Positions 1-64,000 of a DNA stretch of 64,000 nucleotides are shown one piece after another. The notes beneath the pieces are model-generated. The model did no database searches, had not been told where the DNA came from, and saw only the letters and a list, made by a program, of their open reading frames with translations. Made by a program: the position numbers and the translations under genes. How positions within the stretch are numbered: the first letter of the stretch is position 1; each line of letters starts with the position of its first letter. Source of the stretch: Streptomyces sp. HNM0575 (GTDB lineage: Bacteria; Actinomycetota; Actinomycetes; Streptomycetales; Streptomycetaceae); assembly GCF_012726265.1 (NCBI RefSeq), contig NZ_JAASAG010000010.1, positions 186,001-250,000 on the forward strand, written 5' to 3'.

Positions 1-789
1 GCTCCCGTACAGGTGGTGGAGGACGGGACGGGACGTCTCCTCGGCACCGTCGACGCGGGAGCGGCGCACTCGACTGTCCACGAGGGGGCCGTGCATCTGC
101 ATCAGGGCCGTACCTATGTGGTCCGGCACCTCGATCTCGAGGACTCGGCCGCCTTGGTGGAGGAGGCCTCGCCGCCCTGGACCACGATGGCCAGGGACAC
201 CACCAGCGTCTCGGTGCTGGAGACGGACGAGCAAGTGCCGTGGGGCGACGCGCGGTTGTGCTACGGCACCGTGGAGGTGACCAATCAGGTCGTCTCCTAT
301 CTGCGACGCCGCCTCATCACCGGCGAGGTCATGGGCGAGACGAAGCTCGACCTGCCTCCGCGCACCCTTCGCACCCGGGCCGTCTGGTGGACGCTCACGG
401 AGGACCAGTTGGAGGCCGCCGGCGTCGAGCACGCAGTGCTCCCCGGTGCGCTCCACGCCGCCGAGCACGCGGCCATCGGCCTGCTGCCGCTCTTCGCCAC
501 ATGCGACCGCTGGGACATCGGCGGCGTCTCGATCGCCCTGCACCCCGACACCCTGCTGCCCACCGTCTTCGTGTACGACGGGCAGCCGGGCGGCGCCGGC
601 TTCGCAGAACGGGCCTTCCGAACCGCACGCAGCTGGCTCACCGCCACCCGGGACGCCATCGCCGCGTGCGAGTGCGAGGCCGGATGCCCCTCGTGCATCC
701 AGTCGCCCAAGTGCGGCAACGGCAACGAACCGCTGCACAAACGCGGCGCCGTGCGTCTCCTCACCGAACTGCTGGCCTCCGCGGTCTGA
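1..789 (+). CDS. DEAD/DEAH-box helicase with DUF1998 C-terminal domain, 3' end only
   Basis: The reading frame is already open at base 1, so only about 262 C-terminal residues are seen. They match the DUF1998 (MrfA-like) end of large actinobacterial superfamily 2 helicases. The cysteine cluster CECEAGCPSC followed by a further Cys in KCGNGN, near residues 224-240, is the probable zinc site of this domain. The preceding stretch (FVYDGQPGGAGFAERAF) is a family hallmark. The helicase motor motifs lie outside the window. In related genomes this gene sits next to the tad locus, as here. The family acts on nucleic acid in DNA repair, but the precise role in Streptomyces is not known from the sequence. 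Confidence 0.85.
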   Translation, partial: APVQVVEDGTGRLLGTVDAGAAHSTVHEGAVHLHQGRTYVVRHLDLEDSAALVEEASPPWTTMARDTTSVSVLETDEQVPWGDARLCYGTVEVTNQVVSYLRRRLITGEVMGETKLDLPPRTLRTRAVWWTLTEDQLEAAGVEHAVLPGALHAAEHAAIGLLPLFATCDRWDIGGVSIALHPDTLLPTVFVYDGQPGGAGFAERAFRTARSWLTATRDAIAACECEAGCPSCIQSPKCGNGNEPLHKRGAVRLLTELLASAV

Positions 790-1341
790 TGCGGGGCGAG
801 GCCCTGCGCGTACATGTGCAGCACCGGAGTCCGCGGCATAGACGATGCCGGCGAGGCGGATGGCACCGAAGGCACAAGGAAGATCGGCAGCACAGGCCGC
901 ACCGGAGGCACCGTCTGCGCACGCAGCCTCTGCGGCTCCGGCAGCCGAGGCGCCCACCCGCGATGCGGCGCCCTTGCCCGCTGGAGGGCCCGTGCCGGGT
1001 GGGGCCGGGGCGTCCTGCGGTCCCGCACGGGCACGCACCGTCGGCGCATACGGACCGAACCGGACCCGTGCCGAGACGTCCGCGACCTCTCCGGTGACGA
1101 CGCACCTGACGAGCCGGGCTTCCTGTGCGCCGGCGACCTCCCTCGCCGCGGCACACGCCCGTGCCCGGCCTTCCAGGGCGTGGTCGGCGGCGGCGAGCGC
1201 CGACAGGTCCGCCGCCCCTCCCGCACGGTGGCGCGCGGCGACGGCCTGTCCCAGGCCCAGTACCACCGCCACCACGCCGCACAGCAGCACGCCGCAGAGA
1301 GCAGCCCACACAGTTGCCGACCCACGGTCATCTGCTCGCAT
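790..1341 (-). CDS. Rv3654c-family TadE-like protein (3' end undefined)
   Basis: Starting at ATG 1341, the frame encodes a short N-terminus with DRGSATVWAA, one hydrophobic segment (about residues 14-36) and an Ala-rich stretch LSALAAADHALEGRARACA. This is the pattern of the small TadE/TadG-like proteins found next to helicase and tad genes in actinobacteria. It overlaps the end of the TadE gene by 14 bases, so it belongs to the same operon. Oddly, my hand translation meets no stop codon: the frame stays open down to base 1, through the whole helicase end. The left coordinate given here is only the helicase stop, not a real terminus. Either the gene is frameshifted or it reads deep into its convergent neighbour. 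Family members are usually only about 110-150 residues. Confidence 0.55.
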
Positions 1342-1693
1342 GCGCCGCCGCCCCCGTTCCCTCCTCGGCCATTGCCACCGCCTCGGCGTTGAGCCCGAGG
1401 GCCAGCGGACCCGGGCCGACGGTGCGGGCCCGCACGTGGACCCGCACCAGTCGACCATCCCTCACCGTCTTCGCCGTGGCACCATGCGGTGCCGCCGACC
1501 GCACCGCGGAACGCACCCCCTGCTCCTTCTCCCCTCGGGCCGCCGCACGGGCCCCCGCCCGTGCGGCGTCGACGCACTGGATGTGGGCCGCCGCGGCCAT
1601 GACGCCCCACAGCAGCATTCCGAAGAGGAGCACGAGGGCGGGAATGACCACCGCGGTCTCCGCCGTCACATAGCCGTCGTCAGAACCGGGCAT
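1328..1693 (-). CDS. TadE family pilus-assembly (minor pilin-like) protein
   Basis: The 121-residue product starts MPGSDDGYVTAETAVVIPAL, with the conserved Glu of the TadE/pilin-like segment followed by one transmembrane helix (about residues 11-33). A small, basic, extracytoplasmic C-terminal part follows. TadE proteins are pilin-like membrane proteins that help build Flp/Tad pili. The ATG at 1693 is preferred because it puts the pilin-like segment near the N-terminus; an in-frame start 33 bases further out is possible. It lies between the DUF4244 gene (14-base overlap) and the Rv3654c-like gene (14-base overlap), so all three are probably translated from one message. Confidence 0.8.
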   Translation of the reverse strand: MPGSDDGYVTAETAVVIPALVLLFGMLLWGVMAAAAHIQCVDAARAGARAAARGEKEQGVRSAVRSAAPHGATAKTVRDGRLVRVHVRARTVGPGPLALGLNAEAVAMAEEGTGAAAHASR

Positions 1694-1925
1694 GGAGCGC
1701 CCTCTCGATGAGCTGCTGCATCTCACCGCTGACGGCGCCGCTCGTGACGACCTTGTAGAGCACCGCGGCGAATCCGCACGCCGCGATGGTCCCCACCGCG
1801 TACTCCGCCGTGCTCATCCCCGCGTCAGACGTCAACTGCCCGCCGATCTCGCGCACTCGGCGACGTACGGCACTTGTCGTGCGGCCGTACGAAGTGCGCA
1901 CGGCGCGACGGATCTTCCCGGCCAT
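1680..1925 (-). CDS. DUF4244 protein, Flp-pilin-like
   Basis: This 81-residue protein has a basic N-terminal part, then DAGMSTAEYAVGTIAACGFAAVL, a Glu-containing hydrophobic helix like the class III signal/pilin segment of Flp pilins, and a short tail. DUF4244 proteins sit at this place in actinobacterial tad loci and are the best candidate for the major pilin subunit. The ATG at 1925 has a strong GAGGGGG ribosome site eight bases upstream, so it is chosen over an in-frame start at 1991. The 199 bases from 1926 to 2124 separate it from the TadC-like gene and show no other gene. Pilin function is inferred from family and context. Confidence 0.8.
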   Translation of the reverse strand: MAGKIRRAVRTSYGRTTSAVRRRVREIGGQLTSDAGMSTAEYAVGTIAACGFAAVLYKVVTSGAVSGEMQQLIERALHARF

Positions 1926-2124
1926 GGTTGGTTCCCCCTCTGGTGCTTGGTCGTTCGGTCTTGTTCTGTTGTCGGTGCGGTCTTCGGTCACTACTGCCTT
2001 TGTCCGTTGCTCCCTTTAATCGCTGCCGCTCGCTGACGTCGCCAGCCGCTGCCGTGTCTGCAACTGCCAACTGCCGCTTCCCTTCGACAGATCGGGGTGC
2101 CTTCGCCGGCCGCGGCTGCCGCGC

Positions 2125-3051
2125 TCACAGCAGGGATCCCGCCAGGCCCATCACCACAGGGGCGACTCCGATGGTGAGGAAGGCGGGCAGGAAGCACAGC
2201 CCCAACGGTCCGGTCACGAGCACCGCCGCTCGCCGCGCCCGTGCAGATGCCTCACGTACGCGTCGCGCGCGGAGCTCTCCGGTGAGCCGTGCCACCTGCT
2301 CGACGGCCGGTGCACCTGCCGTACCCGCCCGTTCCATGCTGCGGACGAAGCCGTCGCCGCCCGGCAACGATGCGAAGTGCGCCCACGCCGCCGCCGGTTC
2401 GGCTCCGAGCCGCAACTCGGAGGCCGTACGGATCAGCAGCGCACCCAGTGGGCCGCCGAGCGAGCGTCCGACGGCGTCTGCGGCCTGCGCCGGGCCGGAT
2501 CCCGCTGCGAGGCATGCGCCCATCAACTCGGCTGCCAGCGGCAGCTGTTCGGCTGCGGCACGGGCCGCCGCGCGCGCCTCGGCCGACTCCCCCGGCCCGG
2601 CATCGTCCTCACCGGCCTGTCTTCGGCGCATCCACCACACGACGCCGTACCCGCCCGCGCAACCGAGGAGCCACCCCGAGGCGCCGCCGACCACGACCAC
2701 GGCGAACGCGGCCACGCCCAGCGCCGCCCCCAGCTCACGCAAGCCCCGCGACCGACCGCGGCCCCCGGTGCTCCCGGTCTTCGACCGGACCTTCCTGCGG
2801 ATGCGTCCCACCCGGCGGCCGAGATGGCCGACACCTCTCCCGGCGTCCCCGCGGCCCACCGAGCGCCCGGAAGACGACCCCGATTCACCTGTGTCGGCGT
2901 GCTCGGCCCGCGCGAGCAGGCCCCGCGTCCTATGCCGCACCCTGCGACCGCGCCAGCCCTCCCGCAGGCAAGCCGTCGCCCATGCGGCACTGCCGAGCAG
3001 CACCATCCAGAGCACGACCTCGGTGAGGGCGACGGAGGCGGCGCCATTCAT
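2125..3051 (-). CDS. Type II secretion system F-family protein, TadC-like
   Basis: A membrane protein of 308 residues. An N-terminal helix (residues about 9-28) is followed by an Arg/Gly-rich cytoplasmic stretch, a hydrophobic pair near 115-140, a soluble T2SSF domain (LPLAAELMGACLAAGSGPAQA and onward) and two C-terminal helices ending VVMGLAGSLL. T2SSF/GspF proteins form the inner-membrane platform on which the TadA ATPase works. The start overlaps the stop of the TadB-like gene by four bases, ATGA, which implies translational coupling. It is the more distal of the two platform genes, corresponding to TadC. Confidence 0.85.
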   Translation of the reverse strand: MNGAASVALTEVVLWMVLLGSAAWATACLREGWRGRRVRHRTRGLLARAEHADTGESGSSSGRSVGRGDAGRGVGHLGRRVGRIRRKVRSKTGSTGGRGRSRGLRELGAALGVAAFAVVVVGGASGWLLGCAGGYGVVWWMRRRQAGEDDAGPGESAEARAAARAAAEQLPLAAELMGACLAAGSGPAQAADAVGRSLGGPLGALLIRTASELRLGAEPAAAWAHFASLPGGDGFVRSMERAGTAGAPAVEQVARLTGELRARRVREASARARRAAVLVTGPLGLCFLPAFLTIGVAPVVMGLAGSLL

Positions 3052-3995
3052 TTCCGCTGCTCCTCAGCTGCCGCCACCGGCCTTTCCGCGCTCCGTACGA
3101 GCCGGGACACCCAGGCGATGCCCGCCCACTCCAGCAGTCCACCGGCGGCGAGACAGGCCAGCCCGGGCGGACTGTGCAACAGCACCTGCGTGGGAGCCGC
3201 TCCCATCGCCGTACCGAGTAGCAGGCCGAATCCGGGGAGCAGCGCAAGTACGACCGCTGTGGAGCGCGGGCCCGCCAACAGCGCCCGCAATTCCTCGTGT
3301 TGATCCCGCTCCGCACGCAGCGCGTCGGAGACCTTGTCGAGACCGGCCGCCAGGCTCGCGCCGCCCTCGACTGCCACCTGCCAGCAGGCCCCCACACCAC
3401 GCAGGCCCTCCGCTCCGGGAATCCGCGCCGCCTCCCGCAACGCCCCCGGCACATCGCCGCCGAAGCGTGCCGCCGCGAGAACGGCGGCACCGCTCTCCCC
3501 CAACTCCCGCAGCACCATGCCTCCGGCCGAGAGCAGAGCACGGTCGGGCTGGCGTCCGGCGCGCAGTTCGCCCGACACGGCGCCGCACAGCTCCACCACC
3601 GCTGCTGCCCTGCGCTCCTTCGCCTTCTCACGCTCTCGCCCGCGCAGCACCCTCCGTACGCACGGCACCGCCACGGCACCCGCGACCGGTGGAAGCCAGG
3701 ACTCGCTCAGCAGCCCGAGCACCGCCCCGCCCAGCACGCACCACCACGCATGAGCGGCGGATCCTCCGAGACGGCCGCGTAAGAAGGCGGCCAACTCGAC
3801 GACCGCCGACGGCAGTCGAGGCGGAGGCGTCACTGCCCGGCCCGACCCGGCCAGCAGGAGTCGCGCGCGCCGGCCGCGGTCGTCACTGCCGCCCATCAGC
3901 CAGGCAGCAGCCCCCGCACACACCATTGCCGCGTACACGGGCGCCGCCTCCACGGCCGCCGCTCCGTGCCCCACGGAAGCCGTCGCCCCCGTCAT
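3048..3995 (-). CDS. Type II secretion system F-family protein, TadB-like
   Basis: This 315-residue platform protein begins MTGATASVGHGAAAVEAAP, has N-terminal hydrophobic segments near residues 20-40 and 85-115, a cytoplasmic T2SSF domain (VELCGAVSGELRAGRQPDRA, then GGDVPGALREAA) and two C-terminal membrane helices near 245-295. It pairs with the TadC-like protein in the inner-membrane base of a Tad pilus. The ATG at 3995 overlaps the stop of the ATPase gene by four bases and has a purine-rich AGAGGGGGGACGG upstream, which fixes the start. A much longer in-frame extension exists but runs antisense-like through the ATPase gene and is not real. Confidence 0.85.
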   Translation of the reverse strand: MTGATASVGHGAAAVEAAPVYAAMVCAGAAAWLMGGSDDRGRRARLLLAGSGRAVTPPPRLPSAVVELAAFLRGRLGGSAAHAWWCVLGGAVLGLLSESWLPPVAGAVAVPCVRRVLRGREREKAKERRAAAVVELCGAVSGELRAGRQPDRALLSAGGMVLRELGESGAAVLAAARFGGDVPGALREAARIPGAEGLRGVGACWQVAVEGGASLAAGLDKVSDALRAERDQHEELRALLAGPRSTAVVLALLPGFGLLLGTAMGAAPTQVLLHSPPGLACLAAGGLLEWAGIAWVSRLVRSAERPVAAAEEQRK

Positions 3996-5437
3996 CTCCG
4001 TCCCCCCTCTTGTGCGATACCGAGATCCGCCGCGCGGCCCGACGAGGGCGATCCGGGACCCGAACCTGCTTGCGCATCGCTCGGCCGCTCTGCCGGACCT
4101 CCGCCGAGACGTCCGCGCCCCCGCCCGCACATCCCCCACAACTGCCTCGCGCCGCGCTCTTCGACGAAGCCGCCCTCGCCCCACACCACGGCCGGAACGG
4201 TTGTGACGAGGCCGTCCCCGTCCCGTGCCAGCACATGGATCTCCGCGATACGCCGCCGCCCCGAGGCGTCGCGCACCAGATGCACCAGCACATCGAGTGC
4301 CGCGGCCAACTGACTGTGCAGAGCGGCCCGTTCGAGCCCGGCCGTCGTGCCCAACGCCTCCAGCCGCGCCGGCACGTCCCCGGCCGCGTTGGCATGCAAG
4401 GTGCCGCAGCCGCCCTCGTGTCCCGTGTTCAACGCAGCCAGCAGGTCGGTCACTTCGGCTCCGCGGACCTCGCCGACGACCAGCCTGTCGGGCCGCATGC
4501 GCAGCGCCTGCCGCACCAGGTCCACCAACGCGACGCGTCCGGCGCCCTCCTGGTTCGCAGGGCGCGCCTCCAGCCGTACGACATGGGGGTGGTCGGGGCG
4601 CAGCTCGGCCGAGTCCTCTGCCAGCACGATCCGCTCCTCCGGGCTCACCAGGCCCAGCAGCGAACTCAGCAAAGTCGTCTTCCCCGATCCGGTGCCGCCG
4701 CTGATGAGGAACGACAGCCTCGCGTCGAGCACGGCGCGCAGCAGCCGCTCGCCGCCCGGCGGAACCGTGCCCGCGGCCACCAACTCGCCCAGGCTGAAAG
4801 CCTTGTGCCGCACCACGCGCAGCGAGAGGCACGTCGACCCGACGGCCACCGGCGGAAGCACCGCATGGAGCCGCGTGCCGTCCGGCAGCCGCGCGTCCAC
4901 CCACGGCCTCGCGTCGTCGAGCCGCCGCCCCGCCGACGTGGCCAGGCGCTGCGCCAGCCGCCGTACGGACGCGGCATCGGGGAAGCGCACATCGGTGCGC
5001 TCCAGTCCGCCGCCGCGGTCGACCCACACCTCGTCGGGACGGGTGACCAGCACGTCCGTCACATCCGGGTCGGCAAGCAGCGGCTCCAGCGGACCGGTGC
5101 CCACCATCTCCGAGCGCAGTGCCTCCACCACGCCGAGCACCGCGCTGTCGCCCAGCAGCCGTCCATGCGCGCGCAGTGCCGCCGCCACACGCGCCGGGGT
5201 CGGCTCGGCTCCCGACTCGGCGAGCCTTCGGCGTACGGCATCGAGCAGCGTGCGCTCCCCCGGACCGTCGGACGAGGCTCCTGCGACCGCCTTCCCGGTG
5301 GATACGGCCCCGGCAGCCGCCGCCCCCGGAGGAACCATCCCCTGAGCCGCCGCACCCCGTCCGGGCCCGGCGGCCTCAACTTCCCTGCGCCGCCCCGCCG
5401 TTCCCCGTCCGGCCTGCCTCATCTGCCTCGCACTCAT
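3992..5437 (-). CDS. tadA: TadA/CpaF family secretion ATPase
   Basis: The 481-residue protein is a CpaF-type hexameric ATPase that powers Tad/Flp pilus assembly from the cytoplasmic face. After an Ala/Gly-rich N-terminus there is a helical N-domain, then the RecA core with Walker A GGTGSGKTT near residue 248. An Asp box region (LAEDSAELRP), the Walker B region (PDRLVVGEVRGAE) and the GTLHANAA histidine motif follow. About 45 variable residues follow the core. It overlaps the Ssd gene upstream by four bases and the TadB-like gene downstream by four bases, so ATPase and platform are made in step. A signal-transducing CpaF role is the only real alternative. Confidence 0.92.
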   Translation of the reverse strand: MSARQMRQAGRGTAGRRREVEAAGPGRGAAAQGMVPPGAAAAGAVSTGKAVAGASSDGPGERTLLDAVRRRLAESGAEPTPARVAAALRAHGRLLGDSAVLGVVEALRSEMVGTGPLEPLLADPDVTDVLVTRPDEVWVDRGGGLERTDVRFPDAASVRRLAQRLATSAGRRLDDARPWVDARLPDGTRLHAVLPPVAVGSTCLSLRVVRHKAFSLGELVAAGTVPPGGERLLRAVLDARLSFLISGGTGSGKTTLLSSLLGLVSPEERIVLAEDSAELRPDHPHVVRLEARPANQEGAGRVALVDLVRQALRMRPDRLVVGEVRGAEVTDLLAALNTGHEGGCGTLHANAAGDVPARLEALGTTAGLERAALHSQLAAALDVLVHLVRDASGRRRIAEIHVLARDGDGLVTTVPAVVWGEGGFVEERGARQLWGMCGRGRGRLGGGPAERPSDAQAGSGPGSPSSGRAADLGIAQEGGRR

Positions 5438-6588
5438 ACGGACACACCCCCACCGCTCACTCCGCCGCTCAACGCCCGCGCCCAGAAGTCACGGCAGAAC
5501 CGGGCGAGCACCCCGCTCGCACGCACCCCCGGCGGTACGCCGCGCTCGGCCGCCTCCGACAGCCCCGGCTCCCATGGGAGTTCACCCGCGAGCGGCAGCC
5601 TCAGCAGCCTCGCGACCTCGCCCTCGTCGAGCCCCGGCCCGTACCCTCGCGGACCGCCCGGACCGCCCGGTGTGCGCACGACCGCCCGCAGGTCACGCAG
5701 CACCATCTGCGTACGCGAGGCGACACGGTGGGCCGCGGCGACGGCGCGCAACTCGGCCGGCACCAGGAGCAGTCCGAGATCCGTCTGGGCCAGGGCCTCC
5801 GCCACGGTCTCGTCCACCCGCCGCGGCAGATCGACCACGACCACGCCACCGCGCCGCCGTGCGGCGGAGAGCACGGACTTCATCGCGTCCGCCGGGATCA
5901 GCACGGAGTCCCCCCGGTCCCAGCTGAGCACGCTCAAGTCGTGCAGTCTCGGCAAGGATTCCTCGAGCGCACCGCCGGCGACCCGGCCCCGCGACTCCGC
6001 GAACGCCGGCCATCGCAGCCCCTCCGTCCGTTCCCCGCCGAGCAGCACGTCCAGGCCGCCGCCCAGCGCGTCGCCGTCGACGAGCATCGTGCGGTGCCCC
6101 TCCCGCGCGGCCGTGACCGCCAGGGCGCAGGCGAGCGTCGAAGCCCCGGCTCCGCCTCGCCCGCCGAGGACCCCGACCGTCATTGCCGGTCTGCCCACGC
6201 ACTCCGACGCGTCCGCGATACGACCGGCCAGCCAGCTCTCGGCGTCGGGCAGCATCACCACGCCCTCGGCGCCGATACGCGCTCCCCGCTCCCACACCCC
6301 CGGATCGTCCAGGTCCTTGCCGACGAGGAGGACTCCCGGCCTGCGCAAGATTCCGGATGGCTCTCCCCCGGTGGCGCCGCCCAGCCCCTGCGCGCCCGAG
6401 CAGTCGTCTCCTACGAGCACCAAAGGCGCCTTGTCCCAGGCCTTCGCACCGCCCCACCCCGCCCACGACATCCGGTCGGGAGGCGCTCCGTGCACAACTT
6501 CCGCTTCAGCCCCGGCAGCCGCACACAGCCTCAGGAGATCGTCAAGGAGTTCTTCGTCCTCGGTGACAATCAGAATGGTTTCGGCCAC
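5434..6588 (-). CDS. ssd: Ssd/CpaE-like MinD-family ATPase (septum site-determining protein family)
   Basis: The 384-residue protein opens with a receiver-like N-domain (MAETILIVTEDEELLDDLLR) lacking obvious phosphorylation residues. A MinD/ParA-type domain follows, with the deviant Walker A GGRGGAGAST near residue 140-150 and a switch region LVDGDALGGGLD. This matches Ssd of mycobacteria and CpaE of Tad systems, which place the pilus machine or affect septum placement. It is the first gene of the leftward tad operon and overlaps tadA by four bases. No gene lies upstream on this strand, so the operon promoter should be within 6,589-6,800. The CpaE-like localisation role is family knowledge; the septum role in this organism is unproven. 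Confidence 0.85.
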   Translation of the reverse strand: MAETILIVTEDEELLDDLLRLCAAAGAEAEVVHGAPPDRMSWAGWGGAKAWDKAPLVLVGDDCSGAQGLGGATGGEPSGILRRPGVLLVGKDLDDPGVWERGARIGAEGVVMLPDAESWLAGRIADASECVGRPAMTVGVLGGRGGAGASTLACALAVTAAREGHRTMLVDGDALGGGLDVLLGGERTEGLRWPAFAESRGRVAGGALEESLPRLHDLSVLSWDRGDSVLIPADAMKSVLSAARRRGGVVVVDLPRRVDETVAEALAQTDLGLLLVPAELRAVAAAHRVASRTQMVLRDLRAVVRTPGGPGGPRGYGPGLDEGEVARLLRLPLAGELPWEPGLSEAAERGVPPGVRASGVLARFCRDFWARALSGGVSGGGVSV

Positions 6589-7040
6589 GTTCCAGACCCC
6601 CTTCGCGGTTCACAGGCTCACTCCCGCAAACACCTGCGGGCCCTGTCGGGAATCACTGTGCGGGGAACGCGAAAAGCGCGGTGATCATGGTCCAAAACTG
6701 TGGACATGCCTGAGGTTGTGAATAACTTCGTCACCCATCCCGGCGGCTCCCGGAGAGCAGTCCGTCGATTACACTCAGTGACGAAATCGAGGAGCCGCAG
6801 AACGGGCCGCTGAAGATCGCGAAGGGCGGCGTGAACGATCACCGCGAGACCGAAAGGGCCTTGGACATGCGACGACCCCCGCCGGGGGGGAGAGCGGGGG
6901 TCGTCCCCAGGGCCGACTCGGGGGGGGAGGAGTCGGGCCGGGTTAGCACGGTCGCGAACGATCCGTGACTTCCATGGTGTACCCGAGGGCCTTCTCAGGC
7001 AAACCCACGCGCCCCACCTTACGCCGAATGGTTGGCGCCT
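6589..7040. promoter_or_regulatory. Divergent regulatory region between the tad operon and the HAD phosphatase gene
   Basis: No convincing gene was found in these 452 bases. They must hold the promoter of the leftward tad operon and that of the rightward phosphatase. The short palindromic pair GTCCA...TGGAC near 6,689-6,705 could be an operator but is weak. The most striking structure is two strong hairpins at 6,871-6,936, listed separately. Confidence 0.5.
6871..6936 (+). other. Two tandem GC-rich hairpins upstream of the HAD phosphatase gene
   Basis: The first stem pairs GACGACCCCCGC (6871-6882) with GCGGGGGTCGTC (6894-6905). The second pairs CCGACTC (6913-6919) with GAGTCGG (6930-6936). 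Both loops are runs of G. The hairpins lie about 105 bases before the phosphatase start, so they would sit in its 5' leader or act as a terminator or attenuator for read-through. They could also belong to a tiny frame starting near 6868, but no clear ribosome site supports that. Confidence 0.6.
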
Positions 7041-7883
7041 ATGCTCGGCTTCGTGGAAAACCTAGCGATGCGCCGCACAGCCGCGTTCTTCGATCTGGAC
7101 AAGACGGTCATTGCGAAGTCGAGCACGCTCGCCTTCGGCAGATCCTTCTACCAGGGTGGCCTGATCAATCGCCGTGCCGTACTCCGCACTGCGTACGCCC
7201 AGTTCGTATATCTCCTCGGGGGCGCGGACCACGATCAGATGGAGCGGATGCGCGAGTATCTCTCGGCGCTGTGCCGCGGCTGGAACGTCGAGCAGGTGAA
7301 GGAGATCGTGGCCGAGACGATCCACGACCTCATCGACCCGATCATCTACGACGAGGCGGCCTCCCTCATCGAGGAGCACCACCTCGCCGGCCGGGACGTG
7401 GTCATCGTCTCCACCTCGGGGGCCGAAGTCGTCGAGCCGATCGGGGAGTTGATCGGCGCCGACCGGGTCGTGGCGACCCGCATGGTCGTCGAGGACGGCT
7501 GCTACTCCGGCGAGATCGAGTACTACGCCTACGGTCCGGCCAAGGCGGAGGCCATCGCCTCGCTCGCGGAGTCCGAGGGGTACGACCTGAGCCAGTGCTA
7601 CGCCTACAGCGACTCGGTCACCGACGTCCCGATGCTGGAGGCCGTCGGTCATCCCTGCGCGGTCAATCCGGACCGGGCACTGCGGAAGGAGGCGGTCGGC
7701 CGCGACTGGCCCGTGCTCAGCTTCTCCCGGCCCGTCAGGCTCAAGGAGCGCGTCCCGGGGCTCTCGATGCCGTCGCGGCCGGCACTGGCCATCGCCGCGG
7801 CGGCGGTGGGAGCGGCGGTCGCCACCGCGGGTCTGGTCTGGTACACGAGCCAGCGCAGGGGTGCCCGTTTCGAGCGGCTTTGA
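7041..7883 (+). CDS. HAD-IB family hydrolase (morphological-differentiation associated phosphatase family)
   Basis: This 280-residue protein has the HAD nucleophile motif DLDKT at residues 18-22, the second motif VIVSTSG near 125, and the acidic motif YSDSVTDVPML near 190. It belongs to the SerB/HAD-IB group that dephosphorylates small molecules or lipids. The C-terminus carries one predicted membrane helix (ALAIAAAAVGAAVATAGLV), so it is probably membrane-anchored. Close homologues in Streptomyces are annotated as associated with morphological differentiation and always sit beside the tad operon. ATG 7041 is chosen over a TTG nine bases earlier. The substrate is unknown. Confidence 0.88.
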   Translation: MLGFVENLAMRRTAAFFDLDKTVIAKSSTLAFGRSFYQGGLINRRAVLRTAYAQFVYLLGGADHDQMERMREYLSALCRGWNVEQVKEIVAETIHDLIDPIIYDEAASLIEEHHLAGRDVVIVSTSGAEVVEPIGELIGADRVVATRMVVEDGCYSGEIEYYAYGPAKAEAIASLAESEGYDLSQCYAYSDSVTDVPMLEAVGHPCAVNPDRALRKEAVGRDWPVLSFSRPVRLKERVPGLSMPSRPALAIAAAAVGAAVATAGLVWYTSQRRGARFERL

Positions 7884-7920
7884 GGCGAAGGTAAAGACCG
7901 GAGGCCAGGGGTTCCACATC

Positions 7921-8043
7921 ATGGCGGCGCGCAGTACAAAGGAATTGACGGCCCGCGAGACCAGCGGCGATACAGAGTTCGCCGGTACGCACAAGGCCCC
8001 ACGGACCGCCTTGCATGAATACCGGGCACCCACGCGACGCTGA
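7921..8043 (+). CDS. Possible small protein of 40 residues, unknown
   Basis: Directly after the phosphatase gene an ATG at 7921, preceded by AGGGG with nine-base spacing, opens a 40-codon frame (MAARSTKELTARETSG and onward, ending APTRR). The composition is hydrophilic and charged with no membrane segment or cysteine. I do not recognise it. It could equally be non-coding 3' sequence of the phosphatase transcript. The rest of the gap (8,044-8,237) shows nothing else. Confidence 0.3.
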   Translation: MAARSTKELTARETSGDTEFAGTHKAPRTALHEYRAPTRR

Positions 8044-8237
8044 GCCCACGTATCGGGCGAACCCGCCAGGAGACGGGCGGAATCCCGGCCTGACGGGCCC
8101 TATGAGAGCACGCACTGGTAACCCGGTATCCGTGCCAGCGGCGGCACCGTCGACGGCGGTGCCGCCGCATTCGTGCGTACGGGAGCGTCACACGGCCACG
8201 ACCACGGGCGCGTGAGCGCCCCTCGTTGCCCGTCGTG

Positions 8238-9092
8238 CTATGCCGCTCCGCGTTGCAGCGCCTCGCACACCGCCGTGGTCTCGCGTGCGCCCAGTTCGAG
8301 GGCCCTTCCGCACCGGCCGATCCATGCGGCCATGCCCTCCGGCGTCCCCGAGGCGTAGTCGTCCAGGGCCGACTCGTAGGAGCCGACGCCCTGTTCCACC
8401 TGGCCGACCTCGGCCGGGCAGATGGACTTGGGGTCGAGTCCGCTGCCCACCAGGACGATGCGTTCGGCGGCCCGAGCGACGAGGCCGTTGTACGAGACGA
8501 AGGGGCGCAGCGTGGCCAGTTCGCCGTGCACGATCGCCGCGAGCACCAGTGCCGGCACCTCCGTACCGTCCACCACGATCCGGGCCAGCGCGTCCAGCCG
8601 GGCCGCCACCTCGTCCGCGTCCGGCGGCTCCTTCGCCCACGCGGTACCGGCCCCCGTCGCGTCCCCGGTCCCGGTGGCCGTGACCGGCTCGCCCGCGAGG
8701 CGGGGCCGGCCCACCGACTCGTCCGAACCCGCGCCTCCTGCCGCGACGAGATGCAGCCGCGCCAGCACCCGCATCGGCGACTGCCGCCACACGTCGAGGA
8801 GTTGGCCCGCCTCGGCGGTCACCCGCAGCGCCGCCCCGACCGCGCGTGGCTCGCCCTCGGCTCCGAAGTCGGTGCGGCGGCGCATCTCCTCCAGGGCCCA
8901 GTCGGCGCCTTCGAGCGCCGCGGAGGCACGGGCGCCGCGCAGGGCCGCCTCCGCGCTCACCTCGCTGCTGCGGCGGCGCATCACGCGGTGCCCGTAGATC
9001 CGGTCGACCGACTGCCGTACGGAGTCGACGGCGTCCTGGACGCCGGGCAGCGCCCCCAGGGGCGCCAGGGGGTCAGGGGTGCTGCTGCTCAT
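8238..9092 (-). CDS. Fic-like protein with degenerate active-site motif
   Basis: The 284-residue protein is helical and conserved in Streptomyces, where it is variously named oxidoreductase or hypothetical. Its central part resembles the Fic fold: an inhibitory-type Ala-rich helix early on, LLDVWRQSPMRVLARLHLVA, then HGELATLRPF and RPFVSYNGLVARA. The last aligns with the Fic motif HPFxDGNGRxxR but lacks its His and key residues. ATG 9092 (MSSSTPDPLAP) is chosen over an outer start because it leaves a normal leader. It is divergent from the ATPase gene at 9201. AMP transfer seems unlikely without the motif His, so a structural or regulatory role is more likely; this is inference. Confidence 0.65.
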   Translation of the reverse strand: MSSSTPDPLAPLGALPGVQDAVDSVRQSVDRIYGHRVMRRRSSEVSAEAALRGARASAALEGADWALEEMRRRTDFGAEGEPRAVGAALRVTAEAGQLLDVWRQSPMRVLARLHLVAAGGAGSDESVGRPRLAGEPVTATGTGDATGAGTAWAKEPPDADEVAARLDALARIVVDGTEVPALVLAAIVHGELATLRPFVSYNGLVARAAERIVLVGSGLDPKSICPAEVGQVEQGVGSYESALDDYASGTPEGMAAWIGRCGRALELGARETTAVCEALQRGAA

Positions 9093-9200
9093 GCGTACGA
9101 CCCTACGCGCAGGCCACGGCGCCACCGGCGTCCCACGTACGAGTGGTCCTTCTCATCCGGGCTTCGCAAGGGCGGCCTCCGCACCAATACGCTCGTGTTC

Positions 9201-10184
9201 ATGAAAATCGCTTTCGTTGGGAAGGGCGGCAGCGGAAAGACCACGCTGTCCTCGCTGTTCATCCGTCAACTGGCCGCTTCGCGAGCCCCGTTGGTCGCGG
9301 TGGACGCGGACATCAATCAGCACCTGGGCGCCGCGCTGGGGATGGACGAGGCCGAAGCCTCGGCGCTCCCGTCGATGGGGGCGCAGCTTCCGCTCATCAA
9401 GGAGTGGCTGCGCGGTTCGAATCCGCGCATCGCGTCGGCCGAGACGATGATCAAGACGACGCCGCCCGGCGCGGGTTCGCGGCTGCTGCGGATCACCGAG
9501 GACAACCCTGTCTACGAGGCGTGCGCCCGTACGCTCCCGCTCGAGGGCGGCGAGGTGCGGCTGCTGGCCACCGGGCCCTTCACCGAGGCCGATCTGGGCG
9601 TCGCCTGCTACCACTCCAAGACCGGCGCGGTGGAACTCTTCCTGAACCATCTCGTCGACGGACGCGACGAGTTCGTGGTCGTCGACATGACAGCGGGCAG
9701 CGACTCGTTCGCCTCCGGGATGTTCACGCGCTTCGACATGACGTTCCTCGTCGCGGAGCCGACCCGCAAGGGCGTCTCGGTCTACCGCCAGTACAAGGAG
9801 TACGCACGGGACTTCGGCGTGCCGCTGCGCGTGGTGGGCAACAAGGTGCACGGCAGCGACGACGTGGACTTCCTGCGCGAGGAGACCGGCGACGATCTGC
9901 TGGTCTCCTTCGGGCACTCCGACTGGGTACGCGCCATGGAGAAGGGCCGCCCGCGTCCGCTCGGGGAGCTGGAGGACGCCAACCGCCGGGCGCTGCAAGC
10001 GCTTCGGGACGCCGCGGACGGGGCGTACGAGCGGCGTGACTGGCGGCGCTACACGCAGCAGATGGTCCACTTCCATCTGCGCAACGCCGAGAGCTGGGGC
10101 AACGAGAAGACCGGCGCCGACCTGGCCGCCCAGGTCGACCCCGGCTTCGTGCTCGGGGAGTACGAGGCGCCGCAGCCCGTGTGA
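9201..10184 (+). CDS. CooC/MinD-type P-loop ATPase
   Basis: The 327-residue protein opens MKIAFVGKGGSGKTTLSSLF, a deviant Walker A of the SIMIBI class with the signature Lys, followed by VAVDADINQHLG (switch I). DFVVVDM-type Walker B appears at EFVVVDMTAGSDSFASG, and a guanine/adenine-recognition stretch near GNKVHG. It most resembles CooC/nitrogenase-like metal-insertion or ParA-like ATPases, but no partner metalloenzyme is adjacent. The long basic C-terminal part (residues about 265-327) is specific to the actinobacterial family. The ATG at 9201 follows the tad-HAD conserved block and is divergent to the Fic-like gene. Confidence 0.8.
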   Translation: MKIAFVGKGGSGKTTLSSLFIRQLAASRAPLVAVDADINQHLGAALGMDEAEASALPSMGAQLPLIKEWLRGSNPRIASAETMIKTTPPGAGSRLLRITEDNPVYEACARTLPLEGGEVRLLATGPFTEADLGVACYHSKTGAVELFLNHLVDGRDEFVVVDMTAGSDSFASGMFTRFDMTFLVAEPTRKGVSVYRQYKEYARDFGVPLRVVGNKVHGSDDVDFLREETGDDLLVSFGHSDWVRAMEKGRPRPLGELEDANRRALQALRDAADGAYERRDWRRYTQQMVHFHLRNAESWGNEKTGADLAAQVDPGFVLGEYEAPQPV

Positions 10185-10241
10185 GCGGACGGGCCGAGCC
10201 CGTACTGCCGCCGCCTGCCGTACATACGAGCAGGCTGCGGG

Positions 10242-10275
10242 CCGGGAGCGGAGGACCGATCGGCCTCCGCCCCGG
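10242..10275. terminator. Stem-loop terminator between convergent genes
   Basis: An inverted repeat pairs CCGGG-A-GCGGAGG with CCTCCGC-CCCGG, leaving one bulged A and a nine-base loop. It sits between the ends of the ATPase gene (10184) and the convergent lipoprotein gene (10299), so it can serve both. Confidence 0.65.
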
Positions 10276-10298
10276 GCGCCCGCCGCACATGGGCCGCG

Positions 10299-11567
10299 TC
10301 AGTCGCGTCGGGCCTGTGAGCCGGAGGCCAGTCTCGTCGTCCCCTCGCCCCCCTTCTTCTTCAGGAACGACTTCCATCCGCGCTGGGGCCGTTCACCGAC
10401 CTGGAGCGTGCGGAGCTTGGAGAGCACCTTCGGGTCCTGTGCGTCGAGCCAGTCGACCAGCTGCCTGAACGAGACGCAGCGGACCTCGCGCTTGTGGCAG
10501 ACCGACTTCATGACGTGCTCGACGGCGTCCATGTACACGCCGCCGTTCCAGTCCTCGAAGTGGTTGCCGACGATCAGGGGCGCGCGGTTGCCCTTGTAGG
10601 CGCGCTGGAAGCCCTTCATCAGGCCCTCGCGCATCTGGCGCCCGTACGACGCGTGCTTCGCGTCCCCGCCCGCGCCGGTCTGGACCGTCCCCGACTGGTT
10701 CGCCAGGAAGTTGTAGTCCATGGAGAGCGTCTGGAACGCGCGCCCCGGCATGGGGACCTCCTGGAGCGATACGTCCCACAGGCCGCTCTTCTTCTTGGGC
10801 CAGACCTGGGTCCCGTTGCCGCTGGAGTCGTAGCGGAAGCCCATCTCCTTGGCCGCGCGGAGCAGATTCTCCTGGCCCTGGAGGCAGGGAGCGCGTCCCC
10901 CTATGAGTTCCTTGTCGTAGTCGAAGGGAAGAGGGTCCTCACGCTTGAAGCCGGTGGTCGTCTTCCAGTGCTCCACGAACCACTTGGCCTGGCGTATCTC
11001 GCTCTTCCACTGGTCCGCCGACCAGCTGCCGCCACCCGTGGGGCCGCAGAAGTGGCCGTTGAAGTGGGTGCCTATCTCGTTCCCCTGGAGCCATGCCTTG
11101 CGCACCTCGCGGAGGGTGGCCCGTATGTTCTTGTCCTTGAGGTAGCCGATGTCGGAGGCGCCGCGCGCGTGGCCCGGGGGCGAGTAGCGGTGCGACTTGG
11201 CCTCGGGGAGGGCGTATATGCCGCTCAGGAAGAACGACTGGGACGCCCCGTAGCGCTTGCCCGCCTTGCGGAAGCGGGAGAAGAGCTTGTTTCCGTCCTC
11301 GCCCGCTCCGTCCCAGGAGAAGACCACGAACTGCGGCGGCTTCTCGCCCTTGCGGAGCTTCCTGGTGACGGGCTGGTTGGGCTGGCGGCCGGTTATGGAG
11401 GTCGAACCGTCCCCGATGACGCGGGCCTGCTGCTCGGGCTTCTCCTCCGGGGCCGAGCGTCCCTGGCCTTCCGGGCTTGCCGTGGTCTCGCCGGCGCAGC
11501 CGCTCATCACCACGCTGAGCGCCACTCCCGCCGATATGCCCACTAGCCACCGTCGCGTGGCTGTCAT
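10299..11567 (-). CDS. Secreted lipoprotein with NodB-like polysaccharide deacetylase fold
   Basis: The 422-residue protein starts at ATG 11567 with GAGGTGA upstream. It has an N-terminal signal with lipobox VVMSGC near residue 23, so it is probably lipid-anchored outside the membrane. A polar linker is followed by a domain starting PPQFVVFSWDGAGED, which resembles the first NodB strand (TFDDG-type). EIGTHFNGHFCG has the histidine spacing of the metal-binding motif, and later come IVGNHFEDWNGG and conserved Cys residues. It is probably a metal-dependent polysaccharide deacetylase or a relative acting on the envelope, but the catalytic Asp pattern is not canonical (SWDG). It diverges from acsA. 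Confidence 0.7.
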   Translation of the reverse strand: MTATRRWLVGISAGVALSVVMSGCAGETTASPEGQGRSAPEEKPEQQARVIGDGSTSITGRQPNQPVTRKLRKGEKPPQFVVFSWDGAGEDGNKLFSRFRKAGKRYGASQSFFLSGIYALPEAKSHRYSPPGHARGASDIGYLKDKNIRATLREVRKAWLQGNEIGTHFNGHFCGPTGGGSWSADQWKSEIRQAKWFVEHWKTTTGFKREDPLPFDYDKELIGGRAPCLQGQENLLRAAKEMGFRYDSSGNGTQVWPKKKSGLWDVSLQEVPMPGRAFQTLSMDYNFLANQSGTVQTGAGGDAKHASYGRQMREGLMKGFQRAYKGNRAPLIVGNHFEDWNGGVYMDAVEHVMKSVCHKREVRCVSFRQLVDWLDAQDPKVLSKLRTLQVGERPQRGWKSFLKKKGGEGTTRLASGSQARRD

Positions 11568-11886
11568 CGGATCACCTCGCCTTGTCGATGTCGCTCCGTA
11601 GCGGATCAACTCCGGTACGTGACTCCAAAGTGACATCTCAGACGGAACGGGCAACTCGGGCGGGCCTCTGGAGTGACTTCCAGGTGATTTGCTCACCCCT
11701 CGGGCCCATGGACGGGCCGGACCCGGAGCCGGAGCGAGCGCGCGCATGACAGGTCTAAACCATTTGCGTCTACAGCTCTTGTCACATGGGCGCAAGGGCT
11801 GATGTGCTGGGCCGGAGCCCAAGCCCCGGCTCAGTACGGGACCTTGGGACCGGGACACAGCGGACACCCTGGGAAAGGGAGATGTC
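11568..11886. promoter_or_regulatory. Divergent promoter region of the lipoprotein gene and acsA
   Basis: These 319 bases contain no gene. They must hold both promoters. The only recognisable site is the DasR-like palindrome at 11,749-11,764. A GGGAAAGGGAG ribosome site precedes the GTG start of acsA. Confidence 0.5.
11749..11764. promoter_or_regulatory. DasR-responsive-element-like palindrome upstream of acsA
   Basis: The 16 bases ACAGGTCTAAACCATT match 13 of 16 positions of the published DasR consensus ACTGGTCTAGACCACT. The site lies 123 bases before the acsA start, a reasonable operator position. DasR is the GntR-family N-acetylglucosamine regulator of Streptomyces. Binding is inferred only from the sequence. 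Confidence 0.4.
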
Positions 11887-13851
11887 GTGAGCAACGAAAG
11901 CCTGGCCAATCTGCTCAAGGAAGAGCGGAGGTTCGCTCCGCCCGCCGATCTGGCTGCCGAAGCCAACGTCACCGTTGCGGCGTACGAGCAGGCGAAGGCG
12001 GATCGGCTGGGCTTCTGGGCCGAGCAGGCACGCCGCCTGAGCTGGGGCAAGGAGCCGACCGAGACCCTCGACTGGTCCGACCCGCCGTTCGCCAAGTGGT
12101 TCAAGGACGGCAAGCTCAACGTCGCGTACAACTGCGTCGACCGGCACGTCGAGGCGGGGAACGGCGACCGGGTCGCGCTGCACTTCGAGGGCGAGCCCGG
12201 CGACTCCCGCAGCCTCACCTACGCCGACCTACAGCGCGAGGTCTCCAAGGCCGCGAACGCGCTGACCGAGCTGGGCGTGCAGGCCGGCGACCGCGTCGCC
12301 GTCTACCTGCCGATGATCCCGGAGACCGTCGTCGCGATGCTGGCGTGCGCGCGCATCGGCGCCCCGCACTCCGTGGTCTTCGGCGGCTTCTCCGCGGACG
12401 CGCTGGCCACCCGCATCCAGGACGCCGACGCCCGCGTCGTCATCACCGCCGACGGCGGCTACCGCAAGGGCGGCGCCAGCGCGCTCAAGCCCGCCGTCGA
12501 CGAGGCGCTGACCAGGCCCGGCACCGAGAACGTCCGCAACGTACTGGTGGTCAGGCGCACCGGCCAGGACGACATCGACTGGACCGAGGGCCGCGACGTG
12601 TGGTGGCACGACGTCGTCGACCGGCAGAGCGAGCAGCACACGCCGCAGGACTTCGACGCCGAGCACCCGCTCTTCATCCTCTACACCTCCGGCACCACCG
12701 GTAAGCCGAAGGGCATCCTGCACACCACCGGCGGCTATCTGACGCAGGTCGCCTGGACCCACCACGCCGTCTTCGACCTCAAGCCCGAGAAGGACGTCTA
12801 CTGGTGTACGGCGGACGTCGGCTGGGTCACCGGCCACTCGTACATCGTCTACGGGCCGCTCGCGAACGGCGCCACCGAAGTGCTGTACGAGGGCACCCCG
12901 GACACTCCGCACAAGGGCCGCTGGTGGGAGATCGTCGAGAAGTACAAGGTCTCCCTGCTCTACACCGCGCCCACCGCGATCCGCGCCTGCATGAAGTGGG
13001 GCGACGACATCCCGGCGAAGTTCGACCTGTCGTCGCTGCGGATCCTCGGCTCCGTCGGCGAGCCGATCAACCCGGAGGCCTGGATCTGGTATCGCCACCA
13101 CATCGGCGGTGACCGTACGCCCATCGTCGACACCTGGTGGCAGACGGAGACCGGCGGCGTCATGGTCAGCCCGCTGCCCGGCGTCACCGAGACCAAGCCC
13201 GGCTCGGCGCAGCAGCCGCTTCCCGGGATCTCCGCCACCGTCGTCGACGACGAGGCGAACGAGGTGCCCGACGGCGGCGGTGGATACATGGTGCTCACCG
13301 AGCCGTGGCCGTCGATGCTTCGCACCATCTGGGGCGACGACCAGCGGTTCCTGGACACCTACTGGGCGCGCTTCGAGGGCAAGTACTTCGCCGGGGACGG
13401 CGCGAAGAAGGACGACGACGGCGACGTCTGGCTGCTGGGCCGCGTCGACGACGTCATGCTCGTCTCCGGGCACAACATCTCGACCACCGAGGTCGAGTCG
13501 TCCCTCGTATCGCACCCGAAGGTCGCGGAGGCGGCCGTCGTCGGTGCGACGGACCCACAGACCACGCAGGCGATCTGCGCGTTCGTCATCCTGCGCGGAT
13601 CGGCCGCCGAGGACGAGGGGTTGGTGGAGGAGCTGCGGGCGCACGTGGCGAAGCAGCTCGGCCCGATCGCCAAGCCGAAGAAGATCCTTCCGGTGGCGGA
13701 GCTGCCCAAGACGCGCTCCGGCAAGATCATGCGCCGGCTGCTGCGGGACGTCGCGGAGAACCGTGCGCTCGGCGACGTCAGCACGCTGACGGACTCCTCG
13801 GTCATGGAGCTCATCCAGGACAAGCTGCCGAGCGCGGCGAGCGAGGACTGA
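11887..13851 (+). CDS. acsA: Acetyl-coenzyme A synthetase
   Basis: At 654 residues this is the usual length for AMP-forming acetate-CoA ligase. It turns acetate, ATP and CoA into acetyl-CoA in the cytoplasm. The adenylation signature YTSGTTGKPKG lies near residue 265. Acetate-pocket and Acs-typical segments include VGWVTGHSYIVYGPL and DTWWQTETGG. The C-terminal catalytic and acetylation-regulated lysine is in PKTRSGKIMRR near residue 612, so protein acetylation control is possible. The GTG at 11887 is used; an ATG five bases earlier reads straight into a stop. It stands alone, divergent from the lipoprotein gene, with a hairpin terminator after it. Confidence 0.96.
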   Translation: MSNESLANLLKEERRFAPPADLAAEANVTVAAYEQAKADRLGFWAEQARRLSWGKEPTETLDWSDPPFAKWFKDGKLNVAYNCVDRHVEAGNGDRVALHFEGEPGDSRSLTYADLQREVSKAANALTELGVQAGDRVAVYLPMIPETVVAMLACARIGAPHSVVFGGFSADALATRIQDADARVVITADGGYRKGGASALKPAVDEALTRPGTENVRNVLVVRRTGQDDIDWTEGRDVWWHDVVDRQSEQHTPQDFDAEHPLFILYTSGTTGKPKGILHTTGGYLTQVAWTHHAVFDLKPEKDVYWCTADVGWVTGHSYIVYGPLANGATEVLYEGTPDTPHKGRWWEIVEKYKVSLLYTAPTAIRACMKWGDDIPAKFDLSSLRILGSVGEPINPEAWIWYRHHIGGDRTPIVDTWWQTETGGVMVSPLPGVTETKPGSAQQPLPGISATVVDDEANEVPDGGGGYMVLTEPWPSMLRTIWGDDQRFLDTYWARFEGKYFAGDGAKKDDDGDVWLLGRVDDVMLVSGHNISTTEVESSLVSHPKVAEAAVVGATDPQTTQAICAFVILRGSAAEDEGLVEELRAHVAKQLGPIAKPKKILPVAELPKTRSGKIMRRLLRDVAENRALGDVSTLTDSSVMELIQDKLPSAASED

Positions 13852-13960
13852 ACGCGGGGCGTCCGCGCGCTCCGCTGACGCACCGTTGCGCTGACGCACC
13901 GCTCCGCCGACCCGCCGTTCCGCTTCCGCTGACGCGGGCGGCGAAGTCGGCCCGTGTGAA

Positions 13961-13987
13961 GGGGCATCCGGCACCGCCGGGTGCCCC
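13961..13987 (+). terminator. Hairpin terminator after acsA
   Basis: GGGGCATCCGGC pairs with GCCGGGTGCCCC across a three-base loop, giving a 12-bp stem with one mismatch about 110 bases after the acsA stop. The sequence between 13,852 and 14,140 has otherwise only short GCTGACGC-type repeats and the start region of the next gene. Confidence 0.7.
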
Positions 13988-14140
13988 TCGCCGTGCCCCG
14001 GCCTGTCCGTACGGCCGTACGCTTCGTCAACACCGGGGCGGACGAGGGGGCTTGTCGCAGTCGTCTCCCGGGCACACGTGCCGCACGATGGTCCGGCATG
14101 ATCGGACCGACGAGCAGGGAACAGGAAGAGGGGAACACCG

Positions 14141-14638
14141 ATGAGTTCTGCCGACGACGGCCGCAGTCTCGGCCAGTTGGTGGCGTCGGCCACCGCCGAG
14201 TTGTCCGGACTGGTGCACGACGAGATCGCGCTGGCCAAGGCCGAGATCCGGCAGGACGTGAAGCGGGGGATCGTGGGCGGGGGCGCGGCGACGGTCGCGG
14301 GTGTGCTGCTGCTCTTCTCGCTGCCGGTGCTGAGCTTCGCCGCCGCGTACGGAATTCACAACCTCGGCCTTGGACTTGCCTGGTCGTTCCTGATCGTGGG
14401 CGGCGCGTACATCGTGCTGGCGCTGATCCTGCTGCTGCTGGCGTTGCGCAAGTTCAAGCGGATCAAGCCCCCGGAGAAGTCGATCGCCTCCGCCAAGGAG
14501 ACCGCCTCGGTGCTGTCGAAGGCCAAGCCGCATCCGCGTACGGACGGGGAAACGGCGGCGGCCGCGGGCGCGAACGGGCACGGACCCGGGCACGGTGCCC
14601 GGCTGGCGAAGCAGCCCGAGAGCACGCCGGCCGCCTGA
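14141..14638 (+). CDS. Phage-holin-family (holin-X, superfamily III) membrane protein
   Basis: The 165-residue protein has an N-terminal helical stretch (LGQLVASATAELSGLVHDE, then IALAKAEIRQDVKRG) typical of the actinobacterial holin-X family. Two membrane helices follow (about residues 47-70 and 78-105) and then a charged, Ala-rich tail. Despite the family name these chromosomal proteins are not in prophages, and nothing phage-like surrounds this one; their role is unknown. ATG 14141 has GGAAGAGGGGAA upstream. It is followed by a tandem repeat and the hydrolase gene in the same direction, perhaps as a loose operon. Confidence 0.8.
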   Translation: MSSADDGRSLGQLVASATAELSGLVHDEIALAKAEIRQDVKRGIVGGGAATVAGVLLLFSLPVLSFAAAYGIHNLGLGLAWSFLIVGGAYIVLALILLLLALRKFKRIKPPEKSIASAKETASVLSKAKPHPRTDGETAAAAGANGHGPGHGARLAKQPESTPAA

Positions 14639-14760
14639 GGAACCGCTCCGGGATCCGGGCGAGATCCTGGTGAGGTCTTGAGCGATCGCTCGACGACCAC
14701 CGCATGACGGCCTCCCGGCGGCACGGACCGCCGCGGCCCGCACGCCGCCCTCCCGCCCGC

Positions 14761-14810
14761 CTGTTGTCGCTTCCCGTCGCCTGCCGTCGCCTGCCGTCGC
14801 CTGCCGTCGC
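14761..14810. repeat. Five tandem 10-bp units
   Basis: Three identical copies of CTGCCGTCGC are preceded by two degenerate copies (CTGTTGTCGC, TTCCCGTCGC). They lie in the 220-base gap between the holin-like gene and the hydrolase gene. Such decamer arrays arise by replication slippage; no function is evident. Confidence 0.8.
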
Positions 14811-14858
14811 CGACGAGTACGTGATGGAAGCCGCGCGAAGTGTGACAGGCTCGACGGC

Positions 14859-15797
14859 ATGACCCACCCACCAGGTCCGGCGAATCTCATCCGGCCAGAA
14901 GGCCCCTGGACGCACCGGGACGTGGCCGCGAACGGCGCCCGCTTCCACATCGCCGAGACGGGTGACGGACCACTTGTGCTCCTGCTGCACGGATTCCCGC
15001 AGTACTGGTGGACGTGGCGGCACCAGTTGACGGCGCTCGCGGACGCCGGTTTCCGCGCCGTCGCCATGGATCTGCGCGGCGTGGGCGGCAGCGACCGTAC
15101 GCCGCGGGGCTACGACCCGGCGAACCTCGCGCTCGACGTCACCGGGGTCATCCGCTCGCTGGGAGAGCCCGACGCGGCCCTGGTCGGGCACGACTTGGGC
15201 GGCTATCTGGCGTGGACCGCCGCCGTGATGCGGCCGAAGCTCATCCGTCGTCTCGCGGTCTCCGCGATGCCGCATCCGAGGCGCTGGCGTGCGGCGATGC
15301 TCAAGGACGTACGTCAGACCAAAGCCGGGTCCTATGTCTGGGGCTTCCAGCGGCCGTTCGTGCCCGAGCGTCAACTCACGGCGAACGGCGGTGAACTGGT
15401 CGGCAGGCTGGTCAAGGAGTGGGCCGGGCCCAGGCTGCTCGAACAGCCCGGCGCGCGGGAGGCGGTCACGCGTTACGAGCAGGCCATGTGCGTGCCCTCG
15501 ACGGCGCACTGCTCCGTCGAGCCGTACCGCTGGCTGGTGCGCTCGATGGCGCGGCCCGACGGCTTCCAGTTCAACCGCCGCATGAAGCGGTCCGTGCGGG
15601 TGCCGACGATGCAGGTGCACGGCGCGCTTGATCCCGTGCTGCGCACGCGGAGTTCGGCGGGGTCGGGACAGTACGTCGAAGCTCCGTACCGCTGGCGGCT
15701 GTTGGAAGGCATCGGCCACTGGCCCCACGAGGAGGACCCGGAAGGCTTCTCCTCGGAGCTGATCGGCTGGCTGAAGGACCCCGAGCCGGACCGCTGA
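14859..15797 (+). CDS. Alpha/beta-hydrolase, epoxide-hydrolase-like
   Basis: The 312-residue enzyme has the oxyanion motif HGFPQYWWTWRHQ near residue 46 and an Asp nucleophile in VGHDLGGYLAW near residue 111, the epoxide-hydrolase pattern rather than Ser. The catalytic His is in GIGHWPHEE near residue 289. A cap domain (residues about 145-235) contains Tyr residues that could bind the epoxide. Soluble epoxide hydrolases and dehalogenases share this layout, and the HGFPQ sequence favours the former. The substrate cannot be told from the sequence. The gene stands in a conserved Streptomyces neighbourhood between acsA and marP. Confidence 0.82.
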   Translation: MTHPPGPANLIRPEGPWTHRDVAANGARFHIAETGDGPLVLLLHGFPQYWWTWRHQLTALADAGFRAVAMDLRGVGGSDRTPRGYDPANLALDVTGVIRSLGEPDAALVGHDLGGYLAWTAAVMRPKLIRRLAVSAMPHPRRWRAAMLKDVRQTKAGSYVWGFQRPFVPERQLTANGGELVGRLVKEWAGPRLLEQPGAREAVTRYEQAMCVPSTAHCSVEPYRWLVRSMARPDGFQFNRRMKRSVRVPTMQVHGALDPVLRTRSSAGSGQYVEAPYRWRLLEGIGHWPHEEDPEGFSSELIGWLKDPEPDR

Positions 15798-16459
15798 CGG
15801 TTTGAGCGGTGTCCCTGCGCATGAGTACGGGCGGGCACCGGCCCCGATCGGGGGCCCGGACCGAGGGCTCGGATCGGTGCCTCGGATTGAGGCTCGAACC
15901 GGGGCTCGAACCGGGGCTCGGACCGCCGCTCACATACGCGTTCGTCGACACGGACAACACGCGTCAACACCCGCAGCACCACGGGTGGCTTGATGACCCG
16001 TCAGACGGTTACGCGCCCGGCTACGGGGCAGAGTGCGCTGTATGGGCTGGACGCACGACTACCGTGACCTGGCACGTGACCGCAGCGGGCGGAGGGGGCC
16101 GATCCCCGGACAGCGCATGTGGCGCTTACTGCCCGACAGACTCGGCGACGGAGTCGAGCCCGGAATCCCGGAGTTGCTCAGCAGAAGAGCGCGCTGGTTC
16201 GGTGCGCGGCTGCGGCATCCGCGCGGCTGACGCACGGCCGCACGTGCACCTCCCGGACGCGCACGCTCCGGACGCTCACCCGGATTCGGATCCAGATCCG
16301 GAATCCCGATTCGGACCGGAATCCTGATCCGGCCCGGAATCCGTTCCCGGACTCGTGCGCCCGCGGGCTCACATCACGGGACCACCACTCGGGCTCATGA
16401 ACCGGGCGCACGCCCCGGGTTGACGTCCCGGGCGCACGCCACGGGTTGACGTCCCGGGT
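15798..16459. other. Gap of about 660 bases with degenerate short repeats and one doubtful small frame
   Basis: The left part has repeated GGCTCGAACCGG units (15,890-15,920). The right part has GATCCGGAATCC-type units (16,260-16,340) and a repeated GGGTTGACGTCCCGGG block (16,415-16,462). A frame from ATG 16042 to 16230 (62 codons, MGWTHDYRDLARDRSG, basic, no membrane segment) is preceded by GGGGCAGAG but is unfamiliar, so I do not claim it as a gene. Nothing else was found. Confidence 0.5.
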
Positions 16460-17668
16460 TCACATGGCGCAGCCCTGGCTGTCCGCCTGCCGTTCCGCGG
16501 TGCGGCCGCGCCGGGCGTCGCCGCGCACCTCGTCCGCCGTGAGCGCGTATCCCGTACGGGAGTTGTCGAGCGACTTGGCGAAGACGACGCCGTAGACGCG
16601 GCCGTCGGGCGTGAGCAGCGGGCCGCCGGAGTTGCCCTGGCGGATGGTCGTGTAGAGGGAGTAGATGTCGCGGCGCACCCGGTCGCGGTGGTAGATGTCC
16701 GGTCCGTCGGCGTCGACCCGGTCGCGTACGCGCGCGGCACGCACGTCGAATCCGCCGTTCTCCGGGAAGCCCGCGACGATGGCGCTGTCTCCACGGCCGG
16801 CGTCCTTGGGGGCGAATTCGAGAGCGGGGGCTTCGAGCGTCGGCGCCTCCAGTACGGCGATGTCGCGCCGCGGGTCGTAGAGGACGACGCGCGCGTCATG
16901 GATCCGGCCGACGCCGCCGATCTGCACCGTGGGCTTCCTGACGCCGCCGACGACGTGCGCGTTGGTCATCACGCGGTGCCGGCCGAAGACGAAGCCCGTG
17001 CCCTCCAGCACCTTTCCGCAGGGCGTCGCGCTGCCGACGACCTTCGCGATGCTGCGCCTCGCCTCGGCGACGGCCGGGCTCCGCGCCAGCTTCGGGTCGG
17101 GCGGGCGCACGGCCCTGATGGGCTCGTTGGAGAACGGCGAGAAGACCTGCGGGAGCCCGTTCTGCGCGAGCGTCGACGAGAAGTCGTTGAACCAGCTGTC
17201 CGCCTCGGGCGGCAGCACTCGCGAAACCCCCAGCAGCACACGGGAGTCGCGCACCTGCTTGCTGAGCGTCGGCAGCGCCGTACCGGCCAGTGCCGAGCCG
17301 ATCAGCCATGCCACGAGCAGCATCGCCAGCACGTTGACGAGCGCGCCGCCCGTGGCGTCCACGGCGCGCGCCGGCGACCAAGTGATGTGCTGCCGCAGCT
17401 TGTTGCCGAGATGGGTGGTGAACGCCTGGCCGACGGAGGCGCAGACGATGACGATGACGACCGCCGCCACCACGCCGAACGTGCCGGGGGGTGTGCCGTC
17501 CGTCACCGCGTTCCACAGCGGGGGGAGGATCCAGATCGCGGCCAGCCCGCCCCCGAGGAAACCGGTCACGGAGAGGATTCCGACCACGAAGCCCTGGCGG
17601 TAGCCGATGACGGCGAACCAGATGGCGGCGATGAGGAGCAGGACATCCAGCACGTTCACGAGAGCCAC
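16460..17668 (-). CDS. marP: MarP family membrane serine protease
   Basis: The 402-residue protein has four N-terminal membrane helices (about residues 4-24, 30-52, 63-85 and 105-127, CvpA-like). A periplasm-side trypsin-like domain follows, with His in TNAHVV near 235, Asp in RRDIAVLEA near 271 and Ser in RQGNSGGPLL near 345. Two Cys flanking the domain (PCGKVLEGTG and the C-terminal GCAM) match the disulfide that matters in mycobacterial MarP. MarP protects cells from acid and oxidative stress by processing cell-wall hydrolases. The gene is convergent with the hydrolase region and separated from the NUDIX gene by 184 bases that carry no gene. Confidence 0.9.
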   Translation of the reverse strand: MALVNVLDVLLLIAAIWFAVIGYRQGFVVGILSVTGFLGGGLAAIWILPPLWNAVTDGTPPGTFGVVAAVVIVIVCASVGQAFTTHLGNKLRQHITWSPARAVDATGGALVNVLAMLLVAWLIGSALAGTALPTLSKQVRDSRVLLGVSRVLPPEADSWFNDFSSTLAQNGLPQVFSPFSNEPIRAVRPPDPKLARSPAVAEARRSIAKVVGSATPCGKVLEGTGFVFGRHRVMTNAHVVGGVRKPTVQIGGVGRIHDARVVLYDPRRDIAVLEAPTLEAPALEFAPKDAGRGDSAIVAGFPENGGFDVRAARVRDRVDADGPDIYHRDRVRRDIYSLYTTIRQGNSGGPLLTPDGRVYGVVFAKSLDNSRTGYALTADEVRGDARRGRTAERQADSQGCAM

Positions 17669-17852
17669 CGTCTCATGGGGTCGTGGGCGACGTCCGCCCA
17701 GGTCGGATCGTACGTACGCCCCCTGTGACCACGGCCGCCGCCCCCGCTGCGACCGCCACGCGGACTGCCTCCGACGCGGGAGACGCGACAGTCATGGACG
17801 GCGCGGACGGCGCGGTCCCGGCGGGGAATTCGGACGCGCTCCACACCGGTGG

Positions 17853-18665
17853 TCATGTGGCGCGGTCGATCGTCACGCGCCTCCCGCGGTCCCACGGGCG
17901 CTCCCAGCCCGCGTAGTGCAGCAGCCTGTCGATCACGCCCGCCGTGAAGCCCCAGACCAGGGCGTGCTCCAGGGCGAAGGCCGGACCCGTGTATCCCGAG
18001 GGGTGTACGGCCATGGCGCGGTTCGCCGGGTCCGTCAGCTCGGAGACCGGCACGGTGAAGACGCGTGCCGTCTCGGCCGGGTCCACGGGCGAGACGGGCG
18101 TGGGGCGATGCCACCAGCCGAGCACGGGCGTGACGACGAAGCCGCTGACCGGGATGTAGAGCGTCGGCAGCGTCCCGAAGATCTGAACTCCCGACGGATC
18201 GAGGCCGGTCTCCTCCTCGGCCTCGCGCAGGGCGGCGCGCAACGGGCCCTCGCCCTCCGGGTCGCCGTCCTCCGGATCGATGGCGCCGCCCGGGAAGGAG
18301 GGCTGGCCGGCGTGCGAGCGGAGGCTGGACGACCGCTCCATCAACAGCAGTTCGGGCCCTTCGGCGCCGTCGCCGAAGAGGACGAGCACGGCCGAGGGAC
18401 GGCCGGCCCCGTCGGGCGGAGGCAGGAAGCGGCTCAGCTGGCGGGGCTCGACCGTGTCGGCGACATGGCGGACCGGGGCGAGCCAGTCCGGCAGCCCACT
18501 GGTGCTGAACTCGATCCGGGGGATCCCGGAGATCCGGGGCGAGGCGGAGGCGGCTTCCCCGGTGCCGCCCGGGGCTCCGCCCCGGACCCGACCACGGCTC
18601 CCGGTCTCGTCCTGAGTCGGGCCCGGAGCCGGGTCCGGGCCCGCGTTCGTACGGGGACGGCTCAC
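17853..18665 (-). CDS. NUDIX hydrolase, CoA pyrophosphatase family
   Basis: This 270-residue enzyme has the CoA-type motif SSLRSHAGQPSFPGGAID ahead of the NUDIX box, whose core is REAEEETGL. The NuCoA motif before the box indicates cleavage of CoA or its derivatives to phosphopantetheine and 3',5'-ADP. The N-terminal 70 residues are low-complexity Gly/Pro/Arg. The GTG start at 18665 overlaps the nth stop by four bases (GTGA), so it is co-translated with nth. An in-frame extension further upstream is antisense noise in the nth gene. Confidence 0.85.
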   Translation of the reverse strand: MSRPRTNAGPDPAPGPTQDETGSRGRVRGGAPGGTGEAASASPRISGIPRIEFSTSGLPDWLAPVRHVADTVEPRQLSRFLPPPDGAGRPSAVLVLFGDGAEGPELLLMERSSSLRSHAGQPSFPGGAIDPEDGDPEGEGPLRAALREAEEETGLDPSGVQIFGTLPTLYIPVSGFVVTPVLGWWHRPTPVSPVDPAETARVFTVPVSELTDPANRAMAVHPSGYTGPAFALEHALVWGFTAGVIDRLLHYAGWERPWDRGRRVTIDRAT

Positions 18666-19795
18666 CGGGCGGCCCCGGCGGCGCCGTTGCCGTCGGCGCC
18701 CTGGGCCGCGGCACCGCCGAGCGGAGGCGCCGGGCGGCCCGGATAGTCGGCCGGGGGCTTGAGGCGCTGACCCGGGAGGCCGCCCATCTCGTACTTCAGG
18801 AGCTTCCTCGCCTTCTCCGGGTCCAACTCGCCCTCCCCGTACGAGGGGCACAGCTCCGCGATGGGGCAGACGCCGCACGCCGGTTTGCGGGAGTGGCAGA
18901 TGCGGCGGCCGTGGAAGATCGTCCTGTGCGAGAACATCGTCCACTCGCTCTTCGGGATGATCTCCGCGATCTCGGCCTCGACCTTGTCGGCGTCGGTCTG
19001 CTCGGTGAGCTTCCAGCGTCGTACGAGGCGGCCGAAGTGGGTGTCGACGGTCAGGCCCGGGACGCCGAAGGCGTTGCCGAGCACGACGAACGCGGTCTTG
19101 CGGCCGACGCCGGGCAGCGACACCAAGTCCTTTATGTTGTCCGGCACTTCGCCGCCGAACCGGTCGCGGATGCCCGCCGAGAGACCCAGCACCGACTTCG
19201 CCTTCGCACGGAAGAAGCCCGTGGGACGCAGCATCTCCTCCAGCTTCTCCGGGTCGGCGGCGGCCATGTCCTCCGGGGTGGGGTAGGCGGCGAAGACGGC
19301 GGGCGTCGTCTGGTTGACCCGCAGGTCCGTGGTCTGGGCGGACAGGACCGTGGCCACGAGCAGCTGGAACGGGTTCTCGAAGTCCAGCTCGGGGTGGGCG
19401 TAGTAGTACACCTCGCCCAGCTCGCGGTTGATGCGGCGGGCGCGGCGGACCATGGCGAGCCGGGACTCCGGCTTCGCCGGCGCGGGCCTGCCCGCGGGCG
19501 CGGACTTGCCCTCGGGCGCGGACTTCACGGCGGCCTTCTTCACCGCGGGCTTCTTCGCGGCCGTCTTGTTTGCGGCGGTCTTGTTTGCGGCGGTCTTCGA
19601 GCCGGTCTTTGCGGCGCTCCTGTTCGCGGCGGACTTCTTCGCGGACGTCCTGCCGCCCGCCGTCTTCCCCGCCGTCTTCCCGGTCGCGGCCTCCGTCCCG
19701 CCGGCGCCGCCGAGGGCGTCGCTCGCCCCCTTCGTCCGGCTTGCCCTCTTCAAGGGCTCCTGTTCGCCCACAGCGGAACCTCCCATCGCGCTCAC
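18662..19795 (-). CDS. nth: Endonuclease III with Lys/Ala-rich N-terminal tail
   Basis: The 377-residue product is a base-excision-repair DNA glycosylase/AP lyase. The core (residues about 115-340) has the helix-hairpin-helix LVSLPGVGRKTAF with the catalytic Lys and the catalytic Asp in LTVDTHFGR. The iron-sulfur cluster cysteines have the spacing C-x6-C-x2-C-x5-C (CHSRKPACGVCPIAELCPS). The first 110 residues are a repetitive Lys/Ala/Thr tail with KTAANKTAANKTAAKKPA, resembling histone H1 tails, plus a Pro/Ala-rich C-terminus; normal Nth is about 210-260 residues. GTG 19795 is taken as the start. The tail probably adds non-specific DNA binding (inference). Confidence 0.92.
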   Translation of the reverse strand: MSAMGGSAVGEQEPLKRASRTKGASDALGGAGGTEAATGKTAGKTAGGRTSAKKSAANRSAAKTGSKTAANKTAANKTAAKKPAVKKAAVKSAPEGKSAPAGRPAPAKPESRLAMVRRARRINRELGEVYYYAHPELDFENPFQLLVATVLSAQTTDLRVNQTTPAVFAAYPTPEDMAAADPEKLEEMLRPTGFFRAKAKSVLGLSAGIRDRFGGEVPDNIKDLVSLPGVGRKTAFVVLGNAFGVPGLTVDTHFGRLVRRWKLTEQTDADKVEAEIAEIIPKSEWTMFSHRTIFHGRRICHSRKPACGVCPIAELCPSYGEGELDPEKARKLLKYEMGGLPGQRLKPPADYPGRPAPPLGGAAAQGADGNGAAGAAR

Positions 19796-20150
19796 CCGCC
19801 CGGCCCGGCTCCGCGTGCGCTCACCGGGGCATCACGGGGTAACCGGCACCCGGCCAGCGTAGAGGGGCCCGCTGACATCCGCCCCGCACGAAGGCAATTC
19901 CCGGCCCAATCGGCCCCCTGCCTTCGGGGGCCCGGGGAGCGTGCGTCAAACTTGTGACTGATCGCACTGTTTCACCGTCCGGCATCATGGGTTGGGGGCC
20001 CCTTTCCGGCCCTTCGGGCACGGGGCACCGACCCTCGGCCCTGCGGACCTGAAGCACCCCGGGGCCAGGGGAGACGTCGTACCCCGGCCCATGGGAGCCT
20101 TATGAGGCCCCTGGGGACCCCATCGGGCTAGGTCGACAAGGAGAGAACTC
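19796..20150. promoter_or_regulatory. Divergent nth/crp promoter region
   Basis: No gene lies in these 355 bases. The region contains a putative Crp site at 19,954-19,967 and, just before the crp start, the ribosome site AAGGAGAG. Several GGCCC-rich inverted repeats near 20,010-20,120 may fold in the leader. Confidence 0.5.
19954..19967. promoter_or_regulatory. Putative Crp binding site upstream of crp
   Basis: GTGACTGATCGCAC fits the reported Streptomyces Crp motif GTG-N6-GNCAC with one mismatch (C for G). It lies about 185 bases before the crp start and 160 bases from nth, so it could support autoregulation. This is motif matching only. Confidence 0.4.
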
Positions 20151-20825
20151 GTGGACGACGTTCTGCGGCGCGCACCGCTCTTCGCGGCGCTCGATGAGGA
20201 GCAGGCCGCTGAGCTGCGCGCCTCCATGTCGGAGACCACGCTCGCGCGCAGTGAGGCCCTCTTTCACGAGGGCGACCCGGGCGACCGTCTCTATGTAGTC
20301 ACCGAAGGGAAGGTCAAGCTCCACCGCACCTCCCCTGACGGCCGGGAGAACATGCTGGCCGTGCTCGGCCCCGGCGAGCTCATCGGCGAGCTCTCCCTCT
20401 TCGACCCCGGTCCGCGTACGGCGACGGCCTCGGCCCTGACCGAGGTCAAGCTGCTCGGCCTGGGTCACGGCGACCTCCAGCCCTGGCTGAACGTACGCCC
20501 CGAAGTGGCCTCGGCCCTGCTGCGCGCCATCGCGCGCAGGCTGCGGCGTACCAACGACTCGATGTCCGACCTCGTCTTCTCCGACGTCCCGGGCCGGGTG
20601 GCGAAGCAGCTGCTCGACCTCTCCCGGCGCTTCGGAGTGCAGTCGGAGGAGGGCATCCACGTCGTGCACGACCTGACGCAGGAGGAGCTGGCACAGCTCG
20701 TCGGCGCCTCGCGCGAGACCGTCAACAAGGCGCTGGCCGACTTCGCGGGCCGCGGCTGGCTGCGGCTCGAAGCGCGCGCCGTGATCCTGCTCGACATCGA
20801 GCGGCTGGCGAAGCGGAGCCGCTGA
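20151..20825 (+). CDS. crp: Crp/Fnr family transcriptional regulator
   Basis: The 224-residue protein has an N-terminal cyclic-nucleotide-binding domain (residues about 8-125) with the phosphate-binding cassette GELIGELSLFDPGPRTATA, which has the Gly-Glu and Arg-Thr of cAMP binders. A dimer helix and a C-terminal winged HTH follow (LTQEELAQLVGASRETVNKA, about residues 170-190). In S. coelicolor the orthologue controls germination and antibiotic production. The GTG start has AAGGAGAG six bases upstream. It is a single gene with an 18-bp terminator stem behind it, divergent from nth as in other Streptomyces. Confidence 0.93.
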   Translation: MDDVLRRAPLFAALDEEQAAELRASMSETTLARSEALFHEGDPGDRLYVVTEGKVKLHRTSPDGRENMLAVLGPGELIGELSLFDPGPRTATASALTEVKLLGLGHGDLQPWLNVRPEVASALLRAIARRLRRTNDSMSDLVFSDVPGRVAKQLLDLSRRFGVQSEEGIHVVHDLTQEELAQLVGASRETVNKALADFAGRGWLRLEARAVILLDIERLAKRSR

Positions 20826-20870
20826 GCCGCCGGCCCGCCTGACGGATCGGCCTGCCCGTACCTGATCCCG

Positions 20871-20911
20871 GCACGAGGGGCGCCCTCCCGAGCGGAGGGC
20901 GCCCCTCGTGC
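20871..20911. terminator. Strong terminator hairpin after crp
   Basis: GCACGAGGGGCGCCCTCC (20871-20888) pairs perfectly with its complement at 20894-20911 across a five-base loop, an 18-bp stem. It sits 46 bases after the crp stop and before the end of the convergent MBL gene, so it likely terminates both. Confidence 0.9.
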
Positions 20912-20962
20912 ATTCCGTCGGACCCCCGAGCCGAGGTGACCAGGAGTTCAGCCGGTCCGGCT

Positions 20963-21793
20963 CTACGCCGCTCCCCGCTCCCGCAGGTATACGAGCTGCG
21001 CCCGCACGGACAGCTCCGCGGCGGGCCACAGCGAGCGGTCGACGTCCGCGTAGACGTGCGCGACGACCTCGGGCGCCGTACGGAATCCCTGCTTCACCGC
21101 GTGCTCGACCTGCGAGAGCCGGTCCGCCCGGTGTGCCAGATAGAAGTCGACCACGCCCTGGGCGTCCTCCAGCACGGGGCCGTGTCCCGGCAGCACCGTG
21201 GAGACCCCGTCGTCCGCCGTCAGCGAACGCAGCCGCCGCAGCGAGTCCAGGTAGTCGCCGAGCCGGCCGTCCGGGTGCGCGACGACGGTGGTGCCGCGGC
21301 CGAGGACGGTGTCGCCCGTCAGCACCGCGGCCTCGGCGGGCAGGTGGAAGGAGAGCGAGTCCGCGGTGTGCCCCGGCGTGGGCACCACGCGCAGCTCCAG
21401 CCCGCCCGTGCGTACGACGTCCCCGGCGGCCAGGCCCTCGTCGCCGAGGCGCAGCGCAGGGTCGAGCGCCCGTACGTGCGTGCCGGACAACTCCGCGAAG
21501 CGCGCGGCGCCCTCGGCGTGATCGGGGTGGCCGTGGGTGAGGAGGGTGAGGGCCACGCGCTTGCCGAGGCGCTCGGCGGTGGCGAGCACCTGGCGCAGAT
21601 GCCCCTCGTCGAGCGGCCCGGGGTCGATGACGACGGCCCGGTCGGAGTCCGGTTCGGCGACGATCCAGGTGTTGGTGCCGTCCAGCGTCATCGGGGACGG
21701 GTTGGGCGCGAGCACGCAGTGGGCACGTGGCGTGGCCTGGCCGGAGAGGGCGCCGCCGCGAGGCCGGCCGGGCATGGAGGCGGCGCCGGTCAT
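20963..21793 (-). CDS. MBL-fold metallo-hydrolase
   Basis: The 276-residue protein has the metal motif THGHPDHAEG (HxHxDH, near residue 90), a further His in PTPGHTADSLSF and the Asp/His ligands in TGDTVLG and LPGHGPV. This glyoxalase-II-like/LACTB2-like group also carries a C-terminal helical domain (DRLSQVEHAVKQ onward). It hydrolyses thioesters or acts as a nuclease; which one is not visible. The ATG at 21793 overlaps the upstream NUDIX stop by four bases, so the two are co-translated. The order crp, MBL, NUDIX, RidA is conserved in Streptomyces. Confidence 0.85.
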   Translation of the reverse strand: MTGAASMPGRPRGGALSGQATPRAHCVLAPNPSPMTLDGTNTWIVAEPDSDRAVVIDPGPLDEGHLRQVLATAERLGKRVALTLLTHGHPDHAEGAARFAELSGTHVRALDPALRLGDEGLAAGDVVRTGGLELRVVPTPGHTADSLSFHLPAEAAVLTGDTVLGRGTTVVAHPDGRLGDYLDSLRRLRSLTADDGVSTVLPGHGPVLEDAQGVVDFYLAHRADRLSQVEHAVKQGFRTAPEVVAHVYADVDRSLWPAAELSVRAQLVYLRERGAA

Positions 21794-22839
21794 GCGGGGC
21801 TCCCGCCCGGGGCGCCTCCGGTGCGGCCTCCGCTGCCGCGCGTGCCGCCTCCGGTGCCGCCGTCGCCCTCGTCCGCTCCGTCCGTGGCGTTCACCCCGTC
21901 CGTGACGTCCGCGCCGTCCCCGCCGTTCGTCAGCACCCGCTTGGTGAATTCGTCGTGCCCCGGCCAGCTGAGCACGACCTGCCCGTCCTCCAGGCGCGCC
22001 TCGGCCAGCACCGCCGTCAGGTCCCGCTCCGTGCTCGCCGCCAGCACCTCTGCCGCCGTGCGGTACGGCGCCAGCTGACGCAGCATCGCGATCGTCGGGG
22101 GCATCATCAGCAGCTCTCCGCTGTCGTATCCGGCGGCGGCCTCGCCGGGCCGCGTCCAGACCGTACGGTCCGCCTCGGTGGAGGCGTTGCGCGTGCGCTG
22201 GCCCTCGGGCAGAGCGGCGACGAAGAACCAGGTGTCGTAGCGGCGCTTCTCGAACTCCGGAGTGATCCAGTGCGCCCAGGCGCCGAGCAGGTCGCTGCGG
22301 AGCACCAGTCCGCGGCGGTCGAGGAAGTCGGCGAAGGAGAGCTCGTGCGCGGCGAGCGCGGCCCGGTCGCGCTCCCAGTCCTCGCCGGTCGTGTCGTCCA
22401 CGACGCTCGCCGCGCCGGGGCCCGCGAGCAGTACGCCCGCCTCCTCGAAGGTCTCGCGCACCGCGGCGCACACGATGGCCTGTGCGGTCGCCTCGTCCGT
22501 GCCGAACCGGTCGGCCCACTCCTTGCGGCTCGGTCCCGCCCAGCCGTCGTCCGGCCTGGAGCCGCCGCCGTCTCCCCGGCCGCCCCCGGCGCCCCAGTGC
22601 TCGTCGCGCGGGTCGACGCCGCCGCCGGGATAGGCGTACGCGCCGCCCGCGAAGGCCATCGACGTACGCCTGCGCAGCATGTGCACCTCGGGGCCCGCCC
22701 CCGCTTCGCCGCCGTCACGCAGCAGCATGACCGTGGCGGCCAAGCGCGGGGTCACGGGCGTCAGTTCACCCGCGGCCAGGGCGCGGATGCGCTCCGGCCA
22801 TTCCGGCGGATACCACTGACCGTTCGTGGAGGACGACAT
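21790..22839 (-). CDS. NUDIX hydrolase (NUDT19-like)
   Basis: The 349-residue protein starts MSSSTNGQWYPPEWPERIR. Its NUDIX domain includes FAGGAYAYPGGGVDP, the box residues spread to CAAVRETFEEAGVLL near residue 125 with an inserted Gly/Asp-rich loop, and a conserved ITPEFEKRRYDTWFF typical of NUDT7/19-type CoA or acyl-CoA hydrolases. The C-terminal 45 residues are a low-complexity Gly/Thr/Asp tail (NGGDGADVTDGVNATDG), unusual for the family. It is the first gene of the pair with the MBL hydrolase. The substrate is inferred to be a CoA derivative from the family. Confidence 0.82.
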   Translation of the reverse strand: MSSSTNGQWYPPEWPERIRALAAGELTPVTPRLAATVMLLRDGGEAGAGPEVHMLRRRTSMAFAGGAYAYPGGGVDPRDEHWGAGGGRGDGGGSRPDDGWAGPSRKEWADRFGTDEATAQAIVCAAVRETFEEAGVLLAGPGAASVVDDTTGEDWERDRAALAAHELSFADFLDRRGLVLRSDLLGAWAHWITPEFEKRRYDTWFFVAALPEGQRTRNASTEADRTVWTRPGEAAAGYDSGELLMMPPTIAMLRQLAPYRTAAEVLAASTERDLTAVLAEARLEDGQVVLSWPGHDEFTKRVLTNGGDGADVTDGVNATDGADEGDGGTGGGTRGSGGRTGGAPGGSPA

Positions 22840-22920
22840 GGTCGGATGCTACGGGCCGTCCGCCGCCCGCGTCGCCGGGTGGGGTCCGCGAAGATCCGGC
22901 AGGTACGGGCGGCCGCGAAG

Positions 22921-22962
22921 CGGCGGCTCCGCGCATGGAGAGGCGGCTCCGCGCATGGAGAG
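22921..22962. repeat. Two tandem copies of a 20-bp unit
   Basis: The unit GGCGGCTCCGCGCATGGAGA occurs twice in direct succession in the 227-base gap between the NUDIX and RidA genes. Only the first base before each copy differs. No gene or site is evident in the gap. Confidence 0.85.
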
Positions 22963-23066
22963 TCATCGCGCTCCCCAGGGCGGGCCGCCCGCGCGGCAGT
23001 TCGCGAAGGTTCGGGACGGTTCGGGACTGTTCGCGGGACTCGCCGTACACCCACACGCCCCCGGCG

Positions 23067-23540
23067 TCACTCCGCCCAGTCGGCCAGCTCGACCTGGATC
23101 TCGACCTCGACCGGCGCGTCCATCGGCAGCACCGCCACGCCCACTGCGCTGCGCGCGTGCACACCCGCGTCGCCGAAGACCTCGCCCAGCAGCTCGCTGG
23201 CGCCGTTGATCACAGCGGGCTGAGCCGTGAAGTCCGGGGCGGAGGCGACGAATCCGGTGACCTTCACCACTCTTACTACGCGTTCGAGGCCGCCGGCCGC
23301 GGAGGCGACCGCCGCCAGGGCGTTCAGCGCACACGTACGCGCCAGGTCCTTGGCCTCCTCGGGGGTGACCTCACCGCCCACCTTCCCGGTGAGCGGCAGC
23401 CTGCCCTCGACGAGCGGGACCTGGCCCGCGGTGTAGACGTACCGTCCGCTGCGCACCGCCGGTACGTAAGCCCCTGCGGGGGTGGCGACTTCGGGCAGCG
23501 TGATGCCGAGTTCGGCGAGCCGGGCGGCGACGCCGCTCAC
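23067..23540 (-). CDS. RidA family protein
   Basis: The 157-residue protein belongs to the RidA/YjgF/Rid group that hydrolyses reactive enamine and imine intermediates, often from PLP enzymes. It shows GRYVYTAGQVPLVEGRL, an internal LARTCALNALAAVASAAGG and the C-terminal AVLPMDAPVEVEIQVEL. The usual Rid catalytic Arg lies in this last block in RidA itself (R105), but here the corresponding position reads DAPVEVE, so it is probably a Rid2-like member of uncertain activity. The GTG start at 23540 overlaps the stop of the small DUF4177 gene by four bases. Confidence 0.85.
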   Translation of the reverse strand: MSGVAARLAELGITLPEVATPAGAYVPAVRSGRYVYTAGQVPLVEGRLPLTGKVGGEVTPEEAKDLARTCALNALAAVASAAGGLERVVRVVKVTGFVASAPDFTAQPAVINGASELLGEVFGDAGVHARSAVGVAVLPMDAPVEVEIQVELADWAE

Positions 23541-23695
23541 TGCTTCTCCCGCTTGAGGTAGGCGACCAGCTGCTCGGAACCGGTCGGGCCGGGCACGACC
23601 TGGACGAGCTCCCAGCCGTCCTCGCCCCAGGTGTCCAGAATCTGCTTGGTCGCGTGTACGAGCAGCGGCACTGTCGCGTATTCCCACTTCGTCAT
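23537..23695 (-). CDS. DUF4177 small protein, 52 residues
   Basis: The product begins MTKWEYATVPLLVHATKQ and contains the typical DUF4177 core LDTWGEDGWELVQVV, ending YLKREKQ. The family consists of very small soluble proteins of unknown function. The ATG is 45 bases from the divergent ArsA-like gene start and the frame ends inside the RidA start (GTGA), so RidA depends on its translation. The conserved WGEDGWELV motif makes a real gene likely despite its size. Confidence 0.85.
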   Translation of the reverse strand: MTKWEYATVPLLVHATKQILDTWGEDGWELVQVVPGPTGSEQLVAYLKREKQ

Positions 23696-23739
23696 GGGGG
23701 CGAGCGTAGCCCGTCGCCTTGCTGGTTAGGCTGCCGGGA

Positions 23740-24714
23740 GTGAGCAGGCTGCATGTTGTGACGGGCAAGGGCGGCACCGGCAAGACGACGGTCGCCGCTG
23801 CACTCGCGTTGGCCCTGGCCAGCGGGGGGCGGCGCACGCTGCTCGTCGAGGTCGAGGGGCGGCAGGGCATCGCCCAGCTCTTCGAGACGGAGCCGCTGCC
23901 GTACGAGGAGCGCAAGATCGCCGTCGCGCACGACGGCGGCGAGGTGTACGCGCTCGCCATAGATCCCGAACGGGCGCTGCTGGACTACCTCCAGATGTTC
24001 TACAAGCTGGGGAGCGCGGGCCGCGCGCTGAAGAAGCTCGGCGCGATCGACTTCGCGACGACCATCGCGCCCGGCCTGCGGGACGTGCTGCTGACGGGCA
24101 AGGCGTGCGAGGCGGTGCGGCGCCGGGACTCCCGCGAACGGCGCGTGTACGACGCGGTGGTGATGGACGCGCCGCCCACCGGGCGCATCACCCGCTTCCT
24201 CGGCGTCAACGAGGAGGTCGCGGGGCTCGCCAGGGTCGGCCCGGTGCACAACCAGGCACAGGCCGTGATGCGGGTCCTCAAGTCGCCCGAGACGGCAGTG
24301 CACTTGGTGACCCTCCTGGAGGAGATGCCCGTACAGGAGACGGTCGACGGCGTGGCCGAACTGCGCGAGGCGGGACTGCCCGTGGGCGCCGCCCTCGTGA
24401 ACATGGTGCGGCCGCGCCTGCTCGACGAGGACCTGCTGCACCACGCCGACCGCCGGCCCGGCGGGGAGCTGGCCGAGGTGCTGAAGGGGGCGGGCCTCCC
24501 CCGTCCCGGCAGGCTCGTCGGACCGCTGCTGGAGCAGGCGCACGAGCACGCGGCACGCGTCGCGCTGGAGCAGGAGCAGCGCTCGGCGCTGGCGAAGCTG
24601 GACATGCCCGTGTACGAGCTCGACCTGCTCTCCGAGGGGGTCGAGCTCGCCGGGCTGTACCAGCTCGCGGCCGATCTGCGCGACCAGTTGCCACCACGCC
24701 AGGAGACGGCATGA
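23740..24714 (+). CDS. ArsA/Get3-family ATPase, first of a pair
   Basis: The 324-residue protein starts VSRLHVVTGKGGTGKTTVAAA with the deviant Walker A (Lys-containing KGGTGKT) of the ArsA/Get3 subgroup. The switch motif appears as VMDAPPTGRITRFL near residue 145. It lacks the Cys ligands of arsenite pumps, so it is a cytosolic ATPase of unknown cargo. The GTG at 23740 leaves a short leader shared with the divergent DUF4177 gene. Its stop overlaps the start of the second ATPase by four bases (ATGA), and the two probably form a heterodimer. In Streptomyces this pair always sits just before wblA. Confidence 0.85.
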   Translation: MSRLHVVTGKGGTGKTTVAAALALALASGGRRTLLVEVEGRQGIAQLFETEPLPYEERKIAVAHDGGEVYALAIDPERALLDYLQMFYKLGSAGRALKKLGAIDFATTIAPGLRDVLLTGKACEAVRRRDSRERRVYDAVVMDAPPTGRITRFLGVNEEVAGLARVGPVHNQAQAVMRVLKSPETAVHLVTLLEEMPVQETVDGVAELREAGLPVGAALVNMVRPRLLDEDLLHHADRRPGGELAEVLKGAGLPRPGRLVGPLLEQAHEHAARVALEQEQRSALAKLDMPVYELDLLSEGVELAGLYQLAADLRDQLPPRQETA

Positions 24715-26234
24715 CGAACCGCGGGAAGAGCGGCGGGAAGAACGGAGGCGGGAGGCGTACGGACTCCGGCAAGCCCACGGACCGCGGCTCGCAACCGGCA
24801 GAGGCACAGGCACAGGCAGCGCAAGCACCGCACACCGCGCACGGCGGCCCCGGGAACCCGCTCGACTCCGGACCGCCCCTGCACATCGACCCGTTGATCG
24901 AGGACCCGGAGACCCGGATCATCGTCTGCTGCGGTGCGGGCGGCGTCGGCAAGACCACGACGGCAGCGGCCATCGGGCTGCGCGCCGCGGAGCGCGGACG
25001 GAAGACCGTCGTGCTCACCATCGACCCCGCACGGCGCCTCGCCCAGTCGATGGGCCTCACCGAGCTGGACAACACCCCGCGCCCCGTACCCGGCGTCGAC
25101 GGAGCCGCCGGCGGCGAACTGCACGCCATGATGCTCGACATGAAGCGCACCTTCGACGAGATCGTCGAGGCGCACGCCGACCCCGAGCGCGCCCGCGCCA
25201 TCATGTCCAACCCCTTCTACGAGTCGCTGTCGGCGGGCTTCGCGGGGACGCAGGAGTACATGGCGATGGAGAAGCTGGGCCAGCTCAGCGCACACGGAGC
25301 CGGTCCGGACCCGCAGGACGAGGACGGCAGTTGGGATCTGATCGTCGTCGACACCCCTCCGTCGCGCTCGGCGCTCGACTTCCTGGACGCGCCGAAACGG
25401 CTGGGCTCCTTCCTGGACGGCCGCTTCATCAAGATGCTCATGGCCCCGGCGAAGGCGGGCGGCCGCGCGGGGATGAAGGTCGTCAACCTCGGGATGGCCG
25501 GGCTCTCCATGTTCACCGGCGCCCTCGACAAGCTGCTGGGCAAGGGGCTGTTGCGGGACGTGCAGACGTTCGTGGCCGCGATGGACACCATGTTCGGCGG
25601 CTTCCGTACGCGCGCGGACGCCACATACCGGCTGCTCCAGGCGCCGGGCACCGCCTTCCTCGTGGTGGCGGCGCCCGAGCGGGACGCGCTGCGCGAGGCC
25701 GCGTACTTCGTGGAACGCCTGGCGGAGGAACGGATGCCGCTGGCCGGGCTCGTGCTCAACCGCGTGCACGGCAGCGGCGCTTCGTCGATAGGCGCGGAGC
25801 GGGCCCTGGCGCTCGCCGAAAATCTTGAAGAGGGCGGCATTGTCGATCGAGGGCCCGGGAAGGGAAACAGACACGGCGCCCACTCCCCCGGGCGCGGCTC
25901 GCCGGACGACCACGTCACGGACGGGCCACGGGATTCACGAGAGGACGACCACGTCCCCGACCCGGACTCCACCACGCGGCCCGAATCCGCGGCGGAGCCG
26001 TCGGGACGTGACGTACATACCGGGCAGACGGAGCAACTCGCCGCCGCGCTGCTGCGGTTGCATGCCGAGCGCATGCGGCTGCTCACGCGCGAGCGGCGCA
26101 CACGCGACCGCTTCGCCGCCCTGCACCCGGAGGTGCCGGTGGCAGAGGTGGGGGCGCTGCCCGGCGACGTGCACGACCTGGCGGGGCTGCGCACGATCGG
26201 CGAACTGCTCGCGGCGGAACAGCCCGCGGCATGA
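24711..26234 (+). CDS. ArsA/Get3-family ATPase, second of a pair, with disordered insertions
   Basis: The 507-residue partner has a basic, Gly/Lys-rich N-terminus (about 70 residues). The Walker A is CCGAGGVGKTTTAAAIG and switch I follows in VLTIDPARRLAQSMG. A switch II VVDTPPSRSALDFLD comes next, then a hydrophobic MAPAKAGGRAGMKVVNLGMAG stretch that could form the Get3-like client groove. Between residues about 380 and 440 there is a polar Asp/Ser/Pro/His insertion (DDHVTDGPRDSREDDHVPDP) before the conserved C-terminal helical part. Its length varies among relatives. Translation is coupled to the first ATPase. Family function is tail-anchored protein targeting or metal export; neither is shown here. 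Confidence 0.85.
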   Translation: MTNRGKSGGKNGGGRRTDSGKPTDRGSQPAEAQAQAAQAPHTAHGGPGNPLDSGPPLHIDPLIEDPETRIIVCCGAGGVGKTTTAAAIGLRAAERGRKTVVLTIDPARRLAQSMGLTELDNTPRPVPGVDGAAGGELHAMMLDMKRTFDEIVEAHADPERARAIMSNPFYESLSAGFAGTQEYMAMEKLGQLSAHGAGPDPQDEDGSWDLIVVDTPPSRSALDFLDAPKRLGSFLDGRFIKMLMAPAKAGGRAGMKVVNLGMAGLSMFTGALDKLLGKGLLRDVQTFVAAMDTMFGGFRTRADATYRLLQAPGTAFLVVAAPERDALREAAYFVERLAEERMPLAGLVLNRVHGSGASSIGAERALALAENLEEGGIVDRGPGKGNRHGAHSPGRGSPDDHVTDGPRDSREDDHVPDPDSTTRPESAAEPSGRDVHTGQTEQLAAALLRLHAERMRLLTRERRTRDRFAALHPEVPVAEVGALPGDVHDLAGLRTIGELLAAEQPAA

Positions 26235-26732
26235 CACCCGCCCCTGAACGCTGGACCCCTGCGTACTGGGTCTCTGAACGCTGAGCCCCTGCGCACTGAC
26301 CCTCTGAGCACTGGGCCTCCGAGCGCTGGACGGACGCCTGCTGGCGTCCACCCGCCGGAACCCATGTCCCCCGGTCCCGTCCCCGGCCGGCCGCATGCGC
26401 GAGCACCGGACCGGCGAGAGCACTCAACCCGCCCTGCACGTCAGGCCGTTGGAGAAGAGCCGTCCACAGCGGAGGAGAGCCGCACACAACCGCGCCCGGC
26501 AGCGCATGCCGGTGAGAATCCCTCCGGACACCCGCGAGAACCCCGCCGCACAGCCGCCGCACAGCCGCGCGCCGCACCTCCCGCCCGGAGTCTGCCGACC
26601 CGAGCGGTGCGAGCGGTGCGGTCGCGGCATGTCGTGCTGTCGTGCGTCGTACATGTCGCACGCCTCAACAGGCGCACGCCATACGTGTCGTGCGGGAGTG
26701 GGAGTCGCGGGGAGCGGAGCGAGAGGTCTGGC
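26235..26732. other. Gap of about 500 bases between the ATPase pair and wblA with a 15-bp repeat array
   Basis: No gene was found. The left end is a degenerate 15-bp tandem array (26,244-26,333, listed separately). The rest is GC-rich sequence with many short direct repeats (GCCGCACAGCCGC). Frames on the minus strand that cross it read through the ATPase gene and lack coding character. It must hold the 3' end and terminator of wblA, but I see no clean hairpin. Confidence 0.5.
26244..26333. repeat. Six degenerate 15-bp tandem units
   Basis: Units such as CCTGAACGCTGGACC, CCTGCGTACTGGGTC, TCTGAACGCTGAGCC and TCTGAGCACTGGGCC follow without spacer, starting ten bases after the ATPase stop. Each contains a CTG-N5-CTG core. 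It is probably slippage-derived; a protein-binding role cannot be excluded. Confidence 0.75.
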
Positions 26733-27095
26733 TCAGCCCGCGGCCGCGTAGTCCTTCACCGCGTTGACGGCGTAGTCCTTGGCCTCCTCGAGGTCCAGCG
26801 GCAGCACTCCGCCCGTACCACGCTCGTACTCCATGCGTGCCGTCTCGAGCAGGCGGCGCCATGAAGTGACCGTGGGACGACGGCGCAGAAGCGCTCTGCG
26901 CTCCCGCTCGGTCATACCGCCCCAGACACCGAACTCCACTCGGTTGTCCAAGGCGTCGGCCAGACACTCGGTGCGCACGGGGCACCCGGTGCAAACGGCC
27001 TTGGCGCGGTTCTGTGCCGCGCCTTGCACGAACAGTTCATCCGGATCGGTAGTGCGGCAGGCTGCCTGCGCACTCCAGTCGGTTACCCAGCCCAT
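26733..27095 (-). CDS. wblA: WhiB-family regulator WblA
   Basis: The 120-residue protein starts MGWVTDWSAQAACRTTDPDE, which is practically the published WblA N-terminus. The four Fe-S cysteines are at 13, 35, 38 and 44 (CTGCPVRTEC), and the WhiB G(V/I)WGG turn FGVWGGMTERERRA follows. WblA is a small iron-sulfur protein that steers the switch from aerial growth to sporulation and represses antibiotic production. The C-terminal tail after residue 95 (GGVLPLDLEEAKDYAVNAVK) is species-specific. ATG 27095 is used because the upstream in-frame extension is long and unlike the family. It stands between the ATPase pair and the PBP gene as in other Streptomyces. Confidence 0.95.
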   Translation of the reverse strand: MGWVTDWSAQAACRTTDPDELFVQGAAQNRAKAVCTGCPVRTECLADALDNRVEFGVWGGMTERERRALLRRRPTVTSWRRLLETARMEYERGTGGVLPLDLEEAKDYAVNAVKDYAAAG

Positions 27096-27517
27096 AGCCG
27101 GCGCCGTCCTCTCCCGAATCGAGGCTCCCCCACGGCGGCGAACGGCATATTCGCCGTTGCCAGTTGGTGACGTTACGGAAGGCGGGCAGGGCGCAACACC
27201 CCCTGCGGGCCCAATATTGGATGGCCCGAACGGACTATGCGTGCGCGACAAATAACCCACCGGAGTGAGCTGGTGACAACCTGGGCCCTTACGGGAAAAC
27301 AGGAGTTCACGGCGGTGCGGTGGGGAAGAACTTGCCGGACACATCACGACACTTGGGGCACTCGGCGCTGAACCGGACAAGCCTCATCACTCACATGAGT
27401 GAGCGGAAAGGCCGCAGTGAAGCGAGGCCGCAGTGGTGGTGTGAGGTTCGATGCGTACGCCAGCCTAGGCGAACTGAGGCTCCCCTGTCCGGCGATTGAG
27501 AACGTAGGCTGACGGAC
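27096..27517. promoter_or_regulatory. Divergent wblA / PBP regulatory region
   Basis: There is no gene in these 422 bases. wblA is known for a long leader, and the AT-richer stretch near 27,200-27,265 (CCAATATTGGATGG, a palindrome-containing segment) is the best place for its promoter. The PBP leader contains TCACTCACATGAGTGAGCGG near 27,390, where TCACTCA and TGAGTGA form an inverted repeat that may be an operator. Confidence 0.45.
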
Positions 27518-29797
27518 ATGGTGAAGAAGCGTTCGGGCGGCGGCGATACGGCCTTCCAGCAAGGCGCCAAGTTCCTCGGCGTCAGCGCGCTGGCCGGTGC
27601 CGTGCTCGCCGGTCTGGCACTCCCCGCGGCCGGTGGCCTGGGCCTCGTCACGAAGAACACCGTCCAGGGCTTCGACGAGCTGCCCGCCAACCTCAAGCGT
27701 CCGCCGCTGAGTCAGCGCACCACCATCCTCGACGCCGAGGGCGGCGAGATAGCCAAGGTCTACTCGCGCGACCGCACGGTCGTCGACCTCGACGACATAT
27801 CGCCGTCCATGCGCAAGGCGATCGTCGCGATCGAGGACGCCCGCTTCTACAGACACGGCGCCGTCGACCTCAAGGGCATCCTCCGCGCGGTCAACCGCAA
27901 CGCGCAGAACGGCCAGGTCGAGGAGGGCGCTTCGTCGCTCACCCAGCAGTACGTGAAGAACGTGTTCGTCGAGGAGGCCGGCGACGACCCCGACAAGGTC
28001 GCCCAGGCCACACAGCAGACCGTCGGCCGGAAGATCAAGGAACTCAAGTACGCGATCCAGGTCGAGGAGAGCCTCGGCAAGAAGAAGATCCTCGAGAACT
28101 ACCTGAACATCACCTTCTTCGGGCAGCAGGCCTACGGCGTCGAGGCCGCCGCCCAGCGCTACTTCTCCAAGCCCGCCAAGGACCTCGACACCGAGGAGTC
28201 CGCACTGCTCGCGGGCATCGTGCAGTCACCGGCCCAGTACGACCCCGTGCAGCACGAGGACGCCGCCAAGGAGCGCCGCGACACCGTGCTCTCGCGCATG
28301 GAGGCCCTGGGCCAGCTCTCCGCGAAGGAAGCGCAGGCCGCCCGCGACAAGCCCCTCGGCCTGGACATGAGCAAGCCCCAGAACGGCTGCATCACCGCTT
28401 CGCACGGCGCGGGCTTCTTCTGCGACTACGTGCGCGAAGTCTTCCTCAACGACCCGGAGTTCGGCGAGACGCCCAAGGCCCGCGCCAAGCGCTGGAACCG
28501 CGGCGGCCTGACGATCAGGACCACGCTGGACCCGAAGGCCCAGAAGTCGGTGGAGGCGTCCGTGGAGCGCCACGTGCGCAAGTCGGACAAGGTCGCGACG
28601 GCCTCCTCGATCGTGGAGCCGGGCACCGGACGCATCCTGGGCATGGGCCAGTCGCGCCCGTACGGCTTCGGTGAGAACGAAACGCAGATCAACCTGTCGG
28701 TCGACCACGACATGGGCGGCGGCGCCGGCTATCAGCCGGGCTCCACCTTCAAGCCGGTGATCGCGGCGGCGGCGCTGGAGCGCGGCACGAGCGTGTACAA
28801 GAAGTACCCGGCGCCGTACAAGATGCGCTATCCGTCGCCCGTGAGCACCTGCGGCGGGCAGTGGAGCGGCAGCGCGCCTGTGGAGAACGAGAACAAGCGC
28901 GAGGTCGGCCCGTACGAGATGAAGGAGGCCACCGCGAAGTCGGTGAACACCTACTTCGTCTCCCTCATCGGCGACACCGGGATCTGCCCCGTGACGCAGA
29001 TGGCGAAGAAGATGGGCATCGAGCGGGCCGACGGCAAGGAGATCGACCAGGTCCCGTCCATCACCCTCGGGACGCAGGAGATGTCGCCGCTGACGATGGC
29101 CGAGGGGTACGCCACCTTCGCCGCCCGCGGCATGCACTGCACGCCCGTAGCCGTGGAGTCCATCACGGACGCGCGCGGCAAGAAGCTGCCGGTGCCGAAG
29201 ACTTCGTGCAAGCGCGCCATGAGCGAGCGCACCGCCGACACGGTCAACACGCTGCTGCGGGGCGTCGTCGAGGACGGTACGGGCAAGAAGGCCGGGCTGG
29301 ACGGACGGGACAGCGCGGGCAAGACCGGTACGACGGACCAGCGTTACGCGGCATGGTTCGTGGGCTACACCCCGAACATGTCGGGTGCCGTGTGGGTCGG
29401 CGACCCCACGCACAAGACGCAGATGACGAACATCTCCATCGGCGGCGTCTACCACGACAAGGTCTTCGGCGGCGAAGTGCCGGGCCCCATCTGGCGCGAC
29501 GCGATGGCGGGCGCGCTGGACGGCAAGCCGGCCCCGCACTTCAACCTCGTCCCGATCGACGACGACAAGGGCAAGGGCCGCGACAAGCCGAAGCCGCCCG
29601 ACGACGACGATGACGACCCGTGGCCCGACATCACGCTGCCGCCCGACTTCATCGGCGGCGGAGGCAACGGCGGCGCGGACGCCGGCGCCAACGGCGGCCA
29701 GTTCGGCGGCAACGACAACGGGGGCAACACCAACGCCGGCAACGCCAACGGCGGCACCGGGGGCCCTGGCGGGCGCTTCGGCGGGACCGGCTTCTAG
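27518..29797 (+). CDS. Bifunctional penicillin-binding protein (class A: transglycosylase/transpeptidase)
   Basis: The 759-residue protein has one N-terminal membrane anchor (about residues 20-45). A GT51 domain follows, with the catalytic Glu in AIEDARFYRHG near residue 106 and SSLTQQYVKN. The transpeptidase domain has PGSTFKPV (Ser-x-x-Lys near 409), KSVNTYF (Ser-x-Asn near 475) and GKTGTTD near 602. It polymerises and crosslinks peptidoglycan at the outer membrane face. The tail is Asp-rich (KPPDDDDDDPWPDITLP) and then Gly/Asn-rich with GGNDNGGNTNAGN, as in actinobacterial PBPs. It is a single gene next to wblA. The exact PBP subtype cannot be fixed. Confidence 0.94.
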   Translation: MVKKRSGGGDTAFQQGAKFLGVSALAGAVLAGLALPAAGGLGLVTKNTVQGFDELPANLKRPPLSQRTTILDAEGGEIAKVYSRDRTVVDLDDISPSMRKAIVAIEDARFYRHGAVDLKGILRAVNRNAQNGQVEEGASSLTQQYVKNVFVEEAGDDPDKVAQATQQTVGRKIKELKYAIQVEESLGKKKILENYLNITFFGQQAYGVEAAAQRYFSKPAKDLDTEESALLAGIVQSPAQYDPVQHEDAAKERRDTVLSRMEALGQLSAKEAQAARDKPLGLDMSKPQNGCITASHGAGFFCDYVREVFLNDPEFGETPKARAKRWNRGGLTIRTTLDPKAQKSVEASVERHVRKSDKVATASSIVEPGTGRILGMGQSRPYGFGENETQINLSVDHDMGGGAGYQPGSTFKPVIAAAALERGTSVYKKYPAPYKMRYPSPVSTCGGQWSGSAPVENENKREVGPYEMKEATAKSVNTYFVSLIGDTGICPVTQMAKKMGIERADGKEIDQVPSITLGTQEMSPLTMAEGYATFAARGMHCTPVAVESITDARGKKLPVPKTSCKRAMSERTADTVNTLLRGVVEDGTGKKAGLDGRDSAGKTGTTDQRYAAWFVGYTPNMSGAVWVGDPTHKTQMTNISIGGVYHDKVFGGEVPGPIWRDAMAGALDGKPAPHFNLVPIDDDKGKGRDKPKPPDDDDDDPWPDITLPPDFIGGGGNGGADAGANGGQFGGNDNGGNTNAGNANGGTGGPGGRFGGTGF

Positions 29798-30002
29798 AGG
29801 CGGATCGTCCGGCGGCTGGAGGCGGGTGGTCCGGGACGGCTTCTGGATGCAGGTCGTCGTCCCGGCCAACTTCTGCACGTGGGCGGTCAGTTGCGTACGG
29901 GACGCGTGCCGCGTACAGGCGAGGACGGCGTGCGCCCCCGCACGCGGCACGGGAGCCGTCGGCCCGTCACGTCCGCCCGTCACGTATCGCGACAGGGGGC
30001 CA

Positions 30003-30470
30003 TCAGCCCGCGGCGAGCCGCCTCTTGACCGCCGCCGCGACGCGGCCGCCCTCTGCACGGCCCTGCACCTTCGGGTTGACGATCTTCATCACGGCGCCCA
30101 TCGCACGCGGGCCCTCCGCTCCCCCGGCCTGCGCCTCCGCGACGGCCTCGCCGACCAGCGCGTCCAACTCCTCGTCCGTGAGCTGCGCCGGCAGATAGCC
30201 GGAGAGGACCTCGCCCTCGGCACGCTCCCGCTCGGCCTGCGCGGCACGGCCGCCGTCGGCGAACGCCTCCGCCGCCTCCCGGCGCTTCTTCGCCTCCCGC
30301 GTGATGACCTTCTGCACCTCGTCGTCCGTCAGTTCGCGGGCGGACTTGCCGGAGACCTCCTCCTTGGAGATCGCGGTGAGCGTCATGCGGAGAGTGGCGG
30401 AGCGCAGCTCGTCGCGCCCCTTGATCGCTGCCGTCAGGTCGTCCTGTAGCCGGGACTTGAGCGTAGTCAT
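30003..30470 (-). CDS. GatB/YqeY domain-containing protein
   Basis: The 155-residue protein is a full-length YqeY: MTTLKSRLQDDLTAAIKGRD, then EVQKVITREAKKRREAAEAF, LPAQLTDEELDALV and the GatB-like tail MGAVMKIVNPKVQGRAEGGR. The family resembles the tRNA-binding tail of amidotransferase subunit GatB and may bind tRNA; its exact job is unknown. The ATG at 30470 has GGAGGA upstream. It lies between the PBP and the divergent metallophosphoesterase, the standard Streptomyces order. Confidence 0.9.
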   Translation of the reverse strand: MTTLKSRLQDDLTAAIKGRDELRSATLRMTLTAISKEEVSGKSARELTDDEVQKVITREAKKRREAAEAFADGGRAAQAERERAEGEVLSGYLPAQLTDEELDALVGEAVAEAQAGGAEGPRAMGAVMKIVNPKVQGRAEGGRVAAAVKRRLAAG

Positions 30471-30702
30471 AGCGTTTCCGTGTCCTCCAGAGATTCCGGT
30501 GCACATCATCTCTCATGCGCCGGCCCGGTCTCGCGCGATGTCCCGCTCTTGTCCGATGTCCCGGTCTCATGGGCGGGCGCGGTCTCGTGGGCCGACCCGG
30601 AGGCGCTCGCGCGCGGTGCCGACCGTCCGTGGCCGTCCGTGGCGTACGTAGGTGGCCGGGCACGGAGTGCGAGGGAGACGCCCGGTCTGCGACCATGGCG
30701 CC

Positions 30703-31632
30703 ATGCGCGCGCGATACGGAATCCCCCTCACCCTGACGGCACTCGGCGCGGCCTGCGTGGGCTATGCGACGCTCGTCGAGCCCCGCTCCTTCCGGTTGCG
30801 GCGCGTCACCGTCCCCGTACTGCCGCCGAGCATGCACTCGCTGCGCGTACTGCACCTCTCTGACGTCCACATGGTCGGCGGGCAGCGCAAGAAGCAGCGC
30901 TGGCTGCGGTCCCTCGCGGGCCTGCGCCCCGACTTCGTGGTCAACACCGGCGACAACCTCTCCGACCCCGAGGCCGTCCCCGAGGTGCTCGACGCCCTGG
31001 GCCCGCTGATGGACTTCCCCGGCGCGTACGTCTTCGGCTCCAACGACTACTACGGCCCGAAGCCGCGCAACCCCGCCCGCTACCTGATGGAGAAGGCCAG
31101 CGGCAACCACGGTCTCAACGGCAACGCGCCCGCCGTCGGCGCCGTGCACAACCCGTGGGAGGGCATGCGCGACGCCTTCGACGCGGCGGGCTGGGTCGGC
31201 CTCAGCAACACCCGCGGCCGGCTCAAGCTGGACGGCGGCCAGGAGATCGCCCTCACCGGCCTCGACGACCCGCACATCAAGCGGGACCGCTACAGCGAGG
31301 TCCTCGGTGGCCCCGAGCGGGACGCGGACTTCTCGCTGGCGCTCGTGCACGCCCCGTACCTGCGCTCCCTGGACGCCTTCACCGCCGACGGCTATCCGCT
31401 GATCCTCGCCGGACACACGCACGGTGGGCAGCTGTGCGTCCCGTTCTACGGCGCCCTGGTCACCAACTGCGACCTGGACACGGACCGCGTCAAGGGCCTC
31501 TCCACCCACGTCGCCGGCGGCAACCGCTCGTACCTCCACGTCTCCGCCGGCTGCGGCGCGAACCGCTACACCCCGGTCCGCTTCGCCTGCCCACCGGAGG
31601 CGACTCTGCTGACGCTCACGGCCCGCGACTGA
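30703..31632 (+). CDS. Metallophosphoesterase, membrane-anchored
   Basis: The 309-residue protein has an N-terminal hydrophobic segment (about residues 6-24). Calcineurin-like metal motifs follow: LSDVHMVGG (D-x-H), VVNTGDNLSD (GD), the GNHD variant FGSNDYYG, LVHAP and the C-terminal GHTHGGQLCVP (GH-x-H). Members of this YkuE-like group hydrolyse phosphoesters, perhaps lipid or UDP derivatives; the substrate is unknown. ATG 30703 gives the membrane anchor. It is followed by tRNA-Pro on the same strand. The 232 bases upstream contain only short ATGTCCCG repeats. Confidence 0.9.
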   Translation: MRARYGIPLTLTALGAACVGYATLVEPRSFRLRRVTVPVLPPSMHSLRVLHLSDVHMVGGQRKKQRWLRSLAGLRPDFVVNTGDNLSDPEAVPEVLDALGPLMDFPGAYVFGSNDYYGPKPRNPARYLMEKASGNHGLNGNAPAVGAVHNPWEGMRDAFDAAGWVGLSNTRGRLKLDGGQEIALTGLDDPHIKRDRYSEVLGGPERDADFSLALVHAPYLRSLDAFTADGYPLILAGHTHGGQLCVPFYGALVTNCDLDTDRVKGLSTHVAGGNRSYLHVSAGCGANRYTPVRFACPPEATLLTLTARD

Positions 31633-31838
31633 TCCCTTACGGAACGCACGGCAGTTCTTGGCGGCAGCCGGAGCGGGACTCGTACGCGAAGCGGGGGCTC
31701 GTACGCTGAGACGGACCCCGAGGGGGGCGGGGTGGGGCCCGCACCATCGCCCCTCGTCACCCCTGCTCGGACGGCCCGTCCCACGTAATCCGGATTTCGC
31801 CTCAGCGTCCGCCTGGGCTAGAGTGGTGCGCGTTGCTT

Positions 31839-31912
31839 CGGGGTGTGGCGCAGCTTGGCAGCGCGCTTCGTTCGGGACGAAGAGGTCGTGGGTTCAAATC
31901 CCGCCACCCCGA
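31839..31912 (+). tRNA. tRNA-Pro, anticodon CGG
   Basis: The 74-base cloverleaf has acceptor arm CGGGGTG/CACCCCG with discriminator A. The D-arm contains GCGC-AGCTTGGCA-GCGC, the anticodon arm is CTTCG-TTCGGGA-CGAAG (anticodon CGG), and the T-arm loop is TTCAAAT. CCA is not encoded. tRNA-Pro genes are known integration sites for actinomycete elements such as pSAM2, and the accessory region here begins right after it. The tail TTCAAATCCCGCCACCCCG would be the attachment core. Confidence 0.97.
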
Positions 31913-32217
31913 CAGAGGAAGTAGCAGTTCAGGGCCACCTACGAACGTTCGTAGGTGGCCCTGACGCATATTCAGGGTGCTCCCGGAGATCGTTTGGCGA
32001 AATCCTGGCGAAGATCGCAAATCCTGCGCTAGGCGCAGGGTCCCTCTCTCCGCGTTGGCATGCGCCACGTCACGAAAGCCATGTGGCCGCAGGTGGACGA
32101 GCCGGTCCGCGCGCGGACGTGAACCCGAAGAGGAGAAGGCGCCGACGGGGTCGGTCAAATTTCACCTATCGTCACCCAGCAACCACGTGTTGGCTGTCAT
32201 TCGTGATGTCGGTGATG
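31913..32217. other. Gap downstream of tRNA-Pro, with no intact integrase
   Basis: These 305 bases hold the palindrome at 31,929-31,964 and then sequence without a convincing gene. A short open stretch ending MRHVTKAMWPQVDEPVRART just before a TGA at about 32,120 could be a leftover C-terminus, but it has a stop just upstream and I do not recognise it. No tyrosine recombinase motifs (R-H-x-x-R, Y) were found. Confidence 0.4.
31929..31964. terminator. Perfect 36-bp palindrome after tRNA-Pro
   Basis: TCAGGGCCACCTACGAAC (31929-31946) is followed directly by its exact reverse complement. It starts 17 bases after the tRNA and would fold into a hairpin of about 16 bp, so it is most simply the tRNA terminator. 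A palindromic element at this spot could also be part of an integration or resolution site. Confidence 0.7.
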
Positions 32218-33036
32218 TCAGGACTGGACGAAGGCGAGCAGGTCGGGGTTGAGGACGTCCGCGTGGATGGTGAGCATGCCGTGCGGGTAGCCCGGATAGG
32301 TCTGCTGGGTGCCGTTCTCGAGCAGGTCCACCGCGTGCGGCACGGAGCTGGCGAACGGGACGACTTGGTCGTCGTCTCCGTGCATGACCAGGACCGGGAC
32401 GGTGATCTTCCGCAGGTCCTCGGTGTAGTCCTCCAGCCATGTATTGGGTGTCTCGTAGTGGGCTTGGATGCTGCCGGCCATGGCCTGCCGCCACCAGTTT
32501 GCGATCACCCCTTCAGACCGCTCGGCTCCGGGCCGATTGAAGCCGTAGAAAGGCCCTTCCGCGACGTCGCGGAAGAAGTCAGCCCGGTTGGTCAGAGTCC
32601 CGGTCTTGATCGCCTCGAACCATTCCAGGGGCTGACCCTCCGGGTTGTCCTCTGACTGATACATCTTCGGCGTCAGAGAGGCGACCAGCACCGCCTTAGC
32701 GACGCGATCCGGGTAGCGGGCCACGTAGCGCGCAACCTCGCCGCCACCCGTCGAGTGTCCAATGTGGACGGCGTCCCGCAGGTCCAGGTGCTCGGTCAGC
32801 GCCGCAAGATCCTTGACCCAGTGCTCCATGTCATTGCCCGTGCTGACCTGTTCCGACCGGCCATGTCCGCGCCGATCGTGTGCGATCACCCGGTAGCCGT
32901 TCTGCAGGAAGAACATCATCTGAGCGTCCCAGTCGTCAGCCGACAGCGGCCAACCATGGCTGAAGACGATCGGCTGACCGGAACCCCAGTCCTTGTAGAA
33001 GATGTCCACACCGTCGGGAGTAGTGATCGTAGGCAT
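32218..33036 (-). CDS. Alpha/beta-hydrolase of the non-haem haloperoxidase type
   Basis: The 272-residue enzyme is very close to bacterial cofactor-free haloperoxidase/perhydrolase hydrolases. It has VFSHGWPLSADDWDAQM (oxyanion), AHDRRGHGRSEQV, the Ser nucleophile in IGHSTGGGEVARY near residue 97, the acid in MHGDDDQVVP near 220 and His in GYPHGMLTIHAD near 250. ATG 33036 has AGAGGAA upstream; an in-frame start 51 bases further out exists. Promoter and a possible operator (GTAGCTCGCTAC, 33,095-33,106) lie upstream. Base use is a little less GC-rich than the core, in keeping with island DNA. Confidence 0.9.
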   Translation of the reverse strand: MPTITTPDGVDIFYKDWGSGQPIVFSHGWPLSADDWDAQMMFFLQNGYRVIAHDRRGHGRSEQVSTGNDMEHWVKDLAALTEHLDLRDAVHIGHSTGGGEVARYVARYPDRVAKAVLVASLTPKMYQSEDNPEGQPLEWFEAIKTGTLTNRADFFRDVAEGPFYGFNRPGAERSEGVIANWWRQAMAGSIQAHYETPNTWLEDYTEDLRKITVPVLVMHGDDDQVVPFASSVPHAVDLLENGTQQTYPGYPHGMLTIHADVLNPDLLAFVQS

Positions 33037-33328
33037 CGACTTGTTCCTCTCTGGTGGTCGGACATATGTAGACAAAAGTGCCGTCACACTCAGCGTAGCT
33101 CGCTACATAACGACGTATTTTCTGAGGCGACCTTCGACGCTGAGCAAAGCCCTCGGTGCATGCAGTCCCGGTACTCGACGGTTTCGGGTGAAAAGAGCCA
33201 CGCCGCTCCGCTCGCCGCGCGGTCCGGCTCACCCCGCCGGGCCGACCCTTCTGTCTCCGCCCGCTCCGGCCCCGGCGCCGGTCCGCGGACGCGAGCCACA
33301 AGACAAGGGCCGCTTGGGATTCTCCGTG

Positions 33329-34402
33329 TCAGGTTGCGGGGAGTAGCACCGTGTAGTCCAGGCCGCTCAGTGAGGCGGCTGTGTCCAGCGCATCGTCGAA
33401 GTGCTCCAAGTCGAAGGCGCGGGCGTTCACCTGGGTCAGATCGACCGTCCCGGCGCGTACGAGCTGCCAGACTTCCAGTGCGGTGGCGGAGTCGAACATG
33501 AACGAGCCGGTCACTGTGAGCTGTTGGCGCTGGATGCGCTGGTAGGGCAGGGCGAGCTCGTGGCGGACGCCCCCGACCAGGACCGCGGTGCCTCGCAGGC
33601 GCAGAGCGTCCAGGCAAGCCAGAGTGGGATCGGTGGTCGGGGTGTGGGCGACGACGTCCAGCAGCAGGTCGGCCCCCGCGTCCGTCTCCCCTCGGATGAC
33701 CTCACCGTCCCGCGCGCGGTCGCCGGTCAGCACCACCGGCCTCACTCGTGAGTCCAGTCCTTCAAGCACGGCCAGGGACTCCCGCCTGCGTCCGGTGGCG
33801 ATCACCTGGGTCGCGCCCCGTGCGAGAGCCGCCAATACAGCCGCTCCCCCGAGATTCCCGGTGGCACCGTTCACGATGACGCTCTGACCGCCGCGCAGGC
33901 CCCCGCGACGCAGGCCGCCGTCCGCGATGGCCAGCGATGCGAGAAAGGGCAGAAGTTCCGGTCGCGTCCACCGGTCCGCCCCGGGAAGGACCGTCACGCA
34001 GGAGGCGGGATAGCACGCCCGCTGGGCGAAGCTGCCGTGCCGCCACCGGTGTTGCATGCGCGCCGACCGTGCGCTGCCGGTGCCGGTCCACCCGATGAGG
34101 ATCTCGTCCGCCGAACCGGCCATCTCCCCCGAGGAATACAGCGAGTTGCACAACACCACCTCGCCCACGCCGACGCCGAACACGTCGTCCGCCACAGCCC
34201 GTACCCGTCCGATGCACGTCGGTCCCGGCACGAGAGGGACCGGCAGGTCGTAACGCAGTTCACCGGTGAGCACCTGGCGGGTGTAGGACGGCACGCGCAC
34301 AGCCACGACGTCGACCAGAACACCGCCCGGCTGCACCTCCCGGTCATCCACATCCTGAACTGCCCACCGTCCACCGACCTGTTCGAGCCATACCCCGCGC
34401 AT
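33329..34402 (-). CDS. MDR-family (zinc-alcohol-dehydrogenase-like) oxidoreductase without zinc ligands
   Basis: The 357-residue protein has an N-terminal GroES-like part and a Rossmann part with NGATGNLGGAAVLAALARG near residue 180 for NAD(P)H. The catalytic-zinc residues of alcohol dehydrogenases are missing: the usual Cys region reads VAVRVPSYTRQVLTG, and no structural four-Cys lobe is seen. It is therefore a zinc-free quinone-reductase-like or enoyl-reductase-like member. The substrate is unknown. The 292-base gap on its right-hand neighbour's side and 34,403-34,700 on the other hold no clear gene. Confidence 0.8.
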   Translation of the reverse strand: MRGVWLEQVGGRWAVQDVDDREVQPGGVLVDVVAVRVPSYTRQVLTGELRYDLPVPLVPGPTCIGRVRAVADDVFGVGVGEVVLCNSLYSSGEMAGSADEILIGWTGTGSARSARMQHRWRHGSFAQRACYPASCVTVLPGADRWTRPELLPFLASLAIADGGLRRGGLRGGQSVIVNGATGNLGGAAVLAALARGATQVIATGRRRESLAVLEGLDSRVRPVVLTGDRARDGEVIRGETDAGADLLLDVVAHTPTTDPTLACLDALRLRGTAVLVGGVRHELALPYQRIQRQQLTVTGSFMFDSATALEVWQLVRAGTVDLTQVNARAFDLEHFDDALDTAASLSGLDYTVLLPAT

Positions 34403-34700
34403 GCCGTCAGCCTACGAACACCTGACTTCACATGCATTCGATAAAGCCCCGAGGCTCAGAGTGCCGAATTCGCCCGTCAGTTGAGAGTTCGGAGCGCTCC
34501 TCCCGGTTAAGGGACCCCCTGCGGCGTCGCTGCGCGATGAGCCCCCGATCCCTCGCTCCGAGCCAGCTCCACAGCTCCACCCCAAACCCGCTGCACCGAC
34601 CTCAGCGCCCAACCCTCCGCATGCCGCGGACGCCGACACGAAAACCCACTGTGCTCGATGGCGATGTAGTCCCCAGCGTCCCCAACTCCCTTCCCTGGGG
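34403..34700. other. Non-coding stretch before the GNAT remnant
   Basis: About 300 bases with no convincing gene on either strand. The part from 34,560 to 34,700 stays open in the GNAT frame but does not look like a GNAT N-terminus (Pro/Arg/Cys-rich), which suggests that the true 5' end of that gene has been lost or replaced. Confidence 0.4.
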
Positions 34701-35096
34701 GTACGCAAGCGTGTTGAGGAACGAGGGCCGAACACGTATCGGGACACGCCGTACGGGATCGAGGTGCGGGACGACGGGACGCTCGTCGGCTTGGTGCGGC
34801 TACGGGACGCTGAGCCGGAGACGGGCTGTGCCGAGCTGGACATCTATCTGGGTGAGGCGGATCGCTGGGGCCGCGGGTACGCCACCGACGCGCTGCGCAC
34901 CATGTGCCGGTACGGGTTCGACAGCATGCGGCTGCACAAGATCTCCCTGACGGTGGTCACGGAGAACCACGCTGCGCACCACATCTACCGGAAGGTCGGC
35001 TTCGTCGAGGAGGGTCGACTGCGGCAGGGGTTCCGCCGGGACGGCCACTGGTACGACCAGTACGCGATGGGGATGCTGAAGGGGGAGCTGCGCTGA
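34701..35096 (+). pseudogene. GNAT acetyltransferase (RimJ/RimL-like), 5'-truncated
   Basis: The frame encodes VRKRVEERGPNTYRDTPYGI and then a good GNAT core: GTLVGLVRLRDAEPETGCAE, the acetyl-CoA loop LGEADRWGRGYATDALRTM, and HHIYRKVGFVEEGRL to the end. Relatives have about 60-70 more residues in front, with the first strand and helices. A GTG at 34764 would give 110 residues. I call it a remnant, but a shortened functional gene is possible. It directly precedes the GrpB gene. Confidence 0.6.
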
Positions 35097-35169
35097 CCAT
35101 CCCCAGGCCGTGCCACACGCGTGCCAGAACGGCCGGCGGACGTTGGGACGATCGGCGCGATGACAGAGG

Positions 35170-35730
35170 ATGGCGAGCAAGTCGATGCCGGAGCCGGACA
35201 GCGTGCACATCGTCGACTACCGGCCTGAGTGGCCGGCGCGGGCCGCCGGCACGATCGGTGCTCTGCACAAGGCGGCGCCCGGGCTGTTCGTGGAGATCGA
35301 GCGCGTCGGCTCCACCGCGGTACCGGGGCTCGCGGCCAAGCCCGTCATCGACCTGATGGCCGCAGTTCACGACCTGGCGGATGCTCGCTCTCGGCAGGCG
35401 GCACTGGCGGCGGTGGACTTCCACCCGCACGACAACGGGATGACCGACCGACTGCTGTACGTACGCACCGAGAGACGCGTCCGCAGCCACATCCTGCACG
35501 TGGTGACGCTTGCGAGTTGGCCCACCCGGAACCAGCGGATCCTCCGGGACTACCTGCGTACTCATCCCGACGACGCAGCCCGGTACGCCCGGCTGAAGCA
35601 GGCGATCGCCGCCGCCGGCACGGCACCGGGCGAGTACACCCAGGCGAAGACCGCCCTCGTGCAGGAACTCACCGACCGTGCTCGCGCACAACTCGGCCTC
35701 CCGCCGGAACCCGTGTGGGAGAAGGGCTGA
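35170..35730 (+). CDS. GrpB family protein (UPF0157), intact copy
   Basis: The 186-residue protein has the GrpB hallmarks VHIVDYRPEWPARAAGTI, IERVGSTAVPGLAAKPVIDL (nucleotidyltransferase-like G-S and D), the RSHILHVV strand and RDYLRTHPDDAARYARLKQ. GrpB proteins resemble minimal nucleotidyltransferases and their function is not settled. The ATG at 35170 is used, with a MPEPDS start 15 bases further in also possible. A second, broken copy lies at 37,864-38,173 with about 95 percent identity over 219 bases by eye. Confidence 0.85.
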   Translation: MASKSMPEPDSVHIVDYRPEWPARAAGTIGALHKAAPGLFVEIERVGSTAVPGLAAKPVIDLMAAVHDLADARSRQAALAAVDFHPHDNGMTDRLLYVRTERRVRSHILHVVTLASWPTRNQRILRDYLRTHPDDAARYARLKQAIAAAGTAPGEYTQAKTALVQELTDRARAQLGLPPEPVWEKG

Positions 35731-36037
35731 CATACGGCGCCGCGGGATGCGCGCCGAGGCCGAAGCCGAAGACGGCGGCCACCGACAGGTCGGAGACGCT
35801 TCCGACTACCTGTGGTTCGACAAACGAACGGAAAGGCCCCTAGCCCCCCATCCAAGATCGAGGCTGGGCAGTGACTTCGCGTGTCACGCTCACATCAGGG
35901 GTTGAGTATGGTGCTCGGTCCGCCGATGTCCGCGAGGTGGGGTGACGCTGCCTGCCCCGGCGCAAGCGGGGAATCCTGGATTTGGTGCGCTGTCAAATCG
36001 CTTCTGCCAGCGAGGAGTTAACCCGTGATCGGAGAAC
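35731..36037. other. Gap with a short hairpin, no gene
   Basis: These 307 bases contain a stem-loop, CCCCGGCGCAAGCGGGG near 35,956-35,972, and nothing that looks coding. A GTG at 36025 opens a seven-codon leader before the next gene. Confidence 0.45.
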
Positions 36038-36856
36038 GTGTTGCCTGAGGTCGACGACGAGAGAGTGCTGGCGGCCGATGCTGACAGCCGAAAGGTGGAC
36101 GGACGGACCAAGGGCCAGCGGATACGCAACAGCGCACTGGCCGCAGTCGGCCTCGGCGTCGCCGTACCGGTGCTGGTTCTGCTGTCCCGGCACAGCATGC
36201 TCGTCATGCTGACCCTCGGCGGCATGCTCATTGGCGCTCTTGCCCCGGAGATCTGGCACCGCGCCAGCGGAGGAGTACGGCTGACCACGGTGAACGTCAC
36301 CGCGCCTCCGGGCACGAACTGGTCGTTCGCCGTCACCCACGACGCCCGCGTGACCGCCCGCCGGATCTACAACCAGCTGGCCCGGCGCATCACGACGCGA
36401 CCGCTTCTGGACGGCACCGGCACGGAGAAGGCGGCGATCAAGTCCCTGAAAGCCGCCTTCGACGCCCTCACGGCCCACCTGGACGAGCAGGCCACGGTCC
36501 CGCCGTCGGCGAAGACCGACGACGTCGAAGCGCTCGTCCTGGAGATCCTCAACACGCACCTGGGCCCGTTCCTGGCTGTCTGGCACCCGCTGGCGGACAA
36601 GCAAGAAGAGTCAGACTCGTGGCCCCTCGCAGGAGAGTTCCGGGCAGAGCTGCGCCGTCTGCAACAGGAACTACGGCCCTATATCGTCGCGCTCGGTGAC
36701 GTCGGCCTGGTGCGCGACCCGGAGCGCGTCTACAGCCACCAGCCCCGCTTCCTGCCACCGCGCCTCACCGAAGACGGCCGCCTCGTCGTCACGCTCCCCG
36801 CCGACTTGCCCGGCCCGACCGCCACATCGGAGAACCAGAGCAATGAGGAGCAGTAA
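36038..36856 (+). CDS. Unknown two-helix membrane protein with helical cytoplasmic domain
   Basis: The 272-residue protein has a charged N-terminus of about 30 residues and two adjacent hydrophobic segments (AVGLGVAVPVLVLLS about 36-50 and MLVMLTLGGMLIGALA about 54-69). A long soluble domain with an apparent helical bundle follows, containing DALTAHLDEQATVPP, ILNTHLGPFLAVWHPLADK and AELRRLQQELRPYIVALGD. I recognise no named family. The GTG at 36038 has GGAG just upstream. It faces the membrane-anchored receiver gene at 37171-37809 and lies between the two GrpB copies. A role in signalling or defence is only a guess from the context. Confidence 0.6.
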   Translation: MLPEVDDERVLAADADSRKVDGRTKGQRIRNSALAAVGLGVAVPVLVLLSRHSMLVMLTLGGMLIGALAPEIWHRASGGVRLTTVNVTAPPGTNWSFAVTHDARVTARRIYNQLARRITTRPLLDGTGTEKAAIKSLKAAFDALTAHLDEQATVPPSAKTDDVEALVLEILNTHLGPFLAVWHPLADKQEESDSWPLAGEFRAELRRLQQELRPYIVALGDVGLVRDPERVYSHQPRFLPPRLTEDGRLVVTLPADLPGPTATSENQSNEEQ

Positions 36857-37170
36857 ATACGCACTTCCATGTCACGGGGCATGCCGGTGATCTGGCGCAG
36901 GGATCAGGTTTACGTGCTCCCAAACCGGTGCCTCTACCAGGGACGGCCCGATCACCGTTCAGCTGCGTGTCACCTGCCACGGCGAGCACAGGAAGCCATG
37001 GACCCTCACACCGGAGATACGGCCGCCGCCTCAACCGCAGTTCGCTTGGATCTGACAACGGAACGTGCCACGTGTCAGCACGGCACAAGTCCTGACGACC
37101 GCGCATCACTTCTTCGACTTCTGATCACATTGCTGCCGGCCTTGGCTCGCCCATGGAGATTCCGCCGGCC
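36857..37170. other. Gap between the two unknown genes of the inter-GrpB segment
   Basis: About 314 bases between convergent genes. A plus-strand frame from about 36,869 is open but shows no recognisable motif, no good ribosome site and poor codon use, so I do not call a gene. No clean terminator hairpin is visible. Confidence 0.4.
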
Positions 37171-37809
37171 TCACACTTGCGGTGCACCGAATCTGGCCCG
37201 CTCCATGAGGTCGATCACGTAGTGCACGATCTCCACCGGCTTGGTGGTTGCAGCGAAAATACGGTGGTCGACGCCGAGTTCGGGATTGAAGTTCACTGAG
37301 TGGATCAGGACGGGAAGGCCGATGACCATGCTCTCCAATTCGCGCAACATGCTGATGCCCGCCTGAGGATCTCCATGCCGATCTATGTCGCTGATGATGA
37401 GGTCGTAGGAGCCATGGCCGAGTGCCAGTTTTGCCTCATTGGTCGAGTGCACTGTGTCCACGCGCATTTCCATGGACCGGAAGAGCCTGATCAGGGCGCC
37501 GTTTTTCTCCGGGTGGTCGTCGACCCAGAGGATTTTCCCGCCGCTCAGTGTGTCGGCCGCATGCTCCAGCCTGCCGAGGACTCCACGCCTGGCAGCCGAC
37601 GTCACAGTGATATCGCTCTCCTCGGCAACTTGGTCGATCAGTCGCCCTGCGATCTCGATCTCAACTCCGAGGGTCCGGAGCGCGGTAACCCGAGGAACCA
37701 GGCTTTGGACGATCGTCCCCCGCAACGACAGGTAGACGACGGTGGCGAAGGCTACCCATAAGAGGCTGGGCAACGTGTCAATCAACTTGACCCATATCCC
37801 TTCCGGCAC
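37171..37809 (-). CDS. Membrane-anchored receiver-domain (REC-like) protein
   Basis: About 212 residues from the GTG at 37809; a TTG at 37785 is also possible and no start has a good ribosome site. An N-terminal membrane helix (PSLLWVAFATVVYLSL) is followed by a helical linker and a receiver domain with all key residues: ILWVDDHP (acidic pair), LIISDIDRHGD (phospho-acceptor Asp), LIHSVN (Ser/Thr position) and ATTKPVE (Lys). No output domain follows, so it may be a phospho-receiver acting through protein contact at the membrane. No histidine kinase is nearby. It is convergent with the unknown membrane protein. Confidence 0.65.
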   Translation of the reverse strand: MPEGIWVKLIDTLPSLLWVAFATVVYLSLRGTIVQSLVPRVTALRTLGVEIEIAGRLIDQVAEESDITVTSAARRGVLGRLEHAADTLSGGKILWVDDHPEKNGALIRLFRSMEMRVDTVHSTNEAKLALGHGSYDLIISDIDRHGDPQAGISMLRELESMVIGLPVLIHSVNFNPELGVDHRIFAATTKPVEIVHYVIDLMERARFGAPQV

Positions 37810-37863
37810 TCGACCATGATCAGGCCTACGGAGTGAAGCTGTACAGCTTCGCCGGCAGAACAA

Positions 37864-38173
37864 CGGACGTCGGGACGATCGCCGCGATGACAGAGGACGG
37901 CGATCATGTCGATGCCGGACAGCGTGCACATCGTCGACTACCGACCTGAGCGGGCTTGCGAGTTGGCCCACCCGGAACCAGCGGATCCTCCGGGACTACC
38001 TGCTTGCTCATCCCGACGACGCGGCCCGGTACGCGCGACTGAAGCGGGCGATCGCCGCCGCCGGCACGGCACCGGGCGAGTACACCCAGGCGAAGACCGC
38101 CCTGGTGCAGGAACTCACCGATCGTGCTCGCGCACAACTCGGTCTCCCGCTGGAACCCGTGTGGGAGAAGGGC
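37864..38173 (+). pseudogene. GrpB family gene, second copy with internal deletion and frameshift
   Basis: Bases 37,864-37,950 match the start of the intact GrpB gene and its leader (35,138-35,229). After four extra bases, 37,955-38,173 match its last 219 bases (35,509-35,727) with about ten differences. The 279 bases in between are gone. The net loss is not a multiple of three, so after VDYRPER the frame changes and the protein is destroyed. The right end of the similarity marks a likely border of the accessory segment. The rest of 37,810-38,318 is non-coding. Confidence 0.85.
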
Positions 38174-38318
38174 CACATGTGGACGCGCAGCCATGGGAGT
38201 TGACCGCTGCCGGTTCGGTAGGGCGGCGCGGGGTGCGGCAACGGCCGTGACTGTCGCTCGCTGAGACCGGCCTCCGGCTACCTTGCGGAGACCCCGGGCC
38301 GTACGCGGCGACCAGCGC

Positions 38319-39143
38319 TCACGGTGCCGTGAAGAGGTTCGGGAAGCGGGGGGCGAGCCAGGGCTTGCGGCCCCATGTGAGGACGTGGCCCCTTGCCATG
38401 GCGGCCCAGGGGCCGCGGCGGCCGAGTGCCATGAGGAGGAAGTCGACCGGCTCGGTGAGGATGGTGCAGTCCGGGCGGCTCGGCGGGCGGGGGCTCGCGT
38501 CCATCGCGCCGTCGGTGAGGGTGACGCCGAAGCGGGCGCCGCCCCACAGACGGATGGTGTAGCGGGCGGTCATCCCGGTGGTGACGGCGGGGTTCGTGAC
38601 ACGGGGCATGGCCGCGATCAGGAACGGCAGTGTCAGCTCGACCCGGGCGCGGTTGATCATGTGCGGACGGCCCAGTGCGCGGGCCAGGTCGTAGCCGTGG
38701 CCGAGCATGTGCGTGAGCAGATACGGGCCCAGTTCGGGCCGGCCCATCGGCCCCAGCGGGGTGAACAACGGGGCGTCCTCGCCCGCGGGTTGTGCCACCG
38801 CGTCGAGGAACGCGTCGGCCTGTTCCACGATCATCCCGGCCAGCGGTACCGCTCCGCGCTCCTCGAATTCGGCGAGAGCGCGTTCGTTGGCCGCGGCCAG
38901 GCTCTGCGCCGTGCCGTCTCCGTGGACGGGCTTCTGCCCCGCCGCGATGTCGGCGATCAGCTTGTTCGCCTGTGCCAGGTGCGCTGCCGCCTCCCCGACG
39001 GTCCACTCGGACGCCGGCACCGGGATGCTGGTGTCGTCGGTGCCGCGCAGCAGTGCGGCGATCTCCTCGGCCGTATCGCGTATGGCATCGCCGAGCCCCT
39101 CGGGCAGAGCGCCCCGTGCCTCCTGACCCGCCACTGAATCCAT
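38319..39143 (-). CDS. Maleylpyruvate isomerase-like (MDMPI/DinB) protein
   Basis: The 274-residue protein has a DinB/MDMPI four-helix N-domain, with VPASEWTVGEAAAHLAQANK near residue 45 and the metal-type histidines THMLGHGYDLARALG near 150. The C-terminal SCP2-like half includes RYTIRLWGGARFGVTLTDG and CTILTEPVDFLLMALGRR. Mycothiol-dependent maleylpyruvate isomerases share this layout, but many members have other or unknown thiol-transferase roles. ATG 39143 gives the normal length. It is separated from the ABC transporter gene by 226 bases with no gene. Confidence 0.8.
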   Translation of the reverse strand: MDSVAGQEARGALPEGLGDAIRDTAEEIAALLRGTDDTSIPVPASEWTVGEAAAHLAQANKLIADIAAGQKPVHGDGTAQSLAAANERALAEFEERGAVPLAGMIVEQADAFLDAVAQPAGEDAPLFTPLGPMGRPELGPYLLTHMLGHGYDLARALGRPHMINRARVELTLPFLIAAMPRVTNPAVTTGMTARYTIRLWGGARFGVTLTDGAMDASPRPPSRPDCTILTEPVDFLLMALGRRGPWAAMARGHVLTWGRKPWLAPRFPNLFTAP

Positions 39144-39369
39144 GCCGCTCGCTCCTCGGCTGCGTATCCGCAGCACATCGTGCGGTCTGCCTGCGGACCG
39201 CCTCTTGATCGCTCGTGTACGGAACCAGGCGGCGTCTGCTGGGACAAGGGGTTGAGCACCGTGGATCGGGCGGTCGTGTCGGACGAGGCGTGTCCGACGG
39301 GTCGTACGGGCCGCCGTCCGCACGCGGTGCCGGTTCCGGTGCCGGTGCCGGAAGGCCACGCATCACGCG

Positions 39370-41250
39370 TCAGGTCATGTGCCGGTAGCGCCATACCGAG
39401 AGCGGGACGAATACGGCGAGGATGCCCGCGATCCATGCGGCCGCGCCGCCGAGGGTGGGAGGCACGCCGGGGACGAGCGCCAGCGAGCGCGCCGCGTCGG
39501 CGGTCAGGGTCACCGGGCTCACGTTCGCGAACGCTTCCAGCCAGTTCGGCATGCTCGACACCGGGACGAACACCGAGCTGGCGAACACGAGCGGGAAGAG
39601 GATCACGAAGCCGGCCGACTGGGCCGCCTCGGCGCTCCGTACCATCAGCGCGACGAAGGCGAAGATCCAGCTCAGCGCGAGGCCGAAGGCGCTGACGAGA
39701 ACGATGGAGCCGAGGGCCGGTACGACACCGGCCTGGAAGCGGAAGCCGATGATGTAGCCGACGAGGATCATCAGCCCGACGATCAGGACGTTGCGGAGCA
39801 GGTCGGCGGAGGTACGCCCGACGAGCACCGCGGACCGGGCGATCGGCATGGTGCGGAACCGGTCGATCACGCCGAGCTTCAGGTCGTCGGACAGGCCGAG
39901 TGCCGTCATGCTCGCCCGGAATGTCACCGACTGAACGAGGATTCCGGGCAGCAGGTAGTCGATGTACGTGACGCCGCGGGGCAGCGACGGGCTGATCGCG
40001 CCGCCGAACACGAACGCGAACAGCAGCACGAAGCTGATCGGCTGGATCGTCGAGAAGACCAGCAGATCCGGCTGGCGGATGAAGTGGCGCAGGTTGCGCG
40101 TACTGACCACCCGTGCGTCGGCGACGGCGGCACGGACCTTCGCCGGCGTGAGCCGCCTCCACCGGGGTGGCCGCGTCTCGGCCGTGGCCCGGGCCGCCCG
40201 GGTGCCGGCGGCCGGGGCCTCGATGCCCGGTCCCTCGTGCGTAGTGGTTTCCGCGGCGGCTTCCGACGCGGCTTCGGGAGCGGCTTCCGACGCGGCTTCG
40301 TCCTCGCTCGGCGGCGCGCCCGTCAGCTGGAGAAAGGCGTCTTCGAGGGTCGGGCGGCGGAGGCTGAGGTCGCTCACCGCGACCTCAGCCCTGCGCAGGG
40401 CCGAAGCCGCCCTCTCGATCATCTCGAGGCCGTCATGGGGCGCGGGAAGTGTCAGCCGGCCGGGCTGATCTCCCGGTTCGGGCTCGCCGCAGCCGATGCC
40501 GACCAGCGCGGACCGTGCTCTGTCGCGTTCCCCGACGGCGACGAGTTCGACCTCCAGGAGCTTGCCGCCGATCCGGTCCTTGAGCTCGTCCCCGGTGCCC
40601 TGTGCGATCACGCGCCCGTTGTCGATCACGGCGATCCGGTCGGCGAGCTGGTCCGCCTCCTCCAGGTACTGGGTGGTGAGCAGGAGCGTCGTCCCCTCGC
40701 CCGCCAGCTCGCGCACGACCGACCAGATCTCGTTGCGGCTGCGCGGGTCGAGTCCGGTCGTCGGCTCGTCGAGGAACAGCACGCGCGGGCGGGTCAGCAG
40801 GCTCGACGCGAGGTCGAGACGTCGCCGCATGCCGCCCGAGTATGTGCCGACCAGGCGGTCGCCGGAGTCGGCCAGGTCGAAGCGCTCCAGCAGCTCGCCC
40901 GCCCGGCGGCGGGCGGCCACGGCCGGGAGGTCGAAGAGACGCCCGAACATCTGGAGGTTCTCCCGGCCGGTGAGCATCTCGTCGACGGCCGCGAACTGGC
41001 CGGTCAGCCCGAGGAGTTCGCGTACGCCTGCGGGATCGCCGACGACGTCGCGGCCGAAGATCCTCACGCTTCCGGCGTCCGGAGCGAGCAGGGTGGCGAG
41101 CACCCGTACCAGGGTCGTCTTGCCGGCGCCGTTCGGCCCGAGCAGTCCGAAGACGCCGGCCTCCTCGACGTTCAGATCGACGCCGGCGAGCGCCGTGGTC
41201 GTTCGGAAGCGCTTGACGAGGCCCTCGACATGGATGGCGGAACCAGGCAT
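39370..41250 (-). CDS. Fused DrrA-DrrB type ABC exporter (ATPase plus permease in one chain)
   Basis: The 626-residue protein begins with a DrrA-like ATPase domain: LLGPNGAGKTTLVRVLATLL near residue 38, signature YSGGMRRRLDLASSL, Walker B VLFLDEPTTGLDPRSR, and the DrrA-type C-terminal part up to about 310. A linker of about 60 residues rich in Ala and Glu (SEAAPEAASEAAAETTT) follows. An ABC-2 permease domain comes last, with six membrane helices and the DrrB-like RFRTMPIARSAVLVGRTSAD. Normally DrrA and DrrB are separate genes. The family exports hydrophobic drugs such as anthracyclines. CGGAGAG lies before the ATG. No biosynthesis genes are adjacent, so the substrate is unknown. Confidence 0.92.
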   Translation of the reverse strand: MPGSAIHVEGLVKRFRTTTALAGVDLNVEEAGVFGLLGPNGAGKTTLVRVLATLLAPDAGSVRIFGRDVVGDPAGVRELLGLTGQFAAVDEMLTGRENLQMFGRLFDLPAVAARRRAGELLERFDLADSGDRLVGTYSGGMRRRLDLASSLLTRPRVLFLDEPTTGLDPRSRNEIWSVVRELAGEGTTLLLTTQYLEEADQLADRIAVIDNGRVIAQGTGDELKDRIGGKLLEVELVAVGERDRARSALVGIGCGEPEPGDQPGRLTLPAPHDGLEMIERAASALRRAEVAVSDLSLRRPTLEDAFLQLTGAPPSEDEAASEAAPEAASEAAAETTTHEGPGIEAPAAGTRAARATAETRPPRWRRLTPAKVRAAVADARVVSTRNLRHFIRQPDLLVFSTIQPISFVLLFAFVFGGAISPSLPRGVTYIDYLLPGILVQSVTFRASMTALGLSDDLKLGVIDRFRTMPIARSAVLVGRTSADLLRNVLIVGLMILVGYIIGFRFQAGVVPALGSIVLVSAFGLALSWIFAFVALMVRSAEAAQSAGFVILFPLVFASSVFVPVSSMPNWLEAFANVSPVTLTADAARSLALVPGVPPTLGGAAAWIAGILAVFVPLSVWRYRHMT

Positions 41251-41566
41251 CGCTCACTCTCCGAAAGGCGCGCTCTATGAGACCGATTGCGTCGTCCGCA
41301 CGCGCTCAAGTGCTTCGTCGGGAGACTTACGCGCCTGTCGGCGGATCCCATCGAGCGCTTGGTTCAGCTTGCCCTTTCGTTTCCGGGGTGGCCGGTTACG
41401 CGGCGGCGTGCCGCGGTGAGCGGGGAGGCGTGCCCCGGTGAGCGGGGAGGCGCTGCGGCCGGTGAGCATGACGAGCCGGCAGCGGCCGTACGTGCGATGG
41501 GCGCGGGCGGGTGCGGGCGGGTGCGGGCGGGGACGCCGCGCTACCGGACCGCGCTACCGGGCCGCG
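41251..41566. other. Gap upstream of the fused exporter gene
   Basis: About 316 bases. A minus-strand frame (41,275-41,469, ending in the charged stretch KLNQALDGIRRQARKSPDEA) is possible but unfamiliar and not claimed. GGTGAGCGGGGAGGCG is directly repeated at about 41,415-41,452, and GCGGGCGGGT units repeat near 41,505-41,535. Nothing else was found. Confidence 0.4.
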
Positions 41567-42133
41567 CTATCGGGGGTTGTCCCGCAGCCAGGTCAGCACC
41601 TGCCCGGCGTGTTCGTCCGGCGGGAAGACCGGATAGAAGGCGTGCTCGATCCGGGCGTCGCGGATGATCAGCGTCAGCCGCGTGTAGAGCGTCGTTCCCT
41701 CCACCTCGAAGGTGGGCAGGTCCAACTCCTGGGCCAGGCTCCGTTCCGGGTCGGAGAGCATCCGGAACGGCAGGCGGAGCCGGTCGACGACCTCGCGCTG
41801 GTAGCCGGTGTCCTGGCTGGAGAGGCCGAACACCCGCGCCGCTCCGGCGGAGAGCAGCTCCTGGTGGTGGTCGCGGAAGCCGCACGCCTCGGGTGTGCAG
41901 CCGCGCGCTCCGGGGATCGCGTCCCACCCCCGGGGCAGGTCGGTGCCCGGGCGGCCGGTGAGCGGATAGACGTAGAGCACGGTCCGGCCGGTGCCCAGCG
42001 CGTCCAGGCGGACCGTCTTCCCGTCGGTGGTCTCCAGTGCCAGCGGCGGCACGGCCGTTCCCGGCAGGTGATCGGCGGCGCCGTCGTCCTCGGGTACGGG
42101 CAGGTCGGGCGGCAGGCTCATGTAGTCGCTCAT
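41567..42133 (-). CDS. Peroxiredoxin, AhpC/TSA (BCP-like) family
   Basis: The 188-residue thioredoxin-fold protein has TGRTVLYVYPLTGRPG, then GARGCTPEACGFRDH near residue 77-90. The two Cys in CTPEAC have the spacing of an atypical 2-Cys BCP peroxiredoxin (peroxidatic Cys with TPE context). AARVFGLSSQDTGYQREV and the C-terminal HAGQVLTWLRDN are also family-typical. It would reduce peroxides with thioredoxin or mycoredoxin help. A start at ATG 42133 is used. It ends the left half of the region; the exporter gene lies beyond it in the same direction. Confidence 0.85.
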   Translation of the reverse strand: MSDYMSLPPDLPVPEDDGAADHLPGTAVPPLALETTDGKTVRLDALGTGRTVLYVYPLTGRPGTDLPRGWDAIPGARGCTPEACGFRDHHQELLSAGAARVFGLSSQDTGYQREVVDRLRLPFRMLSDPERSLAQELDLPTFEVEGTTLYTRLTLIIRDARIEHAFYPVFPPDEHAGQVLTWLRDNPR

Positions 42134-42407
42134 CGCGTCCTCTGCTTCGTCGGCCGGTGGGATGCGGCTGCCCGCGACGGGCGGCCTGATGCCGGTGTGC
42201 GATCAGAGCCGTCCTGCCGCCGGTGAGCCGGGCCGGTGAGCCCGGGGCACCCGGTTCACCGGGCCGGTTCGCCCGGCCGGTTCGCCCGGCCAGTTGGCCC
42301 GGCGGCCGGTCCGCGGACCGCATCGGCTCGCCCCGAAGAAGCTAAGCCCTGCCCCCGAGGGCGACAATCCGAAGTCGCCGTCCGGTGTTCCGCCGGTCCC
42401 CGCCGAA
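42134..42407. other. GC-rich gap with short GGCCGG repeats
   Basis: The stretch 42,215-42,310 is made of overlapping CCGGTTCGCCCGG and GCCGGTGAGCC units that can fold on themselves. It contains no gene. It separates the peroxiredoxin gene from the terminator of the metallophore operon. Confidence 0.5.
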
Positions 42408-42447
42408 CCGCACCCCGGCCTCACGGCTGAGTGAGGCCGAGGTGCGG
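42408..42447 (-). terminator. Terminator hairpin of the metallophore biosynthesis operon
   Basis: A 17-bp stem with a single mismatch (CCGCACC-C-CGGCCTCAC with GTGAGGCCG-A-GGTGCGG) and a six-base loop begins 25 bases after the MATE stop. It marks the end of the leftward operon starting near 47,900. Confidence 0.85.
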
Positions 42448-42472
42448 GCACCGGAATCGAGCGATGGCGGAA

Positions 42473-44071
42473 TCAGGTCTTCCGGCCTTCGGCGCCGACC
42501 CCCGCCTCCGCCTTCCCCTCGGCCGGGGAGGCAGATGCCGTGGCGGGATCCGGGCGTCCGGCGGGGTCCGCGCGCCCGGCGGGATCCGCCCGTCCGGCCA
42601 CCGCCGCGGACAGCGCAGAGGACTCCCCGCCCTGGAGACGCAGATCCCTTCGGAACCGCCGCAGCAGGAGCACCGCGGTCGCGGCGAAGCCGGCGCACAG
42701 ACCGGCCCACACGCCGGCCGCGTCCATCTCCAGCACGTAGGCGCACAGCAGCATCGCCGGGGTGCCCACCGCCCAGTAGCCGATGAGCGTGTAGTGGAAC
42801 CCGCTCTTGGTGTTGCCTAGTCCCCGCAGCAGCCCGACGCCGATGTTCTGCGCTCCCTTGAAGAACTGGTGGGCGATCGCGAAGAACAGCAGCGTATGGG
42901 CGACGGACAGCGCGCTCTGGCTCGTGCCGTCGTCCAGGAACAGGCCCAGCACCGGGTCCGGCGCGGCCACGTAGACCAGTCCCACCGCGACCATCAGCAC
43001 GGCGCTGAGCGTCAGGGCCCGGTGGCCGGTACGGGCGGGCTCGCCGGTGTCCTTCTGTCCGACGGCCCGGCTCACCCAGATCGAAGACCCCTGCGACAGG
43101 CCGATGTTGGACTGGTACACGATGTACGCGCACTGGTTGACCACGTTGTGCGCCGCCAGCGCCCCCGGTCCGAAGCCGCCCATCAGCAGCGTCGCGACGG
43201 AGGTGATGCCGGCCTCGGAACCGTAGGTCAGCGAGATCGGCAGCCCCAGCCGCAGCAGGGTGCGGGCGATCGACAGATCGGCCTTCCAGCCCCGTACGGA
43301 CAGCAGGGGCGCCAGGTGGGAATCGCGCCGCACGATCATCAGGAACCCCAGGAACGTGAGGACCTGGACCGAAGTGGTGGCCAGTCCGACGCCGGTGAGC
43401 CCCAGCCGGGGGAAGCCCGCCCAGCCGTAGATGAACGCCCCGTTGAGGCCGGCGTTGACGGCGACGGAGGCGATGGTGATGCCCAGCAGCGAACCGGGCC
43501 GCCGCATGCCCACCGCGAACTGCCGCAGCACGTTGAGCCACAGCATCGGGATCAGTCCCGGTGCCAGAACGATCATCATCGGGCGGGCCAGGGCCAGTAC
43601 CCCGGCGTCCTCGCCGAAGAGGGTCAGGGCGTAGCTGAGGACCACCAGGGCGAGGGCGCCCAGCACGCCGACGGCCGTGGCCACCAGGAAGGACGCCTGT
43701 AGGGACTCCCGTACCTCGCCGCGGGCGACGTCGTCGATCTCCCGTTCCCCCGGATCGTCCGCCGCTTTCCCGCCGCCCCGGCCGTCGCCGCCCGGGTCGT
43801 CGCCGCCCGGGCCTCGCGCCCGTGCGTGACTGCGCCCGGCGGCGGCGGCCACCAGATTGCCCACCGGGGTGACGGCGCCGACGCACATCGTCCGGAGCTG
43901 GTTGTACATGGTGATCGCGAGGCCGCCGGCGGCGACGGCCTTGACGCTCATCAGGCCCATCATGGCGAGGTCGGTGGTGGTCAGTGCCACCTGGGCCAGC
44001 TGGATGCCCGCGATGGGTGCGGAGACGGCCACCAGGGGCCGGTACTCGCGCACCGTGCGCTGGAAACTCAT
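42473..44071 (-). CDS. MATE family efflux transporter, likely metallophore exporter
   Basis: The 532-residue protein has about 12 hydrophobic helices in two MATE halves. It starts MSFQRTVREYRPLVAVSAPI, and a polar Gly/Asp insertion (RGPGGDDPGGDGRGGG) lies in the loop near residues 85-110. The second half begins near GWKADLSIARTLLRLGLPIS. The C-terminus has a small in-frame repeat, AGRADPAGRADPAGRPDP. MATE proteins export small molecules with a Na+ or H+ gradient. The start overlaps the SbnA-like stop by four bases, so it is co-translated with the biosynthetic genes, which points to export of their product. Its base composition matches its neighbours. Confidence 0.9.
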   Translation of the reverse strand: MSFQRTVREYRPLVAVSAPIAGIQLAQVALTTTDLAMMGLMSVKAVAAGGLAITMYNQLRTMCVGAVTPVGNLVAAAAGRSHARARGPGGDDPGGDGRGGGKAADDPGEREIDDVARGEVRESLQASFLVATAVGVLGALALVVLSYALTLFGEDAGVLALARPMMIVLAPGLIPMLWLNVLRQFAVGMRRPGSLLGITIASVAVNAGLNGAFIYGWAGFPRLGLTGVGLATTSVQVLTFLGFLMIVRRDSHLAPLLSVRGWKADLSIARTLLRLGLPISLTYGSEAGITSVATLLMGGFGPGALAAHNVVNQCAYIVYQSNIGLSQGSSIWVSRAVGQKDTGEPARTGHRALTLSAVLMVAVGLVYVAAPDPVLGLFLDDGTSQSALSVAHTLLFFAIAHQFFKGAQNIGVGLLRGLGNTKSGFHYTLIGYWAVGTPAMLLCAYVLEMDAAGVWAGLCAGFAATAVLLLRRFRRDLRLQGGESSALSAAVAGRADPAGRADPAGRPDPATASASPAEGKAEAGVGAEGRKT

Positions 44072-45189
44072 GCGCGTGATCCTGCCTTCACGGTCTCGCG
44101 TATCTCTTCTCCGGGCTCGCGCATCTCTTTGCCCGGCTCGCGCATCTCTTTGCCCGGAAAGGTCGGCACGGGCCCGGCGTAGCCGTCGTAGAGCCGGTTC
44201 AACTCCTCGTCGACCGCCGGGTCCAACAGGCCCCGCTCACTCATCCATTCGTCGTCGAAGACGGTGTCGAGGTACTTCTCGCCCGCGTCGCAGATCAGCG
44301 TCACCGCGGTGCTGCCTGCGGGCATCGCGGCGAGGCGCTTGAGCGCCGTGAGCACCGCCGCTCCGGCCGAGCCGCCGATCAGCAGGCCGGTGCGCCGGGC
44401 GATCATGCGGGCGGTGGCGAAGGCCTCCTTGTCGCCGACCTTCACGCCGTCGTCGATCGCGGAGTAGTCGACGTTGCTGCCGACGGGGAAGCCCTGCGGG
44501 CTGCCGCTTCCGCTCTGCCAGTACTTGCTCCCTGGGCCGCCGAAGATGATCGAGCCGTGCGGCTCCACGCCGATCGTCGTGACGTCGGAGCCGAGCCTGC
44601 GCAGCTCCTTGGCGGTGCCGCACAGTGAACCTCCGGTGCCGACGGCTCCGATGAGGTAGTCCACGTCGCCGTGGAGATCGGATAGGAGTTCGTGGGCCAG
44701 TCCGCGGTAACCCTCGGTGTTTCCGGGGTTGTTGTGCTGGTCCGGCCAGTGGGCGTTCTCCTCGGCGTCGGCCAGTTCGCCGGCGCGCTCCCGCCGGGCC
44801 ATGGTCTGCGGTCCGCCGGTACCCTCCTCGCCGATGTAGACGAGGTCGGTGCCGAGGGCCGCCAGGTTGCGCATCTTGTCCTTGGCGGCGTGGTGATCGA
44901 CGACCGCGGTGAACCGGTAGCCGCGCTCGATCGCCATGAGCGCCAGGCCGAGTCCGGTGTTCCCGGAGGTGGGTTCGATGATGTGGCCGCCGGGCCGCAG
45001 CCGGCCGGACAGCTCCGCGTCGCGGACCATCTGCGCGGCCATGCGCACCTTCGCGGAGCCGGTGGGGTTGAACTGTTCCAGCTTGAGCAGGAGCCGACTG
45101 CCGTTGCCTGAGCAGCACAGTTCGAACAAGGGGGTACGGCCCACCAGTTCGGATACGCCGTACACGATGTTCTCGGATCGGTTGTGCAT
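44068..45189 (-). CDS. SbnA-like PLP-dependent synthase (2,3-diaminopropionate biosynthesis)
   Basis: The 373-residue protein belongs to the cysteine-synthase fold (type II PLP). It has KLEQFNPTGSAKVRMAA with the PLP Lys, EPTSGNTGLGLALMAIERG for substrate binding, VGTGGSLCGTAKELR for the phosphate and GGSAGAAVLTALKRL. It resembles SbnA, which joins O-phosphoserine and glutamate to the precursor that SbnB then oxidises to L-2,3-diaminopropionate. The C-terminal tail after residue 345 repeats PGKEMREPGKEMREPGEEI. ATG 45189 gives the normal start; an upstream extension is unlikely. Having an SbnB-like gene two places upstream supports the assignment over plain cysteine synthase. Confidence 0.88.
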   Translation of the reverse strand: MHNRSENIVYGVSELVGRTPLFELCCSGNGSRLLLKLEQFNPTGSAKVRMAAQMVRDAELSGRLRPGGHIIEPTSGNTGLGLALMAIERGYRFTAVVDHHAAKDKMRNLAALGTDLVYIGEEGTGGPQTMARRERAGELADAEENAHWPDQHNNPGNTEGYRGLAHELLSDLHGDVDYLIGAVGTGGSLCGTAKELRRLGSDVTTIGVEPHGSIIFGGPGSKYWQSGSGSPQGFPVGSNVDYSAIDDGVKVGDKEAFATARMIARRTGLLIGGSAGAAVLTALKRLAAMPAGSTAVTLICDAGEKYLDTVFDDEWMSERGLLDPAVDEELNRLYDGYAGPVPTFPGKEMREPGKEMREPGEEIRETVKAGSRA

Positions 45190-45242
45190 CGGCTGCCTTC
45201 CTCGCGATGCGGGTGGTGCTTCGGGGGGCTTGGGTGAGCGGT

Positions 45243-46652
45243 TCAGCGGTCGAGCTGCCACCGGAAGCGCTCCTTCTCACGGGAGAGGACGACCCTGGAG
45301 GGAAGCGGAAGCTGGTGGAACTCCGTCTCGTTCTTGTCCATCTGGTATCCGGCCGTGTTGGGGTAGACGAGCAGGTCGCCGTACTCGGGGGGCCGCGGGA
45401 GCCGCACCTTGCGCCACGTGAGCATGTCGTATTCCATGCAGCTCGCGCCGCCGACGCAGGCGAGCACGGGTCCGCCGCTCCCGTCCCCGTTCCCGAGCCC
45501 GTTCCCGTCCCCGTTCCCGGCCCCGTGGCCGTCGGCGGTCGAGGGCCACAGCACGGGGTCGGGAAGGTACTCGCTGCCCTTCCACTGCTCGGAGACGCTC
45601 ATGCTCAGCCCGTTGACGGTGACGAACCCGTGGTCCGGGCGCGGCTTGTAGCCCTGCACCGGGAAGCAGGAGAAGCCGGCGCCGTCCAGCAGCGCCCTTC
45701 CCGGTTCGAGCAGCAGCCGGGTGCCGGTGGCCGCGAACTTCGCGCCCACCGTGGCGTGTTCGCCGCCGGCCGGGCTGTCGAGTACGGCCGTCAGCATCGA
45801 GGCACCCACCGGGGACTGGTGGTACGGGTAGAAGTGGGTGAACGTCTTGCCGTTGTGGAACCAGGAGTCGGTGTAGTTCTCGTTGAACTCCCGCCAGGCG
45901 TACGGGTCGACGTAGCTGACCGCGAATCCGCCGCCGATCGAGACCGAGTCGGCCGGCAGGCCGCGCTCCCGCGCCGCGAGGCAGCGGTCGACCAGGTCGG
46001 CGGCGAGCCGCGCCCGCGGTTCGACGGCGTATCCGCCCAGATGGAACGAGAAGCCCTCGCAGACCAGCCGTTCACGTTCCGCGGCACACACGTCGAGGGC
46101 CTCTTCCAGCTCGGCGGGGGCCAGGCCGAACCGGCTGTGCGCGTCGGCCTCGGGCAGTACCCGCAGCAGCAGGCGGACCCTTCCGGTCCCGGCTGCGATA
46201 CCGCGCAGCCGCTCCAGTTCGTCGAGGGCGTCGACCGCGACGAGAGCGCCGTGGCGGGCGGCGAGCCGGAGCAGCTCGTTGCTCTTCGCGGCTCCCGTCA
46301 CCACGATCTCCTCGCCCGGCACCCCGTACCGGAGTGAGTCGGCCAGTTCGGGAACGCTCGCGACGTCGGTCCCGGAGCCGGTCTCGGAACAGACGGGCAG
46401 CCAGCAGGCGGACTTGTTGGCCTTCTTGCCGAAGTAGACCTGCCCCTCGACACCGGCGCCGCGCAACGACTCCTTGAACGCCCGCGCGTTGTCGGCGAAG
46501 CGCTGCGGATACAGCACGTGGAACGGGCCGTTCACCGCATACGCGATGTCCCCGAGCAGCCACGGATCCGCCCGCGCCTCCTCCGCCCACGCCGGTTCGA
46601 CGGCGGGGAGGGACACGGTCCTGGGGGCGGCGGCGACATCGGTCAGCTCCAC
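45243..46652 (-). CDS. Type III PLP-dependent decarboxylase (SbnH/LysA-like)
   Basis: The 469-residue protein shows the alanine-racemase/ODC fold. PLP Lys is in VYFGKKANKSACWL near residue 75, a Gly-rich phosphate loop is in VSIGGGFAVSYVD, FSFHLGGYAV lies between them, and the substrate Cys/Asp motif is GGASCMEYDML near 400. This is closest to SbnH and meso-diaminopimelate decarboxylases. In staphyloferrin B synthesis SbnH decarboxylates a citryl-diaminopropionate; here no citryl-ligase is present. A Gly/Asn/Asp insertion (GNGDGNGLGNGDGSGG) lies near residue 375. The GTG start overlaps the SbnB-like stop by ten bases; the gap to the SbnA-like gene is 53 bases. Confidence 0.85.
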   Translation of the reverse strand: MELTDVAAAPRTVSLPAVEPAWAEEARADPWLLGDIAYAVNGPFHVLYPQRFADNARAFKESLRGAGVEGQVYFGKKANKSACWLPVCSETGSGTDVASVPELADSLRYGVPGEEIVVTGAAKSNELLRLAARHGALVAVDALDELERLRGIAAGTGRVRLLLRVLPEADAHSRFGLAPAELEEALDVCAAERERLVCEGFSFHLGGYAVEPRARLAADLVDRCLAARERGLPADSVSIGGGFAVSYVDPYAWREFNENYTDSWFHNGKTFTHFYPYHQSPVGASMLTAVLDSPAGGEHATVGAKFAATGTRLLLEPGRALLDGAGFSCFPVQGYKPRPDHGFVTVNGLSMSVSEQWKGSEYLPDPVLWPSTADGHGAGNGDGNGLGNGDGSGGPVLACVGGASCMEYDMLTWRKVRLPRPPEYGDLLVYPNTAGYQMDKNETEFHQLPLPSRVVLSREKERFRWQLDR

Positions 46653-47623
46653 AGCGCCACCTGCTTCCCGCGGCCGTCCGCGATCGCCTTGTGCGCCAGC
46701 GCGTGCGCCACCGGAATGTCGGTGATGACCATGCCGCTGCTGAACGCGAAGACCCGGTCGCTCTCGTCACGGCGTGCGAGGGCGCGCCCGGCGACGACGT
46801 CGGGGAACTCGGCGTCGATACGGGCCGAGCCGTCCTCGGCCGCGAACCGCGAGCCGGTGATGCCCAGTTGGCCCTCGTTGGTGGCCAGCGCGTAGTCCGC
46901 CTGGCTCAGGGCCGCGGAGTCGACTCCCTTGCTGGAGACCGAGATCAGCAGTCCCCCCGGCTTCATCCAGCCGGTCTGCACCTTGGGGTGTGCGGCGCGG
47001 CCGGAGGCGGCGATGGCGATATCCGCCTCGGCCACGGCCTTCGGCACGTCCTCGACCAGCTCCAGCTCCCGGTCGGGGAAGTAGTGGCGGAGCCGTTCGA
47101 AGGTGGCGGGGATGCCGACCTCGTGGGTGCCGAACAGCATCAGCCGCTCCAGGTTCGGCAGCACGGTCAGCAGGTAGGGCAGGGTGTTGAGCGCCTGCGC
47201 ACCGGTGCCGATCATCAGCGCGGACCGGGCGTCGGACTTGGCGCACTCCTCCGCGATGAGGGCTGTGGTCGCCGGGGTACGAGAGGCGCCCACGCGGTGG
47301 CAGTCCATCAGCGCGAACGGCATCCCCGTGGTGTCGTCGTAGAGGCTGATGGCCGTGTAGTACTTCTCGGGGTTGTCGTTGCCCTGGCGGTAGGAGGTCT
47401 TGAAGCCGACCTGCTCGACGTTGCCGTCGTATCCGAGCATCGAGTACGACACCGCGTCCCGGTCGGCGTCGGGCAGCGGCATCATCAGTTTGGTCGGGCA
47501 GCGTGACGCACCCCGGGCGTAGGCCAGATACGCCTGGCGTACCGCGGAGATGACTTCCTGCGGGCTGATCTCCAGGTCGGCGAGGTCGCTTCGGGTGAAG
47601 AGATGCAGTTCCGGTTCGGGCAT
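46643..47623 (-). CDS. SbnB-like ornithine cyclodeaminase-family dehydrogenase (2,3-diaminopropionate biosynthesis)
   Basis: The 326-residue protein has OCD/mu-crystallin features: RQAYLAYARGASRCPTKLMM, GFKTSYRQGNDNPEKYY, MDCHRVGASRTPATTALIAE (SbnB-like catalytic region) and the NAD loop LMIGTGAQALNTLPYLL. SbnB oxidatively splits the SbnA product into L-2,3-diaminopropionate and 2-oxoglutarate. ATG 47623 is chosen because GAGAGG lies ten bases before it. It is the first gene of the leftward operon, whose promoter should overlap the iron box about 300 bases upstream. Plain ornithine cyclodeaminase is the alternative, made unlikely by the paired SbnA-like gene. Confidence 0.88.
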   Translation of the reverse strand: MPEPELHLFTRSDLADLEISPQEVISAVRQAYLAYARGASRCPTKLMMPLPDADRDAVSYSMLGYDGNVEQVGFKTSYRQGNDNPEKYYTAISLYDDTTGMPFALMDCHRVGASRTPATTALIAEECAKSDARSALMIGTGAQALNTLPYLLTVLPNLERLMLFGTHEVGIPATFERLRHYFPDRELELVEDVPKAVAEADIAIAASGRAAHPKVQTGWMKPGGLLISVSSKGVDSAALSQADYALATNEGQLGITGSRFAAEDGSARIDAEFPDVVAGRALARRDESDRVFAFSSGMVITDIPVAHALAHKAIADGRGKQVALWS

Positions 47624-47920
47624 GCTGGGCCAACCTCTCGGTCGGATCGTCTGTTTGCTCAAGTTCGCGTCGTCTGGGCCGACTTCGCGGCGCGCTCGTG
47701 CGAGCGGACGGCGTCGGACGTCGTGATGGCGGCCCGGCCGTTACATCGAACGGCGCGTCGGGTACGGGCAGTGGGCGCGACTTCGGGCCCACCCCGAGCC
47801 CGGGACCGCCGGAAGCCGATGCGACGCACCGGACGGGAAGATCCTGCGGCGGCGGCAACTCCCGCCGTATGCAGGCCGTTTCCCGACGGCATGACGCCCA
47901 CGCTAGGGAACCGAACCAAG

Positions 47921-47939
47921 TTAGGCAAGCCTTACCTAA
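47921..47939. promoter_or_regulatory. Iron box 1 (DtxR/IdeR/DmdR1-type operator)
   Basis: TTAGGCAAGCCTTACCTAA matches the consensus TTAGGTTAGGCTAACCTAA at 15 of 19 positions and is near-palindromic. It is preceded by CCAAG, as is box 2. A repressor bound here in high iron would cover the predicted promoter of the SbnB/decarboxylase/SbnA/MATE operon. Confidence 0.8.
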
Positions 47940-48084
47940 TAGCGGTGGAATAGATCACTCCGGTTTCCGCCTCCGCCGTCCCGGGTATCGCGTCCGGCCA
48001 TCAACGGCCTTGTCTCCCAAGGGTGTTGAGCCGCACACACCTGGCCGCCCGCCCGGCGGGACAGGTTTGCCGATCCGATCCAAG

Positions 48085-48103
48085 TTAGGTAAGGCTGGCC
48101 TTG
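48085..48103. promoter_or_regulatory. Iron box 2 upstream of importer 1
   Basis: TTAGGTAAGGCTGGCCTTG matches the left half of the iron-box consensus very well and the right half partly. It lies 22 bases before the start codon of the binding-protein gene, so DmdR/IdeR-type binding would block transcription of importer 1. Confidence 0.7.
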
Positions 48104-48125
48104 CTTCCTCGGAAAGGTTCTCTTC

Positions 48126-49658
48126 GTGACCATCAGCCGACGCAATCTGTTGCTGGCCGGTGCCGCGACGGGCGGTGCGCTGCTCTCGTCCGGGTGCGAG
48201 TCATCCACGTCGTCGAAGCCCGCCGGTCCGCCCCGCCGGGGTGGCACACTGCGGGTCGGAGCGATCGGCCGGGCCTCCGCGATCGTCCGCGATCCGCACG
48301 GAGTGCAGGCCAACGACAGCGACTACCTCATCCTCAGCCTCCTCTACGACACGCTCACGATCCCGGCCAAGTCCCCTTTGACGGCGCCCCGGTTGGCCAC
48401 TCGCTGGTCCCACGACGGCAGCCTGCGCCGATGGCGCTTCGAGCTGGACCGGCATGCGCGCTTCCACGACGGCAGCCCCGTCACGTCCGAGGACGTGGTG
48501 TGGTCGCTGCGCCGGCTGCGCGAATCGGAGTCCGGTGCGTCCCGGCTGCCGGGCATCGAGGCGAAGGACATCACCGCCGACGGGCCGCACACGGTGGTGG
48601 TCGACTCCGGCTACCCCGACAGCCAGGTGCCGCTGCTGATGCGCCTGACGACGTTCGTCATGAAGAAGGGCACGAAGAAGCCCGAAGACGCCCCGGGCAC
48701 CGGCCCGTTCAAGCTGGACTGGTTCCACGACGGCAATGCGCGGCTGGTGCGCAACGAGCACTGGTACGGCGGCAAGGTCTGGCTCGACGCCGTCGAGGTC
48801 ACGATGTTCGAGTCGCCGGCCTCCATGGTCAACGCCGCGCTCAGCGGCCAGCTGGACCTCGCGTCGAACGTCGGCACGGTCGCCGCCCGCAGCGGGCAGG
48901 GCCGGTCCGGGTTCAAGATCGTACGGCGGCCCGACGACATGGCACTCCCGCTCGTGATGCGCACCTCCGACGGGCCGTTCGCCGACAGCCGGGTCCGCGA
49001 AGCCCTGCGCCTCGCCGTCGACCGCAAGGAGATGGTCTCCCACGCCCTCGGCGGTTACGGCACGGTCGCCAACGACGTGCTCGGCACCGGAGACCCGGAG
49101 TACGACCACCACATACCGCAGCGCACCAGGAACCTGGCGAAGGCCCGATCGCTGCTGAAGCAGGCCGACTTCGACCTGTCGAAGTCCCACAAGCTGCTCA
49201 CCAGCGAGGACGTGCCCGGGCTCGCCGAGTCGGCGACGCTGCTCGCCCGGCAGATCAAGGAGGCCGGGGTCGAGCTGGACGTCGTCAAGCAGGACTCCGG
49301 CACCTTCCTCGGCGAGAGCCGCGGCAAGGCCCCGCTGTACACCTCCTATTGGGGCACCAACGACTCGGTGATCTTCTGCGCCGGGAAGCTTCTCGTCTCC
49401 GACTCGACGATGAACGAGGCCAATTGGCAGGACGAGAAGTTCGACGACGCGTACCGCAAGGCCGTCGGCACCGCCGGCAGCGGCCGGCACGAGGACCACG
49501 TCCGCGAGGTCCAGCGGATGCAGCACGACAGCTCCGGCTACCTGCTGTGGGGCATGGCCGACGGCGTGGACCTCGCCAAGGACAAGGTCAACGGCCTTCC
49601 GAGGCTGCCCGGTTACGGTCGCGTACAGCTTGAGAACACATGGCTGAGCTCGTCCTGA
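48126..49658 (+). CDS. ABC importer substrate-binding lipoprotein (SBP_bac_5, dipeptide/nickel type), importer 1
   Basis: The 510-residue protein has a twin-arginine-type signal TISRRNLLLAGAATGG and a lipobox LLSSGC near residue 24, so it is likely Tat-exported and lipid-anchored. It then shows the family features GGTLRVGAIG, LDRHARFHDGSPVTSEDVVW, GTGPFKLDWFHDGN and the closing segment. SBP_bac_5 proteins bind peptides, nickel, metal-opine complexes or metal-aminopolycarboxylates. GTG 48126 has GGAAAGG upstream. The adjacent iron box and the diaminopropionate genes make a ferric or metal chelate the likely ligand (inference). It overlaps the first permease gene by 19 bases. Confidence 0.9.
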   Translation: MTISRRNLLLAGAATGGALLSSGCESSTSSKPAGPPRRGGTLRVGAIGRASAIVRDPHGVQANDSDYLILSLLYDTLTIPAKSPLTAPRLATRWSHDGSLRRWRFELDRHARFHDGSPVTSEDVVWSLRRLRESESGASRLPGIEAKDITADGPHTVVVDSGYPDSQVPLLMRLTTFVMKKGTKKPEDAPGTGPFKLDWFHDGNARLVRNEHWYGGKVWLDAVEVTMFESPASMVNAALSGQLDLASNVGTVAARSGQGRSGFKIVRRPDDMALPLVMRTSDGPFADSRVREALRLAVDRKEMVSHALGGYGTVANDVLGTGDPEYDHHIPQRTRNLAKARSLLKQADFDLSKSHKLLTSEDVPGLAESATLLARQIKEAGVELDVVKQDSGTFLGESRGKAPLYTSYWGTNDSVIFCAGKLLVSDSTMNEANWQDEKFDDAYRKAVGTAGSGRHEDHVREVQRMQHDSSGYLLWGMADGVDLAKDKVNGLPRLPGYGRVQLENTWLSSS

Positions 49659-50635
49659 GGGGGTCCCTGAGCGGGTTCCTGGGCGGGTTCCTGAAACGCA
49701 GCCGGACCGTCGCGATCGCGGGCATGCTGCTGCGCCGCGTCGCCCTGCTCGTGGTCCTCCTCGCGCTGAGCTTCCTGGCCGTGGACGCCATGCCCGGCGA
49801 CGCGGCCCGCAGCACCCTGGACCCCGGTGCCTCCGACGCCGAAGTGGCCGCCCGCCGGGGCCGGTTGGAGCTCGGTGAGCCGGTGGCCGTCCGGTTCTGG
49901 CACTGGCTGACCGGACTCGTGCACGGTGACCTGGGCGTCACCGCGCGCGGCCGGCCGGCAGGCGAGGTGATCGGGCATGCGTTCCCCGACACCCTGCTCC
50001 TGGGCCTCCTCGCCCTGGTGCTGACCCTGATCGTCGCGCTCGCCCTCGGCTGTGCGAGCGTCCTGCGGCCCGGTGGCACGCTGGACCGGGCGGTGTCCTC
50101 CGCGTCGACCGTGCTGCTGGCGCTGCCTCAATTCGTCGTCGCCACCGCGCTGATCGTGGTCTTCGCCCTGTGGCTGCCCGTGCTGCCGGCCGTCTCGACC
50201 ACCGCGGGGCACGGACTGTCCGCGTCACCGCAGACGCTCGTACTGCCCGTTCTCGCGCTGACGCTCCCCCAGATCGGCTGGAACACCCGCATCGTGCGGG
50301 CGGCGCTGACCGACCAGCTGGACGCGCCCCACGTCGACGCCGCCCTCCTCGACGGACTGCCCCGGCGGCGGGTGCTGCTCCACTACGTGCTGCCGGGCGC
50401 CCTGCCCACCGTCGCCGGCGGCGCGGCCACCTCGGTCGGCACGCTGCTGGGAGGCGCGATCGCCATCGAGGTCATCTTCAACATCCCGGGAATGGGCTCC
50501 GTGCTGACCGAAGCCGTGCACGACCGCGACGCCACGCTCGTCGCCGGAGTGGTCGCCCCGACCGCCCTGACCATCACCGTGGTGCTCGTACTCGCGGACC
50601 TGCTCAGGGCCTTCGCCGTCGGGAGGAACCGATGA
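49640..50635 (+). CDS. ABC importer permease 1 (DppB/NikB-like), importer 1
   Basis: The 331-residue inner-membrane protein has six predicted helices with the DppB N-terminal LLRRVALLVVLLALSFLAVD, a periplasmic loop (DPGASDAEVAARRGRLELGEP) and the EAA loop DAALLDGLPRRRVLLHYVLPG with its conserved Gly near residue 245. IAIEVIFNIPGMGSVL is typical of the family. It forms the channel together with the next permease. The ATG lies inside the end of the binding-protein gene and its stop overlaps the next start (ATGA), so the operon is tightly coupled. Confidence 0.9.
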   Translation: MAELVLRGSLSGFLGGFLKRSRTVAIAGMLLRRVALLVVLLALSFLAVDAMPGDAARSTLDPGASDAEVAARRGRLELGEPVAVRFWHWLTGLVHGDLGVTARGRPAGEVIGHAFPDTLLLGLLALVLTLIVALALGCASVLRPGGTLDRAVSSASTVLLALPQFVVATALIVVFALWLPVLPAVSTTAGHGLSASPQTLVLPVLALTLPQIGWNTRIVRAALTDQLDAPHVDAALLDGLPRRRVLLHYVLPGALPTVAGGAATSVGTLLGGAIAIEVIFNIPGMGSVLTEAVHDRDATLVAGVVAPTALTITVVLVLADLLRAFAVGRNR

Positions 50636-51555
50636 ACGCCCTACGGCCCGAGGCCGCCGGGAAGGCCTCTTCGCGGCGCTCCGCGGAGGGCCGGTCCGCG
50701 GAGGGCGGCCCCGCGGGGCGCCGGTCGCGGTCCCGGTCCCGGTCCTGGTCCCGGCTGCGCGTCCTCGTCTGGCTGCTGCCCGCCCTGCTGCTTGCGGCCC
50801 TCGCGCTGTCCGGCCCGCTGCTGTCACAGCACGCCGCCACCGACCCGGTCGCAGCGCCCTATTCGCCGCCCGCGCCCGGTCTTCCGCTGGGCGGCGACCA
50901 GCTCGGGCGGGACGTGCTCAGCAGACTCCTCGTGGGGGGACGCGGTCTGCTGCTGTCGTCGGCCGTCGTGGCCGTGGCGGTCACCGGGGTCGCGGCCGTG
51001 CTCGGGGCCCTCTGCGCCCTGCACCCGAGGGCCGGCGCCGTCGTCGAACGCTGCGCGGACATGCTGATCCTGCTGCCGGCCGTGCTCGGCATCATGGTCG
51101 TGGGAGTCTGCGCCCCGGGGTCGGGCCGCAACGCCGTCGTGGCGGCCGCCGTCGTGCTGGGTACGCCCTTCGCCTTCCGCGTGGCCGCCGCTGCCGCCGA
51201 GCCCGTGGCCCGCTCCGGCTTCGTGGAGGCGGCGCGTTCAGCCGGGGAGCGGTCGTACGTCGTGGCGTTCCGGGACATCCTGCCCAATCTGCGAAGCACC
51301 CTGCTGTCGCTGCTGGGGCTGCGGTTCGTGGAGGCCGTGGGCGTCGTCGCGACGGCGAACTTCCTGGAGGTCGGCGCACAACCGCCCACGGCGGACTGGG
51401 CGTTGATGATCCGGGAGAACTCGGCCGGAGTGCTGCTCAACCCATGGGCGGTCCTCGTGCCGGCTCTCGCCATCGCGCTGCTGGCGGTCAGCGTGAACCT
51501 GGCTCTCGACGCCCTCGCGCAGAGAGGCAGGAGCCGGACGGTGACGCGGCTGTGA
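50632..51555 (+). CDS. ABC importer permease 2 (DppC/NikC-like), importer 1
   Basis: The 307-residue permease starts with a basic, repetitive N-terminus (RRSRSRSRSWSRLR). It has LGGDQLGRDVLSRLLVGGRG, typical of the DppC family (GTDxxGRD), and the EAA loop EAARSAGERSYVVAFRDILP near residue 200. FLEVGAQPPTADWALMIRE is also family-specific. Six membrane helices are predicted. Its ATG overlaps the previous stop by four bases, and the next gene begins at GTG 51552 inside its stop (GTGA). Together they make the transmembrane channel of importer 1. Confidence 0.9.
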   Translation: MNALRPEAAGKASSRRSAEGRSAEGGPAGRRSRSRSRSWSRLRVLVWLLPALLLAALALSGPLLSQHAATDPVAAPYSPPAPGLPLGGDQLGRDVLSRLLVGGRGLLLSSAVVAVAVTGVAAVLGALCALHPRAGAVVERCADMLILLPAVLGIMVVGVCAPGSGRNAVVAAAVVLGTPFAFRVAAAAAEPVARSGFVEAARSAGERSYVVAFRDILPNLRSTLLSLLGLRFVEAVGVVATANFLEVGAQPPTADWALMIRENSAGVLLNPWAVLVPALAIALLAVSVNLALDALAQRGRSRTVTRL

Positions 51556-53363
51556 CCCAACCGCACGAGACGGAGGCGGACATGGAGCATCCACGAGGCG
51601 AGCCCGGCCCCGGTACGGGACCGGACGAGGCGCCGCTTCCCGGTTCCGCGCATCCCGGTTCCCCGTATGCCGGTTCCGCGCATGCTGAATCCCCGCATGC
51701 CGGTTCCGCGCAGCGTGGGGAGCGGGCTCCCGCCGTGGCCGTCCGCGGCTTCTCGGTCGCCACCGGGGACGGCTGCCGGCTCGCCGCGTGCGACGGCCTC
51801 ACCGCCGAACCGGGCTCCATCACCGGCCTCATCGGCCCCTCCGGCTCGGGGAAGACCACGCTGCTGCGCGCCATGGTTGGCGCGCTGCCCGGCGAAGGCT
51901 GCACGGTCCGCGGAGATCTGACCGTCCTCGGGCAGCGGCCGCTGCGACTCGCCCCCGGGGAGCTGCGGCGTTTCCGGCGCCACCGTGTCGCCTTCGTCGG
52001 TCAGGATCCCGCCTCCCGCCTCAACCCCCGTACCGCCATCGGCCGGTTGCTGACCGAGACGGCCGCCGCGGACTCGCCCTCGGACGTACGGGAGGCCGTA
52101 CGGGAAGCCCTGGCCCAGGTCGGTCTGCCCGCCGACGGCGAACTGCTGCGCCGCAGGCCCGGAGAGCTGTCCGGTGGACAGCAGCGCAGGGTGGCGATCG
52201 CCCGTGCGCTGACCGGGCGTCCCGAGCTGCTGCTGCTGGACGAGCCGACGGCGGGCCTCGACCCGGCTCTGCGGGACCGGCTCGCCGAGCTGCTGCACAC
52301 GCTGGCCGACGACCACGGCACCGCCGTCGTCTTCTCCTCCCACGATCCCGAACTGGCCGGAGGGCACGCGGACCGAGTCGTCCGCATGGCACCGTCCATG
52401 CCCGCGGACGCACGGGCCGACGCTCCGGCAGAGGAGGCGGAGAAGGCAGCCGAGGCCGGGGAGGCGGAGAAGGCGGAGGAGATAAAGAAGGCGGAGGAGA
52501 CCGAGCCCGTCAGGCCGGACGGCGCCACCCCTGCGGTCATACGGTCCCCCGCTGCTGCCGGCGCCGAACGGGAGGCCGAACTGCCCGCGAGCGAAAGGGA
52601 GTTCCTGCGCGTCGAGGTGCAGGCCGCGAGGATGGGCACCCGGCACACCGTGTCCGTGCTGCGGAACGTCAGCCTGGGGCTCGCCAGGGGCTCCGCGCTC
52701 GCGGTGGCCGGTGAGTCGGGGGCCGGGAAGACCACGCTCGGCCGGGTGATCACCGGCCTTCACCGGTACGCCGAAGGCGAGATCCGGCTCGGGGACCGGC
52801 AACTGCCGTTGCGGGCCCGGCGGAACCGGAGACTGCTGGGCCAAGTCCAGCTCGTACCGCAGGATCCGCTCGGCACCCTCAACCCCGCCCGCACCGTGGC
52901 CGCCACGCTCGCCCGCCCGCTGCGGACGCTGCGGCGGCTGCCCCGGGCCGAACTCACCGACGAGATCGCTGCGTTGCTCGCATCCGTACGGCTTCCCGCC
53001 GAATTCGCCGGCAGGTACCCGCACGAGCTCTCCGGGGGGCAGCGGCAGCGGGTCGCCATCGCGCGCGCACTGGCCGCCGGCCCGAAAGTGCTGGTCTGCG
53101 ACGAGATCACCTCGTCGCTCGACCCGCGGACCGCGGCCGAGGTGATGGACCTGCTCGACGAGACGCGCCGTACGCACGGCCTCAGCCTCGTGGTCATCAG
53201 CCACCAACTCCCTTTGGCGGCCCGCTACTGCGAGAGGACACTGGTGCTGCACGAGGGCGCGGTCGTCGAGCACGGGAGTACGGAGGACGTGCTGCGCAGT
53301 CCGTCCCACCCGGCCGCATCCGCCCTGGTGCTTCCGGCGCCCGCCGCGCAGCCCACCGCCTGA
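51552..53363 (+). CDS. Fused double ABC ATPase (DppD-DppF type), importer 1
   Basis: The 603-residue protein carries two complete ATPase domains. Domain 1 has GPSGSGKTTL (residue about 98), LSGGQQRRVAIARAL and LLLLDEPTAGLDP. Domain 2 has GESGAGKTTL (about 393), LSGGQRQRVAIARAL and CDEITSSLDP. Between them is an Ala/Glu/Lys-rich linker (EEAEKAAEAGEAEKAEEIKK). The N-terminus has a 5-residue in-frame repeat (GSAHPGSPYAGSAHAESP, residues 31-54). DppD and DppF are usually separate genes; fusions are known in actinobacteria. GTG 51552 is chosen for its GTGA overlap with the permease stop. It ends the importer 1 operon. Confidence 0.92.
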   Translation: MTQPHETEADMEHPRGEPGPGTGPDEAPLPGSAHPGSPYAGSAHAESPHAGSAQRGERAPAVAVRGFSVATGDGCRLAACDGLTAEPGSITGLIGPSGSGKTTLLRAMVGALPGEGCTVRGDLTVLGQRPLRLAPGELRRFRRHRVAFVGQDPASRLNPRTAIGRLLTETAAADSPSDVREAVREALAQVGLPADGELLRRRPGELSGGQQRRVAIARALTGRPELLLLDEPTAGLDPALRDRLAELLHTLADDHGTAVVFSSHDPELAGGHADRVVRMAPSMPADARADAPAEEAEKAAEAGEAEKAEEIKKAEETEPVRPDGATPAVIRSPAAAGAEREAELPASEREFLRVEVQAARMGTRHTVSVLRNVSLGLARGSALAVAGESGAGKTTLGRVITGLHRYAEGEIRLGDRQLPLRARRNRRLLGQVQLVPQDPLGTLNPARTVAATLARPLRTLRRLPRAELTDEIAALLASVRLPAEFAGRYPHELSGGQRQRVAIARALAAGPKVLVCDEITSSLDPRTAAEVMDLLDETRRTHGLSLVVISHQLPLAARYCERTLVLHEGAVVEHGSTEDVLRSPSHPAASALVLPAPAAQPTA

Positions 53364-53491
53364 CCCACCGCCGGGCCCACCCCCATGTCCGGGTCCCTGG
53401 CTCCCGGGCAAGCGCGGTCCAGGTCTACGGAGTTCGCTCATTCACGACTGGTGCGGCCGGCATCAGGACGGGGGCATCAGGACGGGCGGCG

Positions 53492-54409
53492 TCAGGACGG
53501 GCGGCGGCCGATCGAATCGAGCAGCCGGTGTTCCTCCGCCGTGAGCCGGAGTGCGCCCGCCGCCACGTTGTCGACCAGGTGGTCCGGGTCGCCCGTGCCC
53601 GGGATGGCCAGCACGTGGGCGCCTTGCCCCAGGATCCACGCCAGGCGGACCTGCGCGGGTGAGACGCCGTGCGCGCGGGCCACGGCGTGGACCTGGTCGT
53701 GCTCGGCCCGGACGGCTCCGGCCTCACGTCCCTCGCCGGCGATGGAGAAGAAGGGCACGAACGCGATGCCGCGCTCGGCGCACGCCCGGAGCATCTCGTC
53801 CCCTTCGCGCGCGTCGATGCCGTAGCGGTTCTGGACGCAGACCACCGGGGCGATCTCCAAGACCTGGGCCAGGTGTTCGGGACGGGCGGCGGAGATGCCC
53901 AGGTGGCGGACCAGTCCGGCGTCGCGCAGCTCCGCGAGGGCCCCGAAGTGCTCGCTTACTGAGTCCTGGCCCATGAGGCGCAGGTTGACCAAGTCGAGGT
54001 GGTCGCGGCCGAGTTGGCGCAGGTTCTCCTCGACCTGGCCGCGCAGTTGGCCGGGCCGCGCCGGGCTGTCCCACTCGCCGTCGGCGTCCCTGGCAGGGCC
54101 GACCTTGGTGGCGATGACGAGGTCGTCTCCGTACGGCGCCAGGGCCGAGTTGATCAGTTCGTTGGCGGACCGGAGCCGGGAGAAGTAGAAGGCGGCGGTG
54201 TCGATGTGGTTGACGCCGAGTTCGACCGCGCGGCGGAGCGTGCCGATCGCCCGGCCGCGGTCGCTTCGGGTGCCCTGGTGGAAGGCGGCGCTGCCGGTCA
54301 GGCGCATGGCGCCGAAACCGATCCGGTTGACCGTTAGGTCACCGAGCGTCCATGTGCCGGCGGCTGCGGCGGAGACCGGTTGCGACGTCATCTGTTCCAT
54401 CAGCTCCAT
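53492..54409 (-). CDS. Aldo/keto reductase
   Basis: The 305-residue TIM-barrel protein has the AKR motifs NHIDTAAFYFSRLRSANELI (catalytic Asp and Tyr), LVIATKVGPARDADG (Lys), the His position replaced by LVNLRLMG in place of LYQIH-type sequence, and IPGTGDPDHLVDNVAAG for NADPH. The loss of the usual active-site His is common in AKR group members with altered function. Start codons at 54409, 54400 and 54391 are all possible. It is downstream of, and on the same strand as, the methyltransferase and importer 2 and may belong to that unit, perhaps as a tailoring enzyme. The 128-base gap after the convergent importer 1 ATPase holds no gene. Confidence 0.85.
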   Translation of the reverse strand: MELMEQMTSQPVSAAAAGTWTLGDLTVNRIGFGAMRLTGSAAFHQGTRSDRGRAIGTLRRAVELGVNHIDTAAFYFSRLRSANELINSALAPYGDDLVIATKVGPARDADGEWDSPARPGQLRGQVEENLRQLGRDHLDLVNLRLMGQDSVSEHFGALAELRDAGLVRHLGISAARPEHLAQVLEIAPVVCVQNRYGIDAREGDEMLRACAERGIAFVPFFSIAGEGREAGAVRAEHDQVHAVARAHGVSPAQVRLAWILGQGAHVLAIPGTGDPDHLVDNVAAGALRLTAEEHRLLDSIGRRPS

Positions 54410-54641
54410 CCGGCAGCTCCATCCGGTCGGCCGTCGGTCGCCGCCGACGGTTCGCGGCGCGGCCGTCCTGGAGTATGCGCGGGCGAACGGCGCGGCGGGA
54501 AGGCGCGGGGCGCCGGGGCAATGTCACAGCGGAACCGGGAATCGTGAACGAGCACACCGAGTTGATAGTGACAGTCCGTGAGCTACTTGAACTCCGCCCG
54601 TACCGCGTCGAGTTGCCCGCGCTCGGGGGGGGCGTCGGCGG

Positions 54642-55433
54642 TCAGCGCACGGCGGCCACGAGCGCGTCGCTGTGGGAGCACCAGACCTGCCGTGCCTCGG
54701 CGAAGCCCGCCCGCAGGAGCGTCCGGATGTGCCAGTCGGTGCTGGTGGGCCGGTCGTCGGGCGGCTTGACGCCGGACGGGTTCCGGGGGTCTCCGAGGAG
54801 GGAGAAGCGGCGGCGTGCCGGTTCGGCCAGAGCCGGGTCGTCGGCGACGGCGCTCCACCACGCGACCCAGTCCTGTGCGCCCGCGGCGAGTTCCGCCTCC
54901 TTGCGTGCTTCGGTGTGGGCACGGGCCGCCGCGTTGATGCGCGGTGCGGACTCGTCCGTCATGTGGTCGGCGTTGAGGAAGACGCCGTCCTCCCTGACGA
55001 CGTCGCCCAGCCGTCCGTAGAGGTCGGTGAGCGGTCCGGCCGCCAGCCAGTGCAGGGCGGTGGCGGTGAGCACCGCGTCGTAGGACCGGTACGGCAGGAG
55101 GGCGGGCCAGTCCGGGTCGGTGATGTCCGCGTTCACGAACCGCACCCGCTCGTCGCCGTCGAAGTGGCCGCGTGCGATGGCGAGGAGGGCCGGGTCCAGG
55201 TCGACGCCCACGCTGCGGGCTCCCGGCAGACGGCGCAGCAGCCGGTCGGTGATGGTGCCCGTGCCGCAGGCGAGGTCGAGGACCAGCGGCTCGGTTCCGA
55301 CGAGGGCTTCCGTCATGTCCAGCATCACGCGGAACCGCTCCTCGCGGTCGGGCATGTACCACTCCTGCTGGCGGTCCCAACTGGTCTGCCAGACCTGCCA
55401 GTCGGTTGCGGCTGCGGTTGCTGTATCGGTCAC
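54642..55433 (-). CDS. Class I SAM-dependent methyltransferase
   Basis: The 263-residue protein shows the SAM motif VLDLACGTGTITDRLL near residue 54, motif II VGVDLDPALLAIARGHF, and the post-motif DAVLTATALHWL. A C-terminal helical part (TDWHIRTLLRAGFAEARQVW) completes the fold. It resembles small-molecule methyltransferases, with no specific subfamily visible. GTG 55433 is preferred because GAGGGG lies nine bases before it; an outer in-frame start exists at 55481. It lies 180 bases downstream of the importer 2 ATPase on the same strand. A tailoring role on the metallophore is possible but unproven. Confidence 0.85.
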   Translation of the reverse strand: MTDTATAAATDWQVWQTSWDRQQEWYMPDREERFRVMLDMTEALVGTEPLVLDLACGTGTITDRLLRRLPGARSVGVDLDPALLAIARGHFDGDERVRFVNADITDPDWPALLPYRSYDAVLTATALHWLAAGPLTDLYGRLGDVVREDGVFLNADHMTDESAPRINAAARAHTEARKEAELAAGAQDWVAWWSAVADDPALAEPARRRFSLLGDPRNPSGVKPPDDRPTSTDWHIRTLLRAGFAEARQVWCSHSDALVAAVR

Positions 55434-55613
55434 GGTGTCTTGCCCCTCTGCTCGGTCGGTTTGCCCGCTCGGCTTGCCCACTCGGCTTGCCCGCTCGGCT
55501 TGCTCGGCTCGGCTCGGTTCAGTTCAAATCGTTCAACTCGGTTCAGTTCGCGGCCGGTTCGGGTCCGGTCCCTGGAGGGAGGCCGCGGGGGCGGCTGCCG
55601 GTCGGCGGCGGCG
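55434..55613. repeat. Short direct repeats between importer 2 and the methyltransferase
   Basis: The stretch 55,457-55,553 is built from CTCGGCTTGCCC and CTCGGTTCAGTTC units. They are imperfect tandem copies and give a low-complexity spacer. No terminator hairpin is evident, so read-through from importer 2 into the methyltransferase is plausible. Confidence 0.65.
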
Positions 55614-57323
55614 TCAGAGCACCGGCGTGACCTCGGCCAGACGTCGCGTCACTTCGGCGTGCGGGCCGCCCAATATCTCCCGGACGCCGCCCTGTTCGGC
55701 GATGCCGCCCTCGTCCAGCACCAGGAGCCGGTCGGCGGCGGAGCTGAGTGTCCGCAGGTCGTGGGCGATCCACAGCACGGCGGTCCCTTCCTCCCGGCGC
55801 AGCCGGTCCACCTCTGCGATGACGCGGGCCGCGGAGTCCTCGTCCAGCGCACTGGTGATCTCGTCGCACAGCAGCACGTCGGGGAGTGCCAGGGCGGCGC
55901 GGGCGAAGGCCGCGCGTTGCAGTTCGCCGCCGGAGAGCGCCGCGGGCGGCCGGTTCGCCGTCCCGGGGTGTACGCCGAGCCGTTCGAGGAGCTCCGTCGC
56001 TTCCCGTGAGGCCTGCTCGGGCGCGATGCCGCGAAGCCGTGTCGCGGTACGGGCGACCTGCCGCAGCACGGGACGGCGTTCGTCGAACGAGCCCCGGGTC
56101 TCCTGCCACACGTACTGCACCCGGCGCTTCTGTTCCCGCGTACGGCGTCGCAGCACAGGGAGCGGGTCCCCGTCGAGGACGAGCCGTCCGTCGTGACGCT
56201 CATGGAGGCCGGCCAGGCAGCGAGCGAGCGTCGTCTTGCCGCTGCCGGAGCGGCCCGTGACGCCGAGGCACTCTCCGGACCGGACGGCGAGGTCGATCCC
56301 GTGCAGCACCTCGTCCCGTCGGCCGGGCCTCAGCCAGGCCGTGAGGCCGGACACCTGGAGGACAACTGCCCGTCCCCCTCCGGCGGTTGGGGCCGGACTG
56401 CCGTGCCGTTGCGGCGACGGCGCACGGGACGACGGCGCACGCGACGACGGCGCCGTCCTCGTTCCGGGCCTCGTCCCGGGCAGCACCCGAGAGGCCGGGC
56501 CCTCGTCGACGACCCGGCCGCCCGCGAGGCGCACGGCACGTGTGGCGAGGGTCCGTACGAGGTCGTGGTCGTGGGTGAGCAGGAGCACGGTGAGCCCCTC
56601 GTCGACGAGCCCGGCCAGCTCCCGTGCCATGTCCCGGCGGGTGACGGCGTCGAGCCCGGTGCCCGGCTCGTCGAGGATCAGCGCCCTCGGCCCGCAGACG
56701 AGCGTCTGGGCCAGGGCGACGCGCTGCCGCTGCCCGCCGGAGAACTGGTGCGGGAAACGCCTCATCACCCCGCGTTCCGGCGGCAGTTGGGCCTGCCGCA
56801 GCGCGTCGGACGCGTGGCCGCGGGCCGCCGCCCGTGCCGCCCGCCTCTCCCGGGTGCCGGGGTCCGTGCGGTGCAGCCGGGCAAGTTCGGCCAGGACGGA
56901 GCCGATTCGGCGCGGCGGGTTGAGAGTCGAGGCCGGATGCTGAGGCATGTAGGCCACCGTGCTGCCGCGCACCCGCGGCGCTTCGGCGGTCGCTCCGGCC
57001 TCGTCGACGACGCGGACGCCGTCCACCCGTACGTCGCCCGACAGCCGCACTCCGCCTTCCGCCTCGCCGAGCAGCGCCAGGGCCGTGGTGGTCTTTCCGC
57101 TGCCGGACGGGCCGACCAGGGCGGTCACTTGACCCGCCGGCACGCACATGTCGACGCCGTCCAGCAGCACCGCGTCACCGGAGTGCGCCGTCAGACCCCG
57201 CACCGCGTCACCGGAGTGCGCCGTCAGGCCCCGCACCGCGTCGCCGGAGTGCGCCGTCAGGCCCCGCACCGCGTCGCCGGAGCGCGCCGTCAGGCCCCGC
57301 ACCGTGATCAAAGGGTCCGTCAT
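55614..57323 (-). CDS. Fused double ABC ATPase (DppD-DppF type), importer 2
   Basis: The 569-residue protein has two ATPase domains. Domain 1 has LVGPSGSGKTTTALALLGEA, FSGGQRQRVALAQTL and LILDEPGTGLD. Domain 2 has VTGRSGSGKTTLARCLAGLH, LSGGELQRAAFARAA and LLCDEITSALDEDS. In the first strand of domain 1, residues 8-51 are four tandem copies of an 11-residue unit (VRGLTAHSGDA), inserted in frame ahead of the normal sequence VLLDGVDMCVPAG. The linker is Arg/Pro/Ser-rich. The ATG overlaps the permease stop by four bases. It resembles the importer 1 ATPase closely in design, so the two importers are probably duplicates. Confidence 0.92.
   Translation of the reverse strand: MTDPLITVRGLTARSGDAVRGLTAHSGDAVRGLTAHSGDAVRGLTAHSGDAVLLDGVDMCVPAGQVTALVGPSGSGKTTTALALLGEAEGGVRLSGDVRVDGVRVVDEAGATAEAPRVRGSTVAYMPQHPASTLNPPRRIGSVLAELARLHRTDPGTRERRAARAAARGHASDALRQAQLPPERGVMRRFPHQFSGGQRQRVALAQTLVCGPRALILDEPGTGLDAVTRRDMARELAGLVDEGLTVLLLTHDHDLVRTLATRAVRLAGGRVVDEGPASRVLPGTRPGTRTAPSSRAPSSRAPSPQRHGSPAPTAGGGRAVVLQVSGLTAWLRPGRRDEVLHGIDLAVRSGECLGVTGRSGSGKTTLARCLAGLHERHDGRLVLDGDPLPVLRRRTREQKRRVQYVWQETRGSFDERRPVLRQVARTATRLRGIAPEQASREATELLERLGVHPGTANRPPAALSGGELQRAAFARAALALPDVLLCDEITSALDEDSAARVIAEVDRLRREEGTAVLWIAHDLRTLSSAADRLLVLDEGGIAEQGGVREILGGPHAEVTRRLAEVTPVL
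57171..57302. repeat. Four in-frame 33-bp tandem repeats inside the importer 2 ATPase gene
   Basis: The 33-base unit encodes VRGLTA(H/R)SGDA. The copies are almost identical at DNA level, with single substitutions such as GTCAGACC versus GTCAGGCC. The first copy in translation order differs in one residue (Arg for His). The near-identity implies recent slippage or duplication. It adds three extra units to the first beta strand of the nucleotide-binding domain. Confidence 0.9.
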
Positions 57324-58255
57324 CGCACGCCTCCCTCGGGGCGGTCGTCGTCCGCCCGCACGGACCGCGGCGTCCCGGGCATCCCGGGCCTCCCGGGCTT
57401 CCGGGGACCGTTCCGCCGCACCAACCGGTCGGCTGTCAGGTTCAGTCCGACGGTGAACATCACGAGCATCGCCGCGGGTGCGCACACGGCCAGCGGCTGT
57501 ACGAGCAGCGCCTCACGGCCCGCGGCGACGGTGACGGCCCAGTCCGGCGCCGTCGGTTCCAGGCCGAGGCCGAGGAAGTTGGCGGCGGCGACGGTGAACA
57601 CGGCGGTGGCGACGCGCGTACCGGCGTCGGCCGCGGCGACGGGCGCCACGACGCGGCCCACGTACCCGCCCAGGATCCGGAACCGGGACTCGCCCTGCTG
57701 CCGCATCGCCTCGACGACGGGTCCGCTCGCCGCGTCCAGCGCCGCCGCCCGCACCAGCCTCGCGACGGCGGGCACGTTGATCAGCGCGACCGTCAGCGCG
57801 ATCGCGAGCGGCTGGCCCCGCCACCACACCGCCGTCACGCTGATGACGAGCAGCGAGGGGATGGGCAGCAGCAACTCCACGGGGCGCAGCAGGAGTTCGT
57901 CCAGCCATCGGTGCCGCGTCACCGCGGCGGCCAGCCCCAGGGGCCCGCCGACGAGACAGGCGGTCGCCACGGCGCCGAGTGCCGCCCCCAGCGCGCTGCG
58001 CCCGCCGCGCAGCAGCAGTGCGAGGACGTCGCGGCCCATGCCGTCGGTGCCGAGCGGATGCCCGTCCCCGAGTGCGTACGGTGCGCCGTCGGGAGGGGTG
58101 AGCCACCCTGCCGCGAAGGGGCCGAGGAACGCCACGGCGAGGGGTACGGCCACCAGGACCGGCCCGGCGGCGCGCCCCGCGCCGCGTATGAACTCCCTTG
58201 TGCGGGTGGCGCGTTGAGCGTCGGCGGTGGGCGGGCCGGCGGTCAGCGGTGTCAA
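57320..58255 (-). CDS. ABC importer permease 2 (DppC/NikC-like), importer 2
   Basis: The 311-residue permease has the family sequence LGDGHPLGTDGMGRDVLALLLRG and the EAA-like loop VEAMRQQGESRFRILGGYV near residue 190. FLGLGLEPTAPDWAVTVAAG, then about six membrane helices and an Arg/Pro-rich tail complete it. The start is TTG 58255, within a TTGA overlap with the upstream permease stop, which decides it over later codons. It pairs with the DppB-like permease. TTG starts are uncommon here and may lower its translation. Confidence 0.88.
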   Translation of the reverse strand: MTPLTAGPPTADAQRATRTREFIRGAGRAAGPVLVAVPLAVAFLGPFAAGWLTPPDGAPYALGDGHPLGTDGMGRDVLALLLRGGRSALGAALGAVATACLVGGPLGLAAAVTRHRWLDELLLRPVELLLPIPSLLVISVTAVWWRGQPLAIALTVALINVPAVARLVRAAALDAASGPVVEAMRQQGESRFRILGGYVGRVVAPVAAADAGTRVATAVFTVAAANFLGLGLEPTAPDWAVTVAAGREALLVQPLAVCAPAAMLVMFTVGLNLTADRLVRRNGPRKPGRPGMPGTPRSVRADDDRPEGGVR

Positions 58256-59199
58256 CGCAGCACCTCCGTACGGGGGGCGAGCCGGCGGCAGGCCACGTCC
58301 GCGAGCAGGTTGAAAAGCAGCGCCGCGGCGGCGAGCAGCAGGGTCAGGGCCTGGACGGTGGGGACGTCGCGGCTGCGGACGGCCTCGATGAGGGCCGTCG
58401 CGACGCCGGGTACGGCGAACACGGCCTCGACGACCAGCACGCCGCCGAGGAGGTGGTCTCCCGTGCGGGCCAGTTCCTGGATGCCGGGAACGGCGGCGTT
58501 CGGCAGCACGTGCCGCAGCACCACCGTGCGGCGGGGCACTCCGAGGCGGCGCGCCTGCACGGCGTAACCGGCGTGCGACGCCGTGATCGTGCCCGCCCGG
58601 ACCTGGCGCGAGAGCAGGCACACGGTGCGGGCGAGCAGTACGGCGACGGGCAGCACCAGCAGCTCCGGACGGGTCAGCAGGCCCGCTCCGTCCACGCCGA
58701 TCCAGGTCACCGGCAGCCAGCCCAGGTGCAGTCCGAATACGGACACGAGGGCGAGGGCGAGCACGAAGTCGGGCACCGAACTGAGCGCCAGGGTCAGCGA
58801 CGACAGGCCCCGGTCGAGGCGGCCGCCTTCGCGCAGCCCCGTGATCAGGCCGAGCACCAGGGCGAGCGGCACGACGACCGCGAGGGTCACCAGCGCGAGG
58901 ACCGCGGTGGCCCCCACGGAGTCGGCGAAGATCTGGGACACGGGCCGGCCGCTGGTCAGGGACGTGCCGAGGTTCCCGTGGAGCAGGTCCGCCGCCCAGG
59001 CCGCGAAGCGTTCCGTCAGCGGACGGTCCAGGCCCAGCCGGGTGCGGAGTTCGCCGATCTGTGCCAGGCCCGCCTGCTCGTTGAAGCGGACCGTGGCGGC
59101 GTCGCCGGGGAGCATCGAGGTCAGCAGGAAGACCAGCACGGTCAGCAGGGCGAGTTGGACGGCGGTCAGCGACAGCCGGCGCAGCAGGTACGCGCCCAT
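58252..59199 (-). CDS. ABC importer permease 1 (DppB/NikB-like), importer 2
   Basis: The 315-residue protein starts MGAYLLRRLSLTAVQLALLT, the DppB signature, and has LPGDAATVRFNEQAGLAQI, an EAA loop AVQARRLGVPRRTVVLRHVLP and VVEAVFAVPGVATALIEAV. Six helices are predicted. ATG 59199 is one base after the binding-protein stop, giving tight coupling. The upstream in-frame extension is antisense to the binding-protein gene and is rejected. It forms the importer 2 channel with the DppC-like permease. Confidence 0.9.
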   Translation of the reverse strand: MGAYLLRRLSLTAVQLALLTVLVFLLTSMLPGDAATVRFNEQAGLAQIGELRTRLGLDRPLTERFAAWAADLLHGNLGTSLTSGRPVSQIFADSVGATAVLALVTLAVVVPLALVLGLITGLREGGRLDRGLSSLTLALSSVPDFVLALALVSVFGLHLGWLPVTWIGVDGAGLLTRPELLVLPVAVLLARTVCLLSRQVRAGTITASHAGYAVQARRLGVPRRTVVLRHVLPNAAVPGIQELARTGDHLLGGVLVVEAVFAVPGVATALIEAVRSRDVPTVQALTLLLAAAALLFNLLADVACRRLAPRTEVLR

Positions 59200-59200
59200 G

Positions 59201-60715
59201 TCAGTCGAGCCGCACGGTGTCGAACCGGGCCCAGTCGCGGGTGTTCGGCGGTGCGGCGCGTACTCCGTGCAACCGCCGGGAGACGGCGTTGAGCCAGTCC
59301 GGGTGGCCCCACAGCAGCAGGCCCCCTTCGTCACGGAGGGTGCGCTGTACGGCGGAGTAGCGGCGGGCTCGCTTGCCGGTCTCCTTCGTGCTCTGGGCCT
59401 CGCGGAAGTCGGCGTCGAAGTCCTCGTGTTGCCAGGCGGTCGCGTTCTGCGGCGCGTCCGAGAGCAGCCGCTCGGATATGTAGGTGGGGATCGGCATGGC
59501 GCCGCTGCGGTGGCTGGTGATGGTGCCGGTGTGGAGGATGTCGGTGAAGTAACTCTCCGCCGGGCCCGTGGTGACGTCGATGCGCAGGCCGGCTTCGGAG
59601 GCCTGGTGGGCGAAGAGGTGCGCCGCCTGTACGAAGGTGTCGGTGGCCGTGGAGGTGTAGAAGGTGAGCTTCTCGTTCAACGCGCCCGAGCGGCGCAGCA
59701 GCCGCCTGGCCTCCGCCACGTCCCGTTCCCGCTGCGGCAGTTCGGGGTAGTAGACGAAGCCCTTGCCGTACATGTCGTTGCCGACGGTGCCGCGTCCGCC
59801 GAGGACGACCTCGACGAGCCTGCCGCGGTCCGCCAGCAGCTTCATCGCCATCGCGGCGTCGGGGTCGTCGAAGGGAGGGCGGTCGGTCTTGAGGAGGATT
59901 CCCTCCACGCCGCAGGCCGGGGCGGCGACGATCCGCACGGCGGAGCCCTTCCCGACCGTACGGGCGAAGGCCGGGCTCATCTCATGCGCGTACTCGATCT
60001 CCCCGGCGCGTACCGCGTTCGACCGGGCCTCGCTTTCCGCCGAGAGGATGCTCAACTCGTCGATGTGGGCGGGGCCGGCCCAGTAGTCGTCGAAGCGGCT
60101 CCCCGTGAACTGGCGCCCCGGTGAGAACGAGCCGAACCTGAACGGCCCGGTGCCCACCGGCTTTTCGGGATCCCGGTAGCGGCGGCTGACCACGAAGGTG
60201 CCGGTGAAGGCCAGCAGGGACGGGAGTTCGGCGTTGGGCCGCTTGAGGCGCAGCTCGACGCCGCGCTTGCCGAGAGCACGCGAGTGCTTGAGGTCGATGA
60301 GCGAGAGGGAGCTCTTGGCGAGCCGCTCGGCGCTCTTGGGGTCGAGGATGCGTGCCAGCGTGAACAGCACGTCCTCGGCGTCGAGTTGGTGCCCGTCGTG
60401 GAAGCGGGCCGAACGCAGGTGAAGGCGCCAGACGGTGAGGTCGTCGCTGGACTCCCAGCGCCGCGCCAGCCCGGGCACCGGCTTGAGCTGCGAGTCGAGC
60501 TCGATGAGCTTGTCGAATACGGCCTTGTGCCGTGCCTGGTCCACGAACTGGCGCCCCACGTGGGGGTCCATCGTCTCCTTCGCGCCGAAGCCGGGGAACG
60601 CGGCGCGCACCGTGCCTCCCTTGCCCGGAGAGGACGTCCCGCCGCCGCAGGCACCCAGCAGCACAGGTGCGGTGGCGGCGCCTGCGTAGCCGAGGAATCC
60701 GCGACGACTGCTCAC
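59201..60715 (-). CDS. ABC importer substrate-binding lipoprotein (SBP_bac_5), importer 2
   Basis: The 504-residue protein has a Tat-type signal SSRRGFLGYAGAATAP and lipobox VLLGAC near residue 23. It then has GGTVRAAFPGFGAKETMDPH, LHLRSARFHDGHQLDAEDVL, PVGTGPFRFGSFSPGR and a typical C-lobe. It is a paralogue of the importer 1 binding protein with clearly different pocket residues, so it may prefer another complex. GTG 60715 is preceded by GAGAGG, the same ribosome site as the SbnB-like gene. It is the first gene of the leftward importer 2 operon; no iron box was found upstream. Confidence 0.9.
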   Translation of the reverse strand: MSSRRGFLGYAGAATAPVLLGACGGGTSSPGKGGTVRAAFPGFGAKETMDPHVGRQFVDQARHKAVFDKLIELDSQLKPVPGLARRWESSDDLTVWRLHLRSARFHDGHQLDAEDVLFTLARILDPKSAERLAKSSLSLIDLKHSRALGKRGVELRLKRPNAELPSLLAFTGTFVVSRRYRDPEKPVGTGPFRFGSFSPGRQFTGSRFDDYWAGPAHIDELSILSAESEARSNAVRAGEIEYAHEMSPAFARTVGKGSAVRIVAAPACGVEGILLKTDRPPFDDPDAAMAMKLLADRGRLVEVVLGGRGTVGNDMYGKGFVYYPELPQRERDVAEARRLLRRSGALNEKLTFYTSTATDTFVQAAHLFAHQASEAGLRIDVTTGPAESYFTDILHTGTITSHRSGAMPIPTYISERLLSDAPQNATAWQHEDFDADFREAQSTKETGKRARRYSAVQRTLRDEGGLLLWGHPDWLNAVSRRLHGVRAAPPNTRDWARFDTVRLD

Positions 60716-61023
60716 GCCGGGAACCTCTCGGCACTTGTTGCAATCAATGTGCAGCTACGGGACATATGCAAGACGACATCACAGCACCGCACGGCACGTC
60801 AATCGACGGACGGGGAGGCCGAGTCGGGGACGCCGAGCCGGGGCCCGGGACGACTCCGCAGGAGCCCGGCGGAAGCCCGGCACCTCAAGCGGCCCTTAAG
60901 TCTTCCTTAGGGGACTCTGAGGGTTACCCGGTCGGCCCGTCCATCTCGGTTTCCCGCTGGTCTGGGCCTGGGTTGCGCGCTAGCGTTCAGCCGTCTTCAC
61001 GCCCCCCACTAATTGGAATCGAC
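60716..61023. promoter_or_regulatory. Divergent promoter region of importer 2 and the GH64-like gene
   Basis: These 308 bases contain no gene. A degenerate palindrome TTGCA-N7-TGCA (60,738-60,753) and a nearby ATATGCAAG lie in the importer 2 leader and may be an operator for an unidentified regulator. An imperfect inverted repeat CCCTTAAG/CTTAGGGG lies near 60,893-60,913 on the GH64 side. Neither matches the iron-box or the Zur consensus. Confidence 0.45.
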
Positions 61024-62004
61024 GTGTCCTCTCGGATTTCAGCACGCAAACGGCTCGCCATAGGACTCGCCCTCGGGGCGGTCGCGGTCGGCGGAATCGC
61101 AGTGACCGCGCAGGCGAACCCCGGCACGACGAAGAAGGCCGAGCACACCGCGGCCGCCGGAAAGACCGACGCGGGGGACCCGCCGCCGGACGACTTCTGG
61201 GGCGACACCGGCAGCATCCCGCCCGCGAAGAACGTGCTGACGCTGAAGGTCCTCAACAAGACCAACGGCAAGTACCCCGACGACAAGGTCTACTGGACCT
61301 TCAACGACGAGACGCACTCCATCGCCGATCAGTCCACCGTGGACATGGCGGCCAACAGCGCGGGCCGGATGACCTTCCATCTCGGCTCGCCCGACAGCAA
61401 GTTGACCGACTTCATCGAGTTCACCGTCGGCGACGACGTGTTCAACGGCAACACCACGCGCGTCGACGGCTTCGGCCTGAAGCTGGCCATGCGGCTCCAC
61501 TCGCACGACGGCGACGACGTGCAGGTCGGCGAGGACTACCAGACGTTCCAGCAGAGCAGGGAAGAGACCTTCGCGCAGTACAAGGACGAGGTGCCGGAGG
61601 AGTTCGACGGCCTCGCCGACGCCGACGGGAACAGCATCCTCGCGCCCCGCAGCTCCTCCGACTTCAAGGAGGGCGGCAAGTACGCGGACTACTTCGCGGA
61701 CTACGCCAAGTCGGTCGGCGTCGACGCGTCCACCGCCGAGATCATGGGCTGCTCCGGGGCGCTGGCGGAGGAGGCCGGCAAGTGCTCCGCCGTCAACCGG
61801 CACGTGGCACAGCTCCCCGAGTCGGACTGGTCCGACCCCAGCAAGTACTACAAGGACGGCCCGGCCAACTACTACGCCAAGTTCTGGCACGACCACGGCA
61901 TCAAGAACCTGGCGTACGGCTTCCCCTACGACGACTTCGCGGGCCAGTCCTCGTTCGTCTCGCACAACGACCCGGAGTGGCTGGCGGTCGCCGTCGGCTA
62001 CTGA
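61024..62004 (+). CDS. Secreted GH64-like (beta-1,3-glucanase-type) protein
   Basis: The 326-residue protein has a Sec-type signal peptide (RKRLAIGLALGAVAVGGIAV, cleavage after AQA). Its core begins NVLTLKVLNKTNGKYPDDKV. The GH64 catalytic Glu and Asp positions appear to match FIEFTVGDDVFNGNTTRVDG (about residues 137-156), with FGLKLAMRLHSHDGD following. The C-terminus contains MGCSGALAEEAGKCSAVNRH, whose two Cys may bond, and many Tyr/Asp motifs. Classical GH64 enzymes are a little longer, so it may be a divergent member acting on fungal or other beta-1,3-glucans. GTG 61024 is preceded by a weak ribosome site. It diverges from importer 2. Confidence 0.65.
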   Translation: MSSRISARKRLAIGLALGAVAVGGIAVTAQANPGTTKKAEHTAAAGKTDAGDPPPDDFWGDTGSIPPAKNVLTLKVLNKTNGKYPDDKVYWTFNDETHSIADQSTVDMAANSAGRMTFHLGSPDSKLTDFIEFTVGDDVFNGNTTRVDGFGLKLAMRLHSHDGDDVQVGEDYQTFQQSREETFAQYKDEVPEEFDGLADADGNSILAPRSSSDFKEGGKYADYFADYAKSVGVDASTAEIMGCSGALAEEAGKCSAVNRHVAQLPESDWSDPSKYYKDGPANYYAKFWHDHGIKNLAYGFPYDDFAGQSSFVSHNDPEWLAVAVGY

Positions 62005-62047
62005 CGGCGCGCATACCGCAGGCCCTCACGGCCGTGCACCGCGTGAG

Positions 62048-62088
62048 CGGGCCCGGCACCCCCGCAACGGCCGGGGGTGCCGGGCCCG
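62048..62088 (+). terminator. Terminator hairpin after the GH64-like gene
   Basis: CGGGCCCGGCACCCCCG pairs perfectly with CGGGGGTGCCGGGCCCG (17 bp) over a seven-base loop, 43 bases after the stop codon. It separates this gene from the convergent M20 peptidase gene. Confidence 0.9.
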
Positions 62089-62212
62089 CGGCGTATCCGG
62101 ACGCCGGGACGCGACCAGGACGGGCCGGGGCGAGCCAGGCCGGGCCAGGACGCGGGAACCCAGCCGGTCACACCCGCGGTACGGCGCGCACGCATCGGCG
62201 CGGCACGGCACG

Positions 62213-63337
62213 TCAACTGCCGCCGCACCACCGGTCGAACAGGTGGCGGTAGATCTCCACGGCCGCCTCGGACCTGGACGCCGAGCACCACTCGTCGACG
62301 ACATGGCACTGGTCGGGCTCGCCCGGCCCGAGCACGACGGTCGGCACCGGGGCGCCGCCCTCGGACGGCGAAAGCAGCCACGCCAGCACCGAGGCGTCGG
62401 TGAAGTACCGGGCGGGCGGCTGAACTTCGCCGTCCTCGCCGGCGGCGGCCAGCGCCTCGCGCACGAGACCGACGAACGGATCGCGGGTGTCCGTGTCGAC
62501 GGCGGGCAGGACCACGTGGTCCTCGACCCGGACGCCGTCACCGCTCAGCCCGGCGACGACGGAGCGCACGGTGTCGCCGTCCACACCCGGGACGGTGCGT
62601 ACGTCGAGGAGCAGCTCCGCGAAGTCCGGCACGACGTTGGGCTGCACGCCGCCGCGCAGCAGGCCCACGTTCCCGGTCACCGGGCCGAACGCCGCATGGG
62701 ACGGCCAGGAGTCGTGATCGTGCAGGGCGACGGCGGCACGGGCCAGCCGGACGACGGCGTTGTCGCCGAGCTGTGGCGCCGAGCCGTGGGCGGCGCGGCC
62801 CGCGGCGGTCAGACGCATCCAGTGCGCGCCCTTGTGACCGGGCACGAGGCGGTTGGCCGTCGGCTCGGCCACGAGCAGCGGACCGCCCGGCGCGAGCGAC
62901 GACCGCCGCAGACGGCGGGCGCCGGTGCAGCCGGTCTCCTCCCCCGCGGTGAGCACCAGTTGCAGGCCGCAGCAGTGGTGCGGCCGCGAGGCGTGGCCGA
63001 CGGCCGCGACGACGGAGGCGGCCACCCCCGCCTTCATGTCGCTGGTGCCGCGCCCGGTCACGCGGTCGCCGTCCCGTTCCGCGGACCACGGGTCGACGGT
63101 CCACTGGGCGGGGTCGGCGGGCACAGTGTCCAGGTGGCCGGTGACGGTGAGCGGGGCGGAGCCCGAGCCGGTGCGGGCGACGAGCTGCTCGCGCCCCTCC
63201 TCCCAGCCGGGCGTGGACACTTCGAAGCCCTCGTCGTGCAACAGGTCCGCGCACAGCGCTGCCGGCACGCCCTCACCGGAGGCCACCGTCCGCCGCCGTA
63301 CCAGCTCCGTGAGGACGTCGAGGACGGCGGCGGTCAC
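62213..63337 (-). CDS. M20 family metallopeptidase/deacylase (ArgE/DapE/CPG2-like)
   Basis: The 374-residue enzyme has the two-zinc layout: GHLDTVPADPAQW near residue 67 (first ligand His with Asp), GRGTSDMKAGVAA near 95 (bridging Asp), TAGEETGCTG near 132 (catalytic Glu pair), LLVAEPTANR (ligand Glu/Asp) and, at the end, CHVVDEW (ligand His). A dimerisation lid lies between about 175 and 285. Members cleave amino-acyl bonds of small peptides or N-acyl amino acids. The start overlaps the MFS stop by four bases, so the transporter and peptidase are expected to handle the same substrate. Confidence 0.88.
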   Translation of the reverse strand: MTAAVLDVLTELVRRRTVASGEGVPAALCADLLHDEGFEVSTPGWEEGREQLVARTGSGSAPLTVTGHLDTVPADPAQWTVDPWSAERDGDRVTGRGTSDMKAGVAASVVAAVGHASRPHHCCGLQLVLTAGEETGCTGARRLRRSSLAPGGPLLVAEPTANRLVPGHKGAHWMRLTAAGRAAHGSAPQLGDNAVVRLARAAVALHDHDSWPSHAAFGPVTGNVGLLRGGVQPNVVPDFAELLLDVRTVPGVDGDTVRSVVAGLSGDGVRVEDHVVLPAVDTDTRDPFVGLVREALAAAGEDGEVQPPARYFTDASVLAWLLSPSEGGAPVPTVVLGPGEPDQCHVVDEWCSASRSEAAVEIYRHLFDRWCGGS

Positions 63338-64000
63338 GGAAGTTCCTCGTGTGCGGTCTCGCGCAGCGTCAGGATCGTCAGGAACGCGATGGCCGCGCCG
63401 GCGGTGACGTAGACGAAGAACAGGTCGGGGTGTCCCGCCTCGGACAGGGAGGTGATCACCAGCGGCGCCGTACCGCCGAACGTCGCGACCGTGATGTTGT
63501 ACCAGGCGCCGATGCCCACTCCGCGCAGCTCGGTCGGGAACAGCTCGCTCATGATGGCCGGTGCGATGGAGGACTGGAGGGCGTACAGGCCGAGGCCCGT
63601 GCAGAAGACCACCAGCAGCTGCGGCAGCCCGGCCCCGGGGCTGATGAGCTTGGACAGCGGGATCACGAGGCAGGTCAGCGCCCCGGACCAGAGCAGCAGC
63701 TGCCGCTTGCGCCCGAACCTGTCCGACAGCACGCCGAAGGGGTACTGGAGCGCGACGAAGAGCGCCGTTCCGACCGAGAGCGCGATGAACACGTCGTTGT
63801 CGTCCGCCCCTTGGGACTTCACGGCGTACGGCGTGAGCGCGCTGAAGAACACGTAGTAGTTGAGCGTGGCCAGCAGCGTGATGCCGACCAGCTGTCCCAC
63901 GGCCTTGGGGTGCTGCGTGATCGTGGTGAGCAGGGGCCGCTTCGTGCGCACGGCCTTGCCCTTGTTCTGCTCGAACTGCTCGGTCTCCGAGATGGTGCGC
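63334..64000 (-). CDS. MFS transporter (metabolite:H+ symporter type), 3' part only
   Basis: About 221 C-terminal residues are visible; the gene continues past base 64000. The sequence has six C-half helices, the MFS motif GVLSDRFGRKRQLLLW, LQSSIAPAIMSELFPTELRGV and a short cytoplasmic end (LRETAHEELP). The EQFEQNK-type central loop leads in from the window edge. This matches MHS-family symporters for organic acids, betaine or proline. Its stop overlaps the M20 gene start by four bases, so import followed by hydrolysis is suggested. Confidence 0.88.
   Translation of the reverse strand, partial: RTISETEQFEQNKGKAVRTKRPLLTTITQHPKAVGQLVGITLLATLNYYVFFSALTPYAVKSQGADDNDVFIALSVGTALFVALQYPFGVLSDRFGRKRQLLLWSGALTCLVIPLSKLISPGAGLPQLLVVFCTGLGLYALQSSIAPAIMSELFPTELRGVGIGAWYNITVATFGGTAPLVITSLSEAGHPDLFFVYVTAGAAIAFLTILTLRETAHEELP

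What the first reader, a model, noticed from the sequence alone, without database searches (positions are those of the whole stretch)
36038..37809. Unfamiliar convergent pair: two-helix membrane protein and membrane-anchored receiver domain
The receiver protein keeps every phosphorylation residue (DD, D, S, K) but has an N-terminal membrane helix and no output domain, and no kinase is nearby. Its neighbour has two membrane helices and an unknown helical domain. Both sit inside a mobile-looking segment bounded by GrpB copies. This could be a signalling or defence module that works at the membrane; nothing in the sequence proves it.
Basis: inference. Interest (0 to 1): 0.55.

Follow-up and report, generated by a model that had tools for sequence, protein, structure and literature searches.

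The report
Two unrelated accessory genes, hotspot neighbours
Two neighbouring Streptomyces genes that looked like one membrane signalling module are most likely separate passengers of the same insertion hotspot: one is a stray member of an apparently unnamed membrane-protein family that usually sits beside NAD-cutting (TIR-type) immune-like genes, the other a membrane-anchored receiver whose relatives have drifted away from ordinary two-component signalling.

Summary
Both proteins are really there, but they are not a module. Among 199 Streptomyces genomes, matches to the two proteins share only the window's own genome. No receiver relative lies among 851 genes called in 66 loci of the two-helix family, and no two-helix relative among 233 genes called in 15 receiver loci.

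The two-helix protein (36038-36856) is a very divergent member of a family linked to TIR genes: a TIR or SLOG gene lies within 3 genes in 53 of 66 loci, and TIR genes make up 49 of 128 adjacent genes against 1 of 293 genes five or more away. Its helical domain also ends many of the neighbouring TIR-NTPases (hhalign 99.7%). The own genome has such a TIR-NTPase on another contig.

The receiver (37171-37809) is the only one of 22 aligned family proteins with all five phosphorylation residues; the other 21 lack the lysine. Relatives occur in viral contigs and other accessory DNA.

Both genes lie past tRNA-Pro(CGG), an insertion hotspot that holds a TIR+2TM pair in one relative and the receiver in another.

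Most likely the first is a membrane effector or anchor of a TIR system; this is inferred.

The parts
36038..36856 (+). P0001, two-TM protein with C-terminal helical ('WHP', my label) domain; orphan member of a TIR/SLOG-linked family
   Evidence: no match in Pfam, NCBIfam or PADLOC at E up to 1 or in PHROGs at E up to 0.01
36110..36268 (+). two predicted membrane helices (residues 25-48 and 54-77)
   Evidence: model; alignments
36284..36334 (+). beta-hairpin (residues 83-99)
   Evidence: model
36338..36703 (+). four-helix WHP domain (residues 101-222), homologous to the C-terminal domain of TIR-NTPases
   Evidence: hhalign 99.7%, E 1.7e-26
37171..37809 (-). P0002, membrane-anchored receiver protein, GTG start
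37726..37785 (-). N-terminal hydrophobic helix of P0002 (about residues 9-28, limits set by eye)
   Evidence: sequence; long helix 3-65 in the model
37189..37539 (-). receiver domain of P0002 (about residues 91-207)
   Evidence: Pfam Response_reg, model
35185..35730 (+). GrpB-family gene, intact copy (ATG also at 35170)
   Evidence: Pfam GrpB 3.9e-41
37864..38173 (+). second GrpB copy, a remnant with 275 bp (and 6 bp) missing inside and the frame lost
31839..31913 (+). tRNA-Pro(CGG) that marks the insertion hotspot
30703..31632 (+). metallophosphoesterase gene, conserved left border of the hotspot
   Evidence: Pfam Metallophos 9.3e-12; matched in 118 of 121 Streptomyces genomes

Best explanation
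The two genes are independent cargo of one tRNA-Pro(CGG) insertion hotspot. (1) P0001 is a stray, fast-evolving member of a two-TM family whose members mostly sit beside TIR genes. In its own clade the usual neighbour is a TIR-NTPase that ends in the same four-helix domain. Shown: the linkage, the shared domain, and an unlinked TIR-NTPase of that clade in the same genome. Inferred: the shared domain is an adaptor through which an NLR-like TIR-NTPase engages the two-TM protein, which acts at the membrane (pore or anchor) when the TIR enzyme is switched on by infection or stress; here the two halves would act in trans, or P0001 is a decaying orphan. (2) P0002 belongs to a membrane-anchored receiver family often found in accessory DNA. 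Because the lysine, and often the Ser/Thr, is lost in its relatives, it most likely works as a membrane-tethered binding domain and not as the end of a phosphorelay (inferred).
For: No co-occurrence: the two lists of 199 genomes overlap only in G000; 0 receiver relatives among 851 genes called in 66 two-helix loci, the 66 query genes included; 0 TIR, SLOG or 2TM-family genes among 233 genes called in 15 receiver loci. 2TM linkage: TIR gene within 1 gene in 45 of 66 loci; TIR or SLOG within 3 genes in 53 of 66; Fisher p 8e-28 against genes five or more away in the same loci; in 20 loci the next gene, same strand, 71-322 bp on, is a TIR protein with the family domain. Of 10 neighbours scanned with Pfam, 6 show TIR_2 (one, in L151, below its curated cut-off) and 2 SLOG LD_cluster2. 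Shared domain: hhalign 99.7%, E 1.7e-26. A glutamate at the position of the TIR catalytic residue (E86; its role is recalled) is invariant in 15 of 15 TIR-NTPases, the own genome's included. Own TIR-NTPase: L077, 64% identical to a linked one. P0001 falls in the TIR-NTPase clade (SH-aLRT 96). Hotspot: G350 has TIR + 2TM, and G270 the TM-receiver, just past the same tRNA-Pro, in the window's orientations. Receiver: all five residues in 1 of 22.
Against: P0001 has a very long branch (4.23 changes per site) and keeps only 28 of 42 strongly conserved columns, where five other members checked keep 40-42 of 42-43: it may have lost its old function. No TIR or SLOG gene lies near it in the window. G063 has a 2TM gene of the same clade but no clade TIR-NTPase hit; its neighbour is a SLOG gene (the same neighbourhood as L109). 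A simple hydropathy scan found two hydrophobic segments in 39 of 66 relatives, one in 20 and none in 7; I put this down to wrongly called starts and fragments, unproven. Whether the 2TM proteins form pores, or bind through the shared domain, is untested. The TIR HMM was built from motif hits in the same neighbour set, and genes were called by my own script. G270 holds both the receiver and a 2TM gene. The window's own receiver has all five residues, so it could still be phosphorylated.
Confidence: 0.62

Rival explanations
1. P0001 and P0002 are a genuine two-gene membrane signalling or defence module, newly assembled in this lineage.
For: They are adjacent and convergent in the window. A second genome, G270, also encodes a 2TM-family protein and the TM-receiver.
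Against: No shared genome in the 199-genome comparison besides the window's own; neither family found in the other's called neighbourhoods; convergent, not co-transcribed; different GC3 (0.853 and 0.761), which suggests separate arrivals.
Confidence: 0.06
2. P0001 is a decaying orphan: its TIR partner was lost or moved away, and it now drifts without function.
For: Long branch; 28 of 42 conserved columns kept; no TIR or SLOG remnant in the window; a decayed GrpB copy lies beside it.
Against: Intact 272-codon frame with gene-like codon use; both helices and the bundle are still predicted; a matching TIR-NTPase is kept on another contig.
Confidence: 0.25
3. The 2TM family is a divergent SLATT family (SMODS- and SLOG-associating 2TM effectors).
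For: Same kind of context (TIR, SLOG) and a 2TM plus helical layout; SLATT proteins are described as 2TM effectors that accompany TIR genes (passages of PMC7159879 and PMC9503650).
Against: No SLATT model among the 25 families shown of 39 that matched any of the 62 members, and no family at all for P0001, at E up to 1; hhalign against three SLATT_1 proteins 0.2% (a thin profile).
Confidence: 0.2
4. P0002 is an ordinary phosphorylated single-domain response regulator tethered to the membrane, served by a distant kinase.
For: All five active-site residues present in the window protein.
Against: The lysine is absent in 21 of 21 other family proteins and the Ser/Thr in 14 of 21 (as aligned there); no kinase family in 17 flanking proteins and ORFs.
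Confidence: 0.2

Closest known systems
Thoeris with TM-macro effector (ThsA TM-macro and TIR ThsB)
   Same: A TIR gene next to a membrane protein; PMC11204291 (passages) suggests that TM-macro effectors trigger abortive infection by membrane perturbation after nucleotide-induced oligomerisation.
   Different: No macro, SIR2 or other Pfam domain in P0001; the usual TIR partner in its clade is a TIR-NTPase carrying the same helical domain as the 2TM protein; ThsB models matched the TIR proteins scanned only weakly, best E 0.001.
SLATT 2TM effectors
   Same: 2TM plus helices, found with TIR and SLOG genes.
   Different: No SLATT match found for the family.
Effector-associated domains (EADs) of conflict systems
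   Same: One small non-catalytic domain shared by several proteins of one locus, as the EAD papers describe (passages of PMC8195603 and PMC7159879).
   Different: A four-helix bundle that follows a beta-hairpin in the 2TM protein and sits at the C-terminus in the NTPase; whether it is one of the 12 published EADs was not tested.
Pseudo-receiver domains
   Same: [quoted passage not shown] 21 of 21 other family proteins do.
   Different: P0002 itself has all five; the family adds an N-terminal membrane helix.

Membership tests
SLATT 2TM effector domains | match to a SLATT profile | tested here: not met
   P0001: no Pfam family at all at E up to 1; no SLATT among the 25 families shown of 39 that matched any of 62 members (14 families, each matched by few members, were not displayed)
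SLATT 2TM effector domains | profile-profile similarity to SLATT proteins | tested here: inconclusive
   hhalign against only three SLATT_1 proteins: 0.2%
SLATT 2TM effector domains | two TM helices, linked to TIR or SLOG genes | tested here: met
   for the family, not for the window locus
Thoeris | effector with SIR2-SLOG or TM-macro architecture | tested here: not met
   no Pfam domain in P0001; the hotspot pair of G350 is a DUF1883-TIR gene plus a 2TM gene
EAD-type adaptor | the same small non-catalytic domain on two proteins of a locus | tested here: met
   where 6 genomes have a long frame (622-729 aa) and a second short frame (215-307 aa) with this domain within about 3 kb, counted by eye; the TIR motif was read in 3 of the 6
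EAD-type adaptor | homotypic binding | not testable with these tools
   needs a binding experiment
Canonical receiver domain | DD, D, T/S and K present | tested here: met
   window protein only: D97, D98, D141, S171, K190
Canonical receiver domain | the five residues conserved in the family | tested here: not met
   1 of 22
Pseudo-receiver | at least one of the five residues missing | tested here: not met
   window protein keeps all five; 21 of 21 other family proteins lack at least one
Two-component or Detocs-type defence system (Detocs recalled) | histidine kinase partner gene in the locus | tested here: not met
   no kinase family in 17 flanking proteins and ORFs from about 26.7 to 49.7 kb; a kinase elsewhere in the genome was not looked for

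The most novel reading that the evidence does not exclude
The 2TM proteins and their TIR-NTPase neighbours are an undescribed NLR-like immune pair of Actinobacteria in which one helical adaptor domain, carried by both partners, docks an activated TIR-NTPase onto its own membrane effector; in the window's genome the pair has split, its 2TM half riding in a tRNA-Pro hotspot and its TIR half elsewhere, and works in trans.
Probability: 0.3. Interest if true: 0.72.

Novelty: new variant of a known kind. Interest (0 to 1): 0.5.

Why it matters
The window pair itself looks like a chance arrangement. It leads, however, to a 2TM family, its window member without a match in Pfam, NCBIfam, PADLOC or PHROGs, that is linked to TIR-NTPases, TIR-WD40 proteins and SLOG proteins in Streptomyces and other Actinobacteria such as Micromonospora, Nonomuraea and Amycolatopsis. 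A domain shared between a TIR-NTPase and a membrane protein gives a direct, testable idea of how a bacterial NLR-like protein could reach the membrane. The tRNA-Pro(CGG) hotspot is a simple place to look for more accessory immune genes in Streptomyces.

Tried and rejected
Module hypothesis: rejected on co-occurrence. SLATT membership: no support. Fold search with the P0001 model: Foldseek found nothing at E below 0.001; VIA gave only helical bundles, best Z 9.4, aligned 134-135, rmsd 3.6-3.7, with cytochrome bo3 chains, below what I would trust for a bundle. PDB sequence search with the family profile: four chance-like hits, two with E near 1e-4 over about 35 residues. PADLOC PDC-M60 hits to the receiver cover only part of the REC domain and were not followed. 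tRNA-end repeat as attachment site: none in the window. CRISPR-like palindrome at 35955-35972: single copy, chance-level. Promoter and terminator scan: chance-level. Phage records: no match to the receiver or to two viral relatives. Plasmids: 4 records matched P0001, 2 matched P0002 over 35% of it. Viral contigs: no relative with P0001 alone, one with the family profile. Passages found in PMC13092281 and PMC10482375 held nothing on either family.

Rows dropped or doubtful: of the 70 loci, L147, L149, L153 and L161 were left out of the neighbour counts because my gene caller gave no gene over the match. Of the 66 kept, L162's matching gene is itself a TIR protein and L166's looks like the end of one, cut by the end of the DNA held. 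In the 62-row alignment, genes shorter than 200 aa or of 300 aa and more were left out. L106's neighbour is TIR by Pfam but was missed by my HMM and is counted as no TIR. L119 and L125 have no gene to their right at the end of the DNA held and are counted as no TIR. L107's 1323-aa 'TIR' neighbour may be a wrong-strand reading.

Full report
What is there. The window is G000:C2:186001-250000 of a 7.4 Mb Streptomyces-like genome in 32 contigs (the genus name is inferred from the named relatives). P0001 (36038-36856, +) and P0002 (37171-37809, -) are convergent and 314 bp apart. P0001 has no match in Pfam, NCBIfam or PADLOC at E up to 1 or in PHROGs at E up to 0.01. P0002 matches Response_reg.

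The pair is not a module. A search of 199 Streptomyces genomes found P0001 matches in 21 and P0002 matches in 28, weak ones included; G000 alone is in both lists. With G000 set aside, 2.7 shared genomes are expected and none is seen (p 0.045 for none), so there is at least no positive association. In 66 loci of P0001 relatives (of 70 found) I called 851 genes, the 66 query genes included; none matches the receiver profile at E up to 10. In 15 loci of P0002 relatives I called 233 genes; none matches the 2TM, TIR or SLOG profiles at E up to 1e-4. One counter-example: G270, outside the 199, has both, on contigs C103 and C106.

P0001's family. The full-length relatives that I aligned are 200-281 aa proteins with hydrophobic N-terminal helices, a short beta-hairpin and a helical domain with a conserved WHP motif. 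A hydropathy scan of the called genes gave two segments in 39 of 66, one in 20 and none in 7; starts chosen by my caller and fragments probably explain the rest. A TIR gene lies within one gene in 45 of 66 loci, and a TIR or SLOG gene within three in 53 of 66; at the +1 and -1 positions 49 of 128 genes are TIR against 1 of 293 at five or more genes (Fisher p 8e-28). The TIR profile was built from 47 motif-bearing genes of the same set, so I checked 10 neighbours with Pfam: TIR_2 is shown in 6 (one below the curated cut-off) and SLOG LD_cluster2 in 2; one was a WD40 protein whose list was cut at 25 families; the last was a DUF234 ATPase. The neighbours within two genes form these main clusters: 27 genes in 27 loci, mostly TIR-NTPases (25 TIR, 23 with the family domain); 37 genes in 24 loci, TIR-WD40 and related (27 TIR); and 5 SLOG genes in 5 loci.

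A shared domain. Profile comparison of 62 2TM proteins with 15 TIR-NTPases gives 99.7% and E 1.7e-26 over 130 columns: the C-terminal domain of the TIR-NTPase is the helical domain of P0001. In 20 loci the TIR protein with this domain follows the 2TM gene on the same strand, 71-322 bp on. In the quick tree P0001 joins the clade whose neighbours are mostly these TIR-NTPases (20 of 26 rows, SH-aLRT 96), but on a branch of 4.23, so its exact place is unsure.

The matching half is in the same genome. G000 carries one such TIR-NTPase, on contig C1 (L077:7870-10014), 64% identical to the linked one of L112, with no 2TM gene beside it. In the 199 genomes, hits to its domain at 170 bits or more occur in G000, G097 and G002, all of which also have a 2TM gene of this clade; G063 has such a 2TM gene with a SLOG gene and no such hit. 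Two of the other 198 genomes have that TIR-NTPase, so finding it by chance in G000 has a probability near 0.01. One genome cannot prove action in trans. In G270 the 2TM gene and a TIR-NTPase both lie near contig ends, so whether they are linked cannot be told.

The hotspot. The run of transglycosylase/transpeptidase (PBP) gene, YqeY gene, metallophosphoesterase gene (Pfam) and tRNA-Pro(CGG) ends at 31913. The metallophosphoesterase is matched in 118 of 121 genomes. Of 20 genomes whose DNA beyond it I read (about 12 kb each), 19 show the tRNA there; in none of the 20 does a later gene match the window's genes up to 50 kb (blastp E 1e-15), and several begin with integrase-like genes, judged by eye. 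G090 carries a Vsr-like endonuclease gene and two C-5 methylase genes there. G350 carries a DUF1883-TIR gene and a 2TM gene of P0001's clade 238 and 1244 bp past the tRNA. G270 carries the TM-receiver 184 bp past it. Orientations agree with the window. I read the window's pair as two such cargo genes, 4.1 and 5.3 kb past the tRNA, with other genes between.

P0002's family. Sixteen Streptomyces proteins align over their length, apart from two called with shorter N-termini. The lysine is present only in the window's protein; the Ser/Thr is kept in 7 of the 16. With six further proteins from viral contigs and E. coli, all five residues occur in 1 of 22, as aligned there. PMC12632262 (passages) calls any receiver that lacks one of the five a pseudo-receiver. 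Relatives lie beside terminase- and portal-like genes in two viral contigs, L233 and L238 (read by eye). In E. coli the gene is in 26 of 5426 genomes; in the three regions read it lies at guaA beside an AAA ATPase. The E. coli and L234 proteins match the profile from position 52 on, so not in the membrane part. A REC-domain relative lies inside a protein beside a MoxR ATPase on a Rhizobium plasmid. PMC7159879 (passages) reports receiver domains, and no histidine kinases, among the vWA-associated effectors of such systems. Some Streptomyces relatives sit instead beside core genes such as recR- and aspartokinase-like ones (L061, L062, L198; by eye). An accessory, conflict-related role is plausible, not shown.

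Mechanism. Shown: linkage, shared domain, retained glutamate, own TIR-NTPase, hotspot. Inferred: the helical domain is an adaptor of the EAD type (PMC8195603, passages); the 2TM protein is the membrane effector, as proposed for SLATT (PMC7159879, PMC9503650, passages) and suggested for TM-macro ThsA (PMC11204291, passages). P0001 keeps 28 of 42 strongly conserved columns, so decay is a serious rival.

Novelty. I found no description of this 2TM family in eight paper searches of the held library that bear on it or on its partners; a ninth was on integration sites. I did not open most of the listed papers and read only passages of those I opened; the 2015 paper that introduced SLATT and SLOG (recalled) is not held. 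It may be described there.

Noticed in passing
L077:7870-10014 (G000:C1): The window's genome has an unlinked 714-aa TIR-NTPase whose C-terminal domain is homologous to P0001's helical domain.
   Followed up: yes
L231:7864-8754 (G000:C5): A stand-alone 296-aa protein with DUF4231 and SLATT_1 domains, next to a 1275-aa protein: a true SLATT protein in the same genome.
   Followed up: partly
L253:5176-8575 (G350): DUF1883-TIR gene and 2TM gene between tRNA-Pro(CGG) and a gene with phage-integrase N-terminal domains and a LacI-like C-terminus.
   Followed up: partly
L241:5574-8363 and L244:6920-9664 (E. coli, guaA): AAA ATPase, integrase remnant and membrane-receiver at guaA in the three regions read; the receiver gene is in 26 of 5426 E. 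coli genomes.
   Followed up: partly
L233:1564-6424; L238:3264-7417: Membrane-receiver genes inserted among terminase- and portal-like genes of viral contigs (by eye).
   Followed up: no
G103, G022, G104, G097:C423, G060, G001: A second short frame with the WHP domain lies within about 3 kb of a long frame that ends in it; the short one translated in G103 (L076:7545-8207) shows no obvious TM helix. G153 and G183 look alike but their longer frame has only 278-279 aa.
   Followed up: no
window 37864-38173: Decayed second GrpB copy, 275 bp and 6 bp missing inside, about 5% diverged from the intact copy in its 3' part.
   Followed up: yes
window 42473-49658: MatE, PLP-dependent synthase-like, decarboxylase-like, ornithine-cyclodeaminase-like and solute-binding genes in a row, perhaps a small metabolite or metal-uptake cluster.
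   Followed up: no
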